DNA from: Paludibacteraceae bacterium
GTDB lineage: Bacteria; Bacteroidota; Bacteroidia; Bacteroidales; Paludibacteraceae
Direction of reading: 5' to 3'
Length of the DNA stretch: 64,000 nucleotides
Assembly: GCA_031292565.1 (NCBI GenBank)
Contig: JARLGW010000008.1
Span: 62,001-126,000 of the forward strand
Shown: positions 1 to 64,000 of the stretch, piece after piece
Layout: each line of letters begins with the position of its first letter
Numbering within the stretch: position 1 is the stretch's first letter
Translations under genes and position numbers: made by a program
The notes under the pieces: model-generated
Seen by the model: the letters and a program-made list of their open reading frames with translations, nothing else
Databases searched by the model: none
Told to the model about the DNA's origin: nothing

Positions 1-132
1 GTAAGGGGTCATTTTTTTTTGTAGAGGGCAAAAACAATAACAGAAGTTTTCTGCCTAAAAAAGGACTAAACCAAGCAAATTGATTTAATCAGAAAGCATG
101 AAGCACTTACAGTCGGCACAAATTCAGCGAGT

Positions 133-140
133 TAGATTTG
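133..140 (+). promoter_or_regulatory. -7 promoter box for the HAD lipoprotein gene
   Basis: TAGATTTG matches the Bacteroidetes -7 consensus TAnnTTTG and lies about 75 bases before the likely ATG. No convincing -33 TTTG was seen. The rest of 1-193 shows no gene. Confidence 0.45.
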
Positions 141-214
141 GATAGCACAACATAAATTCATATTTTAAACCTGACATCTTATTTCTTTCAACCGTGCCTA
201 AAACTATATTTATT

Positions 215-1216
215 ATGATGAAAAAAACAAAACTTTGTAGCTACCTACTGCTTTTTGCCTTACTGGCAGTTCCCTTTTCGTGCAAACAAGGAACCACGCA
301 AAAAGACCCCCTACCCTCGTGGAACGAAACACCGCAGAAGAAAGCAATCATCTCCTTTATGGACAGTGCTGTGAAGGTAATACCGGACTCTGATAGGATA
401 GCCGTGTTCGACATGGATGGCACCATTGCCTGCGAAACCCCCTTGTGGTTCGAAATGTATGCCGCCGTAAACGGCCTCAACCAACAATCCAAAGCCAACC
501 CCGCCCTACTGAAACAGTCCGAATACCAATATGCCCAAAAACTGGCTATAAACCCGACTGACACTTCGGCAACCAACCACTGGAAAACAGATTCGATGGT
601 GTGGAAAGCGTACGCGGGCGTGGACAACGAGGCTTATGTAGATTCCGCACGAGCCTATTTATCCCGCACGAAAAACACGAAGTACAACATCGTCCTGTCG
701 GACATGTTCTATCAACCCATGCTGGAGCTGATACAATACCTCAAGGACAATCATTTCAGCGTATATATCGTATCCGGCTCGGTGCAAGGCGTGATTTGGA
801 GCGTGTGCCCGCAAACCATCGGGCTGGGCAGGTCGCACCTCATTGGTACACGGCAGATACTAAGCCCCACTTACGACCCCAAGGCTAAGAAAACATCGTT
901 TATTATTCAAGAAGGGATATTTCCACCGTCGAACAACAAGAATGGCAAGAGCATAGACATATACACGCAACTGGGCAAAACGCCCGTGTTCGCGTTTGGC
1001 AACACGGTGGGCGATTTCGGTATGCTGCACTTCGCCTCCACCAGCAAATACCCGCACGCGGCCTTCCTGCTGAACCACGACGATGCCGCACGCGAATACG
1101 CCTACAAGCCCTACTACACCAAAGACACCATCTATTGGCGCGACAGCCTGCGCATCAACGGTTGGCATCTGGTAAATATGAAAGAGAATTTTAAGGTGGT
1201 GTGGATGAAGAAATAA
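215..1216 (+). CDS. HAD-family phosphatase, predicted lipoprotein
   Basis: Predicted exported phosphohydrolase of the haloacid dehalogenase superfamily, about 333 aa. The N-terminus is basic and hydrophobic and ends in PFSC with Cys23, a lipobox-like site, so it is probably anchored to an envelope membrane. HAD motif I is DMDGT (nucleophile Asp66, acid/base Asp68); the VSGS motif and a late GNTVGDFGM motif supply the remaining HAD residues. The fold resembles phosphoserine-phosphatase-like HADs; the substrate is unknown. The start was placed at ATG 215 (ATG 218 is equally possible); the frame is open back to a GTG at 194, but the signal peptide fits the ATG better. Single-gene unit, followed by a hairpin. 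Confidence 0.8.
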   Translation: MMKKTKLCSYLLLFALLAVPFSCKQGTTQKDPLPSWNETPQKKAIISFMDSAVKVIPDSDRIAVFDMDGTIACETPLWFEMYAAVNGLNQQSKANPALLKQSEYQYAQKLAINPTDTSATNHWKTDSMVWKAYAGVDNEAYVDSARAYLSRTKNTKYNIVLSDMFYQPMLELIQYLKDNHFSVYIVSGSVQGVIWSVCPQTIGLGRSHLIGTRQILSPTYDPKAKKTSFIIQEGIFPPSNNKNGKSIDIYTQLGKTPVFAFGNTVGDFGMLHFASTSKYPHAAFLLNHDDAAREYAYKPYYTKDTIYWRDSLRINGWHLVNMKENFKVVWMKK

Positions 1217-1244
1217 ATTTTGTTTTGGAAGAAGGATATAATAG

Positions 1245-1273
1245 AACCCAAGGTTGTTTGACCTTGGGTTTTA
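1245..1273 (+). terminator. Hairpin terminator after the HAD lipoprotein gene
   Basis: Perfect 10-bp inverted repeat AACCCAAGGT / ACCTTGGGTT with a 6-base loop, followed by TTAT. The T-tract is short, so termination strength is uncertain. Confidence 0.6.
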
Positions 1274-1330
1274 TGTTACAACTTATCTGCCTTTACACCC
1301 TGACTAATTTGTTTGTATTATCTATTTCTT

Positions 1331-1366
1331 ACCCGTAGTGCATTAATCAGACAATGCACTACGGGT
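1331..1366. repeat. Perfect 14-bp inverted repeat upstream of the hydrolase gene
   Basis: Stem 1331-1344 pairs exactly with 1353-1366 across an 8-base loop and is followed by ATTTTT. It lies just upstream of the -7 box of the next gene, so it could be a second terminator for upstream transcripts or an operator. The two roles cannot be separated by sequence. Confidence 0.6.
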
Positions 1367-1375
1367 ATTTTTCTA

Positions 1376-1383
1376 TATATTTG
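1376..1383 (+). promoter_or_regulatory. -7 promoter box for the alpha/beta hydrolase gene
   Basis: TATATTTG is an exact TAnnTTTG match 26 bases before the ATG at 1409. Its expected -33 region falls inside the 14-bp inverted repeat. Confidence 0.5.
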
Positions 1384-1408
1384 TTTAAGAAAAATCACTT
1401 ATTTCATC

Positions 1409-2332
1409 ATGACCCTATCCGACTTCAACTACCACACCCTACCCCTTCGGGACGATTACGAAGGCAAGGTAATAGCTACCCTGACGGAAGCAAAAAGTAA
1501 CACGGGCAGTCGCCCTGCGGTGCTATACCTGCATGGCTTTATCGACTATTTTTTTCAAGCACATCTGGCGGAAGCCATCCTATCAGCGGGGTATGACTTT
1601 TACGCGTTGGAGCTACGCAAATGCGGACATTCGCTACTACCCCATCAGCACCCCAACTATTGCCGCCATATAGAAGAATATTTTGAAGAAACCGATACCG
1701 CCCTCCAATATATTTTCAGCAAAAGCGGGAAGCCTATCAAACTACTCGGTCATTCCACGGGTGGACTGATAGCTGCCCTGTATATGCACAAGGGAGATAA
1801 ACGGGAGTTGGTAGATCGGCTAATTCTTAATTCGCCGTTCTTAGAATTTAATATTCGACCACGGCTGCTACGCGCCTTCGGCAAGCTTATTGCCCCGCCA
1901 CTGGCCACCGTGCTGCCATACAGCAACCTGAAAGGAGTGGTTAACCCCATATATCCAAGCAGTATCCATAAAGATTACCACGGCGAATGGGATTTCGACC
2001 TCACGCTAAAACCCATCCAAGGCTTCCCGGCTTATTTTGCATGGATACACGCGGTGGACATGGCGCAAAAAGAATTGCGCCAACATGCTGACATCAAGGT
2101 TCCCGTACTGATATTGCATTCCGACCGCTCTTTCATCCCCCGTAAGGAGGTTGACAACGTGCATGAGGCCGACATCGTACTGGATGTAAAGGACATCACT
2201 TCCATAGGTTCCCGCTTGGGCAAAGATGTTACGCTGCAAGCCGTGACAAAGGCCAAACACGATGTATTTCTGTCACGCAAGCCGGCTAGGGAAATGGCTT
2301 TCGCACTGCTTATGAATTGGATGAAAAAATAA
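1409..2332 (+). CDS. Alpha/beta hydrolase (serine aminopeptidase S33-like)
   Basis: Predicted cytoplasmic serine hydrolase of about 307 aa, in the size range of monoacylglycerol-lipase/lysophospholipase-like proteins. It has the oxyanion-hole LHG motif near residue 42 and a nucleophile elbow GHSTGG with Ser116. A VLILHSDRS segment near residue 230 probably holds the catalytic Asp, and KHDVFLSR near the C-terminus the catalytic His. No signal peptide is visible. The frame stays open upstream to a TTG at 1313, but that extension crosses the hairpin and promoter, so ATG 1409 was chosen. The natural substrate is unknown. It is followed by a hairpin and looks monocistronic. Confidence 0.85.
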   Translation: MTLSDFNYHTLPLRDDYEGKVIATLTEAKSNTGSRPAVLYLHGFIDYFFQAHLAEAILSAGYDFYALELRKCGHSLLPHQHPNYCRHIEEYFEETDTALQYIFSKSGKPIKLLGHSTGGLIAALYMHKGDKRELVDRLILNSPFLEFNIRPRLLRAFGKLIAPPLATVLPYSNLKGVVNPIYPSSIHKDYHGEWDFDLTLKPIQGFPAYFAWIHAVDMAQKELRQHADIKVPVLILHSDRSFIPRKEVDNVHEADIVLDVKDITSIGSRLGKDVTLQAVTKAKHDVFLSRKPAREMAFALLMNWMKK

Positions 2333-2364
2333 AACCTGCTAAGTTTTGAAAACTTAGCAGGTTT
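2332..2364 (+). terminator. Hairpin after the hydrolase gene
   Basis: A 15-bp stem (2332-2346 with 2350-2364) begins at the end of the hydrolase stop codon. No T-run follows, so it may act as an RNA-stabilising hairpin more than as a strong terminator. Confidence 0.55.
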
Positions 2365-2422
2365 GCAGGTAAGCAACAAAACAGAACAATTACCAAACAA
2401 TTTTATTCTTGTAACTTTCTGC

Positions 2423-2430
2423 TACCTTTG
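2423..2430 (+). promoter_or_regulatory. -7 promoter box for rsmA
   Basis: TACCTTTG matches TAnnTTTG 21 bases before the ATG at 2452. It argues against the upstream TTG at 2428, which overlaps the box. Confidence 0.55.
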
Positions 2431-2451
2431 CAACTCACAAACACCAGATTC

Positions 2452-3237
2452 ATGATACAGCAAGTAAGAGCAAAAAAACACCTGGGGCAACATTTCCTTA
2501 CCGATTTGAACATTGCCCACAAAATTGCCACCAGCCTACCCGAAGGCACCACGATACCCGTGCTTGAAATCGGCCCCGGCATGGGCGTGCTTACCCAGTT
2601 TTTGCTCGAAAACCCCGACACGAATCTTTCGGTGGTGGAAATAGACACCGAGTCGGTGCAATACCTGCACGAACACTACCCACAGCTAAAAGTGATTGAA
2701 GGCGATTTCCTGAAACTAAATTTAAAAGAAATGTTTCCCACGCCTTTTTGCGTGATAGGAAACTTTCCCTACAATATTTCCAGTCAGATATTTTTCAAGG
2801 TACTCGAAAACAAAGAGCAGGTTCCGTGCTGCGTGGGCATGATACAAAAAGAAGTGGCCGAACGCCTGGCCGAACCTCCGGGCAGCAAGGCTTACGGCAT
2901 ATTGAGCGTACTGCTACAAGCGTATTACGACATCGAATACCTGTTCACGGTAAACGCCAACGTGTTTTCGCCACCACCCAAAGTTCAGTCGGCAGTGATA
3001 CGACTTACCCGCAACAAGCGCACGAGCATTGGTTGCGACGAGAAACTTTTTGTCACAGTGATAAAAACAACGTTCAACCAACGACGCAAACAATTGCGCA
3101 ACTCGTTAAAACCGTTGTTAGGGAAAGACAATCCGGTGTTTGCCTCACCCCTTTTTGACCAACGCCCGGAACGACTGAGTGTGGATGACTTTATCGCTTT
3201 AACCAACCTTGTTTCAGCGAATATGGAGAGCCTTTAA
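2452..3237 (+). CDS. rsmA: 16S rRNA (adenine(1518)-N6/adenine(1519)-N6)-dimethyltransferase RsmA (KsgA)
   Basis: Dimethylates the two adjacent adenosines in the 3'-terminal hairpin of 16S rRNA during small-subunit maturation, using SAM. The protein (about 261 aa, normal for the family) starts with the family signature KKHLGQHFL. It then shows SAM motif I EIGPGMGVL, the acidic EID motif that binds the ribose, and the catalytic NFPYNIS motif of N6-adenine methyltransferases near residue 105. The C-terminal RNA-binding part has FNQRRKQLRNSL. The ATG at 2452 sits directly before the conserved N-terminus. It has its own promoter box and no close downstream partner. Confidence 0.96.
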   Translation: MIQQVRAKKHLGQHFLTDLNIAHKIATSLPEGTTIPVLEIGPGMGVLTQFLLENPDTNLSVVEIDTESVQYLHEHYPQLKVIEGDFLKLNLKEMFPTPFCVIGNFPYNISSQIFFKVLENKEQVPCCVGMIQKEVAERLAEPPGSKAYGILSVLLQAYYDIEYLFTVNANVFSPPPKVQSAVIRLTRNKRTSIGCDEKLFVTVIKTTFNQRRKQLRNSLKPLLGKDNPVFASPLFDQRPERLSVDDFIALTNLVSANMESL

Positions 3238-3326
3238 CTAAAAGATTTTTTTGAAAAAATATCATAAAACTTCACGTTTCGGCTTAAATTTTATCGTTTT
3301 GTAATATGAATAAGGCTTAAAAAGCC

Positions 3327-3334
3327 TACTTTTG
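3327..3334 (+). promoter_or_regulatory. -7 promoter box of the MgtE-N/Nramp operon
   Basis: TACTTTTG matches TAnnTTTG. The nearest TTTG (3298-3301) lies 25 bases upstream, longer than usual. A start of transcription near 3341 would leave a leader of about 125 nt. Confidence 0.5.
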
Positions 3335-3360
3335 CAACGCAATTCAAAATTCATTTTAAA

Positions 3361-3467
3361 TGGACGCAGACCCTGGCAGTAAAAATAGTATGAACCTGAT
3401 ATAGCAGGGTAACGCTCCTACCGGAATGCGCACGTCCCTGCTATGTAAAAAGCATGGAGGTGACTTA
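3361..3467 (+). promoter_or_regulatory. Structured 5' leader, candidate metal-responsive element
   Basis: The leader holds a perfect 9-bp stem, ATAGCAGGG (3401-3409) with CCCTGCTAT (3436-3444). The CAGGG half can instead pair with CCCTG at 3371-3375, so two mutually exclusive folds are possible. A CTCC within the loop (3414-3418) can pair with GGAG of the ribosome binding site at 3456-3460. The GCTCCTA stretch recalls the M-box Mg2+ riboswitch, but I could not match the full M-box, yybP-ykoY or NiCo consensus. It precedes genes that fit Mg2+/metal uptake. Functional assignment is inference. Confidence 0.4.
3456..3460 (+). promoter_or_regulatory. Shine-Dalgarno GGAGG before the MgtE-N gene
   Basis: GGAGG lies 7 bases before ATG 3468. 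Such sites are rare in this window, which makes it notable. It decides the start in favour of 3468 over the ATG at 3426, which is buried in the leader hairpin. Confidence 0.6.
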
Positions 3468-4727
3468 ATGACAACTTTCACAACCTTTTACTTGAGCCGT
3501 ATTCTCGGCAAAAGAGTAGTAGATGCTCGTGGCAAAACCATTGGTATCGTCAAAGATTTACTTATCCCATCCAATCACAATTCCAGCCGAGTTGTAGTAC
3601 ACGGAATCAGCCTAAAGCAAGGCGATAAAACCGTTATTTACAATTTCGATTATTTTCAGGTAAGAAAAGTCAACAACAAAATTATTGTTAGCTGCACCGA
3701 CTTGATACGTCTTTCGGAAGAAACCGTTTCCGACGGCATTTTTCTAGTTGAGGTCATTCTGGACAAACAAATCGTGGACATGAACGGGCGGAAACTGGTG
3801 CGGGTAAACGATGTGCGGATGGTTAGCATCGGCGAAATAACCTACGTGGTGGCTGCCGATATTGGCATGGAAGGTCTATTGCGAAGAATAGGCATTGCCA
3901 AACCGCTGAAATATTTACTACTGATGTTCAAGGTATCCATTCCATCAAAATTTATTCTTTGGGAGGATGTGGAAGCTGTTGATTTTTCCAACCTGAACAT
4001 CAAACTATCCAAAACTTATTCAAAATTAAATACTCTTCACCCATCAGACTTAGCCGATATTATTGAAGATTTGGGCAAAAAATCGAGTACCGAGGTATTC
4101 TCCTCGCTTGACCAAGAAAGAGCTGCCGACGTACTGGAAGAACTCGAACCTGAAACTCAGGTTTATATCGTGGAAAATCTGCCTATTGAGCATGCCGCGG
4201 ATGTACTTGAAAAAATGCCCGCCGATGAGGCTGCCGACATTTTGGATGCGTTGGAGGACTCGAAAGCAGAATTGCTGCTAAAGGAAATGGAAATGGACTC
4301 GTCCGACGAGGTGCGGAAGCTGCTTGAGTATGAAGATGATATGGTTGGTAGTATCATGTCCACCGAGATGTTGGTATTCAACAAAACGGATACCGTGCAA
4401 GAGGTGCTCAACCGCCTGCGTGAATCGAAACCCGAAGCGGAAGAAATGTATAGTCTTTTTGTGGTGGATGATGATAATAAACTAATAGCCACCTTCTCGC
4501 TGCGCGACATCGTGGTGTCAGAACCGGAAGTACCAATTAGCGAGATCATGAAAAAATCGCCGGTACACTTGCACGACTACGAAGAGATTGACGAAATTGC
4601 CGAATTCATATCCAAGTATAACCTGCTGGCCATACCGGTGGTAAATGATGCAGGCGAACTGCAAGGCATGGTAGTGATTGACGACGTAGTGGAGGATTTG
4701 ATAAATAAACGAAGAACAAATAAATAA
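3468..4727 (+). CDS. PRC-barrel / MgtE N-terminal / CBS domain protein (soluble metal sensor)
   Basis: Soluble protein of about 419 aa that resembles the cytosolic part of the Mg2+ channel MgtE but has no membrane domain. Two PRC-barrel-like units (about residues 6-85 and 90-170, with LGKRVVDARGKTIG and LDKQIVDMNGRKL) come first. An MgtE-N superhelical region (about 185-295, with repeated DVLEEL/AADVLEKMP/AADILDALE helices) and a CBS pair (about 296-410) follow. In MgtE these domains bind Mg2+ and gate the pore. The gene lies 18 bases upstream of an Nramp-family transporter, so it probably senses cytosolic Mg2+ and controls that transporter. Its GGAGG ribosome site and structured leader suggest control at translation. 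The partner function is inferred from context. Confidence 0.8.
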   Translation: MTTFTTFYLSRILGKRVVDARGKTIGIVKDLLIPSNHNSSRVVVHGISLKQGDKTVIYNFDYFQVRKVNNKIIVSCTDLIRLSEETVSDGIFLVEVILDKQIVDMNGRKLVRVNDVRMVSIGEITYVVAADIGMEGLLRRIGIAKPLKYLLLMFKVSIPSKFILWEDVEAVDFSNLNIKLSKTYSKLNTLHPSDLADIIEDLGKKSSTEVFSSLDQERAADVLEELEPETQVYIVENLPIEHAADVLEKMPADEAADILDALEDSKAELLLKEMEMDSSDEVRKLLEYEDDMVGSIMSTEMLVFNKTDTVQEVLNRLRESKPEAEEMYSLFVVDDDNKLIATFSLRDIVVSEPEVPISEIMKKSPVHLHDYEEIDEIAEFISKYNLLAIPVVNDAGELQGMVVIDDVVEDLINKRRTNK

Positions 4728-4745
4728 AAATAGGGAGAGCTTACG

Positions 4746-5987
4746 ATGTTTAAAGATAAAAAAAGCATTCTTAAACGCATCGGGTTTTTTTTGGCCATCC
4801 TTGGGCCGGGAATAATTACCGGTAGCGTGGACAACGATGCAGGTGGTATCACCACTTACTCAGTGGCAGGAGCCATGTACGGATACAATCTATTATGGAC
4901 GCTGATTCCCTCGTTTATTGTGCTGATTGTGATACAGGAAATGAATGCCCGCATGGGTATTGTAACCGGAAAAGGGTTGGCCGACTTGATTCGGGAAAAC
5001 GCGGGGGTTAAAGTAACCTTCTTTATTTTTATCGGGCTGCTGATTGCCGACATTGGCAACACCACCACCGAATTTGCAGGTGTGGCAGGCAGTATGGAAG
5101 TGTTTGGGGTGAGTAAATATATTTCGGTACCCATAACCGTAGCTATAATATGGATTCTGGTGGTAAAAGGAACCTACAAAATAGCAGAACGGATTTTCCT
5201 CATTTTCAGTATATCCTTGCTTACCTATGTGGTTTCGGCTATTATGGGGCATCCGCATTGGGGCGAAATAGGGCATTCTATCGTACATCCTAAAATGGCA
5301 TTCGACTCTCAGGGCATAGCCATGGTAATAGGTATCGTAGGTACCACCATTGCACCTTGGATGCAGTTCTACATGCAATCGTCGGTGATAGAAAAGGGCT
5401 TAAAGATGAAAAACTACAAATACACCTTGATAGACATTGTAGTAGGGTGTATAGCCACGGTAGTGGTGGCATTCTTTATCATTGTGGCTTGTGCTTCCAC
5501 CCTGCATGAAAATCATATTCAGATAAACGAAGCTAAAGATGCCGCGCTGGCTCTGAAACCTCTTGCCGGAGCTATTGCATCACAAGTGTTTTCTTTCGGG
5601 TTATTTATTGCATCCATTTTTTCAGCCACCATTTTACCATTAGCCACCTCTTTTTATATCTGCGAAGCTTTTGGATTTGAAGCGGGCATCGATAAAAAAT
5701 GGGATGAGGCAAAAGAATTTTATGTACTTTATACCGGTATTTTAATTCTTTCTGCAGGTATCATATTAATTCCGAATGCACCGTTGATAGCCATCTCGTT
5801 GGGATCACAAGTGATAAACGGATTATTGCTTCCAGTAGTGTTAATTTGTATGATTCTGCTGGTAAACAACAAAAAGATTATGGGGGAATATGTGAATAAG
5901 CCACTTAACAACTATATAAGTTGGACTGCTATTGTTGTTCTTATCGGCCTTTCGCTAACGTTACTTGTAATGCCATTATTCACATAA
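4746..5987 (+). CDS. Nramp-family divalent metal transporter, possibly Mg2+-type (NRMT-like)
   Basis: Polytopic inner-membrane transporter of 413 aa with about 11 hydrophobic segments. TM1 reads GPGIITGSVDNDAGG: the Nramp metal-site DPGN is replaced by Asp31-Ala-Gly-Gly34, so Asn becomes Gly. In TM6 the MPH motif is replaced by Ala203-Pro-Trp205, so the metal-coordinating Met becomes Ala. These are, as I recall, the substitutions of Nramp-related Mg2+ transporters, while classical Mn2+/Fe2+ transporters keep Asn and Met. Coupling to an MgtE-type Mg2+ sensor fits this. A GGGAG ribosome site at 4734-4738 precedes the ATG. Often annotated MntH; the substrate is untested. Confidence 0.85.
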   Translation: MFKDKKSILKRIGFFLAILGPGIITGSVDNDAGGITTYSVAGAMYGYNLLWTLIPSFIVLIVIQEMNARMGIVTGKGLADLIRENAGVKVTFFIFIGLLIADIGNTTTEFAGVAGSMEVFGVSKYISVPITVAIIWILVVKGTYKIAERIFLIFSISLLTYVVSAIMGHPHWGEIGHSIVHPKMAFDSQGIAMVIGIVGTTIAPWMQFYMQSSVIEKGLKMKNYKYTLIDIVVGCIATVVVAFFIIVACASTLHENHIQINEAKDAALALKPLAGAIASQVFSFGLFIASIFSATILPLATSFYICEAFGFEAGIDKKWDEAKEFYVLYTGILILSAGIILIPNAPLIAISLGSQVINGLLLPVVLICMILLVNNKKIMGEYVNKPLNNYISWTAIVVLIGLSLTLLVMPLFT

Positions 5988-6010
5988 GAAAAAGAATTAA
6001 ACGCTAAGAC

Positions 6011-6055
6011 ACAACGACGCTAAGAGAAACAAAACTCTTAGCGTCGTTGTTCTTT
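6011..6055. terminator. Bidirectional terminator between the Nramp gene and rmuC
   Basis: Perfect 16-bp stem (6011-6026 with 6035-6050), 8-base A-rich loop, then TCTTT. It lies between two convergent genes, 10 bases from the rmuC stop. The preceding AACGCTAAGACACAACG resembles a repeat found twice elsewhere in the window. Confidence 0.75.
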
Positions 6056-6060
6056 AATAT

Positions 6061-7356
6061 CTATTCAATCCTGTCTATCAAATTTTGCGGCAATGATTTG
6101 GAAGCATTTGCCCCAAGCTTTTTTATTCGTTCAAAACGGCCTATAATGGTATCGCCTTTTTTAGGAGAGTCAACCAGTTTGTTCATGGCTTCGCGATATG
6201 TTTTTTGGGTGTCGTCCATACTTCTACCCACTTTAATTAAGTCGTCCATAAAGCCCACAAACTTATCATACAAGGCACCGCTTTCTTTGGCAATTTCCAC
6301 CACGTTACGCTTTTGGTTCTCTTGCTTCCAAATGTAGGAAATAGTACGAAGAGTAGCCAACAAGGTGGAGCTGGAAACAAGCACGATATTTTTATCCAAC
6401 GCTTTTTCATAAAGCGACAAATCCTGTTTCAGGGCAGCCGTAAGGGCTGGTTCCAATGCCACGAACATCATCACATAGTCGGGCGAATTGATGCCATACA
6501 GCTGCGAATAATTCTTGGCACCCAACTCGTTGATGTGTTTATTCAACGCCGCTAAATGTTCTTTCAGGAATTTTGCTTGAAGGATTTCATCCTCCGTGTT
6601 GTAATAATTCTCGTAAGCCACCAATGATAATTTTGAATCCAACACCAGGTTCTTATTATCGGGCATGTTAATAATAAAGTCCGGGCGAAACATATCGTTA
6701 TCCTCGTTGCGCAAGCTCTGCTGTTTGAAGTAATGGATGCCATCCTCCAAGCCGGCTTTTTCCAATATCATTTCCAATTGCACCTCACCCCAGTTACCTT
6801 GCAGCTTTTTATCACCTTTCAGCGCGCTGGTAAGTCGGTTGGTATCCTCGCTCACCTGGAGGTTTAGTTTTACAATCTGTGCTATTTCCGTCTTCAGCGA
6901 AATACGTTCACGGGTTTCCTCTTTATATGTTTCGTCCACCTTCTGTTCAAAGTCTTTTATCTTCTCCCGAAGCGGATTCAAAATATCACTCATGTTTTTT
7001 TCATTGATCTCCACGAAGCGTTTACTTTTTTCTTCCAACAGCGAATTGGCCATGTTGGTAAATTCCAAACGCAACACGCGTTGGCGTTCTTCCAAATCCT
7101 CATTGTTTTTGATGATTCGTTCCTGCAAATATTTGTTTTCGGTTTCAGTGCGTGCCAGGCGGTCGTTTAGTTGGCGGAGTTGTTCCTCCTTTGCATCTTT
7201 CTCCTTGCGCTCCGTTTCGTACACCTCCTTTCGGATGTATTGTTCGCCTATGGTTTGTAGCGAAAGCCCTTTATCTCCCGAAAATTTGAATTTTGCAATA
7301 AACCATGCGGCAGCAAACCCAACCAGAATGCCGATTATTAAAAATAAAATATCCAT
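6061..7356 (-). CDS. rmuC: DNA recombination protein RmuC
   Basis: RmuC limits inversions at short inverted repeats and is related to nuclease-like proteins; its exact biochemical role is not settled. The 431-aa protein has an N-terminal membrane anchor (residues 3-22, very hydrophobic). A long charged coiled coil follows (about 40-175, rich in E, K, R and Q), then the conserved RmuC domain, which includes GNWGEVQLEMILEKAGL, PDFIINMPDNKNLVLDSK and YIWKQENQ segments. Length is normal. It is transcribed alone from a -7 box at 7385-7392 and is convergent with the Nramp operon. Confidence 0.93.
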   Translation of the reverse strand: MDILFLIIGILVGFAAAWFIAKFKFSGDKGLSLQTIGEQYIRKEVYETERKEKDAKEEQLRQLNDRLARTETENKYLQERIIKNNEDLEERQRVLRLEFTNMANSLLEEKSKRFVEINEKNMSDILNPLREKIKDFEQKVDETYKEETRERISLKTEIAQIVKLNLQVSEDTNRLTSALKGDKKLQGNWGEVQLEMILEKAGLEDGIHYFKQQSLRNEDNDMFRPDFIINMPDNKNLVLDSKLSLVAYENYYNTEDEILQAKFLKEHLAALNKHINELGAKNYSQLYGINSPDYVMMFVALEPALTAALKQDLSLYEKALDKNIVLVSSSTLLATLRTISYIWKQENQKRNVVEIAKESGALYDKFVGFMDDLIKVGRSMDDTQKTYREAMNKLVDSPKKGDTIIGRFERIKKLGANASKSLPQNLIDRIE

Positions 7357-7384
7357 ATTCTTTTTAGTGAAATTAGTAATGACA

Positions 7385-7392
7385 CAAAGTTA
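7385..7392 (-). promoter_or_regulatory. -7 promoter box for rmuC
   Basis: The minus strand reads TAACTTTG (TAnnTTTG), 29 bases before the rmuC ATG. Confidence 0.5.
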
Positions 7393-7506
7393 ACTTTTTT
7401 GGATTTGATAAGAGCTATTTCACATTTAATGTACTTCGATTATGTTAAAAAAAGCACATTATTAAAAAATAACGAAATATGTTTAAGCATGTTAATATTT
7501 TTTATT

Positions 7507-7514
7507 TATATTTG
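7507..7514 (+). promoter_or_regulatory. -7 promoter box for the pectate lyase gene
   Basis: TATATTTG, exact TAnnTTTG, 36 bases before the ATG at 7550. Confidence 0.5.
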
Positions 7515-7549
7515 TCTTTATCCTTAAAAATATCCTTAAAATAAGAACT

Positions 7550-9370
7550 ATGAAAGAAATGGGCTTCCTCTTGGAAAAGAAATTTTCATTCTATTTCAAG
7601 GCATTCTCAGTAGGCATTCTTCTTTTTTTATTATCACTTTCGGCATTTTCAATTACCCGACCGACTTTTAGCGACACTCCTTTCGGATTTGCCAACGTAG
7701 GAGGAACGTTTTCGATTCCAACCTGCGGATCAACGCCTACTTATTATGTAACCTCGGATGCCCAAATGACATCTTATTTGGGGAGTAACCGTATCCTTAT
7801 TGTTGCCGCCGGGCAATATTCATCAGTAACCATAAGTGGTTTAACTAATTTATCTATAATTGGCGAAAGCGGTGTTGACATTAAAAATATATCTATCAAA
7901 GGCAGTTCTACTCAAAATATTCTTCTTCGCAATATTTCCATTACCCGTTACCCGACAGACGGCTTATCCATAACCGGAGGCAAAAACATTTGGATAGACC
8001 ATTGTACCATTGGCTATATAGTAACAGCTCCAACGCGCGACACACCCGATGGGGCAATGGATATTACCAGTGGCCCGGACTATATTACCGTGTCATGGTG
8101 CTTGCTTCGTGATGCATGGAAATTTGGATTGCTCGGTTCAAGTGATACAGATTCGAGCGATCGGCATTTTACTTCTTATTGCAATTATATTTATAATACA
8201 TTTCAACGCACGCCACGTATTCGGTACGGACATACACACATTCTCAACTGTATGTATGAAAATAGTGGTTGGTGCAGGCCAACGTCAATCACGGCAAGCG
8301 AATTTACCTGGCAGGAAACGGCAGGGTATGCCGACGATGGCGAATATCTTAAAAATCACAGGGTGGTTTGCATAGGCTATGGTGTAATGGCAGCCTATAA
8401 TGCGAATGTAGTAGTTGACAGTTGCTTTTTCTACGATGTGCGTTGGCCTATCGTTGCCAGCCGGGATCAAGCCTCTTTTATGTCCATTTATGGTGATTTA
8501 CAATCGCCGGATATTAACAACAAGACACCGATAGCTCTTAGACAAACCGGTAACGAATATGACGACAGCGGGCTTTTAGCCACTATGCGTGTAAAAACTG
8601 ATACGGTATCTAGTACCCTTTGCAGCACGGAGGTGGATTCGTTAGGGTATCAATATGCCCCGGGTAGGTACATCATTAATCCAACCGCGTTAAACCCCAG
8701 CAAAAAATCAATAAAATTTGACGAGTATAATCCAAGTGGAGCTTTCGATCCGGCATCTTATTCGGGCTACTATCCTTCGGGGTTCACGGTCATGACAGCC
8801 CAAGAGGTGAGAACCATGATTCCTCAATACGCGGGTGCGGATAAGGTTCAGTTTTGCCCCTCGGGAGCAGCTCCGACACTTACAACACCAACCAATAAGG
8901 ATCAAACAGAGGTAACTACCATTACCAATATCGTTTTCACATGGGGAGGCGGAACCATGGATTTGAAAGTTTTTAATCTACCATCAGGGCTTACGATCAC
9001 CAAGGACACGACAAACAAAACACTTACTATAAGCGGCACACCAACCGCAAGCGGCACCTACACCATCATGACCGAAGGTGGTACCGGCAGCTCTGTTTCA
9101 GTAAGCGGCAGCATCACTGTTAAATCAGCAATAAACTGTGTTTCAATGGTTAAAATAGCTATTAATAATTTAACCACTGCGGGAAAATATAAACTAGTTC
9201 TGTTTGACACAAGCGGAACTACAGAGATTCAAACCTTGGTAAATGGTTCTTTTGTGACAGGAGATACTGAATTTTCTTTTATTCCGGGTACGCTAAGTTC
9301 GGGAAGCTACACGTATAAATTATTAAGCGATGCTACCGTTGTAAAATCGGGAACGATTAGCATCCCGTAA
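7550..9370 (+). CDS. Secreted PL1-family pectate lyase with C-terminal Ig-like and terminal domains
   Basis: Predicted extracellular lyase that cleaves polygalacturonate by beta-elimination. The 606-aa protein has a long signal peptide (about residues 11-34, cut after AFS). The parallel beta-helix domain carries the PL1 signatures WIDH (148-151), the Ca2+-site stretch DGAMDI (Asp167, Asp171) and RTPRIRYGH, with Arg220 aligned to the catalytic Arg of Pel enzymes. Residues about 445-530 form a putative Ig-like domain (GLTI..TISGTPTASGTYT). The last 75 residues, with a GSYTYKLL..GTISIP ending, resemble beta-sandwich sorting tails of type IX cargo, but the match is weak. Monocistronic, closed by a strong terminator. 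Confidence 0.88.
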   Translation: MKEMGFLLEKKFSFYFKAFSVGILLFLLSLSAFSITRPTFSDTPFGFANVGGTFSIPTCGSTPTYYVTSDAQMTSYLGSNRILIVAAGQYSSVTISGLTNLSIIGESGVDIKNISIKGSSTQNILLRNISITRYPTDGLSITGGKNIWIDHCTIGYIVTAPTRDTPDGAMDITSGPDYITVSWCLLRDAWKFGLLGSSDTDSSDRHFTSYCNYIYNTFQRTPRIRYGHTHILNCMYENSGWCRPTSITASEFTWQETAGYADDGEYLKNHRVVCIGYGVMAAYNANVVVDSCFFYDVRWPIVASRDQASFMSIYGDLQSPDINNKTPIALRQTGNEYDDSGLLATMRVKTDTVSSTLCSTEVDSLGYQYAPGRYIINPTALNPSKKSIKFDEYNPSGAFDPASYSGYYPSGFTVMTAQEVRTMIPQYAGADKVQFCPSGAAPTLTTPTNKDQTEVTTITNIVFTWGGGTMDLKVFNLPSGLTITKDTTNKTLTISGTPTASGTYTIMTEGGTGSSVSVSGSITVKSAINCVSMVKIAINNLTTAGKYKLVLFDTSGTTEIQTLVNGSFVTGDTEFSFIPGTLSSGSYTYKLLSDATVVKSGTISIP

Positions 9371-9393
9371 AAAATAAAATCTTAAAAAAAGTA

Positions 9394-9430
9394 AGAAAGG
9401 TTGTCTTTTTTTGACAACCTTTCTGTTTTT
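9394..9430 (+). terminator. Terminator after the pectate lyase gene
   Basis: 12-bp stem AGAAAGGTTGTC / GACAACCTTTCT (9394-9405 with 9413-9424), T-rich loop, then GTTTTT. Confidence 0.85.
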
Positions 9431-9508
9431 ATCCACTTTCTATCCGGAAATGATATTAATTTAATAAAAAAGAAAATATAATGCGCTCTTTGTTTGAAAA
9501 AAAGGTTT

Positions 9509-9516
9509 TAAATTTG
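9509..9516 (+). promoter_or_regulatory. -7 promoter box for asnB
   Basis: TAAATTTG with a TTTG at 9489-9492, 16 bases upstream, as possible -33 element. Confidence 0.5.
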
Positions 9517-9585
9517 CAAACTTATTTTTTATAAATTAGGAATAAGAGCGGGGTACCTATTTACAACTATTTAAACGATTTTTAT

Positions 9586-11256
9586 ATGTGTGGATTTGTA
9601 GGAATGTTTGACCTGAAAGTTGATTCAAAAGAATTAAGACCACAGGTTTTAAAAATGTCAAAAAAAATTCGTCATCGCGGGCCAGACTGGTCTGGGGTAT
9701 ATTGTGGCGAAAAGGCAATATTAGCCCACGAAAGACTTTCGATTGTAGACCCAGAATCGGGTAGTCAGCCATTGTACAGCAAAGACGGAAAATTAGTTCT
9801 TGCTGTAAACGGCGAAATATATAATCACCAGGAAATACGAAATCGGCTAAAAGATCAATACGAATTTCTAACCGGATCGGATTGTGAAGTTATCCTGGCT
9901 CTATATCGTGAAAAAGGAATTAATTTTTTAGAAGATATAAGTGGAATTTTTGCTTTTGCTCTATATGACATCGAAAAAGATGAATATTTAATCGGGCGAG
10001 ACCACATCGGTATTATTCCATTGTACATCGGATGGGATTCGATGAACCAATTCTATGTAGCTTCCGAATTAAAATCGCTTGAAGGTATTTGTGTAAAGAT
10101 TGAAGAATTTCTTCCCGGTCACTACTGGTCGAGCAAAGATCAAAAAATGACTCGTTGGTACGCGCGCGACTGGATGAACTATGACGCGGTAAAAGACAAC
10201 GAAACAAGCATTGATACACTTCGTCAAGCATTGGAAGATGCGGTAGAACGCCAATTAATGTCCGACGTGCCTTACGGGGTATTGCTTTCGGGTGGGTTGG
10301 ATTCATCTATCATCTCCGCCGTTGCCAAGAAATTTGCCACTCAACGCATCGAATCGGGCAATGTAAAAGCAGCCTGGTGGCCTCAACTTCACTCGTTTGC
10401 TGTGGGCTTAGTGGGTTCGCCCGACTTGGCTGCCGCACGTAAAGTGGCCGACCATATTGGATCCGTACACCACGAAATACATTTTACGATAGAAGAAGGG
10501 TTGGATGCCGTAAGTGACGTCATTTATCACTTGGAAACATACGATGTGACTACCATTAGAGCCTCCACCCCGATGTATTTGATGGCACGTGTTATCAAAT
10601 CAATGGGCGTAAAGATGGTACTTTCGGGCGAAGGTGCCGACGAAATTTTCGGTGGCTATTTGTACTTCCACAAAGCTCCATCGGCTCAGGCTTTCCATGA
10701 AGAAACCGTGCGTAAAATAGATAAACTTCACTCCTACGATTGTTTAAGAGCGAACAAATCACTTGCCGCATGGGGTGTAGAAGGCCGTGTGCCATTCTTG
10801 GATAAAGAATTTTTGGATGTAGCCATGCGCATCAACCCAAAAGATAAAATGGTAACCCCTGAGCACAAAATGGAAAAATGGGTTCTACGCAAAGCGTTTG
10901 AAGATTATTTACCTGAATCTGTAACGTGGAGACAAAAAGAACAATTCTCGGATGGTGTAGGCTATAGTTGGATTGATAATTTGAAACTTGTAGCAGAACA
11001 ACGCGTAACAGATGAAATGATGGCAAATGCAGCTAAAGTATTTCCATTCAACACACCAGAAACCAAAGAAGCGTACTTGTACCGCAAATTCTTTACCGAA
11101 CATTTCCCAAGCAAAACAGCCGAAGAAACTGTTCCTTTCGAGAAATCGGTAGCATGTAGTACTGCTATTGCTCTTGAATGGGATGCCGAATTCAAAAAAA
11201 TGGCAGACCCTTCGGGTCGTTCTGTGAAATCAGTCCACACGGATGGTTACAAATAA
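9586..11256 (+). CDS. asnB: Asparagine synthase B (glutamine-hydrolysing)
   Basis: Makes asparagine from aspartate, glutamine and ATP in the cytoplasm. The 556-aa protein begins MCGFVGMF, so Cys2 becomes the N-terminal nucleophile of the class II glutaminase domain (about 1-190, with RHRGPD and NGEIYNH). The synthetase domain has the PP-loop SGGLDS (235-240) for ATP binding and the LSGEGADEIFGGY motif. Length matches the E. coli AsnB type. It has its own promoter and a terminator shared with the convergent comF. Confidence 0.96.
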   Translation: MCGFVGMFDLKVDSKELRPQVLKMSKKIRHRGPDWSGVYCGEKAILAHERLSIVDPESGSQPLYSKDGKLVLAVNGEIYNHQEIRNRLKDQYEFLTGSDCEVILALYREKGINFLEDISGIFAFALYDIEKDEYLIGRDHIGIIPLYIGWDSMNQFYVASELKSLEGICVKIEEFLPGHYWSSKDQKMTRWYARDWMNYDAVKDNETSIDTLRQALEDAVERQLMSDVPYGVLLSGGLDSSIISAVAKKFATQRIESGNVKAAWWPQLHSFAVGLVGSPDLAAARKVADHIGSVHHEIHFTIEEGLDAVSDVIYHLETYDVTTIRASTPMYLMARVIKSMGVKMVLSGEGADEIFGGYLYFHKAPSAQAFHEETVRKIDKLHSYDCLRANKSLAAWGVEGRVPFLDKEFLDVAMRINPKDKMVTPEHKMEKWVLRKAFEDYLPESVTWRQKEQFSDGVGYSWIDNLKLVAEQRVTDEMMANAAKVFPFNTPETKEAYLYRKFFTEHFPSKTAEETVPFEKSVACSTAIALEWDAEFKKMADPSGRSVKSVHTDGYK

Positions 11257-11283
11257 TTAAACTAAGTACCAAACATACTTCTC

Positions 11284-11319
11284 AAAAAAAGAGTGTCAAT
11301 TGAATTGACACTCTTTTTT
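11284..11319. terminator. Bidirectional terminator between asnB and comF
   Basis: Palindrome of about 17 bp per arm: A-tract, GAGTGTCAATT, its complement and a T-tract. It can serve both convergent genes. Confidence 0.85.
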
Positions 11320-11331
11320 GCTTGCGTTAAG

Positions 11332-11346
11332 AACGCAAAGACACGA
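11332..11346. repeat. 15-bp dispersed repeat, copy 1
   Basis: AACGCAAAGACACGA occurs here and, inverted, at 63477-63491. A diverged form is at 6000-6016. All three lie beside hairpins at gene ends. Confidence 0.6.
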
Positions 11347-11354
11347 TTGGCATC

Positions 11355-12050
11355 TTATGCCATTGCCAGGGTAACAATACTTACACGGGCTTTATTCTGC
11401 CCATCTACAACAGTTCTCGCGCAAGCCTCTAACGTAGAACCCGTGGTTAGCACATCGTCAACAAGAAGTATATGCTTGTTTTTAAAAGCTTGGGTATCCA
11501 CAAGGGCAAATATTCCATTCGTGTTTTCCCAACGCTCAAACACGCCTTTCTTGGTTTGTGTTGATGTCTCCACAGCCCTAATTAAGGTTTTGGTATCTAC
11601 CGGTTTTTTAAGCACGGAAGAAATGCCTCTTGCTATGCATTCACTTTGATTGTATCCCCGCTTACGATACCTGTTTTTGTGCAACGGCACTGGCACTATT
11701 ACATCTATATCCTTGTAGAAAGGCGATTGTAAAAGCTCCATACCCAAATGAGAGCCGAGCATTTCACCTATTTCTTTATTACCCCGGTATTTTAATTCAT
11801 GTAAAAGTTGTTGCACCGAAGAGCCTTTTTGAAAATAAAAGAGCGACGACGCATGCTCTACTTTTACTTTACCCCAAAAACGTTTTTCCACCGGATTGTC
11901 TTGCTGCAAATGATAACTCGTCTTAGGCAAACTAAACAGGCAAAACAAACAAACATGCGATTCTGTTTTTACAAGACTTTCGCCACACAACAAACAGTTA
12001 TTGGGATAAATTAAGTGGATGAAATCTAAAAACAAATTTTTTATGCTCAT
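11355..12050 (-). CDS. ComF family phosphoribosyltransferase-like protein
   Basis: ComF-type protein of 231 aa. In naturally competent bacteria ComF is needed for DNA uptake; in most Bacteroidetes its role is not established. The N-terminus has a four-cysteine zinc site, Cys19-x2-Cys22 and Cys34-x2-Cys37. The C-terminal half is a phosphoribosyltransferase fold with the PRPP loop LLVDDVLTTGST. A DVIVPVPLHKNRYRKRGYNQ segment is typical of the family. It is monocistronic and convergent with asnB. A ComEA-like helix-hairpin-helix protein is encoded at 23177, so some uptake function is possible but unproven. Confidence 0.88.
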   Translation of the reverse strand: MSIKNLFLDFIHLIYPNNCLLCGESLVKTESHVCLFCLFSLPKTSYHLQQDNPVEKRFWGKVKVEHASSLFYFQKGSSVQQLLHELKYRGNKEIGEMLGSHLGMELLQSPFYKDIDVIVPVPLHKNRYRKRGYNQSECIARGISSVLKKPVDTKTLIRAVETSTQTKKGVFERWENTNGIFALVDTQAFKNKHILLVDDVLTTGSTLEACARTVVDGQNKARVSIVTLAMA

Positions 12051-12186
12051 GTCGAATTTTTAGAACTGAAACAATAAAGGGCATTACGATAAAGAAGAGA
12101 CACGGAAGTAATTGTTTAATAACAGCTTATGATTTTTACTTTTTATTTTAATAACTCAAATTCACTTGTACCTATCTACAAATGTT

Positions 12187-12194
12187 TATATTTG
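12187..12194 (+). promoter_or_regulatory. -7 promoter box for the polysaccharide deacetylase gene
   Basis: TATATTTG with TTG at 12166-12168, 18 bases upstream, as -33 element; one of the better promoter matches here. Confidence 0.6.
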
Positions 12195-12240
12195 CAAATA
12201 GACATATTTTTTCACAAAAAAAGGGAAAAATCAAAGAAAG

Positions 12241-13266
12241 ATGAACAAATTATTTTATCAAACGGCTGGGCTTGTAAAAAATATACCTCTCAAATATTTC
12301 ATCAATATAACAGGGAAAAGAATAATAGTTCCTTTTTACCATTGTGTGTCAGACGAAAGCACATTACATATTAAGCATTTATATAAAGCAAGAACAACAA
12401 AAAGTTTTGAGAAGGATTTGGATTTTCTCCTAAAGAACTATACTCCAATAGACATCCATACACTTACCCGAAAATTGAACAATAACGAACGAGTAAAAGA
12501 CAATTGCTTTTTGTTAAGCTTCGACGATGGATTAAGAGAATTTTATGACATCATAGCTCCTATTTTAAATAAAAAAGGTATCCCTGCCATTTGTTTTCTT
12601 AACTCGGATTTCGTTGACAACAAGGACTTGTTTTTCCGATATAAAGAAAGCATTATTATAGATAAGATAAACACAGGCTCTTCAGAAATAGAACGCCAAA
12701 AGATTGAGCAATGGCTTTCAGAAAAAGGATTGTATAACAACGACATTGAATCATCTATCAAAAAAATCAATTATTCTCAAAAAGAATATTTAGCCGAATT
12801 GGCGGAAATTGTAGCAGTTGATTTTGATGATTATCTTGAAAAACACAAGCCTTATTTAAGTTCAGAGCAAATTAAGCAATTGATTAAGCAAGGGTATGCT
12901 TTTGGGGCTCACAGCATAGATCATCCTTTATATAGCGATTTGGATTTAGAAGAGCAGCTACGACAAACGAAACAAAGCTTGGAAGAAATTGCCGCATTAT
13001 TTAAGTTGAATTACAAGCTATTTGCTTTCCCATTTACTGATTCGGGCGTTTTTAAGGATTTTTTTGAAACTATCTTCTCCCGGACAAATCCTATCGCGGA
13101 TATAAGCTTCGGCACATCGGGTCTTAAAAACGATCCTTGCAATAGAAACATACAAAGAATACCCATTGAGGTAGATAACTTTTCGGCTGAGGAAATTATT
13201 TATGGAGAATACCTTTACTTTGCAGTAAAAGCTTTACTAAATAAAAATAAGATAAGGAGAGACTAA
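12241..13266 (+). CDS. Polysaccharide deacetylase family protein (NodB-like)
   Basis: Predicted de-N/O-acetylase acting on a cell-surface or lipid-linked sugar, 341 aa. The NodB metal motif is present as LLSFDDG (near residue 92), and the second motif GAHSIDHPLY (near residue 222) supplies the two metal histidines. FAFPFTDSG corresponds to the motif 3 region. An insertion of about 90 residues separates the first two motifs, as in several capsule-type deacetylases. No signal peptide is evident, suggesting a cytoplasmic or membrane-face location. It opens an AT-rich block of envelope genes and probably works with the two FemAB-like proteins downstream. Confidence 0.85.
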   Translation: MNKLFYQTAGLVKNIPLKYFINITGKRIIVPFYHCVSDESTLHIKHLYKARTTKSFEKDLDFLLKNYTPIDIHTLTRKLNNNERVKDNCFLLSFDDGLREFYDIIAPILNKKGIPAICFLNSDFVDNKDLFFRYKESIIIDKINTGSSEIERQKIEQWLSEKGLYNNDIESSIKKINYSQKEYLAELAEIVAVDFDDYLEKHKPYLSSEQIKQLIKQGYAFGAHSIDHPLYSDLDLEEQLRQTKQSLEEIAALFKLNYKLFAFPFTDSGVFKDFFETIFSRTNPIADISFGTSGLKNDPCNRNIQRIPIEVDNFSAEEIIYGEYLYFAVKALLNKNKIRRD

Positions 13267-13356
13267 CTCCGTTGATTAACATAGCCGTAAGACATCCATA
13301 ACTAAAAATCAAGATTACTTCCTTTTGAAATGCATGTATCTTACTTAAATTTAGAT

Positions 13357-13364
13357 TATTTTTG
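13357..13364 (+). promoter_or_regulatory. -7 promoter box for the first FemAB/GNAT-like gene
   Basis: TATTTTTG (TAnnTTTG), 19 bases before ATG 13383. The two FemAB-like genes may therefore be transcribed separately from the deacetylase. Confidence 0.45.
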
Positions 13365-13382
13365 TAGAAACTATGATTTAAT

Positions 13383-14363
13383 ATGTCAATAACGAATAAA
13401 GACAAATATAGGCAGCTTTGTCAGGAACAATATATTCCTTTGTTTATGCAAGCATGGTGGATGGATGCGGTTTGTTCGGAAGGGAAATATTGGGATGTGC
13501 TGCTATATGAAAAAAAAGAAAAAATATTAGGAGCATTACCTTTTCATATAATTAAAAAATTTGGATATAAAATAATTGTCCAGCCAGTGCATGCCCAATA
13601 CAATGGCGTGTGGATTAATTATCCAACAAACATAAATGAAGACAAAAAAGAAAGTCTTGAGAAAGAAGTAATGGATAATCTGATTGACCAATTAAAAAAA
13701 ATGGGCATTCATTATTTCAATCAAAATTTTCACTATTCTATAACTAATTGGCAACCTTTTTTTTGGAAAGGTTTTAAACAAACAACCTATTATACTTACC
13801 AAATAAAAGACATTTCAAACGTAGATGAGGTGTATAATTCTTTTAGCTATGCTAAAAAGAAACAAATAAAAAAAGCCTCAAAGAATTTCATCGTCGATTT
13901 TTCTATGGACTTAGAAGAATTCCACGAATTGCATAAGCAATATCTACTACAAGTAGGCAAAAAAATATGGTATTCAAAAATCTTGTTTAAAGCCATATAT
14001 CAAGCTTCCGTTTCAAAAAATCAGGGAACTATTATTCGCATTCGGGACGAGAACAAAAATATGCATGCGGCTCTTTTTTTGGTTTGGGACAAACGAACAG
14101 CTTACAACCTTATTTCAGTCATTAACCCGGCGTATAAATCAAGTGGCACTTCAACCCTAATTGTTTGGGAAGCCATCAAGATGTTATCGAATAAAACGAC
14201 GATTTTTGATTTTGAAGGAAGCATGTTTGAAGGCGTTGCCCGGTCATTTCAACAATTTGGAACGGAGCAAATACCTTATTTCAAGATAGAAAAAAGCTAT
14301 TCTAAGACACTGGATCTACTATTAAAAATAAGAAAAACAGTAACTCGGATAAATAAATCTTAG
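13383..14363 (+). CDS. GNAT/FemAB-like acyl- or aminoacyltransferase
   Basis: 326-aa soluble protein with two GNAT-like halves, as in FemAB and Acetyltransf_6 proteins. The central SYAKKKQIKKASKN resembles the basic R..IRKA segment of FemAB families, and a late FDFEGSM.EGVARSFQQFG stretch is typical of acyltransferases next to polysaccharide genes. No signal peptide or membrane helix is seen. It lies 26 bases before a second protein of the same size and general fold, suggesting sequential modification of a sugar or lipid-linked glycan. The donor (acyl-CoA or aminoacyl-tRNA) cannot be told. Confidence 0.6.
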   Translation: MSITNKDKYRQLCQEQYIPLFMQAWWMDAVCSEGKYWDVLLYEKKEKILGALPFHIIKKFGYKIIVQPVHAQYNGVWINYPTNINEDKKESLEKEVMDNLIDQLKKMGIHYFNQNFHYSITNWQPFFWKGFKQTTYYTYQIKDISNVDEVYNSFSYAKKKQIKKASKNFIVDFSMDLEEFHELHKQYLLQVGKKIWYSKILFKAIYQASVSKNQGTIIRIRDENKNMHAALFLVWDKRTAYNLISVINPAYKSSGTSTLIVWEAIKMLSNKTTIFDFEGSMFEGVARSFQQFGTEQIPYFKIEKSYSKTLDLLLKIRKTVTRINKS

Positions 14364-14389
14364 AGTAAATCTTTAGTATACACTCAAAT

Positions 14390-15370
14390 ATGGAGCAAAT
14401 AACCAAAGAAGAATTTTTCAGCCTGACGAAGAGATTTTCGTATATCCCTTTCACGCAAAGTGAGGGTTTTTGGTGTATGCACTCCATCGAAAGGGCAGAC
14501 CGATTCGTTTTCTTTATCAATAACAAAGAACTACCTCAAATAGGATGTATGGCTTATGTAACATCTTTCTTTAACAAAAAGATGTTGCAAATAGAAGGTG
14601 AATGTTTGTTATCCAAAACAATAGAAGAGGAACTAATTTACAATTTCTACGAAGAAATAACAAAAACGGGATATGATTTCATCGAAATAAATTCCTCTCT
14701 TCAATATAACACTAATTATGAAATTGGGATACGAAGAGCTGGATACCTTCGACCAGTAGGACTATTTTCTACCACGTTAAGCATCCTTGTTGATTTAACG
14801 AAACCGATAGAATATGATAAAAACTGGCAAAAAAATTCAAAAAAAGCTGAAAATCAAAATCTTTCTTTTCGTACCATTACCAACCCTATAAAAGATGATT
14901 TTCAAGATTATCTTTTAATGGAAGGAGAACTGAAACACCGGAAAAAATTTCACAATGGATTATCAACAGTCCAACAACTAGAAGCTCTATTTTTTAAAAA
15001 TGAGTTCTTTTTATTTTTTGTGGAAAATGAGCAAAAGCAGCGTGTGGCAGGAATGATTATCCATACACATAATTCGAGAGCAATATCGGTTTATTCAGTT
15101 ACTACTAAAGAGGGAAGAGCCGTTTCTGCTTCCTTTTTTCTTAGAAAAAAAATGTTTTCTTATCTAGCTGAATGCAAAAACATAAAAGATTGCGACATGG
15201 GTAGAATATCGCCTTCTTCCTCACAAAAAAACAATCTCTATTTATTTAAAAATGGAGTAAAAGGCGAGCATATCGTTTATAATGGAGAATGGAGTTGGTA
15301 TAAAAGACGGCTATATAGACCTCTAATGTATTTTGTAAAGAAATATCTATTTAAAAGAACCGAGGTATAA
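14390..15370 (+). CDS. FemAB-like transferase (second copy)
   Basis: 326-aa soluble protein, same length as its upstream neighbour but clearly diverged. It contains NWQKNSKKAENQNLSF, corresponding to the basic substrate-binding segment. The C-terminal DMGRISPSSSQKNNLYLFKNG motif is common in FemX/FemAB-type peptidoglycan-bridge and lipid-linked-sugar aminoacyltransferases. It probably transfers an aminoacyl or acyl group to a glycan precursor. The stop codon TAA ends at 15370 and the convergent glycosyltransferase stop begins at 15371, leaving no spacer. Confidence 0.6.
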   Translation: MEQITKEEFFSLTKRFSYIPFTQSEGFWCMHSIERADRFVFFINNKELPQIGCMAYVTSFFNKKMLQIEGECLLSKTIEEELIYNFYEEITKTGYDFIEINSSLQYNTNYEIGIRRAGYLRPVGLFSTTLSILVDLTKPIEYDKNWQKNSKKAENQNLSFRTITNPIKDDFQDYLLMEGELKHRKKFHNGLSTVQQLEALFFKNEFFLFFVENEQKQRVAGMIIHTHNSRAISVYSVTTKEGRAVSASFFLRKKMFSYLAECKNIKDCDMGRISPSSSQKNNLYLFKNGVKGEHIVYNGEWSWYKRRLYRPLMYFVKKYLFKRTEV

Positions 15371-16540
15371 CTATTTTTTCAGCACTTGCTCGTAAACCTC
15401 TATCAATTGATGGGTTACTTCTTTCTTGCTTACTATTGGCTGAACATAGTTGGATATTTCGTTTCCATCAAAATTACTTTTAGTTTCAACCATTTTCACC
15501 ATTCCATCAGCTAATTTACTTATGTTCTCTACTGGCACACGATAACCGCACTTTTCAGTTAATATATCCGCCGGAATTACTTCGGTGCCCACCACAGGAA
15601 GTCCTGTACTCATAGCCTCTAACGTGGCTACCGACTGTGATTCTACAATGCTTGCAATAACAAAGGCATCAGCTTTCCAAAGCTCCTCGCGTACACCTTC
15701 TTTATCCAATTCGCCCGAAAAAGATATCCGGTGTAAGCTATTACTTTTCTTGAGTATTTTCTGAAATTGCTTTTTCTCAAAATTTTCACCCACAATACGG
15801 AGATATACATTCTGTTTCTTCTTACAAACCTTATCAAAAGCAGGAATAAGATATTCGTATCCCTTCACAGAATTAAATCCATTTACACTAACAAAGGTAA
15901 ATCGGTCGTTTTTATCAGATACCTTAGTTCCCAACGGATAAAAATAGCTTGTATCCAATATATTCGAAATTGCTTTTATCGGCACATTTTTGGTTAAATA
16001 TTCCGATATTTTACCTATTAGCTGATATGAAACAGGAATAATATAATCCGCATTAGAAAACGCTTTTATCAAATATGGCTTATAGCTTTTCTTGAATTTT
16101 TGTTTAGCATATTTTGTTTTAACGCCAAAAATACCTCGATGTTCGGTAATTACATAAGGCACTCCGTATTTTTCTTTTATTCGCGATGCTGCATAGCCAC
16201 CCCACATGCTGCTATGCACATGTATAATATCGGGCAACCCGTATTTTTCTTTGTATTCATCGAATAAGTCCACCGTTTTCTTTGTCCATTTTTCGATATT
16301 CAGTTTATCTACAAAAGGATATTTCCACGAGTAGTAACGATAAATAGGAATGCCATTCTCAATCGCAAAAAAAGATTTCAAGGGATAGCGAAACACTGAC
16401 AATTTATATCTTCGCCAAGGCAAAACAACATTAGCAAGGATATGAACTTCTAGCCCTTGCTCTTGCAAAGCCAGGCTCTGATCTAAACAAAACTGGCCGC
16501 CTTCAGGTAAATACCAAGATGGAAGTTGTAAAATTCTCAT
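15371..16540 (-). CDS. Glycosyltransferase, GT4 family
   Basis: 389-aa GT-B retaining glycosyltransferase, probably adding a sugar to a surface polysaccharide repeat unit. The N-terminal domain has the GQFCLDQSLAL segment near residue 15 and HVHSSMWGGYAA near residue 105. The C-terminal nucleotide-sugar domain has FVSVNGFNSVKGYEYLIPAF and the characteristic ESQSVATLEAMSTGLPVVGTE loop with the E-x7-E type motif. The donor is unknown. The ATG overlaps the end of the flippase gene by 4 bases, indicating translational coupling. Confidence 0.88.
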   Translation of the reverse strand: MRILQLPSWYLPEGGQFCLDQSLALQEQGLEVHILANVVLPWRRYKLSVFRYPLKSFFAIENGIPIYRYYSWKYPFVDKLNIEKWTKKTVDLFDEYKEKYGLPDIIHVHSSMWGGYAASRIKEKYGVPYVITEHRGIFGVKTKYAKQKFKKSYKPYLIKAFSNADYIIPVSYQLIGKISEYLTKNVPIKAISNILDTSYFYPLGTKVSDKNDRFTFVSVNGFNSVKGYEYLIPAFDKVCKKKQNVYLRIVGENFEKKQFQKILKKSNSLHRISFSGELDKEGVREELWKADAFVIASIVESQSVATLEAMSTGLPVVGTEVIPADILTEKCGYRVPVENISKLADGMVKMVETKSNFDGNEISNYVQPIVSKKEVTHQLIEVYEQVLKK

Positions 16541-17817
16541 AATTTATCGTTTTTTGCTAAACGAAGATACCAAATTAATAAACCACTGATGTAAATTGTA
16601 TTTACAAAAGAAAACAAAACGATAGCTAATTTAATGTTTTGATGCCATACTCCTATAAAAAGAGCAGAAATTCGCAATATAGCGTAAACAATCTCTAAAA
16701 CCATTGCTTTTAATTGCTTTTGAGCCACCGCGGGCATAAAACATAGCGATGAGGATATTAATGCAATTAAAAACCAAGGCAACATCAATTGTATATATTC
16801 CCCGGACTTGATCCAAGTTGCTCCAAATAACAATTTAACCAACACAGGTATAGAAAAATAAAGAATAATAAAAGTAGGAATCCCAATCAAAAGCGTCTTT
16901 ACACAAAAATTCTTTAGTAATGAATAGCTATTTATTCCCTCCGCTTTGTTTTGAGATACCTTTTGAAAAAACACTTGATTTACCGACCCCGCAAAGAGCG
17001 TAATCGGTTTAAACCCCATGGTAATGCCTAGCGAAAAAAGACCCACCTCCGTCATATTAAAATAAGCCGCCAATATCATTATGGGCAAATTGCCAGAAAG
17101 CGTATTAATAAATGCATGCGGAAGCGTAAACTTTGGGAAGTTGGCTTGCCTTATTGCAGCTTCTTTCATTTGTTTTTTTTCAAACTTGAAAAGAGAACTA
17201 TAGTCCGACTTTTTGAAAAAAACTGAAATAACGCCGATCAATTGGCCAAAAATACTGGCAGCTATCAATCCCCACTGAGTAAAACCTAAAACACCAAAGC
17301 CCACCTTGAGAGAACTGTTTGCAGCACTTTGCACTATATTGTAACGTGCACTTACATTGAAACGATTTATTCGATTGAGCCAATATGTGAAAACAAGCCC
17401 AAGGGTGGACAAAAAAATTAACAGCGGAATATAGTTCACATAGTCAGCAATACTCTCTATATGAAATATCTTAATTGTGAATGGTTTAAAGAAAATGAAA
17501 GCGACTAAAAAAATAAGACTAACCCCGATGTTTATTAAAAAAGATAAATCAAAAACAGCCGCGGCCATCTTTCGTTCTTTTTCAACCATTATTCCGGCTT
17601 CATATTTCCCCGAAGCAAGAATAGAACCAATACCAACGATGGAAAGGAATAAACTCAATACACCAAGTTCGTTAGGGTTATATTGCCTAGTTACTATCGG
17701 ATAAACAATAATAGCAATAACCTGACTAAGAGAACTAGCCGACAGAAGAGTTATACTGTTTTTTACAATTCCGGATCGCATGAATGATTTTATTCGTGGA
17801 AACAACTGGCTAATCAT
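16537..17817 (-). CDS. Oligosaccharide flippase (Wzx/MOP superfamily)
   Basis: 426-aa inner-membrane protein with about 12 hydrophobic segments, of the polysaccharide-transporter branch of the MOP superfamily. These proteins flip undecaprenyl-linked repeat units to the periplasm. The N-terminal SITLLSASSLSQVIAIIVYPIVTR pattern, with YNPNELGVLSLFLSIVGIGS after it, is typical. It is coupled by a 4-base overlap to the GT4 gene. It starts 23 bases downstream of argH on the same strand with no terminator or promoter box between, so it may be read through from the pyrE-argH transcript. Confidence 0.88.
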   Translation of the reverse strand: MISQLFPRIKSFMRSGIVKNSITLLSASSLSQVIAIIVYPIVTRQYNPNELGVLSLFLSIVGIGSILASGKYEAGIMVEKERKMAAAVFDLSFLINIGVSLIFLVAFIFFKPFTIKIFHIESIADYVNYIPLLIFLSTLGLVFTYWLNRINRFNVSARYNIVQSAANSSLKVGFGVLGFTQWGLIAASIFGQLIGVISVFFKKSDYSSLFKFEKKQMKEAAIRQANFPKFTLPHAFINTLSGNLPIMILAAYFNMTEVGLFSLGITMGFKPITLFAGSVNQVFFQKVSQNKAEGINSYSLLKNFCVKTLLIGIPTFIILYFSIPVLVKLLFGATWIKSGEYIQLMLPWFLIALISSSLCFMPAVAQKQLKAMVLEIVYAILRISALFIGVWHQNIKLAIVLFSFVNTIYISGLLIWYLRLAKNDKL

Positions 17818-17840
17818 TTATATCCGAATTGATTTATAGT

Positions 17841-19187
17841 TTATTTACCCGTTAGCAAATTCTGTTCAGCCGTAAAGGTTTTTTCAAAGCTAAATTCTTT
17901 CAGCGATTGTTGCATCAATTGTTCTATTTGTTTGTTACACAAATTACCAATGCTACCCTCGTGTGTATGTGCTATGTTCTTGTGTGGCGTGAATTTTCCG
18001 TTTTCAATGTCCAGCCCGACTTTTTTATAAGCATCACGGAATGGCATTCCTTCTTCAAACACCAACCGATTCACCTCTTCCACACTAAACATTAAGTCAT
18101 ACTTATTATCGTCCAAAATATACTCGTTTACCTTCACATCATTCATCATGTGGGTAGTCATGTTAATGCAATCCAACAAACTGTCGAAAGCAGGAAGAAA
18201 TATTTCTTTAATTAATTGCAAATCGCGAAAATAACCAGAAGGCAAATTATTGGTTATCATCAAAATATCATTAGGAAGACTTTGTATGCGATTGCATTTG
18301 GCACGAGTAAGTTCAAACACATCCGGGTTCTTCTTATGCGGCATAATACTCGAACCCGTGGTATATTCGTCCGCCAATTTGATGAATCCGAAGTTTTGGC
18401 TGGAATACATGCAGGAATCAAAAGCAAGCTTAGAAATAGTTCCTGCCACAGAAGCCATAGCATAGGCCACAGAGCGTTCCATCTTTCCGCGACCCATTTG
18501 TGCATATACCACATTATAATTCAACCCATCAAAACCGAGCAAATCCGTAGTCATCTGTCTATTCAAAGGGAAAGACGACCCATAACCGGCCGCCGAACCA
18601 AGCGGATTGCGGTTGCATATTTTCCATGCAGACAATAATAGCTGTATGTCGTCAGTCAGGCTCTCGGCATAAGCCCCGAACCATAAACCGAAGGACGATG
18701 GCATAGCTACCTGCAAATGCGTATAACCGGGCAACAATATATTTTTATAAGCTTCACTTTGGGCAATTAAAACAGCAAAGAGCCTGTTGGTAGCTTGTAC
18801 AATATCGTAGATTCTCCGACGGGTATAAAGCTTCAAATCCACTAATATCTGGTCGTTGCGCGAACGTCCGCTATGGATTTTTTTTCCAGCATCACCAACT
18901 TTCCGGGTAAGCATAAGCTCTATTTGGGAGTGAACATCTTCAACACCTTCTTCAATTATAAATTCACCTTTCTCGGCTATATTATAGATTTCCCGTAGTT
19001 CGTTAAGTAACAACGAAAGTTCTTCTTTTTCCAACAGCCCCACCGATTCCAACATGGTGATATGCGCCATTGAGCCTAACACATCGGATTGTGCTAAAAA
19101 AAGATCCATTTCACGGTCAAGCCCCACGGTAAATGTTTCTATATCCTTATCTACAGGTTTCCCTTTGTCCCAAAGTTTCTGTGCCAT
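17841..19187 (-). CDS. argH: Argininosuccinate lyase
   Basis: Last step of arginine synthesis: argininosuccinate to arginine and fumarate. 448 aa, slightly shorter than the common 460. Signature motifs of the fumarase/aspartase superfamily are present: SGRSRNDQ near residue 115, the PGYTHLQ motif, and GSSIMPHKKNPD with the catalytic Ser loop near residue 275. It lies 6 bases downstream of the SRPBCC gene and 23 bases upstream of the flippase, within a pyrE-led run. Confidence 0.96.
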   Translation of the reverse strand: MAQKLWDKGKPVDKDIETFTVGLDREMDLFLAQSDVLGSMAHITMLESVGLLEKEELSLLLNELREIYNIAEKGEFIIEEGVEDVHSQIELMLTRKVGDAGKKIHSGRSRNDQILVDLKLYTRRRIYDIVQATNRLFAVLIAQSEAYKNILLPGYTHLQVAMPSSFGLWFGAYAESLTDDIQLLLSAWKICNRNPLGSAAGYGSSFPLNRQMTTDLLGFDGLNYNVVYAQMGRGKMERSVAYAMASVAGTISKLAFDSCMYSSQNFGFIKLADEYTTGSSIMPHKKNPDVFELTRAKCNRIQSLPNDILMITNNLPSGYFRDLQLIKEIFLPAFDSLLDCINMTTHMMNDVKVNEYILDDNKYDLMFSVEEVNRLVFEEGMPFRDAYKKVGLDIENGKFTPHKNIAHTHEGSIGNLCNKQIEQLMQQSLKEFSFEKTFTAEQNLLTGK

Positions 19188-19193
19188 ATAAAT

Positions 19194-19607
19194 TTAATAT
19201 TCTATTTTGGTTAACCCATTAGCAAATTGATCGATAAAGTCTTGCAATTTACTGCCAAGCATCATCTTTATCATCATCGGTAGGTCAGCTTTAAGCGTAA
19301 CTTTAAGTTTTGTATCGTTTTCTGCTTTTTCCACAAGCTGAATCCAAAGATTAAAGGCAATGGGCGAATTTTCAGCCTCGAATTTGATCGTTTTATATTC
19401 CACTCGTTCCACAATTCGCAACGTAATTTTTCCTATGGCATTTACATTAAAAGACACCGTATCCGTATCATAAGTCATTTCGCTAACGCCCGAATCGGCA
19501 GGAACTTTATCTTTTAGAGTTGCTAAATTATTGAGGTCTGATAATTTAGCAAAAACCATCTTGCTATCTGACAAGATGGTCTTTATTTCGCTTTCGTATG
19601 TTGTCAT
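19194..19607 (-). CDS. SRPBCC/START-like small protein
   Basis: 137-aa soluble protein with a pattern of beta-strands and a long C-terminal helix (MMIKMMLGSKLQDFIDQFANGL) typical of the SRPBCC (polyketide cyclase-like) ligand-binding fold. It follows pyrE by 9 bases, an arrangement I recognise from other Bacteroidetes genomes. No catalytic residues can be named and its ligand is unknown. Confidence 0.72.
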   Translation of the reverse strand: MTTYESEIKTILSDSKMVFAKLSDLNNLATLKDKVPADSGVSEMTYDTDTVSFNVNAIGKITLRIVERVEYKTIKFEAENSPIAFNLWIQLVEKAENDTKLKVTLKADLPMMIKMMLGSKLQDFIDQFANGLTKIEY

Positions 19608-19616
19608 ATAAAGTGT

Positions 19617-20252
19617 TTATGCTTGTTCCCAATGAGCCGGATCCTTGCGCCATTCTTGCAAAGTTTCCATTTCATTGTGTGCAATATAGTCTGTATCCAA
19701 CGCAACTTCCAACACGGTATTGTAATCGCAAAGAGTGGTTAGCTCCACTTTATGCTTTTTAAAGGCCTCTGCCGCCACCGGAAATTCGTAAGTAAATATA
19801 GCTACCATACCTACCACATCAGAGCCATCGTTACGAATAGCCTCAACAGCTTTCAAACTACTGCTTCCGGTTGAAATAAGATCCTCGATAACCACTACCT
19901 TTTGTTTCGGTTTTAAATCGCCTTCAATGAGATTTTCCAATCCGTGATCTTTAGGTGCCGACCTAACATATATAAACGGAAGACCTAATTCTTCAGCCAC
20001 CAAAGCACCTTGAGCAATAGCTCCAGTTGCAACCCCAGCAATAACCTGAGCATCAGGATATTTTTCTTTGATAACATGGCAAAATTGCTCTTTGATATAT
20101 GTTCTTATATTAGGATAGGATAATGTTTTACGATTATCACAATATATGGGTGATTTCCAGCCTGATGCCCAAGTAAAAGGCATTGTTGGTTGAAGTTTGA
20201 TTGCTTTAATCTTTAGTAGCTTTTCGGCTACTTTATTGCCTACTTTTTTCAT
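19617..20252 (-). CDS. pyrE: Orotate phosphoribosyltransferase
   Basis: Converts orotate and PRPP to orotidine 5'-phosphate in pyrimidine synthesis. 211 aa, normal length. The PRPP-binding motif VVVIEDLISTGSS is present near residue 115. The N-terminal TWASGWKSPIYCDNRK segment contains substrate-binding residues, and YVRSAPKDHG corresponds to the flexible catalytic loop. It heads a same-strand run of SRPBCC, argH, flippase and GT4 genes. Confidence 0.96.
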   Translation of the reverse strand: MKKVGNKVAEKLLKIKAIKLQPTMPFTWASGWKSPIYCDNRKTLSYPNIRTYIKEQFCHVIKEKYPDAQVIAGVATGAIAQGALVAEELGLPFIYVRSAPKDHGLENLIEGDLKPKQKVVVIEDLISTGSSSLKAVEAIRNDGSDVVGMVAIFTYEFPVAAEAFKKHKVELTTLCDYNTVLEVALDTDYIAHNEMETLQEWRKDPAHWEQA

Positions 20253-20279
20253 AGTTTTCTAAATATATTAAGTTGGATA

Positions 20280-20287
20280 CAAAAATA
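20280..20287 (-). promoter_or_regulatory. -7 promoter box for the pyrE operon
   Basis: The minus strand reads TATTTTTG, 28 bases before the pyrE ATG. It is the only clear box found upstream of the five-gene run. Confidence 0.5.
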
Positions 20288-20371
20288 TAGATTCTGTTTA
20301 ACATTCTTATTAAAGAAAGCTGATTTAGTATTGAAACTTTTTACGAATTAAAATTTAACTGCTACAAAAGC

Positions 20372-21574
20372 CTAAAATCCAGCCATCAGCAAGCCAATAT
20401 CATTGGACGACAAATTAAAATGACTCCCGATAAGGCGATTAACCAATATCCCGTTGTAAAGATAAAGTCCATTTCTGAATCCAGAGTCCTCATTCGCCGC
20501 GTTTCTAACGTTTCCAGAGGCCGCGATCCGAAGCATCAGCGGAGCAAAGATATTACTTAATGCCATCGATGCCGTACGCCCTACCCTTGAAGATAAATTA
20601 GGCACACAGTAATGAATAACGCCACAACGCTCATACACGGGATCGGAAAGCGTGCGACACTCCGATGTTTCAAAGCAGCCGCCTTGATCCACACTTAAAT
20701 CAATGATAATAGCCCCTTTCTTCATGGTTCTTACCAAATCTTCCGACACCATAAACCGTTCCGATCCATTAATGTAACGAAGCGTCCCTATCACGGCATC
20801 AGCTGATTTCAATGCTTTGAAAAGCACGCGTGGATGGATAACGGAAGTAAAAATATGTTGCCCCATTTGCTGATGAAGCTTGCGCAATTTATTTATATCA
20901 TGGTCGAATATTTTCACCTGTGCTCCTAGCGACATGGCTGTTCGTGCCGCCACGGATCCGGCTATGCCGGCTCCTAATATCAGCACCTCGGTAGCCGAAA
21001 CTCCAGCAATACCACCAAGCAACAAACCTTTCCCGCCATTTTCATTAGACATGTATTGAGCGGCAATGGATACAGACGTAATACCGTCTATCTCGGAAAT
21101 GGAACTAACCACAGGGAAATTTCGTTGCTCATCTTTAATCAATTCGTAAGCAATGGCAGTAATCTTTTTTTGTATCATCAACTGAATGCTTTCTCTTGAA
21201 AACTGACTAATTTGCAGCATCGAGAATATTGAAGCCCTATCATTCATCAACGCTACTTCCTGTTGTGTGGGTGGTGCAATTTTAAGTACGATATCAGCAG
21301 AAAAAGCATCTTCGGGCGACTCCACAATCGTTGCCCCTGCCTCGGCATATCTAAGGTCGGTATAATTCATTCCCAATCCGGCTCCTGTTTCCAGCAAAAC
21401 TTCATGCCCCTCTTCCACTAGAATTGATACTGCTTCAGGGGTTAAGGCAAGTCGCGTTTCAATAGACTGGTTTTCTTTCGGAATACCAAAAACCAACTGC
21501 TTATTGTTTTTTATTTCACGAAGCAAACATTCTTGCGGTTGTAAATTTTCTTTTGCAGTGAAAAAATGTTCCAT
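20372..21574 (-). CDS. ald: Alanine dehydrogenase
   Basis: NAD-dependent interconversion of alanine with pyruvate and ammonia. The 400-aa protein belongs to the alanine dehydrogenase/transhydrogenase family: GIPKE and ETRLALTPEAV near the N-terminus bind substrate, and LILGAGIAGSVAARTAMSLGA is the Rossmann nucleotide loop. IIDLSVDQGGCFETS is the conserved C-terminal stretch. It is about 30 residues longer at the N-terminus than typical enzymes of about 370 aa. It lies 15 bases downstream of aroK, so both are probably cotranscribed. Confidence 0.88.
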   Translation of the reverse strand: MEHFFTAKENLQPQECLLREIKNNKQLVFGIPKENQSIETRLALTPEAVSILVEEGHEVLLETGAGLGMNYTDLRYAEAGATIVESPEDAFSADIVLKIAPPTQQEVALMNDRASIFSMLQISQFSRESIQLMIQKKITAIAYELIKDEQRNFPVVSSISEIDGITSVSIAAQYMSNENGGKGLLLGGIAGVSATEVLILGAGIAGSVAARTAMSLGAQVKIFDHDINKLRKLHQQMGQHIFTSVIHPRVLFKALKSADAVIGTLRYINGSERFMVSEDLVRTMKKGAIIIDLSVDQGGCFETSECRTLSDPVYERCGVIHYCVPNLSSRVGRTASMALSNIFAPLMLRIAASGNVRNAANEDSGFRNGLYLYNGILVNRLIGSHFNLSSNDIGLLMAGF

Positions 21575-21589
21575 ATTCTTATAAAATTA

Positions 21590-22114
21590 TTAATCAATTC
21601 TTGATGATAAAAATTCCTTGATTTTCTTACTCACCGGTTCCGGGTTATCATCGTTATTCTGAACGATATATGTTGATTGATTGTAATATGGTTCGCGTTC
21701 GGTCAGTTTCTTTCTAATGAACAAAGGCAATTCCTCTTTTGTTATATTTTTAATGAGCGGACGAGTGTTTCTTGCACTCAAAAGGCGTGCGGCTAACTTT
21801 TCTGGTGTAGATTGAAGATAAATACTAACACCATGCTGATTCATAATTTGCATATTGTTGAAAAAACAAGCAGCACCTCCGCCGGTAGAGATAATTACAT
21901 TATCCATTTCGGCCACTTCTTTAAGTAACCGATGTTCTATTTCACGAAATTTTTGTTCTCCTTGTTCTGAGAAAATTTCACTTATTTTTTTTAAATATCT
22001 ATTTTCTATATAACAATCCAAATCAATGAACGAACAACCTAACTCTTTGGACAGCATGTGCCCGATAGTTGTTTTACCCGAGCCCATGAATCCTACTAAA
22101 AATATATTTCTCAT
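21590..22114 (-). CDS. aroK: Shikimate kinase
   Basis: Phosphorylates shikimate at the 3-hydroxyl with ATP in the chorismate pathway. The ATG at 22114 gives 174 aa, the normal size, and places the P-loop GFMGSGKTT right after MRNIFLV. The DLDCYIE motif (shikimate/Mg2+ site) and the STGGGAAC loop are present. The frame is open upstream to 22177, but that stretch overlaps the promoter and would add unrelated residues. Confidence 0.95.
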   Translation of the reverse strand: MRNIFLVGFMGSGKTTIGHMLSKELGCSFIDLDCYIENRYLKKISEIFSEQGEQKFREIEHRLLKEVAEMDNVIISTGGGAACFFNNMQIMNQHGVSIYLQSTPEKLAARLLSARNTRPLIKNITKEELPLFIRKKLTEREPYYNQSTYIVQNNDDNPEPVSKKIKEFLSSRID

Positions 22115-22154
22115 ATTAAAAAAGGATATTCTCTTACCACACCTAATTAAACAA

Positions 22155-22162
22155 CAAAGGTA
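22155..22162 (-). promoter_or_regulatory. -7 promoter box for aroK-ald
   Basis: The minus strand reads TACCTTTG, 40 bases before the aroK ATG. Confidence 0.5.
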
Positions 22163-22272
22163 ACATTTATGCAGCAAAGATTATAGACAGTTTTCATCGA
22201 AAATGTATGTTATGCAAAATAAAAACAAATTAGAATCATTCTTGTTTCCCTGTTTTTTTCAAAAAAATGATG

Positions 22273-22280
22273 TACTTTTG
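22273..22280 (+). promoter_or_regulatory. -7 promoter box for the lipoprotein gene at 22359
   Basis: TACTTTTG matches TAnnTTTG in the divergent aroK region. Confidence 0.45.
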
Positions 22281-22358
22281 TTAGCATCATTTTAAAAGTA
22301 TATCAAACCGTTCCTGTTTATATTGTACTTAATGAGATTGAAAATGTCACTAAAATCG

Positions 22359-23117
22359 ATGAATAAAAACAAATTAGCCATATTATTGCTACTAAGCTTT
22401 AGCTTTATATTTTTTTCGTGCAATAGAAAAAACAGTTCTCTAAAAGGTCTTCCTGTAGGTTCCACTATTCACTTATTTGAAAACGATCAAGACTCATCAA
22501 ACCAAGAGCCGCTTAAAACAAAACAATATAAAGTTGGCGACTGGGTTTTCTCGTTTGAGAGAATAGACAGAGATCAGTATGAAGTGGAAAAAGTAAAACA
22601 AAAAATTCCTTCCGCGTTAACGTTTGAACAGCTACCTAAAAACATTGCGTCCAGAATAGGTATTGGCGACGACGGATTAATGAGAAGCTTACGCTTCGAT
22701 AACCAGATAATTAAATATTTCCCCGTAAAAAAGGACGATGATAAGGAGGAATATCATTTCTATGCATACTATCCACAATTAAACATGGTATCCATTTCTT
22801 GTCGGTATGCCGAAAATTTGGATATTACATCCTACATCATGAAAAACGGACAAGTTTCGGATATATCACCCGAAGATTATTGCCCGGATGCTTCTGCTTG
22901 TTTCACCATCAAAGAAGACAGCACTAGCCTATCGGCACTATTCATGGATGTAAAAAAACAAAAACAAATTGTTACCTTCATGATAGATGACATCGAGAGC
23001 GGCTACGCTTCCGATGCTTACGAAACGGTGTGGATTGACAACAATACCGCCTTGCTGAAAGTAGAAGCAAATAATCAGGATGAAGATGAATACTGGATTT
23101 TAAAAATCCAACGATAA
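22359..23117 (+). CDS. Hypothetical lipoprotein
   Basis: About 252 aa with a clear lipoprotein signal: MNKNK, a hydrophobic stretch, then IFFSC with Cys21. The mature part is acidic and beta-rich with no motif I recognise. In-frame ATGs at 22332 and 22344 are alternatives; 22359 gives the cleanest signal peptide. It lies between divergent aroK and the downstream helix-hairpin-helix gene, with its own promoter box. Function unknown. Confidence 0.7.
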   Translation: MNKNKLAILLLLSFSFIFFSCNRKNSSLKGLPVGSTIHLFENDQDSSNQEPLKTKQYKVGDWVFSFERIDRDQYEVEKVKQKIPSALTFEQLPKNIASRIGIGDDGLMRSLRFDNQIIKYFPVKKDDDKEEYHFYAYYPQLNMVSISCRYAENLDITSYIMKNGQVSDISPEDYCPDASACFTIKEDSTSLSALFMDVKKQKQIVTFMIDDIESGYASDAYETVWIDNNTALLKVEANNQDEDEYWILKIQR

Positions 23118-23176
23118 CTTTTTGAGAACAAAATCAGTAAATTTGTGGACTTTTAAATTTTAAGTCCCCGAATGTT

Positions 23177-24079
23177 ATGTCTTGGAAAGATTATTTTTAT
23201 TTCACCAAAAGTCAGCGGGTCGGGTTATGGGCACTCATCATAGCCATTGCAGGGATAATGATTGCAGATGTATGCCTGCATCACATCAATAAACAAACTG
23301 CCATCACTATTCAGGACACGGCGTTCATCAACAAAGCCGCCCGCTTCAAAGCATCTTTAAAGGAAAACAAGCCCCACTTTTACGAAAAGAACTACACGGA
23401 TAAATACTCCTATCCATCAGAAAATAGCGAGCCACAGGCTGCACCCCAACTTTTTGCTTTCAACCCCAACCTATTAGACTCTTCTGGCTTCGTTAAGCTT
23501 GGTTTAAAACCATTTATAGCGCACAACATCCTAAAATATAGAAGCAAAGGAGGACGGTTTAAGAAAAAAGCCGACTTTGCTAAAATTTACGCCCTTTCAC
23601 CGGCACAATTTGCCACACTGGAACCCTATATAAATATCCCCACGGATAATAAAACGAACGTTACCGAAATAAAAGCAAAATCTATTGAGCTAAATAGCAC
23701 TGACAGCACACAACTTAAACAAATAAAAGGCATGCCAGGCTGGCTTGCCAAACGGGTTATCACCTACCGGAAAAAGCTGGGTGGATATGCTTCGGTAAAT
23801 CAACTGGCTGAGGTTTGGGATATGCCTCCCGAATTGTTTCAGAAAATAAAACCACTATTTATCATTGACATCTCCAAAATAAATAAAATACAAGTGAACG
23901 AAGCCACTATAGACGGATTAAAAAAACTTCCGTACACCAACTATTATCAGGCTAAAGAAATTTATGAATACCGAAAAAAGAAAGGCAAAATAAAAGCAAT
24001 AGAAGAGCTTAAAAGCATTGACGAAGAGCTAATAAACACTACTTATTTGGAAAAGATAAAACCATACCTCGCATTTTAA
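23177..24079 (+). CDS. ComEA-like helix-hairpin-helix protein
   Basis: 300-aa protein with one N-terminal membrane helix (about residues 15-33) and three helix-hairpin-helix units in the exported part: near 110-150 (FIAHNILKYRSKGGRF), near 170-225 (GMPGWLAKRVITYRKKLGG) and near 245-295 (YYQAKEIYEYRKKKGK). ComEA-type HhH domains bind DNA non-specifically, and in competent bacteria they pull DNA across the envelope. Bacteroidetes commonly encode such proteins without proven competence. A comF-like gene is also in this window. The role in DNA uptake is inference. Confidence 0.8.
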   Translation: MSWKDYFYFTKSQRVGLWALIIAIAGIMIADVCLHHINKQTAITIQDTAFINKAARFKASLKENKPHFYEKNYTDKYSYPSENSEPQAAPQLFAFNPNLLDSSGFVKLGLKPFIAHNILKYRSKGGRFKKKADFAKIYALSPAQFATLEPYINIPTDNKTNVTEIKAKSIELNSTDSTQLKQIKGMPGWLAKRVITYRKKLGGYASVNQLAEVWDMPPELFQKIKPLFIIDISKINKIQVNEATIDGLKKLPYTNYYQAKEIYEYRKKKGKIKAIEELKSIDEELINTTYLEKIKPYLAF

Positions 24080-24169
24080 TTTTACGGTTTTGGCAAAAAA
24101 TATGTTATAAAATATATTTTGTATGTGCGTTAATTATTTACCTTTAGTTCTTTCTAAAAATTTAACACA

Positions 24170-25636
24170 ATGAATGTAAATACGCCAAAAACAGAAGTAA
24201 AATTTTATTCGGGCGAAGAAATTCCGTTGGAATTGCATAAAGTCCGTATCGTTCAAAAACTACATTTAGTTCCTATCGAAAGAAGGCTTGAAGCTTTAAC
24301 CGAAGGTGGGTATAACACGTTTCAATTAAACACCACCGATGTGTTTCTTGATATGCTTACCGACAGTGGCACCAACGCGATGAGCGACAACCAACTGGCG
24401 GCCATGATGCGGGCTGACGACGCGTATGCAGGCTCGCAAAGTTTTATCCGCTTACAAAAAGCTGTGGAAGAAGTGCTAGGCAAAAAATATTTTTTACCCA
24501 CACATCAGGGACGAGCTGCCGAAAATATTTTAAGCGTGGCCTACGTGAAAAAAACCAGCTTAATTCCAATGAACTACCATTTCACCACCGCACTTGCGCA
24601 CATCACCGAAAATGGAGGCCATATTATAGAGCTACTCTACCCTGAAGCATATAAAATAGACTCAGTTCACCCGTTTAAAGGGAACATGAACGTGGAAGCA
24701 TTGGAAAAATGTATTCAGGAAACTGGCAAAGAAAACATTCCTTTTATACGTATGGAAGCCTCAACCAACCTGATTGGCGGACAACCGTTTTCCATTCAAA
24801 ACCTGCGTGACGTACGTGCCATTGCCAGCAAACATGGCATTCGGTTAGTGCTTGATGCCAGCTTGCTGGGTGAAAATGCATATTTGGTAAAACAACGGGA
24901 GCCGGAGTTTAAAGACAAATCGATGGCCGAAATTATTTTGACCATGACAGGGCTGTCCGATTTGGTTTATTTCTCGGCACGCAAATTAAGTTCTTCCCGT
25001 GGTGGTGGTATTTGTAGCAACGAGCTTACCATCTATCGCGAACTGGAAGCATTGGTACCTTTGTACGAGGGCTTCCTTACATACGGGGGCATCTCCATCC
25101 GCGAGATAGAAGCCATGGCCGTAGGTTTATATGAAACGCTGGATGAAACCATGATTTCACAAAGCCCGTCGTTCATAAAATATTTGGTAAACGAAGCTAA
25201 GGCAAAAGGCATCCCGATGATTACCCCTCCGGGTGTGCTGGGTGCGCACGTGGATGCCATGTCGTTTTGCGCCCACATCCCGCAAACCGAATATCCCGCG
25301 GGAGCCTTGGCCGCTGCCTTCTTCCTGATTTCGGGTGTGCGTGGTATGGAACGTGGCTCCATATCCAACCAACGCGATGAAAACGGAAATGAAACGTATG
25401 CCGATATGGAATTGCTTCGCTTGGCGGTACCACGCCGAGTGTTTACCTTATCGCAAATAAAATATGTAATTGACCGCCTATCGTGGTTGTATGACAACCG
25501 CCAGCTGATAGGTGGGTTAAAGTTTACCTACGAACCCCCCGTACTTCGTTTCTTCATGGGTAAACTCTCGCCAACCAGCAATTGGCCTGAAAAGCTGATG
25601 GCAAAATTCCGTCAAGATTTTGGCGATAGCTTATAA
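24170..25636 (+). CDS. Beta-eliminating lyase, tyrosine phenol-lyase/tryptophanase family
   Basis: PLP enzyme of 488 aa that should split an aromatic amino acid into the aromatic leaving group, pyruvate and ammonia. LTDSGTNAMSDNQ, PTHQGRAAEN, YGGISIREIEAMAVGL and LKFTYEPPVLRFF align with both family members. FTT (138-140) and MERG with Arg395 follow tyrosine phenol-lyase more than tryptophanase. The PLP lysine is Lys272 in SARKLSSSRGGG, a loop unlike the usual SGKKD or SAKKD. The Arg that contacts PLP O3' appears to be Leu232 (DASLL versus DATR). The substrate is therefore uncertain. Promoter-like TACCTTTA precedes it; a strong terminator follows. Confidence 0.85.
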   Translation: MNVNTPKTEVKFYSGEEIPLELHKVRIVQKLHLVPIERRLEALTEGGYNTFQLNTTDVFLDMLTDSGTNAMSDNQLAAMMRADDAYAGSQSFIRLQKAVEEVLGKKYFLPTHQGRAAENILSVAYVKKTSLIPMNYHFTTALAHITENGGHIIELLYPEAYKIDSVHPFKGNMNVEALEKCIQETGKENIPFIRMEASTNLIGGQPFSIQNLRDVRAIASKHGIRLVLDASLLGENAYLVKQREPEFKDKSMAEIILTMTGLSDLVYFSARKLSSSRGGGICSNELTIYRELEALVPLYEGFLTYGGISIREIEAMAVGLYETLDETMISQSPSFIKYLVNEAKAKGIPMITPPGVLGAHVDAMSFCAHIPQTEYPAGALAAAFFLISGVRGMERGSISNQRDENGNETYADMELLRLAVPRRVFTLSQIKYVIDRLSWLYDNRQLIGGLKFTYEPPVLRFFMGKLSPTSNWPEKLMAKFRQDFGDSL

Positions 25637-25663
25637 AGCAGCACGAACCTAAAACAACGATAC

Positions 25664-25700
25664 AAATAGAGGAGAATTAATTTTGATTCTCCTCTATTTG
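25664..25700 (+). terminator. Terminator after the beta-eliminating lyase gene
   Basis: 14-bp stem AAATAGAGGAGAAT / ATTCTCCTCTATTT (25664-25677 with 25686-25699) with a T-rich loop. Confidence 0.75.
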
Positions 25701-25834
25701 TGCTCTTATGTAGAATATGATTAATTACTCATCTCTCACTCCTGTTTTTCGTCATTCTTCGCGACAACCACATTTCTCTCCAAGCTTTGTTTTGGAAAGG
25801 ATATGGAAAAATGAACTATTTAAGTGAAATAATT

Positions 25835-25842
25835 TATCTTTG
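25835..25842 (+). promoter_or_regulatory. -7 promoter box for the gtrA-like gene
   Basis: TATCTTTG, 29 bases before ATG 25871. It rules out the longer frame starting at 25787. Confidence 0.55.
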
Positions 25843-25870
25843 CATCTGCAAAAATTACAAAGCAGGTTCT

Positions 25871-26374
25871 ATGCATACACGATTAACTCAATTTATCGAC
25901 CTTTTTTACCCTCCCTTTCGCAAGGTTATGCCTGTCACGGTGTTCCGGTATATCGTTTGCGGAGGCAGTAACGTGTTGTTCGACTGGGCACTATACTTTG
26001 TTTTTTACAACTTCATTTTTCAAAAAACCATTTTAAACCTAGGCTTTATAGCATTTGCCCCGCATATTGCGGCGTTGGTTTTCACGTTTCCCATCACGTT
26101 GCTATCTGGCTTCTATTTGTCGCGCAACATCACATTTCAAGATTCCAATTTACATAGCCGAATACAGCTATTCCGTTACTTGGTAATAGTGGGTGTAAAC
26201 CTGCTAATCAATTATGTTTGCTTGAAGTGTTTCGTGGACTATTTACATATTTTCCCCACGCCATCAAAAATGATGACCACGGTTTTCACCACCATTTTCA
26301 GCTATTTTGCACAGAAACATTACTCTTTCCGAAAAATTAAACCCGACGAAGTTGAAAACACCTTTACCACGTAA
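25871..26374 (+). CDS. GtrA family membrane protein
   Basis: 167-aa inner-membrane protein with four hydrophobic segments and the family pattern VFRYIVCGGSNVLFDWALYF at the start and FSYFAQKHYSFRK at the end. GtrA-type proteins are thought to help move undecaprenyl-phosphate-linked sugars across the inner membrane for glycan decoration. The start at 25871 follows the promoter box. The next gene begins 10 bases downstream, so they are probably cotranscribed. Confidence 0.87.
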   Translation: MHTRLTQFIDLFYPPFRKVMPVTVFRYIVCGGSNVLFDWALYFVFYNFIFQKTILNLGFIAFAPHIAALVFTFPITLLSGFYLSRNITFQDSNLHSRIQLFRYLVIVGVNLLINYVCLKCFVDYLHIFPTPSKMMTTVFTTIFSYFAQKHYSFRKIKPDEVENTFTT

Positions 26375-26383
26375 TTTTTCACT

Positions 26384-27325
26384 ATGCGGTTATTAAAAAA
26401 ATATTACACGCTTCTAAAATGGTCAATCGTGATCGTTGCGAATGTTTTTTTAATTTATTCATTGGTAAATTACAAGGGATACGACAACTTATGGGCTCAA
26501 TGGAGCCGAGGAATGGCATCCGGTATTTGGTGGCTCATGTTGGTGTTATTACTGGTTCCGTTAAACTGGTTTTTGGAAACCAGGAAATGGCAAATCCTAG
26601 TAGGTGATTTGGAACCAATGCCGCTAAAAAAAGCTTTTCGCTCGGTAATGGGTGGCAACACCACGGCTTTCTTCACTCCCAACCGGGTAGGCGAATTTCC
26701 CGGCCGAAGCATTTTTCTGGAAGAGGGAAATAGATTAAAGGGGATTGTATTAGGTGTTATCGGCTCCTTCTCTCAAACATTTGTTATTTTGCTAGGAGGC
26801 ATTCCCGCCGCCATTGTTCTTTTATCGCTATTTGATGCAAAAAATTTCAACGCGATATATTTATCCGCGGCCACCTTCTTTTTTGTGCTATTTCTTTTGC
26901 TTTATTTTTTCTTGCCTGAAATTTGCAAAAAGCTTTCTTCATATTCGTTTCTACATAAAATCAAAAACATATTAATCCTTCTTAGTGAAACAAGTAGAAC
27001 CAAGCTATTATATATATGTGGCGTGGCCTTGCTTCGTTATTTTGTTTTTTGCACCCAACTTTATTTTATGTTACGCTTCTTTTGTGTTGACTTAAATGTA
27101 TGGTTAGGCATCATTAGTATTGCTACAAATTATTTATTTGTTACCTTTACGCCCTCATTTGCATTTTCAGAAGGAGCTGTAAGAGCATCTATGGCTGTTT
27201 TAATTATAAAAGTGTTTTCGGGCAACACGGTGGGAATTGCCGCTGCCGGTATTTCCATTTGGCTGATTAATTTTGTAATACCAATGATTGTTGGATCTTA
27301 TTTTTTATCGAAGACAAAACTTTAA
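26384..27325 (+). CDS. Lysylphosphatidylglycerol synthase TM-region (YbhN-like) family protein
   Basis: 313-aa polytopic membrane protein with about eight hydrophobic segments, of the LPG_synthase_TM/UPF0104 family. It has LNWFLETRKWQILV, NTTAFFTPNRVGEFPGR and the late TFTPSFAFSEGAVRAS segment typical of the family. It lacks the soluble aminoacyl-transferase domain of MprF, so lysyl-lipid synthesis should not be assumed; family members are mostly seen as lipid or lipid-glycan transport proteins. It lies 10 bases after the gtrA-like gene. Confidence 0.83.
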   Translation: MRLLKKYYTLLKWSIVIVANVFLIYSLVNYKGYDNLWAQWSRGMASGIWWLMLVLLLVPLNWFLETRKWQILVGDLEPMPLKKAFRSVMGGNTTAFFTPNRVGEFPGRSIFLEEGNRLKGIVLGVIGSFSQTFVILLGGIPAAIVLLSLFDAKNFNAIYLSAATFFFVLFLLLYFFLPEICKKLSSYSFLHKIKNILILLSETSRTKLLYICGVALLRYFVFCTQLYFMLRFFCVDLNVWLGIISIATNYLFVTFTPSFAFSEGAVRASMAVLIIKVFSGNTVGIAAAGISIWLINFVIPMIVGSYFLSKTKL

Positions 27326-27363
27326 GTTCTAAAAAACCATTTCTGAATTGTATTTTTTATTAC

Positions 27364-28524
27364 ATGGAACAATCTTTTAATTTTGACGAAATACGACCAT
27401 ACCGCGACGAGGAAGTTCATCCGGTATTAATGAAACTCACAAAAGAGCCTCAGCTGTTAGCTCTATTCCCGAAGCTCTTCCCTGATATCCCCACGCAACA
27501 AATTGTAGATTTTTTACAAAGCATTTACACGGTAAAAGATTTTCAGAAACAAGTTATACACACTTATATAAACAGGGTTGAAGACAAAACAACCCAAGGA
27601 GTTCAAATTCTCGGAAGAGAAAATATAAGTAATAAAAAAGCTTACTTATTTATTTCCAATCATCGAGACATCGTGTTGGACTCAGCTTTTTTAAATTCAA
27701 ATTTTTTCAGAATAGATTTACCCCTTACCGAAATTGCCATTGGCGATAATCTACTTATTTACGACTGGATAAGGGACTTGGTGAAACTGAACCGAAGCTT
27801 TATCGTGCAACGAAATTTACCGATAAGGCAGATGTTGGAAAGTTCGGAAAGACTTTCAGCCTACATAAGGCAAACCCTTACCGAGCGAAATCAATCCGTT
27901 TGGATAGCTCAACGCGAAGGACGAGCCAAAGACTCGAACGACAGAACGCAAGAAGCTTTGCTCAAAATGTTTAACATGAGTGGAACCAAAGGGTTTGTGG
28001 AAAACATGACAGAATTATCCATTTGTCCGTTATCCATCTCATACGAATATGACCCTTGCGATTATTTAAAAGCAAAAGAATTTCAACAAAAACGGGATAA
28101 TCCTGACTTCAAAAAGACATCGCAGGACGACTTGACTAACATGCAAACCGGAATTAACGGATACAAAGGCCATGTGATATTCTACATCAAAGGAAATATT
28201 AATGAGGAGATTGAGCTTATAAGAAATCAGCCAACTGCGAACCGGGCAGAGCAACTTGCCCTAATGGCGGAGTTGATTAACAAACATATACACCTCAATT
28301 ACACCATTTTCAGCAATAACAAAGTGGCATATGATTTATTGACGGGTGCAAATAGATTTGCTACCGAATACGATGGCAAAGAAAAATCGGCATTTGAAAC
28401 ATACATCCAAATTCAACTGGATAAGATTTCTTTACCTAATAAGGATGAAAATTTTCTTCGCGGAAAAATCTTAGAAATGTATGCCAATCCGTTAATAAAT
28501 CAATTGAAAGCAAAAGATTTATAG
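27364..28524 (+). CDS. Glycerol-phosphate acyltransferase-like protein (PlsB/PlsC superfamily)
   Basis: 386-aa soluble or peripheral membrane protein with the lysophospholipid acyltransferase core. The catalytic block reads SNHRDIVLDSAFL: there are five residues between His and the second Asp, where the family norm is H-x4-D. The later block IAQREGRAKDSND replaces the usual PEGTRS, and LNRSFIVQR lies between. The length, with a helical N-terminus and a long C-terminal extension, is closer to PlsB-type GPATs than to PlsC. It probably transfers acyl groups in envelope lipid synthesis; the acceptor is unknown. It starts 38 bases after the YbhN-like gene. Confidence 0.75.
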   Translation: MEQSFNFDEIRPYRDEEVHPVLMKLTKEPQLLALFPKLFPDIPTQQIVDFLQSIYTVKDFQKQVIHTYINRVEDKTTQGVQILGRENISNKKAYLFISNHRDIVLDSAFLNSNFFRIDLPLTEIAIGDNLLIYDWIRDLVKLNRSFIVQRNLPIRQMLESSERLSAYIRQTLTERNQSVWIAQREGRAKDSNDRTQEALLKMFNMSGTKGFVENMTELSICPLSISYEYDPCDYLKAKEFQQKRDNPDFKKTSQDDLTNMQTGINGYKGHVIFYIKGNINEEIELIRNQPTANRAEQLALMAELINKHIHLNYTIFSNNKVAYDLLTGANRFATEYDGKEKSAFETYIQIQLDKISLPNKDENFLRGKILEMYANPLINQLKAKDL

Positions 28525-28555
28525 AAAAATTGTATTAGGAATATACAAAAACAGC

Positions 28556-28563
28556 TATCTTTG
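28556..28563 (+). promoter_or_regulatory. -7 promoter box for metK
   Basis: TATCTTTG places the transcription start near 28570, leaving a leader of about 150 nt. Confidence 0.55.
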
Positions 28564-28580
28564 TAGCATCAATTTGTGGA

Positions 28581-28655
28581 TAGATTTGGACTGCTTGCAA
28601 CCACACAAAAAAATGCTAAACACAGCTAGTCTGTTTGCTCCCCATCCAAATCGAA
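28581..28655 (+). promoter_or_regulatory. Candidate SAM-I-like riboswitch leader of metK
   Basis: GATTTGGA (28583-28590) pairs perfectly with TCCAAATC (28645-28652). Inside, GACTGCT pairs with AGC-t-AGTC (one bulge). The enclosed loop holds TTGCAACC followed by an A-rich stretch and TGCTAAA. GCAACC...GGTGCTAA is the core of SAM-I/SAM-IV riboswitches, and GGACTG...CTT also resembles their 5' part. The full SAM-I scaffold with its kink-turn and terminal P1 is absent, so this is a reduced or distinct form. The gene downstream makes SAM, which fits feedback control. Confidence 0.5.
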
Positions 28656-28720
28656 TCCCGACCAATACAAATGTTTAACTTGGATTGCATGTTTGTGCTT
28701 TCCTAAATAATTGCTTGATT

Positions 28721-30001
28721 ATGGGATACTTTTTTTCCTCAGAGTCAGTGTCCGAGGGACATCCTGACAAAGTAGCCGATCAGATTTCGGATGCTGTTCT
28801 AGATCAATTTCTTGCTTTAGATCCTAATTCAAAAGTAGCTTGCGAAACCCTTGTTACAACAGGACAAGTGGTATTAGCCGGTGAAGTAAAGTCAAATACT
28901 TACGTTGATGTACAGGATGTTGCACGAAGGGTAATTAACCGAATCGGGTACACCAAAAGCGAATATATGTTTGACGGAAATGCCTGTGGTATTTTCTCCG
29001 CGTTACACGAACAATCAGCCGACATTAACCAGGGTGTTGAACGCAAAGACCCTATGGAGCAAGGTGCAGGCGACCAAGGTATGATGTTTGGCTATGCCAC
29101 TACCGAAACGGAAAACCTGATGCCTATCGCACTCGACCTTTCTCACGCGCTAGTTCGGGAGTTGGCAGCTATCCGCCGCGAAGGTAAGGTAATGAAATAC
29201 CTTCGCCCCGATGCAAAGTCGCAAGTAACCATCGAATATGGTGATAACAACAAACCTAAACGAGTAGATACCATCGTGGTATCAACCCAACACGACGATT
29301 TCGTGAAACCAGGCAACGGCAAAACGGAAGAACAAGCTGACAACGAGATGTTGGCTAAGATTAAGGATGATGTAATAAAACACCTTATCCCCCGTGTGAA
29401 AAAATTAGATAAAAAATATGCTGCCCTTATCAAAGCTGATTACAACCTATTTGTAAATCCAACAGGTAAATTCGTTATAGGAGGCCCTCACGGAGATACC
29501 GGTTTAACAGGCCGTAAAATCATCGTGGATACTTATGGCGGTAAAGGTGCACACGGAGGTGGAGCATTCTCAGGCAAAGATCCATCGAAGGTTGACCGTT
29601 CGGCTGCTTATGCTGCACGCCATATTGCAAAAAACATTGTAGCTGCCGGATTGGCCGAAGAGGTATTGGTACAAGTAGCTTACGCTATCGGTGTGGCTAA
29701 ACCCATGAACTTGTATATCAACACATACAAAACTTCAAAACTAAAACTATCAGATGGTGAGATAGCTAAAACTATCGAAGGTATTTTTGACATGCGCCCC
29801 AAAGCTATTGAAGATCGATTGAAATTGCGTAACCCTATTTACGAAGAAACAGCCGCTTACGGACACATGGGCCGTACACCGGAAACAGTAACAAAACAAT
29901 TTAAAGCTCCCGACGGAAAAATAGTTGCCAGAGAAGTAGAATTATTCACTTGGGAAAAAACTGATTTTGTAGATCAAATCAAAGTAGCGTTTAAGTTGTA
30001 A
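28721..30001 (+). CDS. metK: S-adenosylmethionine synthetase
   Basis: Makes SAM from methionine and ATP. About 426 aa from ATG 28721; the protein begins [17 protein letters not shown], the conserved ATP/metal-binding N-terminus. [20 protein letters not shown], the glycine-rich [21 protein letters not shown] and [19 protein letters not shown] are hallmark motifs. The protein is longer than E. coli MetK (384 aa) because of an insertion near residues 140-210, common in Bacteroidetes. The leader suggests SAM feedback. A terminator follows. Confidence 0.97.
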
Positions 30002-30024
30002 AGACACGCTTAATAAAATAGAGG

Positions 30025-30060
30025 AACAGCACAAATGAAATTCATTTGTGCTGTTTTTTA
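30025..30060 (+). terminator. Terminator after metK
   Basis: 15-bp perfect stem (30025-30039 with 30041-30055), followed by TTTTTA. Confidence 0.8.
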
Positions 30061-30115
30061 TTGTACCAAGTCAATTTTTTCACCTCAAGGATAAACTTCT
30101 TTCTCAAATATTCCT

Positions 30116-30123
30116 TAATTTTG
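30116..30123 (+). promoter_or_regulatory. -7 promoter box for panE
   Basis: TAATTTTG, 30 bases before ATG 30153. Confidence 0.45.
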
Positions 30124-30152
30124 AAATGCATTTTCAAGCAACAACATTGCAC

Positions 30153-31067
30153 ATGAATTTACGATACGGAATTGTCGGCGTTGGTGGTATAGGAGGCTAC
30201 TTTGGAGGAAGGTTAGCCGAGAGAGGATATGACGTGCATTTTTTGTTTCATTCGGATTATGAATATGTAAAGCAAAACGGCCTGCGGGTAGATTCGATAG
30301 ATGGCGATTTCAGCTTACCACGAGTTAATGCATACCATCGGGCACAGGATATGCCCGTGTGCGATGTTATTCTTGTATGCCTCAAAACCACACAGAATTA
30401 TCTTCTCAAGGATATTTTACCTCACATTACCAATTCTCAAAGTTTGGTAATATTAGTGCAGAACGGCTTAGGCATAGAAGCCCAGTTGGGGAAAACTTTT
30501 CCCGACATGAACATTGCCGGAGGACTTGCATTTATAGGTACCGGAAAAATCGGCCAAGGGCATATTTCGCATACTGACTTCGGACGGATAAAAGTAGGTA
30601 TGTTTCAAGGCAAAGGAGAGGACAAATTACAGCAAATGCAAGAGGACTTTAGCGAAAATAAAGTAAAAATAGAAATATCGGAAAATCTGCAAAAAGCCCG
30701 TTGGGAAAAACTTGTATGGAACATTCCGTACAACGGGCTTTGCGTGGTAATGAATACTACTTGCGACTTGCTACAAAAACAACTCGACATGCGCCAGTTG
30801 TCTCACGATATGATGCTCGAAGTAGTTGCCGCCGCCGAAGCTTGTGGCACCCCCATGTCTGCAAACATAGTGGATAAAATGCTTGCCCTCACGGATGGTA
30901 TGACTCCCTATTCACCTAGCATGAAACTAGATTTCGACCATAAGCGGCAAATGGAAATAGAAGCTATATACACCTTACCCATAGCCGAGGCCGCTGCACA
31001 CGGCTATAATATGAGTAAAGTAAAAATGCTGGAGCAACAGATAAAATTCATTCAAAGCCAATACTAG
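30153..31067 (+). CDS. panE: 2-dehydropantoate 2-reductase (ketopantoate reductase)
   Basis: NADPH-dependent reduction of ketopantoate to pantoate for coenzyme A synthesis. About 304 aa from ATG 30153, which puts the Rossmann motif GIVGVGGIGGYFGGRLAERG at the N-terminus as expected. VLVCLKTTQN and ILVQNGLG are the usual nucleotide-side motifs; the C-terminal helical domain has KLVWNIPYNGL (the catalytic Lys region) and SPSMKLDFDHKRQMEIEAI. Monocistronic. Confidence 0.9.
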   Translation: MNLRYGIVGVGGIGGYFGGRLAERGYDVHFLFHSDYEYVKQNGLRVDSIDGDFSLPRVNAYHRAQDMPVCDVILVCLKTTQNYLLKDILPHITNSQSLVILVQNGLGIEAQLGKTFPDMNIAGGLAFIGTGKIGQGHISHTDFGRIKVGMFQGKGEDKLQQMQEDFSENKVKIEISENLQKARWEKLVWNIPYNGLCVVMNTTCDLLQKQLDMRQLSHDMMLEVVAAAEACGTPMSANIVDKMLALTDGMTPYSPSMKLDFDHKRQMEIEAIYTLPIAEAAAHGYNMSKVKMLEQQIKFIQSQY

Positions 31068-31173
31068 GTTATTTTATCCGAAATAATTTAAAAGAATGCG
31101 TTTTTTAACACGTAACCTATTTGTTATTACGGAAATATTTCTTTAATTCGTCTGCTCTCTTTCAAAAAAATTC

Positions 31174-31181
31174 TATTTTTG
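31174..31181 (+). promoter_or_regulatory. -7 promoter box for pckA
   Basis: TATTTTTG, leaving a leader of about 60 nt. Confidence 0.5.
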
Positions 31182-31221
31182 TAAACTAAACACTGAAACT
31201 TTGAGGCTTTAATCGCATTAT

Positions 31222-31248
31222 AAACATTTAAAACATTTAAAACATTTA
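31222..31248 (+). repeat. Three tandem 9-bp repeats before pckA
   Basis: AAACATTTA occurs three times in a row, ending 3 bases before the pckA ATG. The A-rich, unstructured stretch may aid translation starts that lack a Shine-Dalgarno site. Confidence 0.7.
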
Positions 31249-31251
31249 AAA

Positions 31252-32847
31252 ATGGCAAATTTGGATTTATCAAAGTATGGCATTTCGGGGAATTTTGAGA
31301 TTATTCACAACCCATCTTACGAAGAGCTTTATCAAGCCGAAGTCGATCCTAAAAACGAAGGATTTGAAAAAGGTACAGTAACAAACACAGGTGCAGTATC
31401 AGTTGATACAGGTATTTTTACAGGTCGTTCTCCTAAAGATAAATATTTTGTTAAAGATGAAATTACAGATAAAAACATGTGGTGGGACGGCAAAATCAAC
31501 CGTCCGATTAATTCCGATGTTTGGGATTCCTGTAAAGATTTAGTAGTTAAAACACTCGGCTCTACAAAAAAACTATATGTAGTAGATTGCTTTTGCGGAA
31601 CAAACGTAGATACCCGCATGAAAGTGCGTTTTATCATGGAAGTGGCATGGCAGGCACATTTTGTAACTAACATGTTTATCCGCCCTTCACACTACGAATT
31701 GAACAATTTTGGAGAACCTGATTTCGTGGTACTGAACGGTTCCAAAGCAACTAACCCGAAATGGAAAGAACAAGGATTGAATTCCGAAGTATTCGTTCTT
31801 TTCAATTTAACTCAAAAAATGTCAGTTATCGGTGGTACTTGGTACGGTGGTGAAATGAAAAAAGGAATCTTCTCCTTGATGAACTTCTATTTGCCATTAA
31901 AAGGTATTGCATCCATGCACTGCTCAGCCAATGTGGGAGAAAAAGGAGATGTAGCTATATTTTTTGGACTTTCGGGAACGGGTAAAACAACGCTATCAGC
32001 CGACCCCAAACGTTACCTTATCGGTGATGACGAACATGGCTGGGATAAACACGGGGTGTTTAACTACGAAGGTGGTTGTTACGCAAAAGTTATCGATTTG
32101 AGCAAAGACAACGAACCTGATATTTGGAATGCCATCAAACGTGATTCTTTATTAGAAAACGTTACGGTAAAAGCCGATGGCACTCCCGACTACACAAAAG
32201 AAGGATCTAAAACGGAAAACACCCGCGTTTCCTACCCTATTTATAACATTAGCAAAATCGTTCTTCCTTCCAAAGCAGGACATGCAAGCAAAATTATCTA
32301 CCTGTCGGCAGATGCATTTGGAGTATTGCCCCCTGTTTCTATTTTGGACGAAAAATCGGCTCAATATCACTTCCTTTGCGGATACACATCAAAATTAGCC
32401 GGAACCGAACGCGGTATTACCGAACCTGTACCTTCTTTCTCACCTGCTTTTGGTGAAGCATTCCTAACGTTGCATCCGACCATTTACGCTAAAGTATTGG
32501 CTGACAAGATGAAAGAACACAACGCGAAAGCTTACTTGGTAAACACCGGATGGAACGGAACGGGAAAACGTATTTCCTTGAAAAACACCCGTGCAATTAT
32601 TGATGCAATTATTGACGGATCAATAGATAAAGCTGAAACAATTAAAGTACCTATCTTAAATTTGGTTGCACCAAAAGCATTGAACGATGTAGATGCCGGT
32701 ATTCTTGACCCTCGCGATACCTATGCTAGCAAAGCGGAATGGGAAGAAAAAGCAAAAGTGTTGGCCGCTAAATACATCAAAAATTTTGAACAATATTGCG
32801 ACAACGAAGCTGGGAAAGCATTAATTCCGGCAGGCCCTCAATTGTAA
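31252..32847 (+). CDS. pckA: Phosphoenolpyruvate carboxykinase (ATP)
   Basis: Interconverts oxaloacetate + ATP and PEP + CO2. In propionate/succinate-forming Bacteroidales it often runs toward oxaloacetate. 531 aa, normal for the ATP-dependent type. [13 protein letters not shown] binds substrate, [14 protein letters not shown] is the kinase-1a P-loop (near residue 243), and [10 protein letters not shown] is kinase-2. The [14 protein letters not shown] stretch holds the substrate Arg. Own promoter and terminator. Confidence 0.97.
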
Positions 32848-32870
32848 CATTAAATGATTTCAATATAAAA

Positions 32871-32910
32871 AATAAGGCTGTCTTGTATTTACAAAGACAG
32901 CCTTATTTTA
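32871..32910 (+). terminator. Terminator after pckA
   Basis: 14-bp stem AATAAGGCTGTCTT / AAGACAGCCTTATT (32871-32884 with 32894-32907), then TTT. Confidence 0.8.
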
Positions 32911-32962
32911 AAATGAAAAATAATAAACCGCCAAGTTGACCTCATAAAGTAATACTATAACT

Positions 32963-33397
32963 ATGATAAAAAAGATAGGACTTTTGGTTGGATCCTTAAG
33001 AAAAGATTCGTGGAATAGAAAAGTTGCATTGGAATTAACACGTCTTGCACCATCATCGCTCCAGCTACAACTAACTGAAATTGGAAAGTTGCCTTTCTAT
33101 AACAGCGATTTGGACGACGCAAAATCTGCCCCAGAAAGCTGGACAAGTTTTCGTTCGAAGATAACAGAAATGGATGCCTTAATTTTTATAACGCCCGGAG
33201 GTTTCGGCGCATTTGGAGCAAACCACATTTTAAGACAATCTATGGTATTTTTAAATGTGCCAATGATGCAACAACCGGAGATGTATCTTAGCCATATAAA
33301 TACCTGTTTCAAAGAAGATGGACATGTGGAAGAAAAATTGGAAAAATTATTAACTGCTTTTCTTACTGCTTTTGAGGAATGGATTCATCATTTTTAG
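32963..33397 (+). CDS. NADPH-dependent FMN reductase family protein, internally deleted
   Basis: 144-aa flavodoxin-like reductase, shorter than the usual 180 or so. The FMN phosphate loop GSLRKDSWNRK is intact near residue 10. After DALIFITP (residue 78), where relatives have EYNRS and about 37 core residues, the sequence jumps straight to GGFGAFGANHILRQ, which normally follows GASP. So a central in-frame block, including flavin-ring and dimer contacts, is missing. The gene remains open and may be a decaying or altered enzyme. The missing stretch is judged from memory of the family. Confidence 0.7.
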   Translation: MIKKIGLLVGSLRKDSWNRKVALELTRLAPSSLQLQLTEIGKLPFYNSDLDDAKSAPESWTSFRSKITEMDALIFITPGGFGAFGANHILRQSMVFLNVPMMQQPEMYLSHINTCFKEDGHVEEKLEKLLTAFLTAFEEWIHHF

Positions 33398-33441
33398 CAA
33401 CATTGCTTTAAGAGAATTTATCGTGATAAATATAAAAAACA

Positions 33442-33466
33442 GGGCTATCCAATATCGGACAGCCCC
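33442..33466. terminator. Hairpin between the flavin reductase gene and yceI
   Basis: GGGCTaTCC / GGAcAGCCC with one mismatch and a 6-7-base loop, preceded by an A-run that would be a T-run for the minus-strand gene. Confidence 0.55.
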
Positions 33467-33488
33467 TATATATTTATACAATAGAATG

Positions 33489-34067
33489 TTAGTTGCTTGG
33501 GCTGAATTCTACATTCGCAATTATACGTATGTTATTTTCAATAATTGATTCAGGAAATTTTCCGCCTAAATTAAAATCTGATCTTTTAATCACACCGTTA
33601 ATCTGAAAACCAACCGTTTTCTTATTATTCATCGGATTTACAACTGATCCAAAGAAGGTTACATCAAGCACAACCGGTTTAGTTACACCATGAAAAGAAA
33701 GTTCTCCATAAAGCTTTGCCTTTGTTTTAGATTTTTTTACCAATGCCGTACTTTTGAACGTTAAAGAAGGATACTTTTCAGCGTCAAAAAAATCGGCACT
33801 ACGCAAATGGTTATCTCTCATCTCCACATCAGTGTTTATACTTTTCACATTAGCTTTCAAGTCAATATTTGCGTCAGAATAATCTGGCTTCAAGGTCGTT
33901 ACTGTTACATTAAATTCAGAAAAACGTCCTTCAATCTCAGAAATTGTTAAATGTTTTACTACAAAACCTAGACGAGAGTGTGCTGGATCATTTGTCCATG
34001 TTGTAATCTGAGAATATCCTAACAATGAATACATTGTTAAAGCGGATACTAGTAATAACTTTTTCAT
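33489..34067 (-). CDS. YceI family periplasmic protein
   Basis: About 192 aa with signal peptide (MKKLLLVSALTMYSLLGYS). The mature protein is a lipocalin-like YceI domain: WTNDPAHSRLGFVVKHL at the start, DAEKYPSLTFKST in the middle, and FGSVVNPMNNKKTVGFQINGVIKRSDF near the end. YceI barrels bind isoprenoid-type lipids; the physiological role is unclear. ATG 34073 is an alternative start two codons upstream. Own -7 box. Confidence 0.9.
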   Translation of the reverse strand: MKKLLLVSALTMYSLLGYSQITTWTNDPAHSRLGFVVKHLTISEIEGRFSEFNVTVTTLKPDYSDANIDLKANVKSINTDVEMRDNHLRSADFFDAEKYPSLTFKSTALVKKSKTKAKLYGELSFHGVTKPVVLDVTFFGSVVNPMNNKKTVGFQINGVIKRSDFNLGGKFPESIIENNIRIIANVEFSPSN

Positions 34068-34110
34068 AATCATATAATTTTGATGTGAATATATATTTTT
34101 AATTCTAATG

Positions 34111-34118
34111 CAAATGTA
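34111..34118 (-). promoter_or_regulatory. -7 promoter box for yceI
   Basis: The minus strand reads TACATTTG, about 44 bases before the yceI ATG. Confidence 0.45.
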
Positions 34119-34345
34119 ATGAGTATTTGAGTATTTGTATGCCTTTATTTTTGATTAATCTCATAAATTTTTAATTACAATAATGATAGCATTTACATTA
34201 GAATACTAACATCTTGATTTAAAATGTGTTCAACAGAAATTGATAAATTCAAATAAATAAATTTATCATCTAAAATCTTCTCATAGTTAAAGACAGAGAC
34301 AGAAAACAACCGGATTGACCAAGATGGCTGGGAATCTGCAACTGT

Positions 34346-34386
34346 AATAATCTATAACTCGCAATAATCTATAACTCGCAATAATT
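34346..34386. repeat. 17-bp tandem repeat, about 2.4 copies
   Basis: AATAATCTATAACTCGC is repeated exactly twice (34346-34362, 34363-34379), followed by a partial third copy. Confidence 0.75.
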
Positions 34387-34504
34387 TATTTGAAATATGT
34401 GATGTATAGTATTTGTCAACTCAAGTTATTATAAAAAAAGCAATTCCTTTGCAATATTTACATTTTTTAAGAATAGAACAGTGGAACTCTAATATCTTTT
34501 GCAC

Positions 34505-34512
34505 TAATTTTG
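34505..34512 (+). promoter_or_regulatory. -7 promoter box for the GH28 gene
   Basis: TAATTTTG, 43 bases before ATG 34555. Confidence 0.45.
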
Positions 34513-34554
34513 TTATACTGTGGATAAAATTAAATAGAACATTAAATAATCATT

Positions 34555-35988
34555 ATGAAAAAATTACTCATTGTCTTTCTTTCCATCTGCGGAAGTTTAT
34601 CTCTTTTTGCCGAGAAACAATTGGATGTTTCCAACCCATGGGATGCCGTTAATGATGTTTTGAAAAACATCAAAGATCCTGAATTTAATAAGGATAGGGT
34701 ATTTAATATCTTAGACTTTGGTGCAAAACCCGGGGTTGAGGACTATAAAATTAATGCCATCAACAGTGCTATTAATGCCTGCTCACAAAAAGGTGGTGGC
34801 ATTGTACTTGTGCCTAAAGGCATCTTTTACACCGGGCCTATCACACTAAAAAGCAACGTGAACCTACACCTTGAAGACGGTGCTGTGATAAGATTCTCAA
34901 CAAACCCTAGTGATTATGAGCCTTTTGTACTTACCCGTTGGGAAGGTTGGGATTGTATCAATTTTCATCCATTAATTTACGCGTATGGCGAAACAAACGT
35001 GGCCATCACGGGGAAAGGTACGTTGGACGGACAGGCGAATAACTATAACTGGTGGCCTTGGAAAGGAAAAAAAGAGTTTGGATGGAAAGAAGGCATGACA
35101 AGTCAGGAATGGAATCGATCAGAAGAAAACGGCGGACGAAACCGTTTGTCCAAAATGGAAGAAGACAACGTTCCTTGCCAAAAACGTATTATGACTCAGG
35201 AAGATTGCCTACGCCCTACTTTTGTAGAACCATATAACTGCAAAAACGTTTTGTTGGAAGGTTTCACCCTTATCAACTCACCATTTTGGTGCCTGCACCC
35301 ATTTATGAGCGAAAACGTAACCGTAAGAGGCGTAACCGTAAGTAGCCACGGGCCAAACAACGATGGTTGCGACCCTGAATCATGCAAAAATGTATTAATC
35401 GAAAAATGTTCTTTCAATACTGGCGATGACTGTATTGCCATCAAATCAGGTAAAAACAACGATGGACGGAGATGGGATAAACCTTCTGAAAACATTGTAA
35501 TCAGAAATTGTGAAATGAAGGATGGACACGGAGGTGTAGTACTAGGTAGCGAAATATCGGGTAATGTACGCAACGTTTGGGTAGAAAATTGTACTATGAA
35601 TAGCCCGGAACTGGATCGTGTAATCCGCATCAAATCAAATCCGATTAGAGGTGGAAAATTGGAAAACTTCTTTATCCGCAACATCAAGGTGGGGCAATGT
35701 GCCGAAGCCGTGTTCCGTGTTGAAATGAAATACGAAAAAGTAGTGGATGGACCTAACATGCCATTGGTTAAAAACTTCATCATTGAAAACGTAAACTGTG
35801 GCAAAAGCAGATATGGCGTTTACATCGACGGTTTTGATAAAACGCCTCAAAAACAAGTAACGGGTATTACCTTTAAAAACTGTATATTTAATAATGTAGC
35901 CACTCCTTACAAAATTGTAGGTGCTGAAAATATAGTTTTTGACAACGTTTTAATAAACGGCGAAAAAGTAAATTATCAAGAAAAATAA
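34555..35988 (+). CDS. Glycoside hydrolase family 28 (polygalacturonase-like)
   Basis: 477-aa exported enzyme that hydrolyses galacturonan chains or related pectin parts. The signal peptide is MKKLLIVFLSICGSLSLFA. The right-handed beta-helix carries all GH28 catalytic signatures: NDGCD (Asn269, Asp270, Asp273), GDDC (Asp291-Asp292), GHGG (His325) and RIK (358-360). The intervening insert at 160-215 has NWWPWKG, typical of exo-acting or rhamnogalacturonan types in Bacteroidetes. Together with the PL1 lyase at 7550 it indicates pectin use. No SusC/SusD pair lies nearby. Confidence 0.92.
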   Translation: MKKLLIVFLSICGSLSLFAEKQLDVSNPWDAVNDVLKNIKDPEFNKDRVFNILDFGAKPGVEDYKINAINSAINACSQKGGGIVLVPKGIFYTGPITLKSNVNLHLEDGAVIRFSTNPSDYEPFVLTRWEGWDCINFHPLIYAYGETNVAITGKGTLDGQANNYNWWPWKGKKEFGWKEGMTSQEWNRSEENGGRNRLSKMEEDNVPCQKRIMTQEDCLRPTFVEPYNCKNVLLEGFTLINSPFWCLHPFMSENVTVRGVTVSSHGPNNDGCDPESCKNVLIEKCSFNTGDDCIAIKSGKNNDGRRWDKPSENIVIRNCEMKDGHGGVVLGSEISGNVRNVWVENCTMNSPELDRVIRIKSNPIRGGKLENFFIRNIKVGQCAEAVFRVEMKYEKVVDGPNMPLVKNFIIENVNCGKSRYGVYIDGFDKTPQKQVTGITFKNCIFNNVATPYKIVGAENIVFDNVLINGEKVNYQEK

Positions 35989-36003
35989 ATACAATGTTGG
36001 CAT

Positions 36004-36037
36004 AAAAAAGGTCGTGTTTTTATCCACGGCCTTTTTT
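36004..36037 (+). terminator. Terminator after the GH28 gene
   Basis: 13-bp stem AAAAAAGGTCGTG / CACGGCCTTTTTT with one G-U pair, ending in a T-run. Confidence 0.8.
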
Positions 36038-36116
36038 ATGCTTATCCCTATTCATTTAAATAATTTACGAAACTCATTTTTATTTGTTAAAACCCTCCCT
36101 GTACAAAATATTTTTC

Positions 36117-36124
36117 TACTTTTG
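36117..36124 (+). promoter_or_regulatory. -7 promoter box for the YfhO-like gene
   Basis: TACTTTTG, 48 bases before ATG 36172. Confidence 0.45.
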
Positions 36125-36171
36125 CATAATTTTTCCAGTAATCGTACCTATTCAGAATCAAATAAAATATT

Positions 36172-38670
36172 ATGAAACAAAGTATTGGCAAAAACTACTG
36201 GCCACATATCGTTGCAATTATTTCATTTCTAGTTATTTCGTTCTATTATTTCTCTCCGGTACTGGATGGGAAAGAGTTAGTTGGTCACGATACCGAAAGC
36301 TGGATCTGGATGTATCAGGAAGCAAAAGTGTATAATGAAACTCACGACGAACCTACATTGTGGACAAACAGTATGTTTGGCGGTATGCCTACTTATCAAA
36401 TTGGGGTGCCCAAACACGTTAATGTTCTAACTATTCTCAACACCCCAATGAGTATTTTTCCTCGAACGGTATACACGCTGTTGGCCTATTTAATCGGTTT
36501 TTATATTTTACTAATCTGTTTGGGCGTTAACCCATGGCTAAGCATTGCTTGCTCATGCGCTTTTGCATTCGGCTCCTACAACTTTATTATTCTCGCCGTG
36601 GGGCACAACAGTAAAGCACTGGCAATAGCCTATATGGCTCCTTTAATAGCCAGTGTGATTTTATCTTTCCGAAAGAATAAATGGGTTGGATCCGCACTTT
36701 GCGCGTTATTTTTAGCGTTAGCCATTAGTGCCAATCACCTCCAAATTCTTTACTACACGCTCATCACGTTGGCCATTTACGGAATTTCAGAATTAATATA
36801 TGGCATCATCGAAAAACGTGTAAAAGATATTCTTATAACGCTCGGATTATTAGTAGGTGCCGCGGCCATTGCCGTTGGGCTCAACGCATCCTTGCTTTTA
36901 ACCACAAAAGAATATAGTGATTACACCATGCGTGGTAAATCCAACGGGTTATCCACCGCGTTGGATAAAGACAGCCATCAAGAAGGCTTGAACAAAGACT
37001 ATATCACCCAATGGAGCTATGATATTGACGAAACCATGACATTGCTTATACCTAACTACAAAGGCGGTGCCAGTCAGGAAAAACTTTCGGCCACATCCAA
37101 TACTGCAGCAAAACTACGGGAAATGAACGTGCAGGATGTGGACAACATTATGCAAACCACCCCGATGCCAACATACTGGGGTACACAACCATATACATCA
37201 GGACCTGTATATATAGGAGCCATTGTCTGCTTCTTATTCGTGCTAGGATTATTCTTGGTGAATGGCCGAAACAAGTGGTGGTTGCTGGCGGTAACGGTAA
37301 TAGCCATCATGCTATCATGGGGGAAAAACTTCATGCCGCTTACCGGCCTTTTCATCAACCATGTGCCGATGTACAACATGTTTAGAGCCGTGTCGATGAC
37401 CCTTGTTATGGCCGGGTTTAGCATGACGGTAATGGCGGCTTTGGCGTTGAAAGAAATATTTAACTCCGAAATAAACAAAGAAAAGAAAACAAAAGCCTTA
37501 TATATTTCTGCCGGAATAGTAGGCGGAATTTCTTTGATCTTTGCTCTAATGCCAAGTCTTGCGGGCAACTTTAAGGGTGCTGGCGATGCCATGCTAACCA
37601 GCTACGGATTCCCTGAATTTATAACGAAGACGTTGCCAATGGATAGAGCCGATTTGCTCCGTTCGGATGCTTTCCGCTCGTTTATTTTTATTGCGCTTAC
37701 ATTTGGTGTACTTTGGTATTGGGTAAATAAAACCATCAAACCACAAATTGTTTACGTGGCCTTGGCTGTGCTATTTTTAGCAGATATGGTTCCTGTTGCA
37801 AAACGTTACTTGAATAAAGATAATTTTCAAGAAAAACACGTTGGAGAATATTTTTCACCATCGAATGCTGATAAATCAATTCTACGAGATCATTCTGATT
37901 ACAGGGTGCTTGATATTACCGTTGATATTTTCAACAGCTCTAAGCCCGCTTATTTCCATAAAAGTATCGGAGGGTATCATGCCGCTAAATTGCGTCGTTA
38001 TCAAGAATTAATTAATACACATCTTTCACGTGAAATATCCAACATTGGAGCATCATTCCAATCAGCCCAAAAAGCTCAAAGTTTGGAACCTGTAACTCAA
38101 ACCCTGATGCAAAGTCAGGTATTGAATATGCTTAACATGAAGTATCTGATTTTCAACCCGCAGGCCGAACCTTTAGTAAATCCTTTTGCTAACGGAAACG
38201 CGTGGTTTGTTAATACTTGCTACATAGCCCAAACGCCTGATGAGGAAATGCTTAAACTGGGCACTATCAATACTAAAAAAGAATTGGTGGCCGATAAAGA
38301 ATACACGGACTTGATTCCAAAACAAATACAACCGGATACAGCGGCAAAAATTGCATTGACAAGTTATGCTCCTAACGATTTGAAATATAAATCAGAATCG
38401 AAAACCGATCAAGTAGCCGTGTTCTCCGAAATTTATTACGACAAAGGCTGGAATGCCTACGTTGATGGAAAATTAACACCGTATTTCAGAGCAAATTATT
38501 TATTACGAGCGTTGCCTATTAAAGCAGGAGCCCATGAAATTGAATTCCGTTTTGAGCCCAAATCATACAATACAGGGAATGCTATTGCCGACGTATCGTC
38601 CATTCTTTTAGTATTGGCCGTGGGTGGAGTTATATTTTTTGAATACAAGAAAAGGAAAACAAAAGTTTAA
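36172..38670 (+). CDS. YfhO-like multipass membrane protein
   Basis: 832-aa inner-membrane protein of the YfhO family, GT-C-like in layout. An N-terminal helix is followed by a periplasmic loop with GHDTESWIWMYQEA and LWTNSMFGGMPTYQ, then about ten more membrane segments to residue 550. A soluble domain follows, with FSEIYYDKGWNAYVDGK and a GAHEIEFRFEPKSY ending, before a last C-terminal helix. Some Firmicutes relatives glycosylate lipoteichoic acid; in Bacteroidetes the substrate is unknown, but lipid-linked sugar transfer is plausible. The stop overlaps the next start (TAATG). Confidence 0.8.
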   Translation: MKQSIGKNYWPHIVAIISFLVISFYYFSPVLDGKELVGHDTESWIWMYQEAKVYNETHDEPTLWTNSMFGGMPTYQIGVPKHVNVLTILNTPMSIFPRTVYTLLAYLIGFYILLICLGVNPWLSIACSCAFAFGSYNFIILAVGHNSKALAIAYMAPLIASVILSFRKNKWVGSALCALFLALAISANHLQILYYTLITLAIYGISELIYGIIEKRVKDILITLGLLVGAAAIAVGLNASLLLTTKEYSDYTMRGKSNGLSTALDKDSHQEGLNKDYITQWSYDIDETMTLLIPNYKGGASQEKLSATSNTAAKLREMNVQDVDNIMQTTPMPTYWGTQPYTSGPVYIGAIVCFLFVLGLFLVNGRNKWWLLAVTVIAIMLSWGKNFMPLTGLFINHVPMYNMFRAVSMTLVMAGFSMTVMAALALKEIFNSEINKEKKTKALYISAGIVGGISLIFALMPSLAGNFKGAGDAMLTSYGFPEFITKTLPMDRADLLRSDAFRSFIFIALTFGVLWYWVNKTIKPQIVYVALAVLFLADMVPVAKRYLNKDNFQEKHVGEYFSPSNADKSILRDHSDYRVLDITVDIFNSSKPAYFHKSIGGYHAAKLRRYQELINTHLSREISNIGASFQSAQKAQSLEPVTQTLMQSQVLNMLNMKYLIFNPQAEPLVNPFANGNAWFVNTCYIAQTPDEEMLKLGTINTKKELVADKEYTDLIPKQIQPDTAAKIALTSYAPNDLKYKSESKTDQVAVFSEIYYDKGWNAYVDGKLTPYFRANYLLRALPIKAGAHEIEFRFEPKSYNTGNAIADVSSILLVLAVGGVIFFEYKKRKTKV

Positions 38671-39587
38671 TGGAATATATTCATATAGACACATGTCCGG
38701 TTTGTGGCCATAATCATTCAGAATTAGCAAATACCTGTATCGACTATTATGCCACAGGTGAAAAATTCGAGATTTTCCGGTGTGCAAATTGCGGTTTTTT
38801 ATTCACACAAGATTTTCCATCGGAAAATAGTATAGGTCGCTATTACGACACGAAGGATTACATTTCTCATTCGGACACGAACAAAGGCATCGTAAACAAG
38901 TTATATCATATGGTGAGAAACCACATGATGAAGAAAAAAGCCGATATAGTAAGAACCCATACCCACAGCAGTGCACCCTGGTTGCTGGACATTGGTTGCG
39001 GGATTGGCGTTTTTTTGTCCGAAATGGCCAAAAGAGGATGGTCTGTAAAAGGAATAGAAAAAAACAAAGAAGCACGCGAATTTGCACATAGAAATTTTGG
39101 AGTAGCCGTAAATGGCCCCGAAATGCTAGATAAATTTGAGGAATCGTCTTTTGGAGTAATAACGCTTTGGCATTCGTTAGAACATCTTGAAAAATTAAAC
39201 GAAACGCTAAAAAGCATCCATAAACTGTTAGTTGAAAACGGTACCGTGTTTATTGCCGTACCTAATGCAGCTTCGGAAGATGCAGCCCATTACAAAGAGA
39301 TGTGGGCAGCCTACGACGTTCCGCGTCATTTGTGGCATTTCACCCCCGACACGATGCGTTTGCTAGTTGAAAAAAACGGGTTTGGTATTGAAAAAATTTA
39401 TCCGATGCCTTTTGATGCTTTTTATGTGTCTATGCTTACTGAAAAATACAAGAACAACAAATTACATTTTTTATCAGGAGCCATCACCGGGTTAAAATGC
39501 TTTTTTAAGGCATCTAAAAATCCGGGGAAAAGCAGTTCGGTAATTTATGTCCTAAAAAAAGCAGAAACAGTTAACTTTAGAGTTTAA
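38670..39587 (+). CDS. Zinc-ribbon class I SAM-dependent methyltransferase
   Basis: 305-aa protein. An N-terminal four-cysteine zinc ribbon (CPVCG near residue 8, CANCG near residue 41) is followed by a Methyltransf_11/23-type domain with SAM motif LDIGCGIGVFLSEM near residue 108 and the LWHSLEHL motif. The C-terminal part has YDVPRHLWHFTP, typical of methyltransferases in sugar-modifying clusters. It is translationally coupled to the YfhO-like gene (1-base overlap), suggesting it methylates a product of that pathway. Similar in layout to the protein at 51105. Confidence 0.82.
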   Translation: MEYIHIDTCPVCGHNHSELANTCIDYYATGEKFEIFRCANCGFLFTQDFPSENSIGRYYDTKDYISHSDTNKGIVNKLYHMVRNHMMKKKADIVRTHTHSSAPWLLDIGCGIGVFLSEMAKRGWSVKGIEKNKEAREFAHRNFGVAVNGPEMLDKFEESSFGVITLWHSLEHLEKLNETLKSIHKLLVENGTVFIAVPNAASEDAAHYKEMWAAYDVPRHLWHFTPDTMRLLVEKNGFGIEKIYPMPFDAFYVSMLTEKYKNNKLHFLSGAITGLKCFFKASKNPGKSSSVIYVLKKAETVNFRV

Positions 39588-39632
39588 CACGTAAATTTCT
39601 TTATTTTCAAAATAATTGCAAAAAGCAATGCT

Positions 39633-40511
39633 ATGAGAGACAAACAAAAAGTCAAAACAACAAAGTTCTTCAATTCAAACTTAACCACAACCATAAGTAT
39701 TTCATTAGTGCTTTTTTTGGTTGGATTGATTACTGTGCTTAGCCTGTTGGCAAATGAGTTGACCTCTTTTGTAAAGGAAAATATCAGTTTCACCATTGTG
39801 TTGAACGATCAAATATCAGGTCAAGATGTTCACAATCTTGAAGCTGCATTAAAATCAGCACCTTATACAAAATCTATTGAATACATTTCAAAAGAACGAG
39901 CGATTAAAGAACTTGCTACCGAATTGGGAGAAAACCCGCAGAACTTTCTGGGTTACAACCCCTTATTGGCTTCGATAGAAGTGAAAACACATGCAAAATA
40001 CGCTAATGCTAAAGACATGAATACCATCGAGAAACAAATAAAGCTGCTTCCCGGTGTGAAAGAATGTATTTATCAAAAAAACATGATTAACCTGGTGAAT
40101 GATAATATTCAAACTGTTTCCGTTTTTCTTTTAATCATAACCGTATTATTACTTTTTATTTCTATTGGACTGATTAATAATACTATAAGATTACAAATTT
40201 ACTCCAAAAGGTTCACTATAAACACCATGAAACTGGTTGGAGCAACCTCATGGTTCATACGCAAACCATTTCTTGCCAAAAGCATTGTCAATGGCGTTGT
40301 GGCATCCGTTGTTTCGGCCATCCTGTTAGGTGCGTTGCTTTATTATTTACAGACCTATCAACTGGCTATGGTAAGTTTATGGAACGCACCGATGATATTA
40401 ATCACATTTGGTGCAATGCTATTCATGGGCATCGTAATTTCATTCTTCTCTTCCCTGTTTGCAGTAGGAAAATATTTAAGATTCAAAACAAACGATTTAT
40501 ATTACATCTAA
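39633..40511 (+). CDS. ftsX: Cell division protein FtsX
   Basis: 292-aa integral membrane protein that pairs with the ATPase FtsE at the divisome and controls peptidoglycan hydrolases. It has the FtsX layout: cytoplasmic N-terminus, TM1 (about 21-45), a periplasmic domain (to about 160), then three C-terminal helices. LLPGVKECIYQKNMINLVNDN and NTMKLVGATSWFIRKPFLAKS are conserved. It heads the operon with DUF3098, uppP, truB and queA. ftsE is not in the window. Confidence 0.93.
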   Translation: MRDKQKVKTTKFFNSNLTTTISISLVLFLVGLITVLSLLANELTSFVKENISFTIVLNDQISGQDVHNLEAALKSAPYTKSIEYISKERAIKELATELGENPQNFLGYNPLLASIEVKTHAKYANAKDMNTIEKQIKLLPGVKECIYQKNMINLVNDNIQTVSVFLLIITVLLLFISIGLINNTIRLQIYSKRFTINTMKLVGATSWFIRKPFLAKSIVNGVVASVVSAILLGALLYYLQTYQLAMVSLWNAPMILITFGAMLFMGIVISFFSSLFAVGKYLRFKTNDLYYI

Positions 40512-40524
40512 AAACCAAACTAAT

Positions 40525-40761
40525 ATGAGCTCTGAAGAAAAAAAAGGGTTTGCTCTAGGTAAGCAAAACTTAATTTTAATGGCTGTTTCATTTGTACTCA
40601 TTGTATTAGGATTTTTACTTATGACCGGAGGTTCTACCCAAACAACCTTCAATCCTGATATTTTTAGCACACGTAGAATTACAGTGGGTCCAATGCTTTC
40701 GTTGTTCGGATTCTTGGCTATGATTGTTGCTATTTTGTGGAAACCTAAAAATAAAAAATAA
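40525..40761 (+). CDS. DUF3098 small membrane protein
   Basis: 78 aa with two hydrophobic helices (about 16-34 and 54-72) and a short linker [20 protein letters not shown]. The small family is found between ftsX and uppP in Bacteroidetes. Function unknown; the location suggests a role in division or envelope synthesis. The stop overlaps the uppP start (TAATG). Confidence 0.85.
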
Positions 40762-41567
40762 TGACTTGGATACATAGCATCATTTTAGCAATAGTAGAAG
40801 GCATTACGGAGTTTTTACCCATTTCATCCACCGGGCACATGGCATTGGCTTCGGCTTTTATGGGGATTGAGAAAAACGATTTTACCAAACTTTTTATAGA
40901 GAACATCCAATTTGGCACAATTCTATCGGTAATTGTGCTTTACTGGAAAAAATTCTTTGATTTCAACCGCTTGCAACTATATGTAAAATTACTTGTGGCT
41001 TTTATTCCTGCTGCAATTTTTGGTCTTTTATTCAAAAAACATATCGATGCAGTGCTAGGCAATCCGCTATTCATTGCCTGCACGTTATTTTTCGGTGGCA
41101 TTGTTTTATTGTTTGTTGACAAATGGTTCAACCATCCAACTATTGAATCAGAAGAGAAAATAAACTATAAACAATCATTTATCATCGGATTGTTTCAAGT
41201 ATTAGCAGTTGTACTACCCGGAATAAGCCGTAGTGCAGCAACCATTGTAGGTGGAATGCAACAAAAACTAACAAGAAAGGCGGCGGCCGAATTTTCATTT
41301 TTTCTTGCAGTCCCCACGTTAGCTGGAGCATTTGCAAAAAGCTTATGGGATGCACATAAAGACACCCCTGAACTATTAAACCATCACAACATAACTATAT
41401 TGGCATTAGGCAATTTGATTGGGTTCGTTGTTGCTATGCTAGCCATTAAATTCTTTATAACCTTTTTAACAAAACACGGGTTTAAAGTATTTGGATGGTA
41501 CCGAATAGCTATGGGTGGATTTATTTTGACTTTACTCTGTTGTGGTTATAACTTAAATATTGGTTAA
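40761..41567 (+). CDS. uppP: Undecaprenyl-diphosphate phosphatase
   Basis: 268-aa membrane enzyme that recycles undecaprenyl pyrophosphate to the monophosphate carrier lipid for peptidoglycan and polysaccharide synthesis. The two family motifs are present: [15 protein letters not shown] at residues 12-26 and [13 protein letters not shown] near residue 155. About eight hydrophobic helices. Start and stop both overlap neighbours by one base (TAATG). Confidence 0.96.
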
Positions 41568-42262
41568 TGAATTTTCTCGAAGGAGAAGTACTCTACTTTG
41601 ACAAACCGTTACACTGGACATCGTTTCAGCTGGTAAACAAAGTGAAGTACGCCATTTTGCGAAGCGAAAAAATAAAGAAATTAAAGGTTGGACATGCCGG
41701 CACTCTCGATCCTTTGGCCACAGGGGTGATGATTATTTGCACGGGTAAATCGACCAAACAGATAGAGAGCTATCAAGCTAAAACAAAGGAATATATAGCC
41801 ACACTGAAGCTGGGTGCAACAACACCTTCTTTCGACTTAGAGCACGAGGTTGACCATGAGTATGAAACCAACCACATAACACCGGAGTTGGTAGCACATA
41901 CTTTGGGACAATTTATAGGAGAGATACAGCAAGTACCTCCCGTTTTTTCAGCAGTGAAAGTAAATGGGAAAAGAGCTTTCAGCTATGCCCGTGAAGGCGA
42001 GGCTGTTGAACTAAAAGCCAAAACGTTGGTTATAGATGAAATAGAGGTATTGGATTTCACCCTACCCATCTTGAAAATCAGGGTTGTTTGCAGTAAAGGC
42101 ACATATATCCGGGCATTAGCTAGAGACATAGGTTTAGCCCTGCAAAGCGGAGCACATTTAATAGGCTTGCAACGTACCCGAGTGGGTGAAATTACACTTG
42201 ATAAATGCCTAAGTCTGGACGACTTTACAAAAGAATTAGATAAAAAAACTCAATCATTATAA
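41567..42262 (+). CDS. truB: tRNA pseudouridine(55) synthase TruB
   Basis: Forms pseudouridine 55 in the T-loop of tRNAs. 231 aa, at the short end of the family because the C-terminal PUA region is reduced. [15 protein letters not shown] contains the catalytic Asp, and [11 protein letters not shown] and [15 protein letters not shown] are further family motifs. It overlaps uppP by one base and precedes queA by 11 bases. Confidence 0.96.
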
Positions 42263-42273
42263 TTCAAAAAAAC

Positions 42274-43323
42274 ATGAAGCTTTCAAAGTTTAAATTCGTT
42301 TTACCTGAAGAGCAAATAGCTCTACACCCAACGCCTAATCGAGACGAATCCCGGTTGATGGTTGTCAACAGAAAAACAGGGGAAATAGAACACAAAACTT
42401 TCAAAAATGTATTAGAATACTTTGATGATAAAGATGTATTTATTTTCAACGATACAAAAGTTTTTCCAGCCCGCTTGTACGGAAACAAAGAAAAAACAGG
42501 GGCAAAAATAGAAGTATTTTTATTGAGGGAACTTAACCATGAATTGCGCCTTTGGGACGTGCTGGTTGACCCTGCTCGCAAAATTCGTATCGGAAACAAA
42601 TTATACTTTGGCGAAGATGATTCGTTGGTAGCAGAAGTAATAGATAACACAACATCCCGTGGACGTACGCTTCGTTTCCTTTTCGACGGCGACCACGAGG
42701 AATTCAAAAAAACACTTTATGAATTAGGAGAGACTCCTCTCCCACGGTTTATAAAAAGAGACGTGGAGCCCGAAGATGCCGAACGCTATCAAACAATTTA
42801 TGCCAAGCACGAAGGTGCCGTGGTTGCACCAACGGCTGGGTTGCATTTCAGCCGCGAATTGCTAAAAAGAGCTGAAATTAAGGGAATAGATTTTGCATAC
42901 ATTACGCTACATGCCGGTTTAGGCAACTTCCGCGAAATTGACGTGGAGGACTTAACCAAACACAAAATGGATTCGGAGCAAATGATTATTACCGAAAAGG
43001 CCACTGAAATTGTAAACAAAGCTAGAGATGAAAAACGCAATATATGTGCAGTAGGTACAACCGTGATGCGTGCCATTGAAAGCAGCGTGGGAAGCCAGGG
43101 TCATTTAAAACCTTTTGACGGGTGGACAAACAAATTTATCTTCCCTCCTTACGAATTCAGCGTGGCCAACTCTATGATTACAAATTTTCATCTACCCTAC
43201 TCCACTTTGTTGATGATGGTATGTGCTTTTGGCGATTATGATAACATCATAAACGCTTATCAGGTAGCTATGAAAGAAGGGTATCGGTTTGGCACTTACG
43301 GTGATGCTATGCTTATTATTTAA
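42274..43323 (+). CDS. queA: S-adenosylmethionine:tRNA ribosyltransferase-isomerase QueA
   Basis: Transfers and isomerises the ribose of SAM to 7-aminomethyl-7-deazaguanine in tRNA, giving epoxyqueuosine. 349 aa, normal length. [33 protein letters not shown], and APTAGLHFS with the following [11 protein letters not shown]-type stretch are family hallmarks, as is [15 protein letters not shown] at the end. Last gene of the ftsX operon. Confidence 0.96.
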
Positions 43324-43392
43324 ATAAATGTGTGGGTTCTTGTAAATTTCATCTGACTTTAGAAAAAGTTTTTCTTCACAAAAGTTATCATT

Positions 43393-45063
43393 ATGAATAA
43401 AAAAAATTATCTATTTATATTCTTGGCAGGTATTTTTTTCATCAATGCCAATGTTTTTGGCGAAGAAAAAAAACAGTCGGAACGCAATTTTGAGATCAGC
43501 AAGAACCTGGACATATACAATTCTTTATTTCGGGAACTCGATCTTTTTTACGTGGATTCCATCAAGCCTAAAAAGCTTATCACGGAAAGCATAAATGATA
43601 TGCTAGGAACCTTAGATCCTTATACTGACTATATCCCGGAGGAAGAAACGAAGGACTTAAAGTTTATGACCACGGGCGAATATGGTGGCGTGGGTGCACT
43701 GATTTCGCAAAACAAGGACAATGAGATTTGCATCGCCGAGCCTTATGAAGGAAAACCTGCTGACAAGGCGGGACTGAAAGCCGGAGATATAATCAGGGAA
43801 ATAGATGGGGTAAAGCTTAAAGGAAAAACTGTTTCCGACGTAAGCGATTTATTAAAAGGGCAACCTGCCACTTCGGTGAAAATTACTATAGAACGTTACA
43901 ACGAAAAAAGCCCCATAGTAAAAACCATCAACAGAGAAAAAATTCAAATAAACCCGGTAAGCTATTATGGGGTAGTTGGGGATAAAATAGGTTACATCCT
44001 GTTGAACCAATTCACCGACAAAGCCGGAGACGGAATAAAAGCCGCCATCCTGGATTTAAAAAACAACCATCATATTGAATCTCTCGTTCTTGATTTAAGG
44101 AGCAACCCAGGTGGATTGTTGGATCAAGCTGTGGCTATTACAAACTTCTTCGTTCCTGAAGGGTTGGAAATACTATCAACAAAAGGGAAAGTGAAACAAT
44201 GGGACGTTACTTACAAAACAACCCAAGCTCCTATTGTACCGGATATGCCTCTTGCCGTATTGGTAAACAGCAATACGGCTTCAGCTTCCGAAATTGTTTC
44301 GGGTGCCATGCAGGATCTTGATCGTGGTGTTGTAATAGGAACCCGTTCTTACGGAAAAGGATTAGTACAAGCCACACGCGAAATAAGCTATAACGGACAT
44401 TTAAAGGTGACTACGGCAAAATATTACACACCTAGCGGCAGATGTATCCAAGCCATTGATTACGCTCACCGTAACGAAGATGGCAGTATTGCTCGCATAC
44501 CGGATAGCCTTACACACGCATTTAAAACTAAAAACGGGCGTACTGTAAAAGACGGGGGTGGTATAACTCCCGATATAGAAGTAAAAAATGAGCAAAAAAT
44601 GAATATTTCTTACTACTTGTACAGCAAAAACATGATTTTTGATTTTGCAACTCAATACGCTGCAAAGAATAAAAAGATAGCCAGCCCTGAAGAATTCAAA
44701 TTGACGGATAAAGATTATGACGACTTTAAGGCATTCTTAAAAAGCCGGAATTTTTCTTATACTTTGAAAAGTGCGGAATCTTTACACAAATTAAAAGAGA
44801 TGGCTGATTACGAGGGTTATGGCGATTTATCAAAAGATGAATTTTCAGCTCTTGAAAAGAAATTGACGGCCAACACCGACCGTGATTTGGATTTATTCAA
44901 ATCGGACATTGAGGACATGCTTAACGCCGAAATTATCAAACGCTACTACTACCAACAGGGAAGCATACGTTACACCTTAAAATCAGACCCAGAGCTCAAA
45001 AAGGCACTTGAGATTTTAGGAGATAAAGAAAAGTACAAGTCTATTCTAAATCCGAAGAAGTAG
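43393..45063 (+). CDS. S41 family C-terminal processing peptidase
   Basis: 556-aa exported serine protease of the CtpA/Prc group, which trims or degrades envelope proteins. Signal peptide at residues 1-23; PDZ domain at about 90-170 (GEYGGVGALIS, PADKAGLKAGDIIREIDG). In the peptidase domain the catalytic Ser is probably Ser297 (TASASE) with Lys322 (SYGKGLVQ), 25 residues apart as in D1 protease. The C-terminal extension of about 170 residues is helical and charged. It may be cotranscribed with the flippase 12 bases downstream. Confidence 0.92.
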   Translation: MNKKNYLFIFLAGIFFINANVFGEEKKQSERNFEISKNLDIYNSLFRELDLFYVDSIKPKKLITESINDMLGTLDPYTDYIPEEETKDLKFMTTGEYGGVGALISQNKDNEICIAEPYEGKPADKAGLKAGDIIREIDGVKLKGKTVSDVSDLLKGQPATSVKITIERYNEKSPIVKTINREKIQINPVSYYGVVGDKIGYILLNQFTDKAGDGIKAAILDLKNNHHIESLVLDLRSNPGGLLDQAVAITNFFVPEGLEILSTKGKVKQWDVTYKTTQAPIVPDMPLAVLVNSNTASASEIVSGAMQDLDRGVVIGTRSYGKGLVQATREISYNGHLKVTTAKYYTPSGRCIQAIDYAHRNEDGSIARIPDSLTHAFKTKNGRTVKDGGGITPDIEVKNEQKMNISYYLYSKNMIFDFATQYAAKNKKIASPEEFKLTDKDYDDFKAFLKSRNFSYTLKSAESLHKLKEMADYEGYGDLSKDEFSALEKKLTANTDRDLDLFKSDIEDMLNAEIIKRYYYQQGSIRYTLKSDPELKKALEILGDKEKYKSILNPKK

Positions 45064-45074
45064 ATAATAAAAAA

Positions 45075-46520
45075 ATGTCTGAGACACTTAAAAAGAAAAC
45101 TGTTTCTGCTCTTGTATGGAATGGTGTTGATAAAATTGGAGTACAAGTCATACAGTTTAGCGTTGGTATTCTAACCGCACGCATACTATCACCCAAAGAC
45201 TTTGGATTAATTGGGGCACTCACAATATTCATATTTTTAAGTAACCTATTGATTACTAGCGGATTTACGTCTGCATTAATCCGGAAAGAAAATGTTACGA
45301 ACGAGCAATACAGTGCTGTTCTATATTTAAATATAACAGTAAGTATTGTTCTTTATATAATACTTTACTTTTTAGCTCCAAGCATTGCAAATTTCTTTGA
45401 AATGCCTGAATTGACAAGCCTTTCCAGATTAATATTCATTTCTATTATCTTTAATTCGTTGGGGGTTGTACAAGTAGCAAAACTCACCAAAGAATTTAAG
45501 TTTAAAGCCTTAACCGCTGCTGACTTAAGTTCGTACATTCTAACCGGGGTTGTTACTATTTGGTTGTCGGTATCAGGATATGCCTATTGGGCTATTGCCT
45601 GGCAACAAGTGTTACTGGTAGCCCTAAGTATGACTATACTTTGGATAACACATCCGATAAAACTGTCCTTAAAACCAGAATTCAAAGTTATCAAAGAGCT
45701 TTTTAAATTTAGTTCTAATCTTCTTTTCACAGGTTTTGTTAGCCTTGTTGCCACCAATATTTACAATGTAATTATTGGAAAAGTATATAAAGTAAATGAA
45801 TTAGGGTTCTACTCTCAGGCAAAAAAATATCAGCAAATTGCAAACAACACGATTACGTTGACGTTACAAGGGGTAGCTTATCCAACTTTTACAAGTTTAA
45901 ATAAAGAACCGGAAAGGCAACTTTTGTATTTAAGAAAGATGACAAGAGTAGCTGCTTTTATTATCCTCCCGATAACGGCAATAGTTTTGGCAATGGCCGA
46001 ACCCTTAATAACAATTGTTTTATCCTCTAAATGGTTGCCTTTTGCTGATTATTTACGGATTTTAATGATTGGTGGATTAACGTACAGTTTTCATGCACTA
46101 TTTATCAGTATGTCAATGGCAAATGGCAAAATGAAGCAATATCTATTTCTTGAAATTTTTCGGAGCACAATTTTATTAGCATCTGTTCCTTTTTGCTTAC
46201 ATAGTATCTATACACTTTTGGTAGGTTCCACTATCGCCTATTTTGTATCTTATTTTTTCGATTTATTTATTATTCAAAAACAATTTGGATATAAAACAAT
46301 TGAACATGCAAAAGATATTGCTCCATACATAATATTATCAATAGCTATGTATGTGATTATAAAACTGGAAAGTGCTTTTATTCCATTGGGAATTTACTCA
46401 AAAACCACTGTTCTGTTGTTAAGTTCGATGGGATTTTATTTGCTATCACTACATTTGTTGAAATCACAAATCTTTATCGACATCACAACAATAATTAAAC
46501 AAAGAAAGCAAAAAAAATAA
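45075..46520 (+). CDS. Lipopolysaccharide biosynthesis flippase (Wzx/WzxC-like)
   Basis: 481-aa inner-membrane protein with about 12-14 hydrophobic segments of the polysaccharide-transporter family. VQVIQFSVGILTARILSPKDFGLIG and the TSGFTSALIRKEN loop match the WzxC/TuaB-like group. It likely flips the glycan assembled by the minus-strand genes that converge on it. It ends at 46520, directly against the stop codon of the opposing glycosyltransferase, with no spacer. Confidence 0.88.
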   Translation: MSETLKKKTVSALVWNGVDKIGVQVIQFSVGILTARILSPKDFGLIGALTIFIFLSNLLITSGFTSALIRKENVTNEQYSAVLYLNITVSIVLYIILYFLAPSIANFFEMPELTSLSRLIFISIIFNSLGVVQVAKLTKEFKFKALTAADLSSYILTGVVTIWLSVSGYAYWAIAWQQVLLVALSMTILWITHPIKLSLKPEFKVIKELFKFSSNLLFTGFVSLVATNIYNVIIGKVYKVNELGFYSQAKKYQQIANNTITLTLQGVAYPTFTSLNKEPERQLLYLRKMTRVAAFIILPITAIVLAMAEPLITIVLSSKWLPFADYLRILMIGGLTYSFHALFISMSMANGKMKQYLFLEIFRSTILLASVPFCLHSIYTLLVGSTIAYFVSYFFDLFIIQKQFGYKTIEHAKDIAPYIILSIAMYVIIKLESAFIPLGIYSKTTVLLLSSMGFYLLSLHLLKSQIFIDITTIIKQRKQKK

Positions 46521-47612
46521 TTACATTAAAACTTGTCTAAAAAGACCTACAATAGATGATTCCGAATATTTAGTCAAAAATACGGAACGAGCATATTGAT
46601 TAAACTTAGGTCTTGAGTTGGCCTCATAATCTTGGAGTTTTTCAATAAATTCATCCTCTGTGTTACAGCACCCACCTACCAAATCAAAAGCTAACTCATA
46701 ACCTTCAAAAGCTTCGGTGGTTCCTATAATATTTTTTCCATACATCAGCGATTCGCATGTTTTCACTTTCATACCGCTACCTTTAAATATAGGGAGTACC
46801 ATAATATCCGCATTCTCAAGGTAAGGAATTAAATCGGGTACATCAGAAATCAGCTCAATTTCTTTAGGCAAAGAAACATCTGTTTTCAGCTGATTCATTC
46901 CTTTTCCCACAATGACAAGTTGAATGTTTACTTTGGGATAAACATGCTGAATAAACCACTTAATACCATCGGCATTAGCGGGAAAATAAGTACCTAGAAA
47001 CAAGCATTTAGGTTTATCCGACGTTAACTCTCGCGAGTAAGCCTCGCGTTGATAGGTATCTTTCAGCGCAACAGGTATTAATACATCTGCCGCTCTGTTG
47101 TAGCGAGTTTTTATTTCGGTAAAATCCCGTGTATTTAATGCTATAATGGTATCGGCATATCGGCAGGAGAATTCATCATTCTTATCAACGCATTTTAATA
47201 CCAACCATCGCCAAGGTGCCCAAACCGGTATTTTCGCTTTAAAATAAGGCACTTCCACATTGTGAAAGAAACAGATAATCTTGCCTTTATAGCCCATTTC
47301 CTTCAGCCGTTTAGCAATAATACCAAACACTGAACGATCGATAAATATATAATCAAAATCTTTTGATAAGGCTAAAATCTCATCTACTCTCGATTTCGTC
47401 AAGCCAAAGAAGTAGAAACGAAAAAAATTAGCAACACCTTTTGCATAATCAAAAGCCGTTTTCTTCTTGGTTTCATCATTAATATAAAAAGGATGGACGT
47501 TCTCGACTCCTAACAATCGGCCTAAAATATCAAAGGTTCTTTTACTTTGCACTTCACCCCCCTCAAGAATTTTTCCGGGCTTCTTATATCTAATAAAAAG
47601 GAGCTTTTTCAT
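46521..47612 (-). CDS. Glycosyltransferase, GT4/GT1 family
   Basis: 363-aa GT-B glycosyltransferase. The N-terminal half contains FDYIFIDRSVFGIIAKRLKE and CFFHNVEVPYFKAK; the C-terminal half has KCLFLGTYFPANADGIKWF and the LPIFKGSGMKVKTCESLMYGK loop of retaining transferases. Acts in surface-glycan assembly; donor unknown. Last gene of the minus-strand run, 17 bases after the CgeB-like gene. Confidence 0.87.
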   Translation of the reverse strand: MKKLLFIRYKKPGKILEGGEVQSKRTFDILGRLLGVENVHPFYINDETKKKTAFDYAKGVANFFRFYFFGLTKSRVDEILALSKDFDYIFIDRSVFGIIAKRLKEMGYKGKIICFFHNVEVPYFKAKIPVWAPWRWLVLKCVDKNDEFSCRYADTIIALNTRDFTEIKTRYNRAADVLIPVALKDTYQREAYSRELTSDKPKCLFLGTYFPANADGIKWFIQHVYPKVNIQLVIVGKGMNQLKTDVSLPKEIELISDVPDLIPYLENADIMVLPIFKGSGMKVKTCESLMYGKNIIGTTEAFEGYELAFDLVGGCCNTEDEFIEKLQDYEANSRPKFNQYARSVFLTKYSESSIVGLFRQVLM

Positions 47613-47629
47613 TTGTTTTTGTATTTAAA

Positions 47630-48640
47630 CTATTTATGCAATACGTTTAATGCTTCGCTTATACGATGACTAAAAGTGTGGTTTGAATACACCAAAGCTT
47701 GAGCCGCTTTTGCAGAATTTGCTTTATCATTTTTTAATGCATCTGCAATGCAATCGATAAGTTCTTTTTGATTACCATATAACGCAATTTGATTATCGGG
47801 GAACAAGGCGGATATATATGGATTTTTATCACAAACCTGATAGGCTCCCGATCCACAAATTTCAAAAACCTTAGGATTGGCACCGTTTTGCGATTGTTCA
47901 TGATGTATATTCAGCACCACCTTGGCTCTGTTGTACAAAAGATTTACCCCTTGGCGCGGCACATTTTTATTCATGTATATATCTCTGCGCTCTCTAAACA
48001 AACATTTTAACGGATTCTTATAGTAAGGCTTATACACTCCGTAAATCAATATTTTGTTGTTAGGGAAAGCCTTTATCACGCCCTTCAAATATTGAATTCG
48101 TTTTTGGTAACCGTATAAATTGCCAACAAACAGGATGTCAATATCTTTTTTACATTCCAACGGGAAATAAACGTTGCTGTCGCATGCCTGCGGAAGGAAA
48201 TAAGCCTGTTTTCCTTCGTTAATATACATATTCACATCCTCCTGCTCGAAACAGAAAAAGGCATCTACATGGTCGATGTGATTCTTGCAAAGAGGATAAT
48301 GATTTACACTATCAAGCATCCAAATGGCAACCTTGGCTTTGCGCCTGAAATAATCGAGAGTATGAGTCAATAATATATCGCCATTATAAATAAAAACTAA
48401 TTCAGGTTGGATTTCATCGAACCTTCTGGCTATAAAAGACGCATAATTTATTCGACTCCGTTCTCGAAGTTTTTCTTTATTTGAGAAAAATTTATGTTGC
48501 CACTTCGTCCATCCTTTGAAGGGATGAATTGGGTTATCGTAAGACTCTATATAAGTAGTCCAACCCATTTGAGTAAAAGCATCGGCAATGCTTTTGTTAA
48601 TCTCAAAAAAATTAGGCCCGATAATGAGGACTTTTTGCAT
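47630..48640 (-). CDS. CgeB-like glycosyltransferase
   Basis: 336-aa GT-B protein of the CgeB (spore maturation protein-like) group. It has IGPNFFEINKSIADAF at the N-terminus, WMLDSVNHYPL in the middle, and the C-terminal VVLNIHHEQSQNGANPKVFEICGSGAYQ segment typical of the family. Such proteins glycosylate surface structures in non-sporing bacteria. The start overlaps the upstream gene by 29 bases, indicating tight coupling. Confidence 0.83.
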   Translation of the reverse strand: MQKVLIIGPNFFEINKSIADAFTQMGWTTYIESYDNPIHPFKGWTKWQHKFFSNKEKLRERSRINYASFIARRFDEIQPELVFIYNGDILLTHTLDYFRRKAKVAIWMLDSVNHYPLCKNHIDHVDAFFCFEQEDVNMYINEGKQAYFLPQACDSNVYFPLECKKDIDILFVGNLYGYQKRIQYLKGVIKAFPNNKILIYGVYKPYYKNPLKCLFRERRDIYMNKNVPRQGVNLLYNRAKVVLNIHHEQSQNGANPKVFEICGSGAYQVCDKNPYISALFPDNQIALYGNQKELIDCIADALKNDKANSAKAAQALVYSNHTFSHRISEALNVLHK

Positions 48641-49940
48641 AGGATTTGAATTTTTCTACATCAAATTTATCAAAGAAAGCTTCTTTTATATCCTTTTTAG
48701 GAGCATCGTAAGCTTTTTCAAGATCATCGATTCCATCCAACAAATAAACATTGGGATGATTGAAACAACCAACCTGCGATTCATAGTTAACTTTCTTGTA
48801 AATGGCCACTTTCCCTCCTTGATTGAGCGTCTCGTACAAAACCGTGGAATTAATAAGCACAACAATCGTTGCTTTAGCTATTAATACAGGCAACGTTATT
48901 TCATTTCTCAAAAGATGAATATTCGGGTATGCCGCAAATCTTTTTATATATTTTTTTTCATCCCTAAATTCATTGGGATGGAGTTTGAAGTTAATAGATA
49001 TAGATGGATTCTTTTGCACAAAATCAATGGCTAATGCCGACAAATCCGCTTCATGAATGATAGAAGAAATAAAAAGTATGCTTCCATCGGGCGTTTCATC
49101 ACAGGAGGTATTTGCAAAATAATCATTTCCCACCGGAATTATCGGAGTTGGTATATTTACATCCGCCCCCCACAAAGCACCCATAGTATAAAACACATCG
49201 GGAAAGATAACTGCTTTATCCCGCTTCTGAATAAATGATGGATAGGAATATGCCAAATGGTCACGTTCAAACATTCCATGCTGTATTTCCTCTATTTGTA
49301 TGCCTAAAGAATGTGCAGCAGCCACCATTCCTTTTTGAAGTCCGTTGCCAATAAAATATACTTTCTCAGGTCGTTTAAGCCGAAAGAAAAAGCGGTAATA
49401 GGTATATCCCTTAATAAAGTCGGTATAAATTCTGTCCAATTCATCTTTAGTAACCTTGCTTTCACCAAAACTTTCGATCAAAGCTTCAATTATTTTATTT
49501 GCTATTTCATCGGATATTTTTACCTTTTCCCTCGAAAAGTTTTTATAGAACTGCACAAAATTATATTCGATGGGGTAACGGTATTTTTTCAATGCCCGAA
49601 ACCGTTCCACAATCAAATAACGATCTGTTTGCCGTATTATATTTTCACAACATTTGTCGAATAGTTTTCCATTTTCATCAATATTTCTTCCATAAGTAAA
49701 AAAGATAACCGGAGCTTTTTTAAAGCAAAAAGAAAACAAAGAGAAAAATATTCTTAACAAACCCACACTGTAGATGAAGGAAAGTAATAATTTATTTCTA
49801 CCTATATGAGAAACGGTGGGAAATGTATATTTTTGATAAATACTAAAACGGAGAATATCCCAAACAGGGAAACCTTCCTCTGATTTCAAATCGAAGAAAC
49901 TATGTTTCTTCTCCATCTCAAAAAAGCCATCTACAAACAT
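48612..49940 (-). CDS. Putative GT-B-type glycosyltransferase, possibly CMP-sugar dependent
   Basis: 442-aa soluble protein that I cannot place in a named family. The C-terminal half has EIQHGMFERDH (QHG at 220-222) and NFKLHPNEF (KLHP at 319-322), motifs shared by capsule Kdo/sialic-acid-type and related GT-B transferases. A late VVLINSTVLYETLNQGG segment also fits. It lies directly downstream (3 bases) of the CMP-nonulosonate synthetase fusion, so it is the best candidate for the enzyme using that CMP-sugar. Assignment is inference from motifs and context. Confidence 0.6.
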   Translation of the reverse strand: MFVDGFFEMEKKHSFFDLKSEEGFPVWDILRFSIYQKYTFPTVSHIGRNKLLLSFIYSVGLLRIFFSLFSFCFKKAPVIFFTYGRNIDENGKLFDKCCENIIRQTDRYLIVERFRALKKYRYPIEYNFVQFYKNFSREKVKISDEIANKIIEALIESFGESKVTKDELDRIYTDFIKGYTYYRFFFRLKRPEKVYFIGNGLQKGMVAAAHSLGIQIEEIQHGMFERDHLAYSYPSFIQKRDKAVIFPDVFYTMGALWGADVNIPTPIIPVGNDYFANTSCDETPDGSILFISSIIHEADLSALAIDFVQKNPSISINFKLHPNEFRDEKKYIKRFAAYPNIHLLRNEITLPVLIAKATIVVLINSTVLYETLNQGGKVAIYKKVNYESQVGCFNHPNVYLLDGIDDLEKAYDAPKKDIKEAFFDKFDVEKFKSYAKSPHYRA

Positions 49941-49943
49941 ATT

Positions 49944-51101
49944 CTATAATCCAAATAAAATTTTATCGGCCAGTTCCCTTACGGCTCCATCTCCACCTTT
50001 GTTATTTAGAATCAAAATATTGGGAATCGCTTTTATTTTATCTAAAGCATCACAGGGGCATGCAGGAAAACCTACCGATGAAAGCAAGTCAAAACAATTA
50101 ATATCGTCACCAATGTAAGCTACCTCATCCAATGAAATACCTTCCTTGTTACAAATTTCAATAGCAGAGGCAAGTTTACCACCTTCCCGTTTACCTTGGT
50201 AAAGGTAATCAAGCTTTAGTTTCCTCGCCCGATTCTCCACAATCTTGGTGTTTTCTGATGTAATTATTCCGGTTTTTATTCCAGCCTTCATCAAAAGTTG
50301 GAAACCCATCCCATCGCGAGTATTAAATTTTTTAAGCTCGTCACCATTCTCGGCATAATACATTCCCGCGTCGGTTAAAACTCCATCTACATCAGTAAGG
50401 AAAAGCTTTATATTTTTCTTAGATTGGGTTGATAAAACATGGCGATGCATAAGGTTTTCAAGTATTGCCCAATCATCAGGTTCATCAATTTCTGTTGCCG
50501 TATATTCCGGCATTTCGTATATACCAATTTTCCCGCTCAAGCGGTTACCCGAAGCAAGGATATTAGCAACAGTATTGATGTAAAATGCACCGTTCTCCAT
50601 CAACTCTCCTTTAAAATTCTGTCGACGCGGACGATTTCTATAATCGTAGTTTTTGGATGTACCGTCCTCGTTCCAAAAGAATCGGAAATTGCGGACACAG
50701 GTTAAAATAGAATCGTAGTCTCCGGTAAGATATTTGGCCAAGCCTTGTTCAAAATGCACGGCCTGCGTCAGTGGCGAAGTAGCCTGCACAAGCATAAAAA
50801 TGGTTTCGAGCGGAAGTTTGACCTTTTCGATATATTCCAACATCACGCTTTCGGTAGATGCGGTATCAACAGCATTTTTTGCCTCACGACGATAAATTTT
50901 CACCTTGCTCAACTTAAATGAACTTACAGCTTTTTCAATTTCGTCGGAATCCGTAGCTACCACAATTTCGTTCACGTTGGCAGTCTGCTGCAACGCACTC
51001 ACCGTCCAGTACACCAAAGGTTTTCCACAAAAATCTTTGATGTTTTTCAATGGAATAGATTTACTTCCTCCACGCACTGGAATAAAAGCGATTACTTTCA
51101 T
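49944..51101 (-). CDS. Fused CMP-nonulosonate cytidylyltransferase / HAD phosphatase
   Basis: 385-aa bifunctional enzyme. Residues 1-225 are an N-acylneuraminate cytidylyltransferase (NeuA-like) with PVRGGSKSIPLKNI, QATSPL and the ENGAFYI motif; it activates a nonulosonic acid with CTP. Residues 230-385 are a KdsC-type C0 HAD phosphatase with nucleophile Asp237 and Asp239 in TDVDGVLTD, and GDDINCFD at 331-338. A phosphatase fused to the synthetase points to a 9-phosphate intermediate made by the NeuB-like synthase upstream, as in the mammalian and Bacteroides KDN routes. Three-base gaps on both sides. Confidence 0.87.
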   Translation of the reverse strand: MKVIAFIPVRGGSKSIPLKNIKDFCGKPLVYWTVSALQQTANVNEIVVATDSDEIEKAVSSFKLSKVKIYRREAKNAVDTASTESVMLEYIEKVKLPLETIFMLVQATSPLTQAVHFEQGLAKYLTGDYDSILTCVRNFRFFWNEDGTSKNYDYRNRPRRQNFKGELMENGAFYINTVANILASGNRLSGKIGIYEMPEYTATEIDEPDDWAILENLMHRHVLSTQSKKNIKLFLTDVDGVLTDAGMYYAENGDELKKFNTRDGMGFQLLMKAGIKTGIITSENTKIVENRARKLKLDYLYQGKREGGKLASAIEICNKEGISLDEVAYIGDDINCFDLLSSVGFPACPCDALDKIKAIPNILILNNKGGDGAVRELADKILFGL

Positions 51102-51104
51102 TTC

Positions 51105-52181
51105 TTAACTTTTATTTTTTATAAAATAAGGCCTGATTCTTTGCCACCCAACTTTATTGGCAAACAACCATAGACAATGTTTGAGCCACACAGGGTTAGA
51201 AAACCGATTTTTATACCTTCTATCGCAAGAAACTAGATAGCTTATAATCTTTTGTTGATGAGCTTGTAATGAGCTATCCCATACTATAGGCTTAACATCA
51301 TCTAGTTTCCAGTTAACAGGCTTTTGGCAAATAAAAGTACAACGTTCATCGCCGTATAAAACTTTTAATCCCAAACTTTTAAAAAATACGCTCAGATAAT
51401 CGGAATAATAGTTGAAAACATGAGCATTTTGAAAATACCAAATAGGATTAAAATACCCCTCTGAAATCCAAAATACGCCAGGAACCTCAACCAACAAATA
51501 TTTTCCAGCCTTAATCTTCTTAACAATCTGGGTCATTTCATCAATGGGATCTAAAAAATGCTCCATTACATGAGAAAGAATAATCAAATCGAGGCTTGCA
51601 TCTTCAATCTGTTCATATCCGCCACAATGTAAATTTAAACCTTTGGCAATTCCATATTTCAAATATTCTTGTCCATAATCATATCCATCCACCCTTTTTC
51701 CTTCTGCTTTAAAAGGCATCAATATTCCACCGGCACCGCAACCAATTTCAGCAAGGTGGTCTATATTATCAAATGGGATATTCTGTTTTATAAACTTTAT
51801 AAATTGGTGTCCTGTTTTTATTTGTTGATTAAAAAAATCATCTGTAGGTTTCTCACTAGAATATATAGGACGATAGTATGTTTTATAGAACTCAGCATTC
51901 GACTCTTCATCAAAAGTAACACCACTACGTATAAGCCCACAATTGCAACAAAGAATTTGCGAAATCGGCAATCCATATCTATCTTTCTCAGCCACCACAA
52001 TATCATTTTCTCTATGAGGATTACCACATAAACAATCATTGGGATGAAGCTGCAATATTCCTTCATCAATGGCCTTATTCAGTTTATCAATCCATTTTCT
52101 TTGAGATGCAGATAGTCTGACAACCGGTTTACCATCCTTGACAGACAAAGGGAACTGTGTACTATACAATTTGCTTACCAT
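51105..52181 (-). CDS. Zinc-ribbon class I SAM-dependent methyltransferase
   Basis: 358-aa protein. The N-terminal region has cysteines in CLCGNP and CCNCG (residues about 50 and 78), a zinc-ribbon-like pattern; HLAEIGCGAGGILMPF near residue 145 is SAM motif I, and LSHVMEHF follows. Probably methylates a sugar or sugar nucleotide of the nonulosonate cluster. Its start overlaps the end of the NeuB-like gene by 7 bases. Confidence 0.82.
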   Translation of the reverse strand: MVSKLYSTQFPLSVKDGKPVVRLSASQRKWIDKLNKAIDEGILQLHPNDCLCGNPHRENDIVVAEKDRYGLPISQILCCNCGLIRSGVTFDEESNAEFYKTYYRPIYSSEKPTDDFFNQQIKTGHQFIKFIKQNIPFDNIDHLAEIGCGAGGILMPFKAEGKRVDGYDYGQEYLKYGIAKGLNLHCGGYEQIEDASLDLIILSHVMEHFLDPIDEMTQIVKKIKAGKYLLVEVPGVFWISEGYFNPIWYFQNAHVFNYYSDYLSVFFKSLGLKVLYGDERCTFICQKPVNWKLDDVKPIVWDSSLQAHQQKIISYLVSCDRRYKNRFSNPVWLKHCLWLFANKVGWQRIRPYFIKNKS

Positions 52182-53047
52182 TTCACCTGATTTTTTTTAA
52201 GTTTATTTCTTTGAACAGACTCAATTTCAAGAATATCTTCTTTTTTATATTGCAATGCTTTACATACAGCTTTACAATCACGAGCCAATTTACGCACCCC
52301 TTCAGGCTCCAACGAAGCCGCATGGTCAGTTCCTTTCCAAGTACGGTCAAGAGTGAAATGACGTTCTACCCACTCGGCTCCTAAAGCCACAGCTGCCGAA
52401 TCGACAGCAATACCCAAATGATGACCGGAAAAACCAATAGCCTTTACTCTATCCGAATATAATTCTTTTAATCGAGATATTTCAAGCAGACAAATATCTT
52501 CAAACGGCACTGGGTAACCCGAAGTGCAACTGTATATAACCAAATCCTTATTCCGTTCTTTGGATTCGAAAAAAGAAACAATTTCTTCTTCCTCAGCCTT
52601 GGTAGTCATACCAAACGAAAGATGAATTTCGCCTTCATAATTATCACAAAGGTATTCCAATAATCCTTTATTCAAATTACAAGCTGATGGTATCTTAATC
52701 AATTTCGGTTTAAGGCTAGCTATTTCTTTTGCAGAAGTAACATCCCAAACAGAAGTGGAATACTCTATTCCAAACTCCTCACACCAAGCCTGCAACTGAC
52801 GATGTTGCTCCAAATCAAATTCCAAAAACTCACGGTGAGCCCCATACGTCTCGCCATAAGCATTCGCTGGATTTGGATGCGGGGCACTGTACTCTTCAGG
52901 AGTAAGCAACTCCGTATTATTTCTCTTCTGAAATTTCACAACATCAGCCTTACAATATGTTGCCGCAGTCATTATCATTTCGCGAGCAATATTCATATCA
53001 CCTTTATGGTTGCAACCTATTTCAGCAATAATTTTAGGTTCTTTCAT
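52175..53047 (-). CDS. N-acetylneuraminate synthase family protein (NeuB-like), no SAF domain
   Basis: 290-aa TIM-barrel enzyme that condenses PEP with a six-carbon sugar (or its phosphate) to a nonulosonic acid. AEIGCNHKGDMNIA at the N-terminus, VVKFQKR, STSVWD, KIPSACN and ERHFTLDRTWKGTDHAASLEP at the end are NeuB motifs. Typical bacterial NeuB has about 345 residues with a C-terminal SAF (antifreeze-like) domain; here the protein ends after the barrel. Mannose 6-phosphate (giving KDN-9-P) or ManNAc-6-P are possible acceptors, because a phosphatase follows. It starts 20 bases after leuS. Confidence 0.87.
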   Translation of the reverse strand: MKEPKIIAEIGCNHKGDMNIAREMIMTAATYCKADVVKFQKRNNTELLTPEEYSAPHPNPANAYGETYGAHREFLEFDLEQHRQLQAWCEEFGIEYSTSVWDVTSAKEIASLKPKLIKIPSACNLNKGLLEYLCDNYEGEIHLSFGMTTKAEEEEIVSFFESKERNKDLVIYSCTSGYPVPFEDICLLEISRLKELYSDRVKAIGFSGHHLGIAVDSAAVALGAEWVERHFTLDRTWKGTDHAASLEPEGVRKLARDCKAVCKALQYKKEDILEIESVQRNKLKKNQVKW

Positions 53048-53067
53048 GAGTTTATATTTTTTGGTTA

Positions 53068-55869
53068 TTAACCTACAATGTTTACTATTTTTCCGGGAAC
53101 TACAATTATTTTCTTTGGTGTCCGGCCAGCTAGGTACTTTATTGTTTGCTCGTTAGCCAAAGCCGTTTTCTCCACCGCCTCTTTACTCATATCTGCAGGG
53201 AGTTCCAATATGAATTTCACTTTCCCATTGAATGAAATAGGGTATTTCACGTTGCTTTCTTTCAGATATTCCTCGTTGAAAACGGGAAATTTGGCATCAC
53301 ACACGCTGGCAGTGCTACCAAGCGCAAGCCAAAGTTCTTCGGCTATATGTGGTGCATACGGAGCAATAAGCACGATTAAATCAGATAAGATTGCTTTCTT
53401 ATTGCACTTCAACGATGAAAGCTCGTTTACACAAATCATAAAGGCCGACACCGAAGTGTTGAACGAGAAGTTCTCTATATCCCATTCAATTTTCTTGATG
53501 GTTTTATGCAGCGTTTTTAATTCTTCTGCAGTAGGAGCTTCATCGGTAACAATCAATTCATCACCTTTGTAGAATAACGCCCAAAGCTTTTTCAGGAAGC
53601 GGTGCACGCCATCAATACCATTCGTGTCCCAAGGTTTGGATTGCTCCAACGGACCGAGGAACATTTCGTACAACCGAAGCGTATCGGCACCAAACTTGTC
53701 CACGATGTCATCGGGATTTACCACGTTGAACATGGACTTTGACATTTTTTCTACCGCGTAACCGCAAACATATTTGCCATCTTCCAATATAAATTCAGCA
53801 TTGGCGTAATCGGGCATCCACGCTTTGAATTTATCGGTGTCCAATATATCATTGCTTACGATGTTTACATCCACGTGAATAGTAGTAGTCTCGTATTGAT
53901 CTTTTAAGTTATAAGAAACAAAGGCATTGCTATCTTTGATACGATACACAAAATTACTTCGACCTTGAATCATTCCCTGATTAATCAGTTTCTTGAATGG
54001 CTCGTCTTCACAAATTTCGTTGATGTCGAAAAGAAACTTATTCCACACGCGGCTGTAAATTAAGTGCCCAGTGGCATGCTCAATACCGCCTAAGTATAAA
54101 TCGACCGATTTCCAGTAATCATTATTTTCTTTGGCTACCAATCCTTTGTCGTTCTTCGGATCCATGTAGCGCAGGAAGTAAGCCGACGAACCTGCAAAAC
54201 CCGGCATGGTATTAAGCTCCAACGAAAATATGGTTTTATTGTCCACCTTCGAGGTTTCCACAATTTTGCCATTAGCCTCGTCCCAAGCCCAGCAAGTGGC
54301 ATGACCCAGTGGAGGTTCTCCGGTTTCAGTAGGCAGAAACTTATCTATTTCCGGCAGCTCCAATGGCAAAGCTTCCACAGGAAGCATTTGCGGCATACCA
54401 TTTTTGTAGTAAACAGGGAATGGCTCGCCCCAATAACGTTGGCGACTGAAAATGGCATCGCGCAAGCGATAATTTATTTTTACTCTACCCAGATTATTTT
54501 CCTTGATATACTCTTTGGCCTTCTTGATGGCGGCTTTCACATCAAAACCATTCAAAAAGCCGGAATTTATCATAATTCCTTCTTTGGCATCCACGCTTTG
54601 CTCACTCACATCAGCCCCTTCAATCACGCTAACAATAGGCAGCTGAAATTTTTGGGCAAAAGCATAGTCGCGCGAATCGTGAGCAGGCACTGCCATAATA
54701 GCTCCCGTACCATATCCGGCCAATACATAATCGGAAATCCAAACCTGCACCTTATCGCCCGTAATTGGGTTAACCGCGTATGAACCGGAAAACACGCCGC
54801 TCACTTTTTTATCAGCCAAACGTTCTCGTTCGGTACGGCGTCTTACTTTATCTAAATAAGCACCAACTTCAGCCTTTTGTTTAGGAGTCGTAACCATCTG
54901 CACATACTCACTTTCAGGAGCAAGCACCATAAAGGTTACACCAAAAATAGTATCAGCACGCGTAGTGAAAACAATCAGGCTTTCAGCCTGATCTTCGATT
55001 TTAAAGCTTAGTTCTGCTCCTTCACTTCGTCCTATCCAGTTTTTCTGCGCCTCTTTCAGCGAATCAGTCCAGTCAATTATTTCCAAACCGTCGAGCAAGC
55101 GTTGAGCATAAGCCGACACACGCAAGCACCATTGGCTCATTACTTTTTGCTCTACCGGATGACCGCCTCGCACGGAAACACCTTCACTTACCTCATCGTT
55201 GGCCAACACAGTGCCCAAAGCAGGACACCAGTTTACCATAGTGTTGGCTTTGTAGGCAATACGATAGTTCATCAGTATTTCTTGTTTTTGGAGCTCCGAC
55301 TTGCTATTCCATTCCACGGCGGTAAAACTCACTTCTTCGCTAAAAGCTGCATTTACCCCTTCCGTTCCATTCGTTTCAAAAGCTTTGATTAGAATTTCAA
55401 TAGGTTGAGCCTTTTGCAACTTGGTATCGTAATAGTGATTGAACATGTTGATAAACGCCCACTGTGTCCATTTGTAGTAAACGGGTTCACAGGTACGCAC
55501 TTCCCTATCCCAATCAAAACAAAAACCTATTTTATCCAATTGTTCCCTATAGCGGGCAATGTTCTTTTTAGTAGTGATAGCCGGATGTTGCCCGGTTTGA
55601 ATGGCATATTGCTCGGCAGGTAAGCCGTAGGCATCGTAACCCATGGGGTGCAATACATTAAATCCTTTCAAGCGTTTGTATCGGCTAAAAATATCCGAAG
55701 CAATATAGCCCAGCGGATGCCCCACATGCAGCCCCGCCCCCGAAGGGTAAGGAAACATATCCAGCACATAGTACTTAGGCTTGTTTTTGTCTATTTTCAC
55801 ATGATAAGTTTTGTTTTCTTTCCAAAACTTTTGCCATTTTTGCTCGATCTCGTTAAAATTGTATTCCAT
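53068..55869 (-). CDS. leuS: Leucyl-tRNA synthetase
   Basis: Charges tRNA-Leu. 933 aa, longer than E. coli LeuS (860) because of inserts seen in Bacteroidetes. The class I HIGH motif appears as HVGH at residues 48-51 in [21 protein letters not shown] is near residue 708. The editing domain (about 230-440) contains [18 protein letters not shown] and the [19 protein letters not shown] signature. It heads a seven-gene same-strand run that continues into the nonulosonate cluster without a visible terminator. Confidence 0.97.
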
Positions 55870-55951
55870 ATAACCTAAAGTAAGTAGCGTAAAAAGTTGT
55901 CAATCAACAACAACTCAGCACTACATCATCTTAAATAATTTGTAAAGAGCG

Positions 55952-55959
55952 CAAATTTA
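55952..55959 (-). promoter_or_regulatory. -7 promoter box for leuS and the downstream cluster
   Basis: The minus strand reads TAAATTTG about 83 bases before the leuS ATG. Confidence 0.45.
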
Positions 55960-56062
55960 CTGAAAATTTGGCAAAATAGATAAAAATACTTTTTCCGTAA
56001 AATAAACACGCTATTAAAGATGCTTTCTGCTCCTTAAATTCTTTTCTTTCAACTAAATTGAG

Positions 56063-56070
56063 TACTTTTG
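56063..56070 (+). promoter_or_regulatory. -7 promoter box for the helicase gene
   Basis: TACTTTTG, 67 bases before ATG 56137. Confidence 0.5.
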
Positions 56071-56136
56071 GAGGTTTTATTGAAAACTATACACGGAACA
56101 AATGTGTTTCATGCATAATTAACTAACAATTTTTAA

Positions 56137-57387
56137 ATGAAATTTACCGAACTGGGCTTAGATGAAAACATCCTGGAAGCCATCTCTCAAATGGGTTTTG
56201 AAAACGCAACCCCCATACAAGAATTTGCTATTCCAAACATACTGGCCAACAAAGATTTGATAGCATGTGCACAAACAGGTACAGGAAAAACAGCCGCTTA
56301 CGTGCTACCCATATTACACAAACTTTCCAAAAAACAAGATACAAACACCGACACTTTAATACTGGTTCCAACACGCGAACTGGCTATTCAAATTGACCAA
56401 GAAATTCAAGGCCTGTCTTACTATATTTCGGTAGGAAGCATTGCCGTGTACGGTGGAGGCGATGGCATCGTGTATGCCGAACAAGAACGGGCATTAAAAC
56501 ATGGCCGAGATATTATAGTGGCTACTCCCGGACGATTGATTTCGCACCTGGCTCAAGGTTATGTTAACTTTAAGCACGTGAAACATTTAATTCTCGACGA
56601 AGCGGATAAAATGCTAGACATGGGATTTTTGGAAGATTTGGAAAAAATTATCAACTATCTGCCCAAAGAACGTCAGACATTGATGTTCAGTGCCACCATG
56701 CCAAGTAAGATACGGGTGTTGGCAAAAAAAGTAATGCATCACCCCGAAGAAATTTCAATATCAGTATCAAAACCGGCGGAAGGTGTGAGCCAATTTTTAT
56801 ACCTCTGCTATGATGCACAAAAGATAGGGGCTCTTAAACTCATTATCAACCAAAAACCGGAATATAATAGTATCATCATTTTCACCTCCGCCAAAAGTAA
56901 GATCAACGATATTGTGAAGGAACTCCGTCATGCCGGATTTAAGGCTAGAGGTATTTCGTCCGACTTGGATCAGGATCAGCGGGAAGAAGTATTGATAGGG
57001 TTCCGCTCAAAACGAATACGCATTTTAGTAGCAACGGATGTGATGAGCCGGGGAATTGACATCAAGGAAATTAATATGGTAATTAATTTTGATGCGCCTC
57101 ACGATGCCGAAGATTACGTGCACCGCGTAGGCCGTACCGCCCGTGCAAATACCGAGGGCGAAGCTTATACACTGGTGAACCCAAAGGATATGATAAAACT
57201 GCAACGCATTGAGAAACTCATAGAAATGGAAGTGCCCCGCCTTAAATTGCCTGATGAAATGGGTGCACAACCCGAATGGCGTACTGATGCCCCTCGCGAT
57301 AAGAATAATTTTAGGGGACGGCGCGATAACCAACATGACAAGAACCGACAAGGCAACCCCAGACAAAGATCCGAAAGAAAAAAATAA
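56137..57387 (+). CDS. DEAD-box RNA helicase (RhlE/CsdA-type)
   Basis: 416-aa ATP-dependent RNA helicase acting in ribosome assembly, RNA decay or cold adaptation. Motifs in order: Q-motif GFENATPIQ, Walker A AQTGTGKTAAY, PTRELA, TPGRL, DEAD (LILDEADKMLDMGF), SAT, then in the second RecA domain IIFTSAK, VATDVMSRGIDI and HRVGRTAR. The C-terminal tail of about 40 residues is basic and rich in R, D, N and Q (RNA-binding). Own promoter and terminator; a long leader is typical of cold-regulated helicases. Confidence 0.95.
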   Translation: MKFTELGLDENILEAISQMGFENATPIQEFAIPNILANKDLIACAQTGTGKTAAYVLPILHKLSKKQDTNTDTLILVPTRELAIQIDQEIQGLSYYISVGSIAVYGGGDGIVYAEQERALKHGRDIIVATPGRLISHLAQGYVNFKHVKHLILDEADKMLDMGFLEDLEKIINYLPKERQTLMFSATMPSKIRVLAKKVMHHPEEISISVSKPAEGVSQFLYLCYDAQKIGALKLIINQKPEYNSIIIFTSAKSKINDIVKELRHAGFKARGISSDLDQDQREEVLIGFRSKRIRILVATDVMSRGIDIKEINMVINFDAPHDAEDYVHRVGRTARANTEGEAYTLVNPKDMIKLQRIEKLIEMEVPRLKLPDEMGAQPEWRTDAPRDKNNFRGRRDNQHDKNRQGNPRQRSERKK

Positions 57388-57400
57388 TAAGAATTACGAG

Positions 57401-57437
57401 TGCCATTCATGAAAAAAATTCATCAATGGCATTTTTA
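57401..57437. terminator. Terminator between the helicase and GNAT genes
   Basis: TGCCATTCATGAA (57401-57413) pairs with TTCATCAATGGCA (57419-57431) with one mismatch; TTTTTAA follows. Confidence 0.7.
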
Positions 57438-57439
57438 AT

Positions 57440-57856
57440 TTATTTATTCTTCCACAATTCCATCATGATGCTGGGATATTTAAGATTGTCGAAACCAAAA
57501 GTCCGATACAAAGGATGTGCATCTTTGGTGGCAAGCAGCCAATGCGATACCCTATGAAGTTCAGGCTGGTTGAGCATGACACGTAACATATCCGAAGCAA
57601 TGCCTTGATGTCGATACTCTTCTGCCACTATTACATCCATTACATAGGCCAGCCGAACTTTGTCTGACACCACACGGGCATAACCAACAAGCACCCCGTC
57701 CTCATTAAAAGCCCCTACTACCAAAGCTGAGTTTTCGGCACTAAGTATCACATCTTCTTTGGAAGTGTCTTTACACCAATAAGTAGCTTGCAGCAAGGCC
57801 GTAACAGCATCAAAATCCATCGCAGAGAAACCGGAAGAAATAGTATATGTTTTCAT
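57440..57856 (-). CDS. GNAT family N-acetyltransferase
   Basis: 138-aa acetyl-CoA-dependent transferase. VGYARVVSDKVRLAYVMDVIVAEEYRHQGIASDML contains the strand 4 to P-loop region (R/Q-x-x-G-x-A: RHQGIA), and PLYRTFGFDNL is the C-terminal signature. Substrate unknown (amino acid, polyamine or protein). Last gene of the pfkB-trmH-alaX run, 28 bases after alaX. Confidence 0.88.
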   Translation of the reverse strand: MKTYTISSGFSAMDFDAVTALLQATYWCKDTSKEDVILSAENSALVVGAFNEDGVLVGYARVVSDKVRLAYVMDVIVAEEYRHQGIASDMLRVMLNQPELHRVSHWLLATKDAHPLYRTFGFDNLKYPSIMMELWKNK

Positions 57857-57884
57857 CGCGTTTTTTAAATATATCGATAGAATT

Positions 57885-58343
57885 TCAGATTAACTTAAAC
57901 CGCAGTCGTAACCGCCCATCCTCGTAATCATGACTAATGATTTTAAATTGGCCGATTTCGGAAGTGTTTTCCACGTGGGTACCAATGCAGGCACAAGTAT
58001 CGTAATCGCCTACCCTCACCAAGCGAATGGTTTCGCTCACATCTTCAGGCAGTTTATATACCTCCACCCCGGCAGGGATGCTATCCTGAGTAACAAACTC
58101 AACCGTTATATGCAGATTTGAAGCTATCACCTCGTTTACCTTTGCTTCCACGACTTGAATTTGTTCTTCCGTGGGTTGAGCAGAAAGAACATAATCGCAT
58201 TTGCTTTTTTTACGTTCAATGTGAGCATTCACCGCACGGGTGCAACCAAAGGTACGCACCATCGTTTGGTTAAGGATATGTTCAGCCGTGTGCATCGGCG
58301 GATATTCCTGCTTATTATGAGCATTTAATTCAACTGACTCCAT
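57885..58343 (-). CDS. Stand-alone alanyl-tRNA editing domain protein (AlaX-like)
   Basis: About 152-aa protein matching the second additional domain (SAD) of threonyl/alanyl-tRNA synthetases, which hydrolyses Ser- or Gly-tRNA-Ala. The metal motif HTAEHIL (near residue 20) and the C-x3-H motif CIGTH near residue 114 are intact, so it should be active. The short size, without an N-terminal beta-barrel, places it with the smallest AlaX proteins. ATG 58343 was chosen over a TTG two codons upstream. Confidence 0.83.
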   Translation of the reverse strand: MESVELNAHNKQEYPPMHTAEHILNQTMVRTFGCTRAVNAHIERKKSKCDYVLSAQPTEEQIQVVEAKVNEVIASNLHITVEFVTQDSIPAGVEVYKLPEDVSETIRLVRVGDYDTCACIGTHVENTSEIGQFKIISHDYEDGRLRLRFKLI

Positions 58344-58366
58344 AATCAACTATTTATTATAAGTTA

Positions 58367-58897
58367 CTATCCCAATTTCATGCCAAACTCCCAAATTACG
58401 ATACCGGCGGTAACCGATACGTTGAGCGAGTGCTTGGTGCCATACTGGGGAAGTTCGATACAAGCATCGGAAACATCAATTACTTCTTGCTGCACCCCTT
58501 TCACCTCGTTACCGAGAACAACGGCATATTTCTTTGTTTTATTCAAAGCCAAATCGGGCAACATGATACTGCCTTCGGCTTGCTCAATGGAGTACACGGT
58601 GTAGCCATCCGCCTTGAGTTGCGCCACGGCATCCTGAGTATGCTCCCAGTGCTTCCAATCCACGGTGAACTCTGCCCCTAATGCGGTTTTATGTATTTCC
58701 GCGTTGGGAGGCGTACTGGTAATGCCACATAAATATACGGCTTCCACCAAATAAGCATCCGAGGTGCGAAACACTGCACCCACGTTGTGCAAGCTACGTA
58801 CATTATCCAGCACCACAATTAAAGGCGTTTTTTCAGCCTGCTTAAATTCTTCGGGCGATATGCGGTTAAGCTCTTCTAATTGTAATTTCCGATTCAC
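58367..58897 (-). CDS. SpoU/TrmH-family RNA methyltransferase
   Basis: 176-aa SPOUT-fold 2'-O-ribose methyltransferase for tRNA or rRNA. LDNVRSLHNVGAVFRTSDA (motif 1), YAVVLGNEVKGV (motif 2) and the trefoil-knot ending IELPQYGTKHSLNVSVTAGI (motif 3) are complete. Target nucleotide not predictable. The start overlaps the kinase gene by 4 bases (ATGA). Confidence 0.92.
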   Translation of the reverse strand: MNRKLQLEELNRISPEEFKQAEKTPLIVVLDNVRSLHNVGAVFRTSDAYLVEAVYLCGITSTPPNAEIHKTALGAEFTVDWKHWEHTQDAVAQLKADGYTVYSIEQAEGSIMLPDLALNKTKKYAVVLGNEVKGVQQEVIDVSDACIELPQYGTKHSLNVSVTAGIVIWEFGMKLG

Positions 58898-59874
58898 TTG
58901 GTAAGGTTGTTAATTTCTTCTTGAATAGCAGTCCAACGCTCGTCATTCATTTTAGCCCCAACTACTTCCACCACATTTCCAGCCAACAGCGAACCTAATT
59001 TAGCACAAACATCATAAGGCTGTTTTTCCGTTAAGCCATACAAGAAACCTGAGGCAAACAAATCGCCCGCTCCCGTGGTATCAATGCAATTGGCCGAAAT
59101 GGCACTTACACGAAACTCTTCACCATAGGCTTTAATGTAAGAACCCTCTTTCCCTACTTTCACTACTGCTATATCACATTGTTCAGCCATTTTCTGTAAT
59201 GCTTCGTGAGGCGAAAGTCCTGTGTATGCATGTGCTTCTTCTTCGTTGGCAAAAATAATATCGACATAATCCCGTATAATTTCCTTCAAAAAGTCGAGGT
59301 TTGCTTCTACTACATTATAGCTGGCCAAATCTAACGAAACCTTTAATCCTTCCTCTTTCGCTAAGCGCACGGCTTTACGAATCAGGTCGTGGTTTTGCAC
59401 CAAATAGCCCTCGATATGAAAATAGTCGTACCCACCAAACATGTGAATATCCAAATCCTCGGCATACAATTCACAAGCAGCACCTAAATAAGTACACATG
59501 GTTCGTTCGCCATCGGACGAAACCAAAACAATACATTGACCGGAAAGTAATTCGGAGGTTTGAAGGTGCGGACGCACTCCATTAGCTACAGAATCGGACT
59601 TAAAAAACTCGCCAACGGCATCATCTCCGATTTTTCCAACAAAACCTGTACGAACTCCTAACTTTCCCAGCCCGGCTATCGTGTTGGATGCCGAACCCCC
59701 TGTAACCATATAGCGTTCGCACTCAATTACCCTATTAGTGAGTTCTTCAAGCGTTTCGTTTTCAATTAATTGCATACTTCCTTTGGGCAATTCTAGTTCT
59801 TGTAATAAAGCATCATCTTCTATAAAAGTTAGCACATCTACAATGGCATTGCCCATTCCTAATACCTTTTTCAT
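58894..59874 (-). CDS. PfkB-family carbohydrate/nucleoside kinase (adenosine kinase-like)
   Basis: 326-aa ribokinase-superfamily kinase. GGSASNTIAGLGKLG with GFVGKIGDDAVGEFF is the N-terminal signature; TTGAGDLFASGFLYGL near residue 265 holds the anion hole and catalytic Asp. The protein resembles adenosine kinase-like members widespread in bacteria, but sugar substrates cannot be excluded. It heads the operon with trmH, alaX and GNAT genes, from a -7 box at 59898-59905. Confidence 0.9.
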   Translation of the reverse strand: MKKVLGMGNAIVDVLTFIEDDALLQELELPKGSMQLIENETLEELTNRVIECERYMVTGGSASNTIAGLGKLGVRTGFVGKIGDDAVGEFFKSDSVANGVRPHLQTSELLSGQCIVLVSSDGERTMCTYLGAACELYAEDLDIHMFGGYDYFHIEGYLVQNHDLIRKAVRLAKEEGLKVSLDLASYNVVEANLDFLKEIIRDYVDIIFANEEEAHAYTGLSPHEALQKMAEQCDIAVVKVGKEGSYIKAYGEEFRVSAISANCIDTTGAGDLFASGFLYGLTEKQPYDVCAKLGSLLAGNVVEVVGAKMNDERWTAIQEEINNLTK

Positions 59875-59897
59875 ACGTTTTTCTTTCTATTTTTTTA

Positions 59898-59905
59898 CAA
59901 ATATA
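59898..59905 (-). promoter_or_regulatory. -7 promoter box for the pfkB operon
   Basis: The minus strand reads TATATTTG, 24 bases before ATG 59874. Confidence 0.5.
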
Positions 59906-59928
59906 TTGCATATTTCAAAACAACGCAT

Positions 59929-59936
59929 TACCTTTG
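59929..59936 (+). promoter_or_regulatory. -7 promoter box for tRNA-Asn
   Basis: TACCTTTG about 55 bases before the tRNA; divergent from the pfkB promoter. Confidence 0.5.
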
Positions 59937-59990
59937 CCACGCAAAACAGAAAAAATATCTCTTTTTAATGTTTTTGCAAACATAGAAAAT

Positions 59991-60064
59991 TCTTCAGTAG
60001 CTCAGTTGGTTAGAGCACCTGACTGTTAATCAGGGGGTCCTAGGTTCAAGTCCTAGCTGAAGAG
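59991..60064 (+). tRNA. tRNA-Asn (GTT)
   Basis: 74-nt cloverleaf. Acceptor TCTTCAG (59991-59997) pairs with CTGAAGA (60057-60063), discriminator G. Anticodon stem CCTGA/TCAGG with loop CTGTTAA; anticodon GTT at 60025-60027. The GGTTCAAGTCC T-arm is standard. CCA is not encoded. Confidence 0.96.
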
Positions 60065-60065
60065 C

Positions 60066-60100
60066 AAAAAGGAGTCAACGTGTAGTTGACTCCTTTTTTT
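60066..60100 (+). terminator. Terminator after tRNA-Asn
   Basis: AAAAAGGAGTCAAC pairs with GTTGACTCCTTTTT across a 5-base loop, ending in a T7 run. Confidence 0.85.
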
Positions 60101-60163
60101 ATAATACCTTTTACAGAAAAACAAAAAAAATATCTTCTTACGGTTTTGTTAGCATCTTATTTT

Positions 60164-60171
60164 TATATTTG
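60164..60171 (+). promoter_or_regulatory. -7 promoter box for plsC
   Basis: TATATTTG with TTTG at 60145-60148 upstream. It excludes the longer frame beginning at 60169. Confidence 0.55.
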
Positions 60172-60207
60172 CAATTAAAAATAAGTGTTTTACAATCTTG
60201 CGATATT

Positions 60208-60939
60208 ATGAAGAGTCCGTTTAAATATATTTTTTTCGTTTATCAATGGTTTATCCTTTTACCGGTATCAGCGGTTGCTACGATTCTCACGGCTGTTATC
60301 ACCATTATTTTTTCCTACACGACAAAAAACATTACCGTTAAATCAATTCCCGCCAAATGGTGGTCTAAATTCATGTGTTATGCTTCGTTCATCAGTGTTT
60401 CTGTTGAAGGAATGGAAAACATAAAACAAAATCAATCATACGTTATTGTAGCCAATCACCAAAGCATGTTCGATATATGGCTTATTTACGGATGGTTGGA
60501 CAGGCCTTTTAGTTGGGTGATGAAAAAAGAATTACGAAAAATTCCTTTTGTAGGACTGGCTTGCGAAAAAGTGGGTCATATTTTTGTTGATCGGAGCAAT
60601 GCCATCGAAGCCAAAAGGAGCATTCTTGCGGCGGAAAAGAAATTACAAAATGGAAATTGTGTAGCAGTCTTTCCCGAAGGAACCCGGACTAAGGATGGAA
60701 AAGTAGGGTCGTTCAAACGAGGAGCATTCAACATGGCTTCTGATTTACATTTACCCATTGTACCAATATCCATTATAGGTGCTTATGAGCGTATGTCGCG
60801 TTACGACTGGCAGGTAACCCCGGGAAAATTAAAAATGAAAATTCACGAACCTATACCGTGTGACACGAACTTAACAGAACAGGAAATACGCGCACTAGCC
60901 AACCGGGTAAGAGAAATAATTATAGAAGGTATGGCCTAG
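60208..60939 (+). CDS. plsC: 1-acyl-sn-glycerol-3-phosphate acyltransferase
   Basis: Acylates lysophosphatidic acid to phosphatidic acid at the inner membrane. About 243 aa with an N-terminal membrane helix (about 8-35). The catalytic H-x4-D motif is ANHQSMFD; VFVDRSN, FPEGTRTKDG and the IVPISI stretch are the remaining acyltransferase blocks. ATG 60208 was chosen because the promoter box covers the upstream part of the frame. It is followed 33 bases later by the PorE-like gene. Confidence 0.93.
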   Translation: MKSPFKYIFFVYQWFILLPVSAVATILTAVITIIFSYTTKNITVKSIPAKWWSKFMCYASFISVSVEGMENIKQNQSYVIVANHQSMFDIWLIYGWLDRPFSWVMKKELRKIPFVGLACEKVGHIFVDRSNAIEAKRSILAAEKKLQNGNCVAVFPEGTRTKDGKVGSFKRGAFNMASDLHLPIVPISIIGAYERMSRYDWQVTPGKLKMKIHEPIPCDTNLTEQEIRALANRVREIIIEGMA

Positions 60940-60972
60940 TTTTTTTTACCTAAAAAATCTATCTAATATATC

Positions 60973-62871
60973 ATGAAAAAAACAATTGCACTACTGTTTC
61001 TTCTTACGCTAACATTTTTACCTTCTCACGCAGACAAACTGACCGGAAAACAAAAAAAAGCCAGGGAAATATTCACGGAAGCTCGATTAATTTCCGACGA
61101 AAAAGAGCGTATTAAGAAATTAAAAGAAGCGGTTGAAATTGACAATGAGTTTGTTGAAGCTCACTGGCTTATATCCGCTACCTACAAAGAATTAGGCGAC
61201 GAAGTAAATATGATTGTCTGGCTGGAAAAAGTTTGCCGTCCGAAATATAAAGACTACGAAAAAACATGCTATAAGCTGGGCAAAGAATATTACGGCATCG
61301 GGCAATATGAAAAAGCCAGGGAATGTTTCGGACGTGGCAACGGAAAATTTAGCGCATGGCAAGACAAATGTACCACGGCCATTGAAATAAAGAAACACCC
61401 CGTGCCCTTCCAACCGGTGAACCTTGTACGTGTAAATACAGATTATGACGACTACTGGCCAAGTATAACTGCCGACGGTAAAAACATATCCACCACCGTT
61501 TTGGTAGGGCAACGCGAAGGAGCTCGCTCCTTAACAGCTCAAGAAGATATTTATCATAGTTCTCTGATGGAAAACGGTGAATGGTCCAAAAGCGAACCGC
61601 TAGGCCCTCCTACCAATACACCTCAAAATGAAGGAGCTCAAAGTTTTTCGGTGGACGGACGTTACATGTTCTTCATCGCTTGTGACCGCCCTAGCAGCGT
61701 AGGTGGTTGCGATATTTATTATTCCATCAGACAAGGAAATCAGTGGAGCCCAGCCATCAATCCAGGCAAGCCGCTAAATACTCAATATTGGGAAACAAAC
61801 CCATCCTTCTCTCCTGCCGGTGACGAATTATTCTTTTCCAGCAATCGCCCCGGAGGTGTTGGAGGTAAAGATATTTGGGTGAGTAAAGTTACCATTCAGG
61901 AAAACGGACAATTGCAATTTGCAGAACCTAAAAATGTAGGTGCACCAATTAACACAACTGAAGATGAATTTTCTCCATTTATCCACGCGGATAATAAAAC
62001 CTTGTATTTTTCCTCGACAGGGCATCCGGGTTTGGGTGGATACGACATTTTTTATGCCAAAAGAGATGACAACGGAAAATGGAGCGAACCCCGCAATATT
62101 GGATATCCAATTAATACTCACCGCGATGAAATAGGTTTTTGTGTTAACGCACAAGGAGATAAAGCATACCTTTCGTCCAACGGTATCTTGAAAAACGGAC
62201 GAGGAAAAGATATATATGAAATAAGCCTGCCCGAAGATTTACGCCCCGAACGTATGGATTTCTTCGATGGAAAGGTGTGGGATTGGAAAACCAGGAAACC
62301 AATTCAGGCTAAAATTGAAGTATATAAACTAAAAGATGATAAAACCGTGTTCCAATCGGTGTCCGACCAAGTTACAGGCGAATTTCAGGCATTCCTTCCT
62401 GTTAACGATGAGTATGGATATACCGTGGAAAAGAAAGGTTATTTATTTGTGTCAGGAAACCTGCAACAAAGGGATAGCTTGCACGCTTCACGGAAGATAA
62501 TTGATTTGCGCACGATTGCCGTTGGTGAAAAGGTTACGCTGAACAATATCTTCTTCGACTTCAACAAATCCACCTTAAAAACGGAATCGTACAGCGAATT
62601 GAAACGTGTAGCGAAGTTCTTGAAAGTGAACTCGAAGGTTTCCGTGGAGCTTGCCGGGCACACGGATAACGTGGGTGGACACGAATATAACATGCGCCTG
62701 TCGGAAGCTCGCGCCAAGGAGGTGGCCGACTTCTTATTAAAACAAGGCGTTCCGCCGGAGAGGATTACCTTTAAAGGTTACGGGCCTGACAAACCGATTG
62801 CCGATAATGCCACCGATGCAGGAAGGGCTAAAAACCGAAGAACGGAAATTATAATTACAAAAGCACAATAA
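60973..62871 (+). CDS. PorE-like TPR / PD40 beta-propeller / CRD / OmpA-domain protein
   Basis: 632-aa exported protein with signal peptide (MKKTIALLFLLTLTFLPSHA). Order of domains: TPR-like helices (about 25-130); WD40-like PD40 propeller (about 150-420) with repeated LFFSSNRPGGVGGKDI and LYFSSTGHPGLGGYDI; a carboxypeptidase-regulatory-like domain (about 430-500); and an OmpA C-terminal domain (about 515-632) with the peptidoglycan-binding ELAGHTDNVGGHEYNMRLSEARA. This is the layout of PorE of the type IX secretion system, which anchors the machine to peptidoglycan. Unlike known PorE it lacks a lipobox Cys. Could also be a general OmpA-family anchor. Confidence 0.82.
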   Translation: MKKTIALLFLLTLTFLPSHADKLTGKQKKAREIFTEARLISDEKERIKKLKEAVEIDNEFVEAHWLISATYKELGDEVNMIVWLEKVCRPKYKDYEKTCYKLGKEYYGIGQYEKARECFGRGNGKFSAWQDKCTTAIEIKKHPVPFQPVNLVRVNTDYDDYWPSITADGKNISTTVLVGQREGARSLTAQEDIYHSSLMENGEWSKSEPLGPPTNTPQNEGAQSFSVDGRYMFFIACDRPSSVGGCDIYYSIRQGNQWSPAINPGKPLNTQYWETNPSFSPAGDELFFSSNRPGGVGGKDIWVSKVTIQENGQLQFAEPKNVGAPINTTEDEFSPFIHADNKTLYFSSTGHPGLGGYDIFYAKRDDNGKWSEPRNIGYPINTHRDEIGFCVNAQGDKAYLSSNGILKNGRGKDIYEISLPEDLRPERMDFFDGKVWDWKTRKPIQAKIEVYKLKDDKTVFQSVSDQVTGEFQAFLPVNDEYGYTVEKKGYLFVSGNLQQRDSLHASRKIIDLRTIAVGEKVTLNNIFFDFNKSTLKTESYSELKRVAKFLKVNSKVSVELAGHTDNVGGHEYNMRLSEARAKEVADFLLKQGVPPERITFKGYGPDKPIADNATDAGRAKNRRTEIIITKAQ

Positions 62872-62877
62872 AATAGC

Positions 62878-62917
62878 AAAGGCGAACCTCTCGAAAAAGG
62901 TTCGCCTTTTATTTTTT
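62878..62917 (+). terminator. Terminator after the OmpA-family gene
   Basis: 12-bp stem AAAGGCGAACCT / AGGTTCGCCTTT (62878-62889 with 62898-62909), followed by TATTTTTTT. Confidence 0.85.
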
Positions 62918-62929
62918 TCCAAACTAAGG

Positions 62930-63304
62930 TTACTTATTATTACCTAAACAACTAGCTTCATATACGCGGAATACTTCCACTATACTGTCAGTCCGATATA
63001 TCTCTTTTATTTTAGCTTTAGATGTAAGATAAGCATCCTGTAAACTAAAATAATCGCCTTCCACCAAACAATATACCTTTTCATTATAATAGGTTTGGTT
63101 GGACATTAGTATCACATGCTGCCCATCAATGGCTTTCACTTTAACCAGCTTATAAGCTAACTGATGCCCGCCTACATTATGGCATTCCATCTGATACACA
63201 TCACCTACCTGCGGATTATCTATCATATCCTGCTCGGTGGTGCAAGAGAATAACCCTAACAGAAAGAATAAAGCAAGTGTTTTGAAAAAGAATCTTGTTT
63301 TCAT
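62930..63304 (-). CDS. Small hypothetical lipoprotein
   Basis: 124 aa with a lipoprotein signal peptide ending LGLFSC (Cys21). The mature part is beta-rich (VGDVYQMECHNVGGHQLAYKLVKV) and resembles no family I can name. It lies convergent to the PorE-like gene with 58 bases between. Codon use is ordinary. Function unknown. Confidence 0.72.
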   Translation of the reverse strand: MKTRFFFKTLALFFLLGLFSCTTEQDMIDNPQVGDVYQMECHNVGGHQLAYKLVKVKAIDGQHVILMSNQTYYNEKVYCLVEGDYFSLQDAYLTSKAKIKEIYRTDSIVEVFRVYEASCLGNNK

Positions 63305-63441
63305 ACGGAAAGGATTTATAATTTACACTAAATACAAGTTATGTATATTTTATTTAGCTAATTGCTGAATGAAATCTAAGGTTCAACAAAAACTTAACAA
63401 TGAAACAATTTATCAAAATAAAAGTTTATGGTTTAGTGAGA

Positions 63442-63474
63442 ATAAAAAAGCGCAAAGGAAAAAATCCTTTGCGC
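63442..63474 (-). terminator. Terminator after metH
   Basis: Perfect 10-bp stem GCGCAAAGGA / TCCTTTGCGC (63450-63459 with 63465-63474); the minus strand continues into CTTTTTTATTC. The spacer 63305-63502 otherwise shows no gene. Confidence 0.8.
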
Positions 63475-63476
63475 CT

Positions 63477-63491
63477 TCGTGTCTTTGCGTT
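63477..63491. repeat. 15-bp dispersed repeat, copy 2 (inverted)
   Basis: Reverse complement is AACGCAAAGACACGA, identical to 11332-11346. Lies between metH and its terminator. Confidence 0.6.
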
Positions 63492-63502
63492 TACTATAAA
63501 TC

Positions 63503-64000
63503 TTAAAACAAATTCGGTTTCTTGCTACGAGCCTCATCCAACGAGGTGAGTTGCAGGGTTTTTTCACTACGCTTATCACGCAAGTGTTGATATTCCGTGT
63601 CTAGGTTCTTTACAAATTCAGGCTTGTTAGCCGGATTAAGAAGTTGCCCCAAAATGAAAACATTTTGGGAGGCATCCTTCACATACACAACGGGGTAATT
63701 ATAGTTTGGTGCAATTTTTACCGCTGTGTGAATTTTGGATGTAGTAGCTCCACCTATCAGCAACGGAATGGTAAGCCCCGCCCGTTGCATCTCGGCAGCC
63801 ACGTGGGTCATTTCTTCCAGCGAAGGTGTTATAAGTCCACTCAAACCTATAATATCCACCTTTTCATCGATGGCTGTTTGTATGATTTTTTCCGATGGCA
63901 CCATCACCCCAAGGTCTATTACTTCATAATTGTTGCAAGCCATAATTACACTTACAATATTTTTCCCAATGTCGTGCACATCACCCTTCACGGTTGCAAT
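63503..64000 (-). CDS. metH: Cobalamin-dependent methionine synthase MetH, C-terminal part (partial)
   Basis: The frame runs off the window at 64000, so the N-terminal domains are outside. The visible 165 residues are the B12-binding Rossmann domain: [10 protein letters not shown] (the D-x-H-x-x-G cobalt-ligand His), [13 protein letters not shown] and [19 protein letters not shown]. The protein stops at [13 protein letters not shown], which aligns with the end of the linker after the B12 domain in E. coli MetH. The 330-residue AdoMet reactivation domain is absent, and no frame between here and the terminator encodes it. Confidence 0.92.

Follow-up and report, generated by a model that had tools for sequence, protein, structure and literature searches.

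A conserved upstream ORF and mutually exclusive RNA stems precede a predicted Mg2+-import operon in a Paludibacteraceae bacterium

The window analysed here (the whole stretch of 64,000 nucleotides of DNA from a Paludibacteraceae bacterium) contains a gene for a soluble MgtE-like protein followed by a gene for an Nramp-related transporter. This locus raises the question of which metal is transported and how the expression of both genes is controlled. The two open reading frames that the first-pass annotation placed within 3468-5987 are present, and their features are as follows:

3468..4727, + strand: sensor gene, encoding a soluble PRC-PRC-MgtE_N-CBS protein of 419 aa (profile searches, predicted structure)
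3480..3689, + strand: first PRC-barrel domain of the sensor, aa 5-74 (PF05239, 7.5e-8)
4035..4340, + strand: MgtE_N domain of the sensor, aa 190-291 (PF03448, 4.1e-25)
4536..4700, + strand: second CBS domain of the sensor, aa 357-411, with the first one just 5' of it (PF00571, two stretches, 7.9e-18)
4746..5987, + strand: nrmT, encoding an NRMT-type SLC11 transporter of 413 aa with predicted Mg2+ transport (profiles, structure relatives, tree)
4836..4847, + strand: helix 1 metal-site motif D-A-G-G (DPGN in Mn/Fe Nramps)
5343..5363, + strand: helix 6 metal-site motif T-T-I-A-P-W-M (MPH in Mn/Fe Nramps)

The nrmT product matches the Pfam Nramp family (8.7e-98). Its best solved relative by a wide margin is the Mg2+ transporter EleNRMT (7qia, 4e-111), and Mn2+/Fe2+ Nramps reach only 3.5e-25 or weaker. 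The classical Nramp metal-site residues are indeed replaced, DAGG standing for DPGN and APW for MPH, and the likeness to Nramp-related Mg2+ transporters that the first-pass annotation had noted for these changes proved exact, since DAGG and TTIAPWM are identical to EleNRMT. The motif defined for NRMTs, DxxG on helix 1 and TxxA/T on helix 6 (eLife structure paper, PMC8806188), is present in the window transporter, and a second Nramp of the same genome (L022) retains DPGN and MPH. In the IQ-TREE phylogeny, a split with support of 100/99 separates the NRMTs plus one divergent protein (L020) from the canonical Nramps, and the placement of EleNRMT inside the NRMT half is less certain (84/39, long branch). 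The window transporter groups with EleNRMT and the Bacillota NRMTs found under M-box riboswitches, apart from the Mn2+/Fe2+ Nramps, as the Mg2+ reading of the first-pass annotation had required. The divergent protein, encoded at 1501-2739 of its locus (genome G048), is an SLC11 protein with 32% identity and the metal site DDDPSG / TTISPY, and it is neither an NRMT nor a canonical Nramp.

Membership of the NRMT clade alone is no proof that Mg2+ and not Mn2+ is transported, because the NrmT of A. capsulatum carries Mn2+ despite its MgtE-like neighbour gene (PMC4072509). The window transporter shares with the NRMT/NrmT proteins (EleNRMT, C. acetobutylicum Ca_c0685; SLC11 outgroup) the DxxG-TxxA metal site, the sequence clade and the MgtE-N-like neighbour gene, whereas it differs in its Bacteroidota host and in a leader without M-box, and its transport is predicted from sequence.

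Concerning the upstream gene, Pfam recognised PRC (7.5e-8), MgtE_N (4.1e-25) and CBS (7.9e-18) domains and no pore domain, and the NCBIfam mgtE score of the protein (155 bits) is under the cut-off of 233. This agrees with its description as the cytosolic half of MgtE with PRC barrels and without a pore. The MgtE pore domain (PF01769) was found neither in the sensor protein nor anywhere in the genome, which encodes one CorA, no MgtE pore protein and no MgtA above the cut-off. Large P-type ATPases below the MgtA cut-off do occur (G000 C1:168291-170678, with similar ones in G005, G006, G055 and G060). The AlphaFold model of the sensor presents two N-terminal beta domains, of which Pfam identifies the first as a PRC barrel, along with the MgtE N helices and the CBS pair, with a mean pLDDT of 82 and a pTM of 0.48 that leaves the packing of the domains unsure, and the top Foldseek matches of this model are MgtE cytosolic domains. 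The sensor thus has the MgtE_N and CBS fold of the MgtE Mg2+ channel, differing from the channel in being soluble, in lacking the pore domain and in carrying N-terminal PRC barrels. It also has acidic residues at the positions aligned with E59, D91, D95 and D247 of TtMgtE, which we take to be the Mg2+ ligands at the N/CBS interface, and these residues are conserved among the sensor relatives (D221 in 44/44, D253 in 39/44, D257 in 43/44 and D406 in 44/44).

A scan of 85,000 genomes provided 80 further sensor-nrmT operons. Among 86 loci compared, 84 have the sensor gene immediately 5' of the transporter gene, so the genomic co-occurrence on which the first-pass annotation depended was found. Judging from these data, the window holds a Mg2+-import operon composed of the sensor and the NRMT transporter, a gene pair that is already of published type. 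NRMTs were discovered via M-box riboswitches, an MgtE-N-like gene is present in most NRMT loci, and cytoplasmic feedback of the MgtE-like fragment on the transporter was proposed in the same work (Shin et al. 2014, PMC4072509). The core idea of a MgtE-like sensor paired with an NRMT is therefore right in outline, but it was already published in 2014, and physical gating of the transporter by the sensor is a hypothesis.

The leader of this operon (3327-3467) lies directly 5' of it, outside the region first annotated, and holds a conserved upstream ORF (uORF) together with alternative stems:

3327..3334, + strand: Bacteroidota-type -7 promoter element TACTTTTG (TAnnTTTG motif), 25 nt 5' of the uORF start
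3360..3404, + strand: uORF encoding a 14-codon leader peptide, MDADPGSKNSMNLI, followed by a stop; an M-D-x-x-P uORF is at the same place in related leaders
3399..3419, + strand: strand 2, ATATAGCAGGGTAACGCTCCT, which spans the uORF stop codon and forms the anti-sequester stem 2:3 (duplex with strand 3, -21.9 kcal/mol)
3423..3445, + strand: strand 3, GGAATGCGCACGTCCCTGCTATG, common to both exclusive stems
3450..3463, + strand: strand 4, the sensor-gene Shine-Dalgarno (AAGCATGGAGGTGA), which is masked when paired in stem 3:4 (duplex, -15.5 kcal/mol)

Because of an in-frame ATG at 3426, inside strand 3, ORF callers extend the sensor gene by 42 nt at its 5' end (433 aa), and this start call would hide the leader in annotations. 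The start at 3468 is supported by the relatives and by the position of the Shine-Dalgarno.

The uORF of the window begins with the nucleotides ATGGACGCAGACCCT and encodes MDADPGSKNSMNLI. Close relatives present M-D-x-x-P peptides at the same place wherever the locus included the leader. Overall, an M[DE]xxP uORF was found in 58 of 72 usable leaders (dinucleotide shuffles, 0.6%) and not found in the other 14, and its start is located 93-143 nt (median about 104) 5' of the sensor gene in these 58 leaders. As this count selects on peptide positions 2 and 5, it was repeated without a peptide filter on the most upstream ATG uORF at the expected place, whose second residue is D/E in 49/65 leaders and whose fifth is P in 44/65. 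Codon 3 appears as GAC, GAT, GAA or GAG, codon 4 as all four Gly codons and codon 5 as the Pro codons CCT, CCG, CCA or CCC. Because these synonymous third positions vary while the C-terminal half of the peptide drifts across loci, it is the N-terminal amino acids that are conserved. Some nucleotides are conserved beyond the amino acids, GCG being found at codon 6 in 41/58 uORFs. In one leader (L080) the uORF is lost and the promoter is relocated beside the remaining 3:4 hairpin, which is possibly a decayed switch.

The promoter element is also conserved, with TAnnTTTG at most 70 nt 5' of the uORF in 42 of 50 Bacteroidota leaders, usually at 25 +/- 2 nt (shuffles, 4.9%). The -7 element being about 25 nt upstream, the leader is short and the uORF comes first in it. 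The use of Shine-Dalgarno sequences is rare in Bacteroidota. GGAGG or AGGAG precedes all the sensor genes considered (58/58), but none of the 46 window ORFs that start with ATG and reach 200 aa or more.

Regarding the stems, 2:3 and 3:4 use the same strand 3, where they overlap by 4 nt or more in 49/50 loci. RNAalifold found no consensus structure for 45 leaders aligned with MAFFT, since neither the position nor the sequence of the stems is constant, and native pairing energies were therefore compared with those of cross-locus partners, a test of co-variation that needs no alignment. In 31 non-redundant leaders, the native 2:3 stem reached -14.2 kcal/mol against -10.0 for cross-locus partners, and the native 3:4 stem -16.0 against -11.9; neither native value was attained in 20000 permutations (0/20000 each), although these p-values overstate independence because the loci are related. 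A classical three-stem attenuator with a stem 1:2 found no support, as 2451/20000 permutations reach the native 1:2 energy. A ribosome terminating at the uORF stop, on which strand 2 is centred, covers 68% of this strand, whereas a ribosome at codon 5 covers 1%. At equilibrium, the mean difference in Shine-Dalgarno exposure between these ribosome positions was only +0.10 (-0.05 in shuffles), and in the window leader the exposure barely changed (0.19 versus 0.17). Since equilibrium folding hardly alters this exposure, the switch would need to be kinetic and set during transcription.

By analogy with enterobacterial systems, the expression of the operon is likely to be set by a leader-peptide translational attenuator resembling MgtQ and MgtL. 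With enough Mg2+, the ribosome would finish the uORF and sit over strand 2; with this strand blocked, stem 3:4 would form and the Shine-Dalgarno would be hidden (OFF). With little Mg2+, the early acidic and Pro codons would destabilise the ribosome, which would abort or pause near codon 5, leaving strand 2 free to form stem 2:3, so that the sensor-nrmT genes would be translated (ON). From these precedents we infer the translation of the uORF, its response to Mg2+, drop-off as opposed to stalling, and the direction of control.

In MgtL, ribosome drop-off at the EPDP motif at low Mg2+ derepresses mgtA (PMC11282234), and in MgtQ, Asp2 and Glu5 tip the balance from stem 3:4 to stem 2:3 and so expose the mgtB RBS (PMC8092293). 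The window leader has what characterises this type of element, that is, a short uORF with early acidic (and Pro) codons before a predicted Mg2+ transporter gene, and mutually exclusive stems 2:3 and 3:4, one of which hides the RBS. MgtQ, from the mgtC-mgtB intergenic region of Salmonella, is likewise a short acidic uORF with such stems, and there too the readout is occlusion of the RBS before a gene for a Mg2+ transporter. On the other hand, the element described here is in other phyla, before other transporters and at the transcript 5' end, its peptide is MDxxP, no shared sequence was noted, and the MgtQ-type stem 1:2 that shields strand 2 in the absence of uORF translation was not supported in the permutation test. 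MgtL, upstream of enterobacterial mgtA, shares the early acidic/Pro motif (EPDP versus MDxxP) and a downstream Mg2+ transporter; it works via a Rho-dependent terminator, whereas the predicted target of the window leader is the Shine-Dalgarno. No previous description of leaders of this kind in bacteria other than enterobacteria was found in the open-access literature, and a leader gene with an RNA switch before a sensor-nrmT operon is apparently unreported.

The uORF could also sense something besides Mg2+, such as Pro-tRNA charging, the state of EF-P or general translation stress, and the operon would then follow that signal. Acidic/Pro pausing could also reflect EF-P, EttA-like factors or charged tRNA-Pro, Salmonella mgtP does respond to charged tRNA-Pro (PMC8092293), and codon 5 is frequently Pro in the unfiltered recount as well. 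This explanation is considered unlikely: the acidic codons are as constant as Pro, M-box riboswitches sit in the same leaders, and two leaders from Clostridia (L246 and L247) have uORFs, MDDYDTDKCD.. and MDADSDDTDM.., that are acidic and without early Pro. These two peptides share acidity only, which fits a property, and not a sequence, being what matters, and they are natural variants that bear on the need for Pro.

Control of a purely post-translational nature, as in the model of the first-pass annotation taken alone, would have the soluble MgtE-like sensor gating the NRMT and the leader being incidental. The adjacency of the two genes suits this model, as do the residues kept in the sensor relatives at the presumed Mg2+ site. 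As the whole explanation it is nonetheless quite improbable, since it leaves the conserved uORF and the co-varying exclusive stems without a role. Although feedback had already been proposed by Shin et al., the same work describes that C. acetobutylicum NrmT is functional without the MgtE-like fragment and that the A. capsulatum transporter, the single case attempted, did not benefit from co-expression of the fragment (PMC4072509). A second, protein-level layer in addition to the proposed attenuator, in which the Mg2+-binding sensor feeds back on the transporter, is plausible.

It is very unlikely that the leader is a metal-binding riboswitch with the uORF as a by-product of conserved RNA sequence. 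The GCG at codon 6 would agree with it, but the stem sequences vary freely, codons 2-5 change synonymously while D/E, G and P are retained, the uORFs outside Bacteroidota carry their own Shine-Dalgarno, and no Rfam family, the M-box (RF00380) included, matches the window leader. Finally, that the uORF merely lets ribosomes reinitiate and so boosts sensor translation, without sensing, as bacterial leader ORFs can do (PMC4833913), is very unlikely with a uORF stop about 60 nt before the gene, a strong Shine-Dalgarno of the gene's own hidden in a stem, and first codons that are specifically acidic plus Pro.

The proposed attenuator was also followed in other phyla and before other Mg2+ genes. An acidic/Pro uORF preceded by a Shine-Dalgarno is present in 16 of 25 non-Bacteroidota leaders, Bacillota and Spirochaetota among them (shuffles, 0.4%). 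The M-box, which is absent from the window leader, controls the same type of operon in Bacillota (leaders L072, L089, L091, L103, L106 and L109, plus L238, L239, L241, L246, L248 and L250), and several Bacillota leaders combine both elements, with the M-box 5' of the uORF. Moreover, full-length mgtE in six Bacteroidota genomes (L204-L208 and L116) is preceded by MDxxP/MEEDP uORFs at about 100 nt, with the peptides MDEGPYHSRLKL, MDEGPYPSCSKKQEVITSL, MDDVPGYIKQVY, MDDGPYHSWREQKY, MDDVPDYHSCNNTREHKQKY and MEEDPYRSYSREKETMC. Clear 2:3 and 3:4 stems are seen in 5/6 of these leaders; in L204 they are visible by eye only, and the automatic duplex is weak. Within the order, the majority of the mgtE genes sampled lack the MDxxP uORF and the alternative stems, and in the loci checked the corA and MgtA-type genes of relatives were not preceded by this uORF. 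When 395 Bacteroidota genomes were scanned blindly for the DNA pattern, 18 genomes had matches, one of which (L192) is the leader of a PRC-MgtE_N sensor gene; apart from this operon, the scan was no richer than the reversed control and a general Bacteroidota signal was rejected. The leader element is restricted to certain clades and operons and is not universal.

Taking the phyla together, the balance leans towards Mg2+ sensing by acidic/Pro leader peptides, on which ribosomes starved of Mg2+ would drop off, being a widespread principle and not an enterobacterial speciality. It would serve Bacteroidota, Bacillota and Spirochaetota in the control of two or more unrelated kinds of Mg2+ transporter (NRMT operons and mgtE), sometimes stacked behind an M-box. 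If so, ribosome stability would serve as a magnesium gauge in phyla distant from Salmonella and E. coli, and this gauging would be a general or repeatedly invented principle. The window would also provide a clear case of Shine-Dalgarno sequestration in Bacteroidota, and the MDxxP uORF could be a marker for Mg2+ transporters where the M-box is absent. In addition, the many natural uORF variants, the acid-only ones included, would make ribosome-destabilising nascent chains testable by comparison.

Downstream of the pair, corA follows nrmT in two loci (L006 and L035), a further link to Mg2+. In the window, the next feature is a repeat:

5998..6061, no strand: long inverted repeat CGCTAAGA..ACAACGACGCTAAGAG / CTCTTAGCGTCGTTGTT, separating nrmT from a convergent rmuC-like gene

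The mir-5881 matches given by Rfam at 5998-6062 on both strands are chance microRNA matches caused by this inverted repeat, which is probably a bidirectional terminator closing the operon.
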